A stretch of DNA of 21,440 nt, from the IMG/VR virus record IMGVR_UViG_3300031708_000030, positions 1 to 21,440 of that record; one strand, given 5' to 3'. The stretch comes from a virus. The translations under genes were made by a program, and so were the position numbers. Of the stretch, positions 1 to 21,440 are shown piece after piece. The notes below the pieces were generated by a model. The model searched no databases and was not told the DNA's origin. It was given only the letters and a program-made list of their open reading frames with translations. Within the stretch, counting starts at the first letter, position 1; every line of letters starts with the position of its first letter.

Positions 1-231
1 GAGGACCGCGCCACGTCCCACGAGGGGCACGCGCTGCACCTGCGCGCCGAGGCCGCAGCCATGCGCCTGGCCGCTGGCCTGCTGCCTGCACCAGACGGCG
101 GCGGGCTGTACGAGCGCGGCCGGGCCGACACGCTGGCGCAGCTGGCCGGCATGGACCCGGCCGAGCGTGCCCTGCTGCTCAGCCGCGCCAGGCACCCGGC
201 CGGTGGCGCACCCGAGGGGGCGCACCCGTGA
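1..231 (+). CDS. Hypothetical protein, C-terminal part only
   Basis: Reading frame 1 is open from the left edge of the window to a TGA at 229-231, giving the last 76 residues of a protein whose start lies outside the window. The visible part is rich in Ala, Arg and Leu and looks mostly helical (for example LAQLAGMDPAERALLLSRA). No family is recognised. The stop overlaps the GTG start of the next gene as GTGA (228-231), so the two are probably translationally coupled and belong to one plus-strand operon of small phage genes. Third codon positions are almost all G or C, as expected for real coding sequence here. Confidence 0.65.
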   Translation, partial: EDRATSHEGHALHLRAEAAAMRLAAGLLPAPDGGGLYERGRADTLAQLAGMDPAERALLLSRARHPAGGAPEGAHP

Positions 232-560
232 GCAGCCTGACGCTTCACCTGCTGATCGACGAGCAGGCCACCGCGGCCAAGTGGACCGGGATCATCAGCC
301 GCTACCTGCGCGATCTGGCCGACCAGCTGGACGCGGCGCCGGGGCCGATCGAGGTTGCCGCGGACTGGCCTGATCTGGAGGCATGGGAGGACTACCCGCA
401 AGGCGGCCAGGCGCGGCCGGTCACGGTGTCGGCCAATACGGCCATCGCGCTGCGCAGCCTGGTGCGGCAGCAGACCGAGCCGCCCGCCGAGCTGCTGGAG
501 CGGCTGGACCGCGCGCTGGCACGCGCAGGCTGGCCGCCACCACCGGCGATGATGCCATGA
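228..560 (+). CDS. Hypothetical protein (110 aa)
   Basis: This 110-residue protein starts with GTG at 228, inside the GTGA overlap with the previous gene. The sequence has helical stretches (around residues 18-34 and 70-100) and an acidic, Trp-containing middle section (AADWPDLEAWEDYPQGG). I see no signal peptide, membrane segment or metal-binding motif and do not recognise the family. It ends in ATGA (557-560), which supplies the start of the next gene. Its place in a run of four coupled small genes suggests a phage accessory operon, but the sequence gives no function. Confidence 0.75.
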   Translation: MSSLTLHLLIDEQATAAKWTGIISRYLRDLADQLDAAPGPIEVAADWPDLEAWEDYPQGGQARPVTVSANTAIALRSLVRQQTEPPAELLERLDRALARAGWPPPPAMMP

Positions 561-880
561 GCCTGGCTGACTTCTGGCGCGGCTACGACGCCACGCTGGA
601 GCGGGTGCGGGTGCTGCGGCCTGCCACCACGGCCGAGCTGGCCGCGATCCTCAACCGATTCCAGCCGCCATCGGCCGGGGTCGCGTTCTTCGGGAACAAC
701 GCCGACGAGCACCTGTCCGACGCGCTATCCGACGCCGGGTGGGACGTGCAGTTCATCGAAGGCGACTACCTGTGGCAAGCGCACCACCCGCACAGCGGTG
801 CGTGGCTGCACAACGTGGAGGGAGATGTGTACGACGGCCCGTGGGCGGCGCCGCCACCGGCCGGGATGGGTCCGTCGTGA
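557..880 (+). CDS. Hypothetical protein (107 aa)
   Basis: I chose the ATG at 557 because it sits in a four-base ATGA overlap with the previous stop. The frame is open further upstream, but that extension is a shadow of the preceding gene. The protein begins MSLADFWRGYDATLERVR and carries a mixed alpha/beta-looking section with HHPHS, GAWLHNVEGDVYDGPW and a GWDVQFIEGDYLW strand-like segment. It ends in a Pro-rich tail. I do not recognise the family. It is followed by a GTGA overlap (877-880) and is part of the coupled plus-strand operon. Confidence 0.75.
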   Translation: MSLADFWRGYDATLERVRVLRPATTAELAAILNRFQPPSAGVAFFGNNADEHLSDALSDAGWDVQFIEGDYLWQAHHPHSGAWLHNVEGDVYDGPWAAPPPAGMGPS

Positions 881-1155
881 CCGGGTACAGCCGCGGCCGG
901 GACGACTGCCGGTGGGCCAAGCTGTCGCGCGAGCTGCACGAGCAGCAGGTGCAGCAGGTGTTCCGCGATTACGGCGCCTACCTGGAGCGGTCGGCGCAGC
1001 TGAACGCGGAGTTTGAAGGCCGGTGGCACGTGTGGTTCGTGGCGCTGGCCGGTTCGGTGGAGTGGCTGGCGCGGCCGGTTGGCCAGCCACAGGTGCCGCC
1101 TATCAGCGCGTGGTCGGCGGATGCGCTGGTCTCACTGATCAAGGCGGCGCAGTGA
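877..1155 (+). CDS. Hypothetical protein (92 aa), last gene of the left operon
   Basis: The GTG at 877 overlaps the previous stop as GTGA. The 92-residue product is rich in charged helices at its N-terminus (KLSRELHEQQVQQVF, residues about 15-30). A Trp-rich segment follows (GRWHVWFVALAGSVEWLA, about 49-66). That segment is moderately hydrophobic but too interrupted by charge to call a membrane segment with confidence. No family is recognised. It is the last gene of the coupled run and is followed directly by two G/C-rich hairpins, which fits an operon end. Confidence 0.7.
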   Translation: MTGYSRGRDDCRWAKLSRELHEQQVQQVFRDYGAYLERSAQLNAEFEGRWHVWFVALAGSVEWLARPVGQPQVPPISAWSADALVSLIKAAQ

Positions 1156-1167
1156 GGTAAGCCCGGT

Positions 1168-1187
1168 CCCGGCCCGTGAGGGCCGGG
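1168..1187 (+). terminator. Hairpin, possible terminator
   Basis: A perfect 8-bp stem (CCCGGCCC with GGGCCGGG) encloses a GTGA loop, 12 bases after the stop of the left plus-strand operon. There is no T-run after it. Such U-less hairpins are common behind actinobacterial genes, so the terminator role is inferred from position. Confidence 0.5.
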
Positions 1188-1204
1188 CCGGGGCCGTCCA
1201 TACC

Positions 1205-1246
1205 GGGGCGGCTTCCCTAACCGTGGGTCGGGTGGGGAGCCGCCCC
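1205..1246. terminator. 13-bp stem-loop between two plus-strand genes
   Basis: Bases 1205-1217 pair with 1234-1246 through 13 positions with a single G-T wobble, around a 16-base loop. This is the second hairpin between the left operon and the next plus-strand gene. It may end transcription of the operon. Its right arm also overlaps the place where a -35 element for the next gene would lie, so a regulatory role is possible. Confidence 0.5.
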
Positions 1247-1255
1247 GCTGGCGTC

Positions 1256-1261
1256 TAGGCT
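1256..1261 (+). promoter_or_regulatory. Candidate -10 box of a leaderless promoter
   Basis: TAGGCT fits the actinobacterial -10 pattern TANNNT. It ends seven bases before the GTG at 1269, which is the spacing expected if transcription starts at or next to the start codon. No Shine-Dalgarno sequence precedes that GTG, and no convincing -35 box is seen. The call rests on one short motif and on spacing. Confidence 0.4.
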
Positions 1262-1268
1262 ATCGGCC

Positions 1269-1634
1269 GTGCGCCGCCTGCTCCTGGCCCTTGCCGTGGT
1301 GGCCGCGGTGGCCGTGGTGGCCGCGGCGGCCGGGTACGGCGCCGGGTGGGTGGCCGGTGGCCGCGGCGCAGCGCGCCAGGAAGCCGCCTACGCGGCGCAG
1401 GCGGCCAGCGCACACAACGAGGCCGAGCTGGCCGCCGCAGCCGCCGCAGCTGCCGCACAGGCCGCGCGCAGCGGCACAGCGGGGATCTGCTGGACGGCCA
1501 GCGGCGGCCGGGTCACGGGCCTAGCTCCTCCGGTGGCGCAGCCAGGCGGGTTCACCTGCCCGGCCGGGCCGTGGCGGTGGACGCCAGTGGCTCCGCAGCC
1601 TGCGCCGTCCGGTGCCGGGCTCCTCGGTGGCTAG
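1269..1634 (+). CDS. Small Ala-rich protein with N-terminal membrane anchor or signal peptide
   Basis: The 121-residue product begins MRRLLLALAVVAAVAVVAAAAG, two Arg followed by about 20 hydrophobic residues, a membrane anchor or signal peptide. An Ala-rich, helix-prone section (about residues 34-68) follows. Then comes a Pro/Trp-containing C-terminus with two Cys (GICW and FTCPAG) that could pair outside the membrane. The GTG start has no ribosome binding site but stands seven bases after a TANNNT box, so the message may be leaderless. The gene ends one base from the end of the convergent holin-like gene. The topology (one anchor plus extracytoplasmic helix) is compatible with a spanin-like or superinfection-related protein, but no homology is visible; treat it as unknown. 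Confidence 0.6.
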   Translation: MRRLLLALAVVAAVAVVAAAAGYGAGWVAGGRGAARQEAAYAAQAASAHNEAELAAAAAAAAAQAARSGTAGICWTASGGRVTGLAPPVAQPGGFTCPAGPWRWTPVAPQPAPSGAGLLGG

Positions 1635-1635
1635 G

Positions 1636-2460
1636 TCAGCCGTAGCTTTTCGGCTGGCGCTCGGGGTCGCCGGGTAGGCCCTGGCCCGGCTCGCCGGGTG
1701 CGCCTGGCGTGCGGACCCACGCCCACACCAGCGCGGAGCCGTACAGCACGGCCACCCACGTGCCGGGCAGGCCCTTGGTCGGGTGGCGCGGCTCGTAGCC
1801 TTCCTCCACCTGCGGCGGCTCGGCCTCCAGCGCGTAGGCCGTGAACTGGTCTTGGCCGTCCGTGATGGTGATGCGCCGGGTCATGTTCAGGTCGAGCAGC
1901 TCGGCCTCCGGGTGGCCGCCCAGCTCGTGGTCCTCGATGATCGGGTACACCGGCCGCGGCGGCCGGGCCTCGCCTGGCGGCAGCCCTTGGTCCGGGTAGC
2001 CGCCTTCATCGACGCCCCAGTCAGGATCGGTCGGCCGCGGCGGCCGGGGTAGCCCTTGGCCGGGGCGGCCGGGGTAGCCGGGCGGCAGCCCTTGGTCGGG
2101 GTATCCGGGGTCGCCTGGCGGTAGGCCCTGGTCTGGTGCGCCGGGGAAGCCTGGCCGCGCGGGTGGCACGTATGCCTCGACGGCGATGTAGACGAGTTGC
2201 TTGGGCATGGCCGGTGGTCCTTTCTGTGGGTTGCTTCTGGTCACGACCCTAGCGCCAGCGGCCTGGCCGGGGCCGGTGCGGAGACCCATGTACGCGGCCA
2301 CGGCGCCGACCGCGGCGCCGAGCACGGTGGCCACGGACAGGATTTCCTCGGTGCTGACCAACCTGCCGCGGTTGAGGCTCGCGCCGATGGAGCCGATCAG
2401 CAGCACGGCCACCACGCCGCTGGCGAGCACCACGGCAGCGATGCCGCGCCAGTCGGTCAC
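1636..2460 (-). CDS. Two-TM holin-like module fused to a PDQGLP-repeat proline-rich protein
   Basis: One open frame of 274 codons starts with GTG at 2460, three bases after the fibre gene, with AGGTAG just upstream. Residues 1-84 look like a small two-TM holin: hydrophobic segments at about 6-29 and 39-62 with a charged turn between. From Met85 the protein changes character. It becomes a Gly/Pro-rich region with repeated PDQGLPPG-type motifs (about 100-155), then a strand-rich end with a hydrophobic WVAVLYGSALVWAWV segment. Met85 (ATG 2206-2208) has its own good ribosome binding site at 2218-2225, so a separate 190-aa product is likely. No stop separates the two parts. Holin function is inferred from topology and from being near the endolysin. 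The function of PDQGLP-repeat phage proteins is unknown to me. Confidence 0.7.
   Translation of the reverse strand: MTDWRGIAAVVLASGVVAVLLIGSIGASLNRGRLVSTEEILSVATVLGAAVGAVAAYMGLRTGPGQAAGARVVTRSNPQKGPPAMPKQLVYIAVEAYVPPARPGFPGAPDQGLPPGDPGYPDQGLPPGYPGRPGQGLPRPPRPTDPDWGVDEGGYPDQGLPPGEARPPRPVYPIIEDHELGGHPEAELLDLNMTRRITITDGQDQFTAYALEAEPPQVEEGYEPRHPTKGLPGTWVAVLYGSALVWAWVRTPGAPGEPGQGLPGDPERQPKSYG
2218..2225 (-). promoter_or_regulatory. Internal ribosome binding site inside the holin-like/PDQGLP gene
   Basis: On the minus strand AGAAAGGA stands nine bases before the in-frame ATG at 2206-2208. It would let ribosomes begin at Met85 and make the proline-rich part alone. Confidence 0.5.
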
Positions 2461-2463
2461 CAG

Positions 2464-4161
2464 CTACCTGGCGATGATCCCGGAGGCGCGCGGCTTCGCG
2501 CCGCCACCGCCCGGAACGACCGACGTGGCCGCCTTGACGACGACCCCGCCCGACCCGCCAGGACCGCCGCCGAACGGGTCAGACCGCACCTTGAGCACGA
2601 GGTTGGCCGCGCTGTCCCCGACGACCGCCCGCAGCGGCCCGATGCTGGCCGTGCCGTAGGGCAGTGCCGCGTGCAGCGTGATCTGAGTGGCACTCGGGCC
2701 GGTGATCGTCATATTGCCGAGACTTTCGATCCACGCGGTGACCAGCCGGGGAGCCCCGCCCAGGTCGGTCAGCTCGAACGTCAGGTGAGCGCTGCCCTGC
2801 GCCTCGCTGTTGGCCGGGATCACGACGGTATTGATGGTCGTATCGGTCATGTCGGGCACGGGCACGTCGGTGGTCATGGTCACGAGCTGGAAGGCTTCCA
2901 GCTTGTCCACGCGGGCCTGGAGCGCATCGAGCCGGTTCACGATCGGGATGATGTCGGCCCACTGCACTTCGCCGGGTACGCCTTGCGGGCCTTGCGGGCC
3001 TACCGGCCCGGCCGGTCCCCGGATATTGCCAGCGAAGGCGAACACGGGGCCGGGCTGGATGTCGTAGATGTTGCCGTGGCCGAACGCCTCGGGGTCGGCC
3101 AGCAGGATCAGCACCCGGTCGCCTACCCGGCCGACGCCGATGTCAGGCGGGAACACCTGCGAGATGATCCAGGCCGAGCCGTCCGCGCCGGTCGCGCCTT
3201 GCGGGCCTTGCGGGCCGGTGTCGCCCTGGTCGCCCTTGGGCCCGGTGATCGTGGCGGCGAGCCACGGCTGCGCGCTCGTCGCCGTGCCGATGTAGACGAG
3301 CACCTGGCCGTACAGCCCGGCATCGGCCGGGTTCTGGTCATACCACGCCTGGCCGACCTGCGTCTGGTAGTCGGCCGCTGGGCGGCCCGGCCCATCCCAG
3401 TTCGCCGGTATCAGGCCGGTGCCGAGCGCGGCCAGCTCGCTGGCGGTGCGGGTGTAGAAGGCGTCGATGATGTACGACGGGGCGCCGGGGTCGCCTTGGT
3501 CGCCTTGGTCGCCTTGCGGCCCAGCGGGGCCAAGTGCCCCGGTCGGCCCTTCCGGTCCCCGCGCGCCGGTCGGGCCGGTGTCGCCTTGGATGCCGGTGGG
3601 GCCGGTGTCGCCGCGGTCGCCCTTCGGCCCCTGCACACCAGTGGCGCCGACCGGGCCGGTGGCGCCGTCCGCGCCGCGTGCGCCTTGCGGGCCGGGGTCG
3701 CCTGGTGTGCCTTGCGGGCCGGGGCTGCCGGTGTTCCCGGTCAGGCCGCGGTCGCCAGGCGGGCCAACCGGCCCGCGGTCGCCTACCGGGCCGGGGTCGC
3801 CAGGCGGGCCGCGCAGCTGGCCGGTGTCGATCCAGCCGCCAGGTATGGCGGCCGGGCCGAGGAACAGCCACAGGTACCCGTCCGGCCGGTACTCCACCGA
3901 CTGGCCGACGCCGACCTGGATATCGCCCTCGGGCACGCGCACGTCGTCCCACCCGGCCGGTATCAGGCCGTCCTCGGGCAGCTCGGCCGGTGTGCGCTGG
4001 CTGAACGCGAACACCACCGTCGTGGTGCCTCCGGGGTCGCCGCGCTCGCCGCGCTGGCCGCGCAGGCCAGGCGGCCCCATCACGGCCGGGCCGACATCGG
4101 CGCCGACGACGCCGCCAGGCAGGCGCACCGCTACGGTGGCGCCATTCTCGAGTTCGGTCAT
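2464..4161 (-). CDS. Collagen-like tail fibre protein (565 aa)
   Basis: The start ATG at 4161 lies in an ATGA overlap with the upstream gene; the frame upstream of it is a shadow. Residues 29-45, 118-228, 307-329 and 381-398 are Gly-X-Y triplets (GPPGDPGPVGDRGPVG and similar), the longest about 37 triplets, which should form a triple helix and make the protein a trimer. Two related globular segments sit between them (about 49-117 and 231-306). After the last collagen run comes a heptad-like helix (VNRLDALQARVDKLEAFQ, about 409-426), a probable trimeric coiled coil. A beta-rich C-terminal domain (about 430-530) and a Gly-rich tail end the protein. Position after the tail-tip genes supports a host-contacting fibre; receptor binding is inferred. 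Confidence 0.88.
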   Translation of the reverse strand: MTELENGATVAVRLPGGVVGADVGPAVMGPPGLRGQRGERGDPGGTTTVVFAFSQRTPAELPEDGLIPAGWDDVRVPEGDIQVGVGQSVEYRPDGYLWLFLGPAAIPGGWIDTGQLRGPPGDPGPVGDRGPVGPPGDRGLTGNTGSPGPQGTPGDPGPQGARGADGATGPVGATGVQGPKGDRGDTGPTGIQGDTGPTGARGPEGPTGALGPAGPQGDQGDQGDPGAPSYIIDAFYTRTASELAALGTGLIPANWDGPGRPAADYQTQVGQAWYDQNPADAGLYGQVLVYIGTATSAQPWLAATITGPKGDQGDTGPQGPQGATGADGSAWIISQVFPPDIGVGRVGDRVLILLADPEAFGHGNIYDIQPGPVFAFAGNIRGPAGPVGPQGPQGVPGEVQWADIIPIVNRLDALQARVDKLEAFQLVTMTTDVPVPDMTDTTINTVVIPANSEAQGSAHLTFELTDLGGAPRLVTAWIESLGNMTITGPSATQITLHAALPYGTASIGPLRAVVGDSAANLVLKVRSDPFGGGPGGSGGVVVKAATSVVPGGGGAKPRASGIIAR

Positions 4162-4568
4162 GCTGGCACCAGGTCTTCCCCGCGCGGTGCGGTGTCCGGG
4201 TCGTCGCGCAGCTGGTCGGTGACGCGCGCCTTGACCATCATCTGCCCGGCCAGCACCACGACGCCCTCGCCTGCTGCTGGCTGCCGCACGGCCACGTCGA
4301 AGGCCAGTGGCCGGCCGGTGGGGAGCCGCGCCGTGTCGTCGCCGCGCAGCAGCAGCGTGGCCCCGGTGTCGTCGGCGGTCCACTCGAAATCAAGGCGCAG
4401 GCTGCCGGTGGTGACGGCGGCCGCCCACAGCCACGTGGCCACGTCCACCGGCTGGTCGTCGGCGTCGAGCAGCACCACGCGGAAGCTGAACGGGTCGCCA
4501 GCCACCGCGCGCAGCGTGGCCTCCAGCGGCCAGGCATCGACCACCGCGGGCGGGGCTGGCGTGCTCAT
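4158..4568 (-). CDS. Small Ig-like/BppU-type tail-associated protein (136 aa)
   Basis: ATG at 4568 overlaps the endolysin stop as ATGA, and the gene ends in ATGA with the next fibre. The core (GDPFSFRVVLLDADDQPVD, then alternating strands, then RPLAFDVAVRQ) follows a pattern common in small phage tail proteins: a GDxFxxxVxxxDxxGxPVD strand pair followed by a W-containing strand and a closing strand near the end. BppU N-terminal-like and other Ig-like baseplate domains share this pattern. No signal peptide or membrane segment is present. A structural role near the fibre, perhaps as an adaptor, is inferred from the fold pattern and from sitting between endolysin and fibre. Confidence 0.6.
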   Translation of the reverse strand: MSTPAPPAVVDAWPLEATLRAVAGDPFSFRVVLLDADDQPVDVATWLWAAAVTTGSLRLDFEWTADDTGATLLLRGDDTARLPTGRPLAFDVAVRQPAAGEGVVVLAGQMMVKARVTDQLRDDPDTAPRGEDLVPA

Positions 4569-5368
4569 GAGACCGGCGCCGTCCACGTGGCGGCCCACGT
4601 CTTCGGGCCGACCAGGCCGTCCGCGCCGAGGCCCTTTTCAGCCTGGAATTGGCGGCACACCCGTTCGGAGCCGGGGCCGTACACCTGGTCCACGTCGATG
4701 GACCACCCGCGGTTCCGCATCTGCTGCTGCCAGGTGCGCACGTCGCCGTGGCGGCTGTTGTGCTGCTGGCCGAAGTAGTCCACGGACATCTTCGGGGCGG
4801 TGCCGGTGGCCGGTGGCGCGGCGCCGCCACCACCGCCCGCGGGCGGCTTGCCCCCGGTGGCCTTGGCGATGATGTAGTCCCACGGGAAGCCCTTGCCGGG
4901 GTCGGTGCGGTCCTTGGGCTGGATATCCACGTGGCCGCACAGGCCCCGGCCGCTGCCGGTGGCCTGGCTGGCCGACAGCTTGACGATCGGGATGCCGTAG
5001 GCCCTGGCCTCCTCGGCCACCCATGCGGCGGTGTTGTCCAGGAGCCAGCCCTGCTTCGACAGCCAGTAGTCGCGGGACCAGCCGTTGGCTGCACCGGCCG
5101 GGGTACACATCTCGATGCAGATCGACGCCGAGTTGTAGTTGCCTTGCGCCCACGCCGCGCGGTCCCGCTTGACGTACTCCGCGATGGTGCCCTGCCGGTG
5201 GTTGTCGGCGCCGACGTGGGAGCTGACCTTGGCGGCCGGATTGGCGAACCAGTTGGCCAGGCTCTCGATGGTGGTGCTGCCTTCGGTGGTGTGCAGCACG
5301 ATCAGCCGCACGGAGCCGCTGCGGGCTGAGTGGTGCGGCGACGGGCGCCACAGCCTGGTGAGCGCCAT
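4565..5368 (-). CDS. Endolysin: N-acetylmuramoyl-L-alanine amidase with peptidoglycan-binding domain
   Basis: This 267-residue enzyme would cut the bond between muramic acid and L-Ala in host peptidoglycan at lysis. Residues about 20-170 are an Amidase_2-type domain. The zinc ligands appear to be His26 (VLHTTEG), His146 (CGHVDIQP) and Asp156 (KDRTDPG), with Glu86 in the ICIEM strand. A Gly/Pro-rich linker (about 172-195) leads to a C-terminal PG_binding_1-like domain, about 205-262, with the usual DVRTWQQQM start and DGLVGPKTW end. There is no signal peptide, so it needs a holin or similar. ATG at 5368 is chosen because GGAGG precedes it and the domain starts right after; the longer upstream frame is a shadow. 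It lies between two fibre-type genes instead of next to the holin-like gene. Confidence 0.92.
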   Translation of the reverse strand: MALTRLWRPSPHHSARSGSVRLIVLHTTEGSTTIESLANWFANPAAKVSSHVGADNHRQGTIAEYVKRDRAAWAQGNYNSASICIEMCTPAGAANGWSRDYWLSKQGWLLDNTAAWVAEEARAYGIPIVKLSASQATGSGRGLCGHVDIQPKDRTDPGKGFPWDYIIAKATGGKPPAGGGGGAAPPATGTAPKMSVDYFGQQHNSRHGDVRTWQQQMRNRGWSIDVDQVYGPGSERVCRQFQAEKGLGADGLVGPKTWAATWTAPVS

Positions 5369-5370
5369 AG

Positions 5371-5538
5371 CTACGCCTCCCCTCCGTGTTCGGCCGGCCA
5401 GTCGGCCGGGTGCTCGCTCGGTACGAGCTCGGCCGGGTCGGCCGGGGTCATTTCCTCGCCTGGCACGGTGCCTTCGGGGTCGGGTTCCACGTCGTCCTCG
5501 TAGGCCAGCGGGTCGGGCTCGGGCGTGGTTTCGGTCAT
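5371..5538 (-). CDS. Small acidic protein (55 aa)
   Basis: ATG at 5538 follows AGGTGA at a six-base distance, a good ribosome binding site that overlaps the stop of the upstream fibre gene. The TAG is at 5371-5373, two bases before the endolysin start. The 55-residue product begins MTETTPEPDPLAYEDDVEPD and is rich in Glu, Asp and Pro with no hydrophobic segment, so it is probably disordered. It fills the gap between two coupled genes exactly, which supports it as real. No family is recognised. Short acidic proteins in this position could be a chaperone, an inhibitor or a spacer for translation coupling, but nothing in the sequence decides this. Confidence 0.65.
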   Translation of the reverse strand: MTETTPEPDPLAYEDDVEPDPEGTVPGEEMTPADPAELVPSEHPADWPAEHGGEA

Positions 5539-5544
5539 GGCTGT

Positions 5545-7002
5545 TCACCTGCCTTGGTTGAGGAGGGGGATGCTGGCGGGGTCCAGCAGCAGCGCACCGC
5601 CCGCCTGCTGCTCGCGGCGGGTGGCGTAGATCGTCGGGATGATCGTGGCGAGCGTGGTTACGCCCGTGCCGGTGGTGGACGTGATCAGCTCCACGCCGCC
5701 GTTGGCGCCCATGAACCACCGGATGAGCTGGGTCGCGGTGAAGCCGATGTTGCCCTGCGCGTTGATGATGCGGGCCTCCCCGTTCACCGGCCCGATCCAG
5801 CAGTCCGAGGCCATCGGCGGGAACACGAACGTGGTGGAGGCGCCCGTGGTGTGGTGGCACTGGAAGTCGAGCTGCACCGATTCCAGGAAGCCGAGGCGCC
5901 GGTAGCGGCACCTAGTGTTCGGGCCTAGCCCGGCCGGGGTCGTCGGGGTCGTCAGCGTGCGCCACGGCCCGATGTCCAGGTCCGCGATGCCGCCTGGTGC
6001 GCCGGGTAGGCCCTGCTCTCCGCGCTCGCCTTGCGGCCCGGCCGGGCCTTGCGCGCCGGGTGGGCCTTGCGGCCCGGCGATGACCCCGGTGCGCAGCCAC
6101 CCTCCTGGCAGGGCCGCGCTGGTGACGAACATCCACACGGCGCCGTCTGGTTCGTAGAGCAGCGACCAGCCCACTTGCATCTGTATGGCGGTGGCTGGCC
6201 GGCCTGCCCCGTCCCAGTCGGCATCCACCAGGCCGCTGGGCGGCAGCTGGTCGGGCGTGCGCAGCTGGCCGAAGGAGCCGACCAGTACGGTGGCGGCGCC
6301 GTCCGCGCCGGGTGGCCCCGCTATGCCTTGCGGGCCAGCTGGCCCGGTGGGGCCGGGGTCGCCGCGGTCGCCCTGCTCGCCAATGCCTGGCGGGCCGGTG
6401 AGGCCGGGCGGGCCTTGGCTGCCCTGCTCGCCTTGCTCGCCGCGCTCGCCTTGCGGGCCTAGCGGGCCTTGCGGTCCTGGCGGGCCTCCGGGGTCGCCGG
6501 GGTCGCCTGGCGCACCGGCCGGGCCTTGCGGTCCTGCCGGGCCTGGCGGGCCTGGCTGGCTGCCGCTGAAGTCCTGGCCGCGCGGCACCAGCACCATGTC
6601 CTCGGTGCTGGTGGCCCCGGCCGGTACCTCGACGGTGCCGAGCATCACGCCGCGCGGGCGCTGGCCGGGGTCGCTGATCGCCAGCACGGCCAGCCGGTAC
6701 TCCGCGGCCTCGGGGTCGATGATCACGGCCCACAGCTCGTCGGTGCGGTCCTCGTCGCCGCCAGCGGTGGCGCCTACCTCGGTGCCCACCGGGCTGGCGA
6801 GCACGGCCACGGTGCCGTCGCCGCAGTCGGCTATGGCCAGCCACCCGGCATCCACCAGGATCAGCAGGCCCGCGGTCGCGCTCATCACGCACGGCGTCAC
6901 GATGCCGGTCTGCGCGGCGGCCAGCGCTGTGATCACCTGCCGGTCGTCCCATGCGCTGTACTTGCCTGCCTGGCCCCAGCGCACCAGCTGCGGTGTGGTC
7001 AC
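5545..7002 (-). CDS. Collagen-like tail protein (485 aa)
   Basis: GTG at 7002 overlaps the upstream stop as GTGA; the longer open frame is a shadow. Residues about 8-145 form an N-terminal domain that is clearly related to the N-terminus of the upstream gene (WGQAGxYxxxDDRxVIT). Then follow Gly-X-Y triplets (148-236, with one break near [10 protein letters not shown]), a globular segment (about 239-308) like those in the 565-aa fibre, a second collagen run (309-337) and a C-terminal beta-rich domain (about 340-485). The likely role is a trimeric fibre or tip protein that attaches through its shared N-terminal domain and reaches out with its C-terminus. Which host surface it binds cannot be read from the sequence. 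Confidence 0.87.
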
Positions 7003-7907
7003 GACCCCACGTCCTCGACGGTGAGAAACTGAGGGTTGCCGACTGTCGGGCCGTTGACCCGGAACGAAAGGCCCTGGATCGCGCCCCACACCCGGCCGGT
7101 GAACACGCGCTCGAACCGGCTGTCGGTCACCGAATGGCGGAACGTCCACTCGACCTGGGCCTGCTGGTAGCCGGGGGTCACGCCGCCGACGAAGGAGAAG
7201 TTGAAGGCGGCCTCGCGGGCCAGCACGGAGGTCACAGGCGCCTGCCCGGCCGTGCGGTAGCCGATGCCGATGCGGCACTCGCCGTTCTCCCTGAACCCGC
7301 CAGAGGCGCCCACCAGCTGCGCCGAGCTGGTCTGGTAGCGGACCCGGTACCACTGGCCCGGCTCCATCGTCACCGGGTCGGAGTCGAGCCCCTGCGCGAC
7401 CGCCGCCTGGTAGTTGAGGCTCGTATAGACGTTGGTATTGCTCTGGCTGGTGTAGGACATCAGCCGCCGCTCGACCGAGGCGTCCACCGGGCGGATGTTC
7501 ATCTGGCTGGCCAGGTTGGCGTTCGCTGGCACGGTGAGCCACACCAGCGGGATGCCGCTGCGGCCAGCGGCCTGCGCCCTGGTCAGCACCGACAGGCGGA
7601 AGGTGCCTTCGTCGGGGTTGGTGTCACACCAAACCACGTCGTCGCGGCTGCCGGTGCCGGGGCCGGGGTTGGCTGTGACGCCCATCTCGTCGCGGGTGCC
7701 GACCACGCCGCTGGTCAGGTCGTCGCAGCTGGCCACGCCGACCCAGCCGCCGCGGATGATCACGTTCAGGCCAGGCCCGGCCGCGGCCACCACCGGCCGC
7801 ACCAGCCCGACCCGGCCGCCTGTCACGGCAGTGATCACGGCGCGGTCGTCGGAGGCGTCGTAGTTGCCTGCCTGGCCCCATGCCAGCTTGCCCATCGGCA
7901 TTGTCAT
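6999..7907 (-). CDS. Minor tail protein with shared N-terminal tail domain (302 aa)
   Basis: ATG at 7907 has AGGAGG seven bases upstream and overlaps the previous stop as ATGA; two more ATGs lie just inside. Residues about 8-140 ([20 protein letters not shown] ...) are related to the N-terminus of the next gene downstream, so this is probably an attachment or baseplate-docking domain. The rest (about 150-302) is rich in strands and aromatic residues ([30 protein letters not shown]), consistent with a jelly-roll or similar beta fold. There are no Gly-X-Y repeats here. It is a structural tail-tip protein by context, and may be the short partner of the collagen-like paralogue. Confidence 0.75.
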
Positions 7908-9142
7908 CGTTGGCCTCCTAAGCGTGGTGTGAGCCCGCCGCCGTGGAACAGCTGCGAGCCCGCGGTGGCGATCCTGGTAATCGCGCCGTTGAGGGTGGTC
8001 CGGGTGCCTTGCGGCGGTTGGGTGAACGCGGCCGACCAGGTGGCCACGCCCGTGGCAGCGTTGACCTCCACCTGCTCCAGCCGCGCGGGGAACTCGATGC
8101 CCTCGGGGATCAGCGGCGTCACGGCGCGCACGGTCACGGTGTCGCCTGGCCCGTAGCTGGTGAGCGGCGGGTAGGACTCGGGCGGGCTGCCGCTGACGGC
8201 CTGCGCGCCGATGGAGTTGATGGTGCCCGCGGTCACGGCGCGCTCGCGCAGCGTCGGCAGCAGGATGGTGCCCGGCCAGTCGTCCACGGCGTCCAGCCGC
8301 GGCAGGTGCGGGTGGCTTGGCAGCACGGCCACCACCACCGGCCGGGTGGCGCCCTCGGGTGCGTCGGCGGGCAGGTCGCCCACCGCGAAGGTGTGGGTGC
8401 GCAGCTGGTCGCTGTCCATCTGGTAGCGGTAATTCAGGATCGCGCCGGGCACCGACACGCCGAGGCCGGCCTGGTCCGACCCGACCCGCGGGTAGGCGAT
8501 GTGGAGCACGCACTGTGGCCGGCCGTTGGCCGCGGTGCGGTACTCGATCCTGAACTCGGGGCCTTCGAGCACGCCGCACAGGTTGATGAGCAGCTGGCCG
8601 AGGCTGCCGCCTTCCAGGTACTCGTACCGGCGCTCGCGCAGCTTGCCCGGCCCGGCCTCGCGGGTGATGACCACGCCCACGTCGCGCACTGGCGCGGCCA
8701 GCTGCTCCGCGATGACCGTCTGCTCGGTGCCGGGGAACGGGAACGGGAGGTCCGGGTGCCGGTCCTGCTGGCGCCGGGTGAGGTAGCCGGGCAGCTCGAT
8801 CAGCGTGAATTGCACGTGCTCGCTGCCGTTCTGGTCGGCCAGGCCGGTCGGAACGCCGCACCAGTAGGGCTCGCCCGCGTACATGGCCCACAGCCGCCAG
8901 CCCCACAGGTTGAGCATCGTGTCGGTGTCCAGGCCGCACGGCAGGTTGACCGTCACGTTGCCGTGGCCGAAGGCCGACAGCCGCCTGACGCAGTAGAAGC
9001 TCGACACGTCCACGTTGCCGAGCGGCCGGTAGGGCGGCACCATCGTCTCGGCCCAGAACGTCCACTTGCCTGGCAGCGGCACGGTCGGCTCGCGCGGGTC
9101 CAGCGCCAGCGGCAGGCCCAGCGGGTGCCCGTTCACACCCAT
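7904..9142 (-). CDS. Minor tail protein, Gp37-like (412 aa)
   Basis: ATG at 9142 is preferred because GGCGG stands five bases upstream. A GTG at 9136 would instead give the GTGA overlap typical of this operon and remove only two residues. The N-terminal half (KWTFWAETMVPPYRPLGNVD, then GHGNVTVNLPC, WRLWAMYAGEPYWCGVPTGL, FTLIELPGYLTRRQQD) has the pattern of siphovirus Gp37-like/ReqiPepy6 tail proteins: a strand pair for the element description, then a hub-like segment with LTRR. Later parts (about 240-412) contain a domain with repeated short strands (GDTVTVRAVTPLIP, ARLEQVEVNAATGVATWSAAF). Such proteins sit after the distal tail protein and form the tail hub. The family match is judged by eye. 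Confidence 0.7.
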   Translation of the reverse strand: MGVNGHPLGLPLALDPREPTVPLPGKWTFWAETMVPPYRPLGNVDVSSFYCVRRLSAFGHGNVTVNLPCGLDTDTMLNLWGWRLWAMYAGEPYWCGVPTGLADQNGSEHVQFTLIELPGYLTRRQQDRHPDLPFPFPGTEQTVIAEQLAAPVRDVGVVITREAGPGKLRERRYEYLEGGSLGQLLINLCGVLEGPEFRIEYRTAANGRPQCVLHIAYPRVGSDQAGLGVSVPGAILNYRYQMDSDQLRTHTFAVGDLPADAPEGATRPVVVAVLPSHPHLPRLDAVDDWPGTILLPTLRERAVTAGTINSIGAQAVSGSPPESYPPLTSYGPGDTVTVRAVTPLIPEGIEFPARLEQVEVNAATGVATWSAAFTQPPQGTRTTLNGAITRIATAGSQLFHGGGLTPRLGGQR

Positions 9143-10074
9143 GTGGACCGCCAGGCGAGCACGAGGCTGCCGGTGCCGCCAGCGCGCAGGAACCACCGGG
9201 CGGTGCTCCGCGGCGGTATCCACATCGGCCGGGAGCCGGGCAGTATGTAGCTCGCGCGGGACAGGCCGCCCTCGGCCTCGGCGGTCAGGCTGGCGGTGGC
9301 CACGAGGATCTGGACGCCGGTTTCCAGGCTGGCCACCCGCACGCCGCTGCTGCCATCGGTCAGGTTCGATTCGGTGAGGTCGCCGGTATAGAGCACGTGG
9401 ACCGGCGCCGCGTAATTGCCGTCGTTCCGCAGGAGGGTCTGATTGGCGATGTACGGCAGGGCGTAGCCCCACGGGAACTCGCGCGGGTAGTCCCGGCCGC
9501 TGGCGGCGCCGCTGAGGTTGGTCAAGGTGGCGGTCTGCCAGGTGCCTTGGTACAGCGCGGGGTCGGCCGCGGTGAGGGTGAGCTGGTAGCGGAACCCGGT
9601 GCTGCCCAGCGGCCGGTGCCGGTACAGCTCGGTGCCCGCGCGCACGTCGGCGGTGAGGACCCGCTGTAGGTCCCAGTCGCCCACGGCCAGCTGCACCGGC
9701 TCGCGGTTGGCCGCGCGCATGGCCAGCTCGTCGCGGAACCGGCCCAGCAGGTCGCGCGGCCCGGTGGCGGCGCCGGTAATGCTGATGGTCCGCGGCCCGA
9801 GGGTCTTCGGCCCCCACGCGGCGCCGTCGCTGATGACCCGCGACACGTCGTTGCCGTCCAGCGGCGGGCTGTCCAGCCAGCCGGTGATGTCTTCGACGGC
9901 CACGCACAGGCCGTTGGCCTGGTCGCCAGTGTTGAGCCACAGGCCGTCGAGCACCACGGGGATGGGCTCGCGGACCGGCGCCAGCGGCGGCACGGCATAG
10001 GTCCAGTCGAACCCGCGTTCGTAGCCGCGCACCGGCAGGCCCACCGGCATGGCGCGGTTCGTCGTGGTGGTCAT
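9133..10074 (-). CDS. Distal tail (Dit-like) protein (313 aa)
   Basis: ATG at 10074 overlaps the tape measure stop as ATGA. The protein starts MTTTTNRAMPVGLPV and contains an N-terminal part (VLDGLWLNTGDQANGLCVAV, ITGWLDSPPLDGNDV, ISITGAATGPRDLLGRFRDEL) followed by strands ending in TGFRYQLTLTAADPALY. This is the layout of siphovirus tail component / Dit proteins (PF05709-like): a ring-forming N-terminal domain with the RDELAMRA helix and a galectin-like C-terminal part (about 215-313). Placement directly after the tape measure gene is the standard Dit position. It should form the hexameric ring that joins tube and tip. Confidence 0.8.
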   Translation of the reverse strand: MTTTTNRAMPVGLPVRGYERGFDWTYAVPPLAPVREPIPVVLDGLWLNTGDQANGLCVAVEDITGWLDSPPLDGNDVSRVISDGAAWGPKTLGPRTISITGAATGPRDLLGRFRDELAMRAANREPVQLAVGDWDLQRVLTADVRAGTELYRHRPLGSTGFRYQLTLTAADPALYQGTWQTATLTNLSGAASGRDYPREFPWGYALPYIANQTLLRNDGNYAAPVHVLYTGDLTESNLTDGSSGVRVASLETGVQILVATASLTAEAEGGLSRASYILPGSRPMWIPPRSTARWFLRAGGTGSLVLAWRSTWV

Positions 10075-12509
10075 GCCATGCCCCCGGCCGTGGCCCACGC
10101 CAGCGCGCGGGACACCATCGCGGCGATGTCCAGCTCGGATTGCTGCTCGCGCGGGTAGACGTTGACGGTGGCGCCGCCTTGGCCGAAGCTGCCGGACACG
10201 TTGAGGCCCGCGATGTCCACGCCGAAGCTGCCGCCCTTGGCTATGGCGCCTAGGCCGAGGCGCAGGCCCTCGCTGATGTCCTCGCCGTAGCCGCGGGTCA
10301 CCTTGGACGGGCTGCCGATGCCGAACGCCGACTTGAGGGTGCCGAGGATCGGCGCCACCACGTTGCCCTGCACCCACCCGGCCATTTCGCGGGCCTTGTC
10401 CAGCCCGCGCTTGAGGCCCTCGATCACGTCGGCGCCGATGCTGATGGTGATGGTGCTGGGGCTGTTCACGCCGAGCCCGGACTTGAGGAAGCCGACCACC
10501 GGGCCGGTGACGTTGGAGCCGATCCAGCCGCCTAGGTTCTTGGCCGCGCCTAGCCCGGCCTTGAGGCCCTCCACCATGCTGCTGCCTGCGGTGCGCGCAC
10601 CGCTGGCCAGGCTGGACCAGCTGGCCGACACGGTGGACCCGATCTGCCGGGTAGCGTCGGCCACCACGCCGACCATCTGGCCGAACTTCTCCGCGACCAC
10701 GCCAGCCATCGCCCCGGCCACCTGCCCGGCCACCTGGCCCAGCAGCCCGAACGCGGGGATCAGTCCGGGGCTGTTGCCGGTGATCCAGTGCCAGAGCTTC
10801 TGGACGACGCCGGTCAGCCACTCGATTGCCTGGCCTACCAGCTTGAGCGGATTGACCACGTTGAGCGCCTGCTGCGCCAGCACGGCCAGCTTCAGCGGGA
10901 TTTCGATGATGGGCACCAGCACCTTGGTGGTGATGTCGAGCAGGAAGCCGATTACCTTGATCACGCCAGTGATCACGGGCACGATGGCGCCGAGGCTGGA
11001 GGAGGCCCCATCGGCGCCGCCTGCCAGGTTGGCGCCGAACAGCTTGCCGATTTGCTCCAGCAGCGGCGCCAGGTTGGACAGGGCGGGGCCTAGCGCGTCA
11101 CCTATTGCCTTGATGATTTCCCATAGCGCGGACCCGAAGGTTTTCAGCAATTCCCACACGGACGAAAGAGCTGGTTTCAGCCCTTCCCAAAGTGCCTTTC
11201 CCATGTCGATTACGCCATTACGGAAATCGGAACTGGCCACCATTAGCAGGCCGACCGCGGCGACGATTCCGACCACCGCGGCGCCTACCGGGTTCATGGC
11301 GGCAGGCAGCAGCCCGGCCGCCGAGCCCATCGAGCCGAGGCCGGGCACCGCGGCCAGCGCGCCGCCGGCCATCTTCCCGATGCCGCTGGTGACCATCGTC
11401 AGCGGGCCGGTCAGGTTCTTCAGCAGCCCGCCGAGGACGGGTATCTGGCCGAGCATGTTGCCGCCTACCAGCAGCGACAGGCCACCCGCGGCGGCGATGA
11501 ACGCGGGGCCGAACCGCTCGATGATCTTGACGACACCAGCGATCTGCTCGGGCTTGAGCGCGGCCAGCCATTCGGTCCAGTGCTTCACGATCCCGGCCAG
11601 CGGGGCCACCAGCTTGGTCACGGCCACGCCGATGGCGTCGAAGATCGGGGCTAGCGCGCCACCTGGCGCCACCGCGGCGCTCAGGGCCTTGGCCATGTCA
11701 TACGCCTGGAGGATCAGCGGCCCGAACGCCTGGAGTAGCCCCTGGCCCACGGACAGCTTGATGTCGTCCACCACGCGGGAGAAGCTGCGCAGCACCTTGC
11801 CCGGCTCGCGCATGGCCTCCTCGTAGGCCCCGGCCACGGTCTTGCCCTCGGTGAGCACGGCGTTGAGCACGGCCTGCGCCCGCTGCGCGCTGGTCATGTC
11901 CTTCTGGGCGATGCCCAGCTCCTTGGCGTAGGCGGCCACGGCCTGCCCGGCCTGCACGTTCACGCCAGCGTTGCGGAGCACCTGCGTGTTCTGCGTCTCG
12001 ATGCCGTGCGTCAGGTCGGCCAGCACTTCGGTGCTGTTCCGGCCGCTGATCACAGCGGCGTCCTGCGCCACCCGTGCCAGCTCGGTGGACTTGGCGAGGT
12101 CCAGCTGGTTCCGGGTGAACGAGGCCACGAGCTGCTGCGCGGTGCCCATCTCGATGCCCTGGCCGCGGATAGCGGTGACGGCCTTCTGCATCGAGTCGTA
12201 GCTGACACCGTTGGCCTTGGCCAAGGCGCGCAGGCTGGCGTCCATCTCACCAGCGCGGGCCGCCGTTTTGAAGGCTTCGACCCCGAACGCGGTGGCCGCG
12301 CCAGTGGCCACCGTGAGCCCGGACGCCACCGACTTGCCGACGCTGGCGGCCAGGCCGCCGACTGCTTTCAGCCCGGTGTTGAAGGCGCCAGCTGTCCCGC
12401 TGGCCGCCTCGCCGCCTGCCTTGGTGGCGCCGCTCTTGATGTCGCTGGCCAGCTGGCTGGTGTCGCCGGTCACCCGCACGCTGAGCGCGCCGTAGGCGTA
12501 AGTCGCCAC
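10071..12509 (-). CDS. Tape measure protein (812 aa)
   Basis: This is the longest gene of the window and lies just after the chaperone genes, as expected. GTG at 12509 begins VATYAYGALSVRVTGDTSQLASDI, the usual tape measure opening (a strand with a D/TS motif followed by helix). The open frame upstream to 12764 reads as a shadow of the gpGT frame. Residues about 30-300 are helical. Hydrophobic stretches lie at about 335-350, 405-426, 508-548 and 585-606. Residues 648-747 are two 50-residue repeats. The C-terminus (VNVYPREQQSELDIAAMVSR) resembles the usual end of tape measure proteins. Its length should set tail length. Codon use changes sharply at about 11093-11234. No lytic transglycosylase or peptidase motif is visible. 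Confidence 0.93.
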   Translation of the reverse strand: MATYAYGALSVRVTGDTSQLASDIKSGATKAGGEAASGTAGAFNTGLKAVGGLAASVGKSVASGLTVATGAATAFGVEAFKTAARAGEMDASLRALAKANGVSYDSMQKAVTAIRGQGIEMGTAQQLVASFTRNQLDLAKSTELARVAQDAAVISGRNSTEVLADLTHGIETQNTQVLRNAGVNVQAGQAVAAYAKELGIAQKDMTSAQRAQAVLNAVLTEGKTVAGAYEEAMREPGKVLRSFSRVVDDIKLSVGQGLLQAFGPLILQAYDMAKALSAAVAPGGALAPIFDAIGVAVTKLVAPLAGIVKHWTEWLAALKPEQIAGVVKIIERFGPAFIAAAGGLSLLVGGNMLGQIPVLGGLLKNLTGPLTMVTSGIGKMAGGALAAVPGLGSMGSAAGLLPAAMNPVGAAVVGIVAAVGLLMVASSDFRNGVIDMGKALWEGLKPALSSVWELLKTFGSALWEIIKAIGDALGPALSNLAPLLEQIGKLFGANLAGGADGASSSLGAIVPVITGVIKVIGFLLDITTKVLVPIIEIPLKLAVLAQQALNVVNPLKLVGQAIEWLTGVVQKLWHWITGNSPGLIPAFGLLGQVAGQVAGAMAGVVAEKFGQMVGVVADATRQIGSTVSASWSSLASGARTAGSSMVEGLKAGLGAAKNLGGWIGSNVTGPVVGFLKSGLGVNSPSTITISIGADVIEGLKRGLDKAREMAGWVQGNVVAPILGTLKSAFGIGSPSKVTRGYGEDISEGLRLGLGAIAKGGSFGVDIAGLNVSGSFGQGGATVNVYPREQQSELDIAAMVSRALAWATAGGMA
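10269..10568 (-). repeat. Tandem 50-residue repeat in the tape measure protein
   Basis: Residues 648-697 and 698-747 align without gaps: GLKxGLxxA, then GW, NV, a GxLKS segment, SPS and GxDxxEGL at equal positions. A third partial unit (GLRLGL) begins at residue 748. SPS-containing repeats of this kind are frequent at the C-terminus of actinophage and Gram-positive tape measure proteins. Confidence 0.8.
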
Positions 12510-13226
12510 GGTCCACCGCCATCCCCGGCATCCCGGCCAGCGCTGCGGCGGCGTCGGTCCAGCTGCCTGCCTTGACCTGGCCTGGCGTATTGCGCGCGGA
12601 TTGCGCGTGGCCTGCGCGCACCGCGGCGCCTGGCCGCGGCACCAGCTGCGGCTTAGGCGCGTTCTTGGCGCCAGCTGCGCGCAGCGTGACCCACGTGAGC
12701 ACGGCCAGCCGGTCGGCCACCAGCGCCAGCAGCTCGGACTCGGTGGTCCACTGCTCGCCGCCACCGCGCGCCCACGGTGGCAGGTGGCGCAGCAGGACAG
12801 CGACCCGCCGTGGCGTGACGGCCGGGTCGGTGCTGTCGATGCCGTAGGCGGCCATCAGCGTGGCCTCTACGGCTGGCTCGAACTTGGCGGCGCAGGCGAC
12901 GGCGAATTTGGGAGGCTCGGGAACCCGGCGTCCTGGCCCAGCTTGGCGAACAGCACGTTCAGCTCGCCTACGGTGAGCCCGGCCGCGGCCAGCTTGGCGA
13001 AGGTGTCGGCGCCGAGCAGCGTGCCCAGCGCGGCCTCCAGGTCCCCGGCCGACAGTGCGCTGAGCGCGGACACCGGCCACTTGCGGCCGGGCGGGACCTC
13101 GTAGTGCTCGCCGTGGTAGGTGAACGCGAACGGCTGCCCTTCGGCCTCGGTGGCCGCAGCCTTGGCCGCGTCCTCCAGGTCGAAGACGTTGGCTGCCGTG
13201 GTGCCGTTCGCGCTGGCGGTGGTCAC
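12247..13226 (-). CDS. Tail assembly chaperone gpGT (made by -1 frameshift)
   Basis: This product joins gpG codons 1-107 to the -1 frame after the slippery CCCAAAT at 12906-12912. The joined sequence continues FAVACAAKFEPAVEATLMAAYGID and then LLRHLPPWARGGG, ESELLALVADRLAVLTWVT and PKPQLVPRPG, which is the typical gpT pattern: a helix with LLxxLP, then LLAxxxDxLxxxxW, then a PxPxPRP-like end. As in lambda and most siphoviruses, a small share of ribosomes should shift, and gpG and gpGT together coat the tape measure protein during assembly. The -1 frame has no stop until 12247-12249, so the predicted product is 326 residues and overlaps the tape measure gene by 263 bases. The overlapping tail is Arg/Gln-rich and looks like out-of-frame sequence. 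Confidence 0.8.
12867..13226 (-). CDS. Tail assembly chaperone gpG (119 aa)
   Basis: GTG at 13226 overlaps the major tail stop as GTGA, with AAGG just upstream. The 119-residue product (VFDLEDAAKAAATEAEGQPF, FTYHGEHYEVPPGRKWPVSA, LEAALGTLLGADTFAKLAAA, LTVGELNVLFAKLG) is the classic gpG layout of actinobacterial siphoviruses: a short strand-rich start with an FxYxGxxYxxPP motif and then helices. It ends with a low-complexity Pro/Ser tail (SPSPAPPSSSQP), as is usual for the unshifted product. It lies between the major tail protein and the tape measure gene, and the frameshift site near its end supports the assignment. Confidence 0.88.
   Translation of the reverse strand: MTTASANGTTAANVFDLEDAAKAAATEAEGQPFAFTYHGEHYEVPPGRKWPVSALSALSAGDLEAALGTLLGADTFAKLAAAGLTVGELNVLFAKLGQDAGFPSLPNSPSPAPPSSSQP
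12906..12912 (-). other. Programmed -1 frameshift site CCCAAAT
   Basis: Read on the minus strand the heptamer is C CCA AAT in the gpG frame, which is X XXY YYZ. Slipping one base back re-pairs CCA as CCC and AAT as AAA. The next codon in the new frame is TTC, and the gpT-type protein begins there. I checked codon phase from the GTG at 13226: base 12912 is a third codon position. Confidence 0.85.
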
Positions 13227-13837
13227 GCTGCCTTCGCGCCGCCGCGGCGGGCGGGGTCGATTTCCTCGTCCTCGCCCGTGCCGAGCTGCACCCGGCCGAG
13301 CCTGCCGCCGTCGTCCAGCGCGGCCAGCGTGCAGTCCAGCGGCACCGGGGCGCCGCGGGTGATCTGCATATCCCCGGCCGCGTTCAGGCTGGCGCGGCCG
13401 AAGCTGATGCGGAACAACCGCTCAGCGTCGGCCGAGTCGATGGCGATGGCGTAAAGGTGCTGCGGCGCGTCGGTGCGCAGCTCCATGTCGATGGCGCCGC
13501 CCGCGCTCACGGTGGGCTCGTCGGCGTCGAAGTACAGCGCCAGCGTCAGCTCGTTGAGCTGCCAGAGGATGAACTGCAAAGTGATCTGGCGGCCGGTGAT
13601 CACCGACCGGATGGGCACCACCGACTGCCACGGCGTGATGTCCTCGCTGTCGGTGGACTGGCCGACCGTGGGGCCGTCGTCGGACAGGTAGCCGAGCACC
13701 CGCCACGGCAGGGCGAAGTCGGTGCCGAGCGCGGGCGCCGGGGTACCCGCGGGGGCCAGCCAGATACCTGGACCGGCCGCGGTGCCGACTTGGACTTCGC
13801 TCGGGTCCAGCGTTTGGGTGGGCGGTGCTGGAGGCAT
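13223..13837 (-). CDS. Major tail (tube) protein (204 aa)
   Basis: ATG at 13837 follows GGAAGGA by about eleven bases and the TAG of the previous gene by 15. The protein contains QVGTAAGPGIWLAPAGTPAP, LGYLSDDGPTVGQSTDSEDI and SVITGRQITLQFILWQLNE, the repeating pattern of siphovirus tube proteins (an N-terminal gly-containing strand, a G-Y/F-x-S/T-D-D-G-x loop, then strands with I/V-T alternation). It carries an acidic C-terminal tail (GTGEDEEIDPARRG). Its position between tail terminator and gpG matches the standard order. The product should polymerise as stacked hexamer rings around the tape measure protein. Confidence 0.88.
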   Translation of the reverse strand: MPPAPPTQTLDPSEVQVGTAAGPGIWLAPAGTPAPALGTDFALPWRVLGYLSDDGPTVGQSTDSEDITPWQSVVPIRSVITGRQITLQFILWQLNELTLALYFDADEPTVSAGGAIDMELRTDAPQHLYAIAIDSADAERLFRISFGRASLNAAGDMQITRGAPVPLDCTLAALDDGGRLGRVQLGTGEDEEIDPARRGGAKAA

Positions 13838-13852
13838 CAGAAGGGGTCCTTC

Positions 13853-14218
13853 CTACGGGGCCGCGGGAACGCCGCGGCGGGGATGAACTCTGATTTCGTA
13901 CCGCGCCACGTAGCGCGGTGCGCCGTCGTCGTCGGGGAGCCAGAACGGCCCCTCGATCGGCTGGCAGTAACAGACGGTGCCCTCGGGCCACGGCACGGCG
14001 GGCAGCGCGGCGAGCAGCTGGCGCACCTGCTCGGCCACGTCGCGCGCCGCGGCCTTGCCCTTGGCTCGGGCGTCCACCTGGACGAAGTGCGCCATGATCC
14101 ACCCGGCCGGGTCCTGCTGGACCGCGGCGTAGGCGAACGAGGACAGGCCGGGCAGGTGCTTGATGTTGGCCCAGACCCACGCCTCGGCGTCGGGCTGCAC
14201 CACCACGGGCGCGCTCAC
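13853..14218 (-). CDS. Tail terminator-like head-tail protein (121 aa)
   Basis: GTG at 14218 overlaps the previous stop as GTGA; the frame upstream of it is a shadow. The protein contains EAWVWANIKHLPGLSSFAYA, then a strand HFVQVDARAKGKAAARDVAE and RQLLAALPAVPWPEGTVCY, and ends with APRYVARYEIRVHP. The arrangement (helix, strand with VxVxARA, long helix, then strands ending in YxxxYxIxV) is typical of tail terminator / gpU-like proteins. These cap the tube once it reaches the tape measure length and bind the head. The assignment is by pattern and position and fits the gene order. Confidence 0.72.
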   Translation of the reverse strand: MSAPVVVQPDAEAWVWANIKHLPGLSSFAYAAVQQDPAGWIMAHFVQVDARAKGKAAARDVAEQVRQLLAALPAVPWPEGTVCYCQPIEGPFWLPDDDGAPRYVARYEIRVHPRRGVPAAP

Positions 14219-14496
14219 CTGCGGCCTGCCGCAGCTGCGCGGCCGAGCGGCGCCCTGGCCGGCATGTGGCGGGTGCCGTACTCGACATAGCGGGCGTAAG
14301 GCACCGTGTTGACCACCAGCGTGGTGCCGGGGTCCTGGCCGGGCACGGTGTGCCACCCGCGGGACATCGCGCCGGTTCGGGTCGGCGTGTTCGCGCTGGC
14401 CTCGCTGGCCACCCGCCCGGCTACCTCCGCGATGTCCTGCTGGATCACGAAACGGCGGTTCCGCGGGTGCTCGACGGTGAAGACGGCGTTAGCCAT
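14215..14496 (-). CDS. HK97 gp10-like head-tail connector (93 aa)
   Basis: ATG at 14496 has GGGAGG eight bases upstream. The protein carries helix IAEVAGRVASEASANTP, then TRTGAMSRGWHTV and VNTVPYARYVEYGTRHMPAR, which is the signature of HK97 gp10/tail completion proteins: a TPxxTGxLxxGW motif and a Y(A/V)xxVExGTxxMxAxPF-like motif. Here the last part reads MPARAPLGRAAA. It overlaps the preceding gene by eight bases and the following one by four. It should act at the neck, between head closure and tail terminator proteins. Confidence 0.82.
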   Translation of the reverse strand: MANAVFTVEHPRNRRFVIQQDIAEVAGRVASEASANTPTRTGAMSRGWHTVPGQDPGTTLVVNTVPYARYVEYGTRHMPARAPLGRAAAAGRR

Positions 14497-14851
14497 CGCG
14501 GCGCCTCCCGGTGGCGGTGGCGGCCACGCAATCCAGGCCGCTGCCGGTCGGGTCGGACACGGCGCGGACCTGTGACAGCGCCCACCACTGGCCGCGGACC
14601 AGCGCGGTGGAGCCTTCCCACACGCCCGTGTCGGGCGGCAGGTACAGCGTGCCGCCTTGCGCCGCGGCCGGGTCCTGCGGGCCGTGCCCGCCGCCACCGG
14701 CCGCGGCCGGGTCCGAGGCGCCCGCGGCGAGCTGGAGGTTACCGGCGCCGGTCCAGTAGGGCCGTGGCCCGCCAGGCTCCACCCACCCGTGCGGGTCGGC
14801 CTTGCCTGGCGGGTAGAGCGCCACCTGGTCGGTGGCCAGCAGCAGGCTCAC
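14489..14851 (-). CDS. Probable head closure (stopper) protein (120 aa)
   Basis: GTG at 14851 overlaps the upstream stop as GTGA; TAA is at 14489-14491. The product is Gly/Ala-rich with strands (DQVALYPPGKADPHGWVEPG, GTLYLPPDTGVWEGSTALVR, WWALSQVRAVSDPTGSGLDC). Strand-rich proteins of about 120 residues between adaptor and gp10-like genes are usually head closure proteins in siphoviruses. No sharper motif is visible, so the name comes mainly from order. A Gly-rich loop in the middle (AAAGGGGHGP) is likely flexible. Confidence 0.6.
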   Translation of the reverse strand: MSLLLATDQVALYPPGKADPHGWVEPGGPRPYWTGAGNLQLAAGASDPAAAGGGGHGPQDPAAAQGGTLYLPPDTGVWEGSTALVRGQWWALSQVRAVSDPTGSGLDCVAATATGRRRDG

Positions 14852-15225
14852 AGGTTGCCGACCTCCCACCAGCTGGGCGGCCGCCCTGCGTCGGGCCGCC
14901 GCGGGCTGGTCAGCTCCACCGGCACCGACTGGCTGCCGCGCTGGCTGTAGTGCCAGTTCGCGCGGGCCACCGCGCGGCCGAACTCGCCGCCGCCCGCCGC
15001 GCCGCTGTAGACGACCGACTGGACGCCGGTTGTCACCGAGGCCACGGCGGGCTCGGGGTCGAGCCTGGCCGCGTAGTGCTCCCACTGGAGCGCTGCGCAC
15101 AGGTGCGGGTCGTCGGCCCAGCAGGCCGCGGCGATCTGCGCGGCCTCCTCGTAGGGCAGCCCTCCAGCCGTGGGCGGGTCCAGCTTCGGCGCCCACGCCA
15201 GCCACGGAGGGTCCGGGTGGCTCAC
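14848..15225 (-). CDS. Head-tail adaptor-like protein (125 aa)
   Basis: GTG at 15225 overlaps the capsid stop as GTGA, and the gene ends in GTGA with the next. The N-terminal half is helical (PYEEAAQIAAACWADDPHLC, ALQWEHYAARLDPEPAVASV), followed by GVQSVVYSGAAGGGEFGRAV and ARANWHYSQRGSQSVPVELT. Helical proteins of this size directly after the capsid gene commonly act as the adaptor that binds the portal, like HK97 gp6. The end is Pro/Arg-rich. Family membership is inferred from position and helix content. Confidence 0.6.
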   Translation of the reverse strand: MSHPDPPWLAWAPKLDPPTAGGLPYEEAAQIAAACWADDPHLCAALQWEHYAARLDPEPAVASVTTGVQSVVYSGAAGGGEFGRAVARANWHYSQRGSQSVPVELTSPRRPDAGRPPSWWEVGNL

Positions 15226-16175
15226 TTCTTGGCCGTGCTCCTGGCCTCGCTGTCGCCAGCGGGCGGCGGCGCGATGGTGGCCAGCCTGGCGCGGCTGAAC
15301 GGCTTGCCGCCAGTCGGGGTCTTGACCGTGACGGGGTTGATGATCACGGCGCCGACCCGCGCCCACACCTTGAGGGGCGTGGTGTTCGACTCGAAGCCTG
15401 ACAGGATCACGCCGCCCGTGCTGTTCGTCACGACGCCGCTCGGGTCCAGGTTGTACCTGATGTCGGAGCGCACGCCGACCACGAGGTTCTGCCAGCCGCC
15501 CGTGATGAAGTCCCACACGGCGCTGCTCCACGGCTCGTAGGCGATGGGCACGCCGTACAGCGTGGGCACCTGCCTGCCGCCCACCTGGTCCTGGCCGAGC
15601 AGCAGCGCGCCGTTCTGGTCGCGCACGCCGCGCAGCGTGGACTTGGTGATCAGGTCGGCCGCGTGGCCGGTGACCGCGATGCCCTGCGCTTCGACTAGCG
15701 CCATCGCCTGGTTCACGCCGTCCACCGCGTCGAGGCCGATAGCGGGCACGGGGTTGCTATAGAGGTTGTTGATGACGCCGCCCACGGGGAACGTGGCGGG
15801 TGCGCCGATGCCGAACAGCACGGCGTCGTCAATGGCCACCGCGATGGCCTCAGCCAGCCTCGGGCGTACCCAGCCCCACAGGTTGACCGCGCTGTCTTCG
15901 AGGTAGGCGTCGGGGATGCCAGTGATGGCCGCGACTTCCTCGGCGTGCAGCGTCTTGGGCTGGAGCATGATGTCGGTCCACGGCTTCTTGGAGCCGGGTG
16001 CGCCTGTGAACGACGCCTTGGGCAAGGTCTGCGGAACCGGCAGGTCGGTGATCGCGGTACCCATCGGGAGCCGGTTGCCCAGCTGGAGCACGATGGATTG
16101 CTGGATCGCCTCCTCCATGATCTGGGCGCTGAACTCGGCGGGGATGATCCCCGAGAAATTGAGTGGGTGCGGCAT
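15222..16175 (-). CDS. Major capsid protein, HK97-fold (317 aa)
   Basis: ATG at 16175 is preceded by AAAGGAG at an eleven-base distance. An upstream TTG in the same frame at 16205 lacks such support. The protein begins with MPHPLNFSGIIPAEFSAQIM and has the usual order of an HK97-type subunit: an N-terminal helix (IMEEAIQQSIVLQLGNRLPM), then TDLPVPQTLPKASFTGAPGS (E-loop region), KTLHAEEVAAITGIPDAYLE, RPRLAEAIAVAIDDAVLFGI (spine helix), AMALVEAQGIAVTGHAADLI and strand-rich ends. No protease domain or long cleavable delta region is fused to it, and no protease gene lies upstream. It has its own promoter-like sequence and leader in the gap upstream. Confidence 0.92.
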   Translation of the reverse strand: MPHPLNFSGIIPAEFSAQIMEEAIQQSIVLQLGNRLPMGTAITDLPVPQTLPKASFTGAPGSKKPWTDIMLQPKTLHAEEVAAITGIPDAYLEDSAVNLWGWVRPRLAEAIAVAIDDAVLFGIGAPATFPVGGVINNLYSNPVPAIGLDAVDGVNQAMALVEAQGIAVTGHAADLITKSTLRGVRDQNGALLLGQDQVGGRQVPTLYGVPIAYEPWSSAVWDFITGGWQNLVVGVRSDIRYNLDPSGVVTNSTGGVILSGFESNTTPLKVWARVGAVIINPVTVKTPTGGKPFSRARLATIAPPPAGDSEARSTAKK

Positions 16176-16231
16176 AGCGGCGCGCGCTCCTTTCAGGCAC
16201 GGCAAATTGGGAGCGCCGCTTTACGCCACCA

Positions 16232-16261
16232 GGCCAGCGGTGGAACGCCACCAGGCTGGCC
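16232..16261 (-). promoter_or_regulatory. Strong hairpin in the capsid gene leader
   Basis: Bases 16232-16243 pair with 16248-16252 and 16255-16261: 12 base pairs with a two-base bulge and a four-base loop. It ends 57 bases upstream of the capsid ATG and would lie in the 5' untranslated RNA if transcription starts at the promoter near 16340. The rest of the 16176-16529 gap shows no credible ORF on either strand. Confidence 0.55.
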
Positions 16262-16339
16262 GGGCCTCGGGAACGCCCTCGTTAGGCGTCCGGGTTCGGC
16301 TACCGGCTGCCGCTGGCACGACCAGACGGCATCGGGGTC

Positions 16340-16369
16340 AGAATAGGCTCACCCGCCACCGCGGGGCAA
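16340..16369 (-). promoter_or_regulatory. Candidate promoter for the capsid gene
   Basis: On the minus strand TTGCCC (16364-16369) and TATTCT (16340-16345) stand 18 bases apart, a good match to a housekeeping-type promoter. It lies in the only long noncoding gap of the virion module and points at the major capsid gene about 165 bases downstream. A start near 16333 would give a leader of about 155 bases carrying the hairpin. A dedicated capsid promoter would fit the high amount of this protein needed. Confidence 0.5.
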
Positions 16370-16501
16370 CCACGGACAGTGTGCGCCGCGCCGTGACGGG
16401 CGGCCGGGCACCCGCGGGCGGCCACCGTGAGACCGTGTGCGAATCCGCGCGACTACCAAGGCGAACCCCTATCGCTCACGCTCTCATGTGACTACAGCTG
16501 A

Positions 16502-16518
16502 CCGGGGGTTGAGCCCGG
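16502..16518 (-). terminator. Small hairpin after the Cys-rich gene
   Basis: A 5-bp stem (CCGGG with CCCGG) around a seven-base loop lies 12 bases after the stop of the Cys-rich gene. It has no T-run. It may weaken read-through from the packaging genes into the capsid gene. The stem is short, so the role is uncertain. Confidence 0.3.
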
Positions 16519-16529
16519 CAGCGGCCGAC

Positions 16530-16736
16530 TCAGCCCCGTCTCGGCGGATACCCGGATTCGCGGGCTCGGCGGGCCGCGAGGTTACCGTCCGTTAAGAACA
16601 GGCGCAGGCGACGGCCGAAGTCCATCAGGCGGCACAGCCGCGAGCACCACAGCGACCCCGGCCGCGACGGGCGGCACAGGCAAGTCAGGCACAGGGCTGG
16701 CTCGTCGTCGGTGCCCTGGTCGTCCGGTTCGGTCAC
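16530..16736 (-). CDS. Small Cys-rich, zinc-finger-like protein (68 aa)
   Basis: GTG at 16736 overlaps the scaffold stop as GTGA, which decides the start over longer TTG options. The 68-residue product starts MTEPDDQGTDDEPALC and carries two closely spaced Cys pairs in CLTCLCRPSRPGSLWCSRLC. The CxxC then CxxxC spacing about 11 residues later is typical of a small zinc ribbon or finger. The C-terminal half is basic (RRLRLFL, AARRARE), which would suit nucleic acid contact. No family is recognised. It sits between scaffold and capsid genes, so it may be virion-related or a regulator of the late genes. Confidence 0.6.
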   Translation of the reverse strand: MTEPDDQGTDDEPALCLTCLCRPSRPGSLWCSRLCRLMDFGRRLRLFLTDGNLAARRARESGYPPRRG

Positions 16737-17269
16737 CTGCTGCGCTGAATGTCCCGCAGCCAATCGTGGTTCGTATCACCGGAGCCGGGCATCGGGCCGG
16801 GCGGCACGCGGCCGGGTGGCGCTGGCACCACGGCCAGCTGCTCCACCAGCTTGCCGATGCCCTTGGAGTCCGGGGCGCCGTCCTTCACCAGCGCGTCCAG
16901 GTTGAGCGCGGCCAGCGCGGCCTCGGGGTTGGCGAGCTTGCCCGCGGCCTGCGCGCGGAACTCCGCGGCGGCCAGCTGCCGCGCGTGCTCGGCCGCGGCC
17001 TCGGCCTTGCCCTCCTCGCGGGCCTTGGCTATGGCCTTGTCGGCGTCGGACATGCCCTGCTGGCGCAGCCGGTCCAGCTCAGTGGTGCGCTCCGCGGCTT
17101 CGCGGCGCAGCTGCGCCACGGTGGACTCCAGCCGCGCCACGGCGTCGGCGGCCGGGTCGGCCGGTGGTGCTGGCGGCGCCGGGGGCGGTGCTGGTGCCGG
17201 TGGCGTAGGCGCCGGGGGCGTGGGCGGTGCGGGTGCTGGCGGCGCCGGGGGCGCTGGCGGTGTGGTCAT
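16733..17269 (-). CDS. Capsid scaffolding protein (178 aa)
   Basis: ATG at 17269 overlaps the portal stop as ATGA, with GGAGGA eight bases upstream. Residues 3-40 are a low-complexity Pro/Ala run, presumably disordered. Residues about 42-110 form a charged coiled coil (VARLESTVAQLRREAAERTT). Then comes LANPEAALAALNLDALVKDG and SKGIGKLVEQL, the usual C-terminal part of siphovirus scaffold proteins that binds the capsid subunit. The basic end (HDWLRDIQRSR) is also common. The gene stands between portal and capsid as expected. No catalytic Ser/His protease signature is present. Confidence 0.85.
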   Translation of the reverse strand: MTTPPAPPAPPAPAPPTPPAPTPPAPAPPPAPPAPPADPAADAVARLESTVAQLRREAAERTTELDRLRQQGMSDADKAIAKAREEGKAEAAAEHARQLAAAEFRAQAAGKLANPEAALAALNLDALVKDGAPDSKGIGKLVEQLAVVPAPPGRVPPGPMPGSGDTNHDWLRDIQRSR

Positions 17270-18636
17270 GCTGGCTGTCCTCCTTCACGCACCGTACCGG
17301 CCCGCTGCTCCTGCATCGCGGCCAGCGCGGCCATCCGTTGTTCGAGTTCGCTGGCGGCCAGGCCGCGCCATCTCTCGATTTCGGCTTGCGTGGCGCCGTA
17401 GCGCTCCCACAGCGCTTCCACCGGCACGCCCAGCGTCCGCATCTTGACCAGGCTGTCCACCAGCTGGCCAAGGCTGCGGGTCTCGAAGTCGGCCCACTGG
17501 GTCTCGGCGGATACGTCGGTGGCGCCGGGGCGGCCGGTGAGCAGGAACGCGGTGCGGATCGTTTCCTCCCACGCTTCCCCGATGTGCAGGCTGCGGCGCC
17601 GCACCTTGGCCACCAGGCCGGCCTCGGCCGCGCGGATCGCGTCGGCGGACAGGTTGACCAGCTGGCCGGTGAGGTAGTGCATCGGCGTCTGTGTCGCCGC
17701 GGCCAGCATGGTCACGTCCTGCTCTGCGCTGTCCAGGTAGCCGCGCAGGTCGGTGGGCGGCAGCGACCCGAACCGGCCGCCTTCGTTCTCGTTGGTCAGC
17801 AGCCGGTTGATGCCCATCTGGAAAGGCGCCTGGACCTTGGTGACCTCGCCGCCGTCGTCGGTCTTGATCACTTCGCGGGCCAGCTTGATGCCGGTGGCCC
17901 ACACCTGCCTGTAGGCGCCGAAGTCACCCGCGACCATGCGGTTGAAGATGGTGGTGTTGATGCGGTCTTGGAAGCTGACCGCCGACAGCAGCTCGGAGCG
18001 GCCGGGGCCTAGCGTGCGCGGCTGCGGCACGATAGGGATCATGCCGACGACACCGGACGGGTTCGGCTCGATGATCGGGCGGCGCCGGTCGGCGCGCGGC
18101 GGCCAGGTGGCTACCTCGTCGGCCGTGATCAGCCATTCGGTGGGCGCGTTCTCGCCGGGTTCCCGGTAGCGCTTGTATCCGGCCAGCCGCTTGCGCCGGT
18201 TGCCCGGCTGGTAGACCACGGTGGCCTGCTGCGGGCTCTCGGTGCTGATGGTGACGCCGGTCGCGTTGTCTTCGTCGGCCTGCACCAGCACGAACGACTG
18301 GCCGCTGATGATGGCGTCGGTCTGCACCAGCTCGGCGTCGGCGTCCATGCTGCTGGCCTGCCAGATGGTCCACGCCGCGCTGGTGTCGGCGTCGTTGCCG
18401 AACCGGAAGCCGGTCACGGTGAGCCGCTCGGCCACGGCGTTGGCGATCACTTCGCACCAGTTGGCGTTGCTCTCGGCCAGGAAGGTGCGGAAGGTTTCGC
18501 GCTCGGCGGTGTCCATCAGCGCGATGATCCCGGCCTCGTTGTCGTAGTACCGCTGGAAGAACAGGGCGGTGGCCGCCTGCTCGTCCAGCTGGATCGACGC
18601 CGCTTGGCGCAGGTTGTTCAGCTCATCGAGTTCCAA
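17266..18636 (-). CDS. Portal protein (456 aa)
   Basis: The start is TTG at 18636, supported by AAGGAGG at 18645-18651 with eight bases of spacing. The 456-residue protein has the SPP1 gp6-like (Phage_prot_Gp6) order: an N-terminal helix (LNNLRQAASIQLDEQ) with RYYDNEAG, then NWCEVIANAVAERLTVTGF, a strand section with the GQSFVLVQAD segment, GVVGMIPIVPQPR, RSELLSAVSFQDRINTTIFN (stem and crown helices), GSLPPTDLRGYLDSAEQDVT, then ATQTPMHYLTGQLVNLSADA and the helical C-terminus ending LEQRMAALAAMQEQRAG. It forms the dodecameric ring through which DNA enters and leaves the head. The gene sits directly after the terminase. Confidence 0.92.
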   Translation of the reverse strand: MELDELNNLRQAASIQLDEQAATALFFQRYYDNEAGIIALMDTAERETFRTFLAESNANWCEVIANAVAERLTVTGFRFGNDADTSAAWTIWQASSMDADAELVQTDAIISGQSFVLVQADEDNATGVTISTESPQQATVVYQPGNRRKRLAGYKRYREPGENAPTEWLITADEVATWPPRADRRRPIIEPNPSGVVGMIPIVPQPRTLGPGRSELLSAVSFQDRINTTIFNRMVAGDFGAYRQVWATGIKLAREVIKTDDGGEVTKVQAPFQMGINRLLTNENEGGRFGSLPPTDLRGYLDSAEQDVTMLAAATQTPMHYLTGQLVNLSADAIRAAEAGLVAKVRRRSLHIGEAWEETIRTAFLLTGRPGATDVSAETQWADFETRSLGQLVDSLVKMRTLGVPVEALWERYGATQAEIERWRGLAASELEQRMAALAAMQEQRAGTVREGGQPA

Positions 18637-18644
18637 CGGCCTGC

Positions 18645-18651
18645 CCTCCTT
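18645..18651 (-). promoter_or_regulatory. Perfect Shine-Dalgarno of the TTG-started portal gene
   Basis: AAGGAGG on the minus strand overlaps the TAA of the terminase gene (18650-18652) and stands eight bases before the TTG at 18634-18636. It is the strongest ribosome binding site in the module and decides the start. Confidence 0.7.
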
Positions 18652-20329
18652 AGAAGCCTGCTGCCGCGTAGTCGGGTGCGGCAGCGTGCCGGATGGCGCG
18701 GTCCAGCGCCATGATCCCGGCCACGATGCTGTCGATTTTGTCAGCCGAACGGGCCTTGTCTGGTTTCAGGTTGCCCGAGGGGTCGGTGCGGACCATCAGG
18801 TTGCCCGCCTGCCAGCGGACCACGGGGTTGCCGCCGTGCCGGTAGCCGCCCGAGGCCACCAGCCGCAGCAGCTCCTTGGTCGGCCCCGACATGGCGGCGA
18901 ACCCTTGGCCGGTCTGGAGCAGCGGGAAGCCTTCGTCCAGCAGCTCGCTCGACAGTTGGGTGGCGCCCCATCGGTCGTAGGCGATTTCCTCCAGCTGGTA
19001 GGTCTCGGCGTCGGCGCGCAGCTGCACCTTGATGGCCTCGTAGTCGATCACGTCGCCTTCGGTGATCTGCACCAGCCCGGCCGCGGCCCACGTGCTGAAC
19101 CGGCCGCCTGTGCGGCGGTCCAGCTGGCCTACCTGCGCGGCCGGTGCGAACACCCGCCAGAGCACGTCGTGGCCGCCGTCGCCATCGGGGAAGTCCAGGG
19201 CGTAGCTGGCCAGGTCGATGGTGGACGCCAGGTCGAGGCCTGCGTAGCACTGGCGGCCGGCCAGATTCTCCAGCTGGGCCGGTGCGGCATCCCACACGCC
19301 GAGGTCCAGCGCGCGGCCACCCGCGGCGCTCTGCTGGTTCAGCCGGTACTGGCGGAAGGCGCGCTCGGCGGCCGGGTTCTTGACGGCCTTGGTGAACTCG
19401 CCGCGCAGGATGCGCAGGTCCAGGTAATCACCGAGGGCGGGGTTGGCCAGGTGCCAGGTGGCTTCGTCGGTCCAGTCGGCGTCTTGCGGCACGGCGTGCA
19501 GCACCACCAGCCGCGCGTGGTCCAGCTCGGGGTCCTCGGCCACCTGCTCGGACCATTCGCGCTCTTGCGCGGCGAACCCGGACGGGTCGTTGTCGGCCGT
19601 GGTGGCCAGGATGAGGAGCGGCTGCGCGCGGGTGCCGAAGCCGGTTCGGATGGCGTCGTACAAGTCGCGCGATGGCTGCGTCAGCAGCTCGTCGATGTAG
19701 GCCGCGGACGGGCCGGTGCCCAGCGCGCCGAGCGCGTCCCCGGCCGCCACGCCGAAGAACGAGCCGGTTTCCTCGAACGTGATCCGCTTGGCGCCGCGCA
19801 CCACGCGCAGGCGCCGCCGCAGCACGGGCGACAGCTGCACCATGCGCGCCGCCGCGGTGTAGGCGAGCCCGGCCTGGTCCTTATCCAAGGCGAGGCCGTA
19901 AATCTCGGCGGCCTCCTCGCCATCGGCGGCCAGCAGGTACAGCACCAGCCCGCCCACCAGTTCGGTTTTCCCGTTCTTGCGGCCGGTGGACAGGTATAGC
20001 TCGCGGTACCTGCGCACGTACCTGGCCCAGCCGGGGTCCCACTCCACGGTGCCGAGCAGCGGCCTGACAATCTCGTCGCGCTCCCAGTCGGCCAGCGTGA
20101 ACGGGCGGCCTGACCAGTCACCTTTCGTGTGGACCAGCAGCTCACCGAAGAACGCCTCGGCGTGCGCGGCGCGCGGCAGGCACAGGTGCTCGCCGCGGCG
20201 CCTGCACTCCACGCCGTCGAACGCCTTGCCGCACGGTGGGAACCGGCGCCTGTCCGTGCCGGTCATGCCGTCATAGTGCCAGGCCAGCCCCGAGCCGCGG
20301 AAGGAACCACCCACGGACCCACGCGGCAC
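18650..20329 (-). CDS. Terminase large subunit (559 aa)
   Basis: This ATPase/nuclease packages DNA into the prohead. Numbering from GTG at 20329, the Walker A-like motif is STGRKNGKTE (residues 114-123), the form common in HK97-type terminases. A Walker B-like PSAAYIDELL lies at 207-216 and the LATTAD coupling motif at 241-246. The nuclease part shows CYAGLDLAST (Asp366), IAYDRWGA (Asp452) and ADKIDSIVAGIMALD (Asp533). The N-terminus carries three Cys (33, 42, 50). The start is uncertain: neither GTG 20329 nor the ATG at 20266 (residue 22) has a clear ribosome binding site. No small subunit gene is visible next to it. It is the first gene of the minus-strand module. Confidence 0.92.
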   Translation of the reverse strand: MPRGSVGGSFRGSGLAWHYDGMTGTDRRRFPPCGKAFDGVECRRRGEHLCLPRAAHAEAFFGELLVHTKGDWSGRPFTLADWERDEIVRPLLGTVEWDPGWARYVRRYRELYLSTGRKNGKTELVGGLVLYLLAADGEEAAEIYGLALDKDQAGLAYTAAARMVQLSPVLRRRLRVVRGAKRITFEETGSFFGVAAGDALGALGTGPSAAYIDELLTQPSRDLYDAIRTGFGTRAQPLLILATTADNDPSGFAAQEREWSEQVAEDPELDHARLVVLHAVPQDADWTDEATWHLANPALGDYLDLRILRGEFTKAVKNPAAERAFRQYRLNQQSAAGGRALDLGVWDAAPAQLENLAGRQCYAGLDLASTIDLASYALDFPDGDGGHDVLWRVFAPAAQVGQLDRRTGGRFSTWAAAGLVQITEGDVIDYEAIKVQLRADAETYQLEEIAYDRWGATQLSSELLDEGFPLLQTGQGFAAMSGPTKELLRLVASGGYRHGGNPVVRWQAGNLMVRTDPSGNLKPDKARSADKIDSIVAGIMALDRAIRHAAAPDYAAAGF

Positions 20330-20362
20330 GGGGCCGGTTGGTATCAGGGTATCCGTGACACC

Positions 20363-20391
20363 GTTCGAGCTGGTGTGTTCGAATTTGTCAA
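20363..20391. promoter_or_regulatory. Divergent control region with repeated GTTCGA and a TTGACA
   Basis: The gap between terminase and the right operon (20330-20578) holds an AT-rich stretch at about 20341-20460 unlike its surroundings. GTTCGA occurs at 20363-20368 and again at 20377-20382, 14 bases apart, the second inside the palindrome TTCGAA. On the minus strand a perfect TTGACA -35 box lies at 20386-20391 facing the terminase, but its -10 is poor; TACCCT (20346-20351) is a possible -10 without a matching -35. No clear promoter is seen for the plus-strand genes. The repeats could be an operator. Confidence 0.35.
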
Positions 20392-20465
20392 AGAACCTCG
20401 GGATTCACGCAATAAGACGGCATGATTACACGCTGTACCAATTGCTGGTGTTTACAGCGCAGGCA

Positions 20466-20556
20466 GCCACCGGAGGCCGGTGGCCGGGAGGCGGGAGTAC
20501 CGCCTCGCCTGGCTGTGGCACCAGCACCCACCCGGCCGCGGGACCAGCTCGCGGCC
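20466..20556 (+). other. Leader with three successive hairpins
   Basis: Three perfect stems follow one another: 20466-20473 with 20477-20484 (8 bp, 3-base loop), 20488-20494 with 20500-20506 (7 bp, 5-base loop) and 20534-20540 with 20550-20556 (7 bp, 9-base loop). The last ends about seven bases before the AAGGAG of the next gene. They would form a structured 5' leader of the right plus-strand operon. Confidence 0.5.
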
Positions 20557-20578
20557 CAGCTCAGAAGGAGCCACCCTA

Positions 20579-20923
20579 ATGGCCGCCAACACACCCGCCA
20601 AGCCCGCCACCATCCCCGTGCGCCTCAGCGTGCTCGTGCAAGTGGACCCCGACAAGTGGACCGCCACGGCCGAGGCCGCAGCGCCCACCGTTGACGAGGC
20701 CGCCGTGCTCGCTGGCCTGACCGCCGCGGGTATCGACCCCGAGGCCGCCAAGGCGATGGTGGCGCAGCTGACCGCACCCGCGGCAGCGGCCACCGGCCCG
20801 AGCGCGGTGCGCACCGAGATGCGCGCCTACATGCTGGCCGCCGTGGCCGGCCTGGACCGCATCAAGGCCAGCGGCGCCACCGTTGTGGACGCCGACCGGC
20901 AGCCCGCCAAGGCTGCCAAGTAA
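20579..20923 (+). CDS. Hypothetical protein (114 aa), first gene of the right operon
   Basis: ATG at 20579 has AGAAGGAG eight bases upstream. The product begins MAANTPAKPATIPVRLSVLV, continues with VDPDKWTATAEAAAPTVDEA and PEAAKAMVAQL, then AVRTEMRAYMLAAVAGLDRI, and ends in a Lys-rich tail. It is Ala-rich and mostly helical with one strand-like start. No membrane segment or Cys is present. I do not recognise a family. It is divergent from the terminase and likely belongs to the early or accessory genes rather than the virion. An 11-bp hairpin separates it from the next gene. Confidence 0.75.
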   Translation: MAANTPAKPATIPVRLSVLVQVDPDKWTATAEAAAPTVDEAAVLAGLTAAGIDPEAAKAMVAQLTAPAAAATGPSAVRTEMRAYMLAAVAGLDRIKASGATVVDADRQPAKAAK

Positions 20924-20932
20924 CCCACCCAT

Positions 20933-20965
20933 AGCGGCGCCGCGCCATCAGGCTGCGGCGCCGCT
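20933..20965 (+). terminator. 11-bp perfect hairpin between right-operon genes
   Basis: AGCGGCGCCGC (20933-20943) pairs fully with 20955-20965 around an 11-base loop, and inner GCC/GGC pairs can extend it. It begins ten bases after the stop of the 114-aa gene and is followed by the AGGAAGGA of the next one. It may end or attenuate transcription between the two genes, or protect the RNA. Confidence 0.5.
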
Positions 20966-20988
20966 GGCATCAGGAAGGAACCACCCAC

Positions 20989-21309
20989 ATGCCAGCACGC
21001 CACTCGTGGCCGGTGCGATACCTGCCCGACCACACCAGCACGCCACCGGCCAGCTACGAGGCCGTCACCCGCACCGAGCACGCCATCGCGTTCCGGCTGG
21101 AGGCCAGGTTTGACCCGGCCATGCCGAACCACGCGCTGCCCGGCTCGGTGACCGCCACCAGCTGGTGGTGCATCCCGGTCGGCGCCGAGCCTGCCGCGGT
21201 GCCTGCGCTGATCACCTACACGCGCGCCGCGCCACGCGGCGAGCAGTTTGAGGTTGGCGGCCAGCGGTTCGCCCAGCTGGGCGAGGCGATGGAGGCCGCC
21301 GTATGGTAA
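20989..21309 (+). CDS. Hypothetical protein (106 aa)
   Basis: ATG at 20989 follows AGGAAGGA by about ten bases. The product begins MPARHSWPVRYLPDHTSTPP and contains TEHAIAFRLEARFDPAMPNH, ATSWWCIPVGAEPAAVPALI, a strand-rich stretch FEVGGQRFAQLGEAMEAAVW and no membrane segment. It looks like a small alpha/beta protein. The family is not recognised. It overlaps the next gene by seven bases, so the two are likely coupled. Confidence 0.72.
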   Translation: MPARHSWPVRYLPDHTSTPPASYEAVTRTEHAIAFRLEARFDPAMPNHALPGSVTATSWWCIPVGAEPAAVPALITYTRAAPRGEQFEVGGQRFAQLGEAMEAAVW

Positions 21310-21440
21310 CCGACGACCCGCGCGCTGGCCTTGGCCCGCGCCATCCCGAGGACCCCGGCGACAGCCCCGAGCTGGTGACGGCCACGTTCACCATCAACGG
21401 CACCCGGACCAATCCCTTCGCCCGGTGGGGCCTGCGCGCC
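21303..21440 (+). CDS. Hypothetical protein, N-terminal part only
   Basis: ATG at 21303 lies within the end of the previous gene (seven-base overlap), and the frame stays open to the window edge. The first 46 residues are visible: an acidic, Pro-rich start (MVTDDPRAGLGPRHPEDPGD) and then a strand-like segment LVTATFTINGTRTNPFARWG. Function and length are unknown. An alternative is that the true start lies further downstream at the GTG at 21376. Confidence 0.5.
   Translation, partial: MVTDDPRAGLGPRHPEDPGDSPELVTATFTINGTRTNPFARWGLRA

Follow-up and report, generated by a model that had tools for sequence, protein, structure and literature searches.

The window, that is, the whole stretch of 21,440 bases analysed here, is an IMG/VR virus record with a GC content of 72%, in which PHROG or Pfam matches identified the late genes for terminase, portal, capsid, tape measure, a collagen-like fibre and endolysin, and it belongs to an unclassified tailed phage. 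On the minus strand, positions 2460 to 1636 form a single open frame of 274 codons with a GTG start, a TGA stop and no internal stops, and the plus strand read in the same frame has several stops. A first-pass annotation had described an open frame through two unlike parts without giving a strand, and this frame is indeed present. The locus comprises the following features:

1636..2208, minus strand: PDQGLP-repeat protein of 190 aa, normal start ATG 2208 (12-sequence alignment)
2218..2225, minus strand: ribosome binding site (RBS) of the PDQGLP gene, AGAAAGGA, conserved in relatives
2238..2251, minus strand: conserved leader element TAGGGTCGTGACCA, with TAnnGTCG invariant in seven leaders; a possible -10
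2209..2277, minus strand: junction, with the end of the holin-like gene and then the former PDQGLP leader, read as residues 62-84 (leader alignment; GC3 of 0.59 and low coding score at residues 68/69-84)
2278..2460, minus strand: holin-like two-helix membrane protein, conserved core residues 1-61 (homologues with their own stop in 12 contigs; hydropathy; model)
2464..4164, minus strand: collagen-like fibre, upstream of the holin-like gene (Pfam Collagen 2e-22, PHROG tail proteins)
4158..4568, minus strand: LtfC-like protein (weak Pfam LtfC match, E 0.1, below the cut-off; homologues and gene order)
4565..5407, minus strand: endolysin with amidase and peptidoglycan-binding domains (Pfam and PHROG)

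The N-terminal module of the fibre recurs at window positions 3346-3537 and 6100-6357 (minus strand) with 44-45% identity, sites that fall within the fibre itself and within another collagen-like protein encoded upstream of the endolysin. On the other flank there is a convergent ORF (1269-1634, plus strand) whose 121 aa include a membrane segment at the N-terminus; it has weak matches to Rz-like spanin PHROGs (best E 0.005) and could be leaderless, since a TAGGCT lies a short way upstream of its GTG.

The holin-like gene begins at GTG 2460, 4 bases past the stop of the fibre and about 2.1 kb after the endolysin. Its residues 1-84 contain two hydrophobic segments (19-residue Kyte-Doolittle maxima of 2.67 at residue 7 and 2.0 at residue 40), and an AlphaFold2 model based on nine homologues places helices at 4-29 and 37-61 with moderate confidence (mean pLDDT 70), so that the two-membrane-segment, holin-like character proposed for this part holds in both the hydropathy profile and the model. 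Homologues were found in about a dozen viral contigs, directly before the endolysin in L012 and L048 and shortly after it in L047. A small protein with two helices, encoded against or near an endolysin like the two-TMD proteins of actinobacteriophage lysis cassettes, is probably a holin, although the membrane part matched no curated holin family above the cut-off, giving single-member matches far below it. The membrane gene ends with its own TAG or TGA in 12 contigs (L011, L012, L013, L015, L016, L017, L024, L030, L031, L047, L048 and L049), that is, in every homologue uncut by a contig end; the L002 contig finishes inside the gene. The homologue of L048 (3990-4402) carries an in-frame extension of about 60 residues, acidic and rich in proline, whose first residue is a Met (4224) with an AGGAGG motif ahead and whose end overlaps an endolysin start; this extension is a possible second case of an internal start in the holin-like family.

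From Met85 onwards, the frame encodes a proline-rich protein with five QGLP motifs (three PDQGLP and two PGQGLP), one TKGLP and a conserved C-terminal part, in agreement with the four or more motifs previously noticed. The AlphaFold2 model of this part yields no confident fold, with a mean pLDDT of 38.6 and two low-confidence beta hairpins. The start at Met85 also stands up to scrutiny: the AGAAAGGA at 2225-2218 is located 9 nt ahead of the ATG (2208-2206), and when 12 PDQGLP proteins are aligned, the stand-alone genes start at the position of Met85 of the window frame. This usable internal start, with its RBS, is therefore the normal gene start of the relatives.

Viral contigs were searched with the whole frame, with each part separately and with alignments. 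Close homologues of the PDQGLP protein occur in 13 contigs, besides distant ones, and since each half of the frame has homologues, each of them is a real gene. Twelve of the 13 contigs have a stand-alone PDQGLP gene immediately behind the endolysin, with LtfC-like and collagen-like genes coming next where they are recognisable, and in the six of these 12 where the membrane gene is visible (L002, L015, L016, L024, L030 and L031) the two-helix gene lies behind the fibre, 1.9-2.1 kb past the PDQGLP gene; the independent number of contigs is somewhat smaller, because some are near-identical pairs (L015/L016 and L025/L026). The usual PDQGLP site is empty in the window, because there the LtfC-like gene overlaps the end of the endolysin gene (ATGA at 4568-4565), and the PDQGLP gene comes after the membrane gene. 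L033, which is closest to the window in the LtfC-like protein (90% identity), has the same overlap and the same empty site, in a contig that stops short of the membrane gene. The most similar PDQGLP gene (81%, in the 12-protein alignment) is that of L021, and it occupies a third location, before the HNH endonuclease and terminase small subunit genes. The comparison of these sites, which carries no direction of the moves, indicates that the PDQGLP gene has changed position. In L021 (3631-4521), an upstream frame with coding-like GC3 to about 3960 crosses the PDQGLP gene out of frame without a stop, and the gene may there, as in the window, have landed on the end of another one. The distant PDQGLP-repeat genes are found near terminase (L003, L010), portal (L005) or primase-like (L008) genes and not near lysis genes, surroundings that yield no function.

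None of the relatives examined has the fusion; their two parts are separate and in the opposite order. The first-pass annotation had taken a stop between the parts in relatives as the sign against its reading, and the relatives go further, with two genes about 2 kb apart and a membrane gene that has its own stop. The proposed membrane link offers no clue to PDQGLP function. Among the relatives, no second genome with the arrangement of the window was found, so that neither a stop nor a conservation of the join is visible in a sister. No convincing match came from 50,697 phage records, whether queried with the whole frame, with either part or with the distant PDQGLP proteins, and a scan of prokaryote genomes revealed no relative.

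The sequence between the parts points to where the join came from. When the leaders of seven PDQGLP genes are aligned, all have TAnnGTCG without variation at about 40-50 bases ahead of the ATG, together with an RBS of the GAAAGGA or GAGAGGA type, and the window carries both the element and the RBS within the supposed linker. The longer form of the element, TAnnGTCGnnACCA, occurs once in the window, against an expectation of 0.02. GC3 falls from 0.95 in residues 1-62 to 0.59 in residues 68-84 and stands at 0.87 in residues 85-274, and the coding score of residues 69-84 is within the lowest 0.8% of same-length stretches in nine genes of the window. This alignment and the codon usage identify the linker as a descendant of the noncoding PDQGLP leader. 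The element could be a promoter, with TAGGGT as its -10 hexamer, a role that stays conjectural because a sigma-70 scan found no promoter pair, and no terminator either. A conserved fusion with a linker under coding constraint is not what the data describe: the fusion is in no relative, and the codon usage of the linker looks non-coding.

How surprising an open join of this kind should be can be estimated. At the composition of the window, a random codon is a stop in about 1.5% of cases, a run of 22 codons is free of stops with a probability of about 0.71 and, with one chance in three that the frames match, an open in-frame join is expected with a probability of about 0.24, so that the uninterrupted join is unremarkable and no more than chance. 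In the stand-alone PDQGLP genes of the relatives (n = 11), the upstream frame is open for 12-108 codons, reaching at least 84 in three of the 11. An open frame of 891 codons on the plus strand (2197-4872), antisense to the fibre and other late genes, makes the same point: open frames arise cheaply here.

The reading we consider very probable is that two separate late phage genes, now neighbours, share a frame by chance without a stop between them. The comparisons with the relatives demonstrate, at the level of sequence, the separate genes, the different position, the leader homology and the identity of Met85 with the normal start. The PDQGLP gene, with its own leader (TAnnGTCG and RBS), would have been placed after the holin-like gene, whose own end would have been lost at the join, and by chance the frames agreed and no stop remained. 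The PDQGLP protein would be made mainly from Met85, as in the relatives, and ribosomes starting at GTG 2460 would run on, giving as a by-product a 274-residue fusion that may still have holin activity. As nothing in the given sequence stops translation between the parts, use of GTG 2460 should yield the fusion, and the chain may well be translated. There is no sign that selection favoured the fusion or that the membrane is where the PDQGLP protein works; these are ordinary genes in an unusual arrangement.

The first-pass annotation suggested that the frame could be one gene with a membrane product and a soluble product in a set ratio. In its full form, this reading has translation from GTG 2460 give a membrane-anchored holin-PDQGLP fusion and translation from Met85 a soluble form, with selection keeping the ratio. 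The frame open across both parts and the good RBS at Met85 agree with it, as do the in-frame Met behind an AGGAGG motif in the holin-like gene of L048 and the report of a possible fusion of holin and major capsid protein in a Gordonia phage (PMC9671378), by which such in-frame joins have a possible precedent. However, a gene of this design is hard to reconcile with relatives that have two genes in the opposite order, with a linker that has the codon usage of a noncoding leader and with a join that chance alone would leave open in about a quarter of cases, and we regard it as very unlikely. There is a similarly slim chance that, after the move, the phage gained a membrane-anchored PDQGLP form, or a holin with a large soluble tail, beside the soluble form, altering lysis timing or localising the protein to the membrane.

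An artefact would offer a different account, with a single-base error of sequence or assembly joining the frames and the true holin-like gene ending within the leader. Both other frames stop inside the leader (as ...RPLALGS and ...RPGRWR), so an error could hide a stop, and a stop of its own closes every uncut homologue of the membrane gene. In assemblies of short reads, if this record is one, indel errors are rare, so that one falling within about 60 bases is unlikely beforehand, whereas a chance open join is not, and we hold this account to be improbable too.

For the chance join of two genes, the lesson is one of caution: in phage genomes rich in GC, where open frames come easily, in-frame joins are a poor guide to function. 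The PDQGLP gene, with its own leader and at least three different locations, resembles a cassette that is expressed independently. Should the fusion prove important, it would give a first hold on what PDQGLP proteins do. Our literature search found no paper on this family; a search on holin fusions with dual starts found none either.

Among known systems, the membrane part is closest to the two-TMD holin-like proteins of actinobacteriophage lysis cassettes, such as the 88 aa LysF1a (PMC13056207) and those of Gordonia phages (PMC9671378). It shares with them its small size, the two membrane helices and, in L012, L047 and L048, the nearness to the endolysin; it differs in lacking a curated family match above the cut-off, in a frame that in the window continues into another gene, and in its position behind the tail fibre, not beside the endolysin, in the window and its closest relatives. 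The possible holin-major capsid fusion mentioned above is gp9 of Gordonia phage EpicDab, in whose genome no separate holin gene was found (PMC9671378); there too, membrane helices stand in frame with an unrelated phage protein, whereas the relatives of the window carry both parts as independent genes. The PDQGLP part has its counterparts in the repeat proteins of uncultured phages (L002-L010, L015, L021-L032), which share the repeats and, in the close group, also the C-terminal part and the start, but theirs stand alone, while that of the window follows a holin-like gene in frame.
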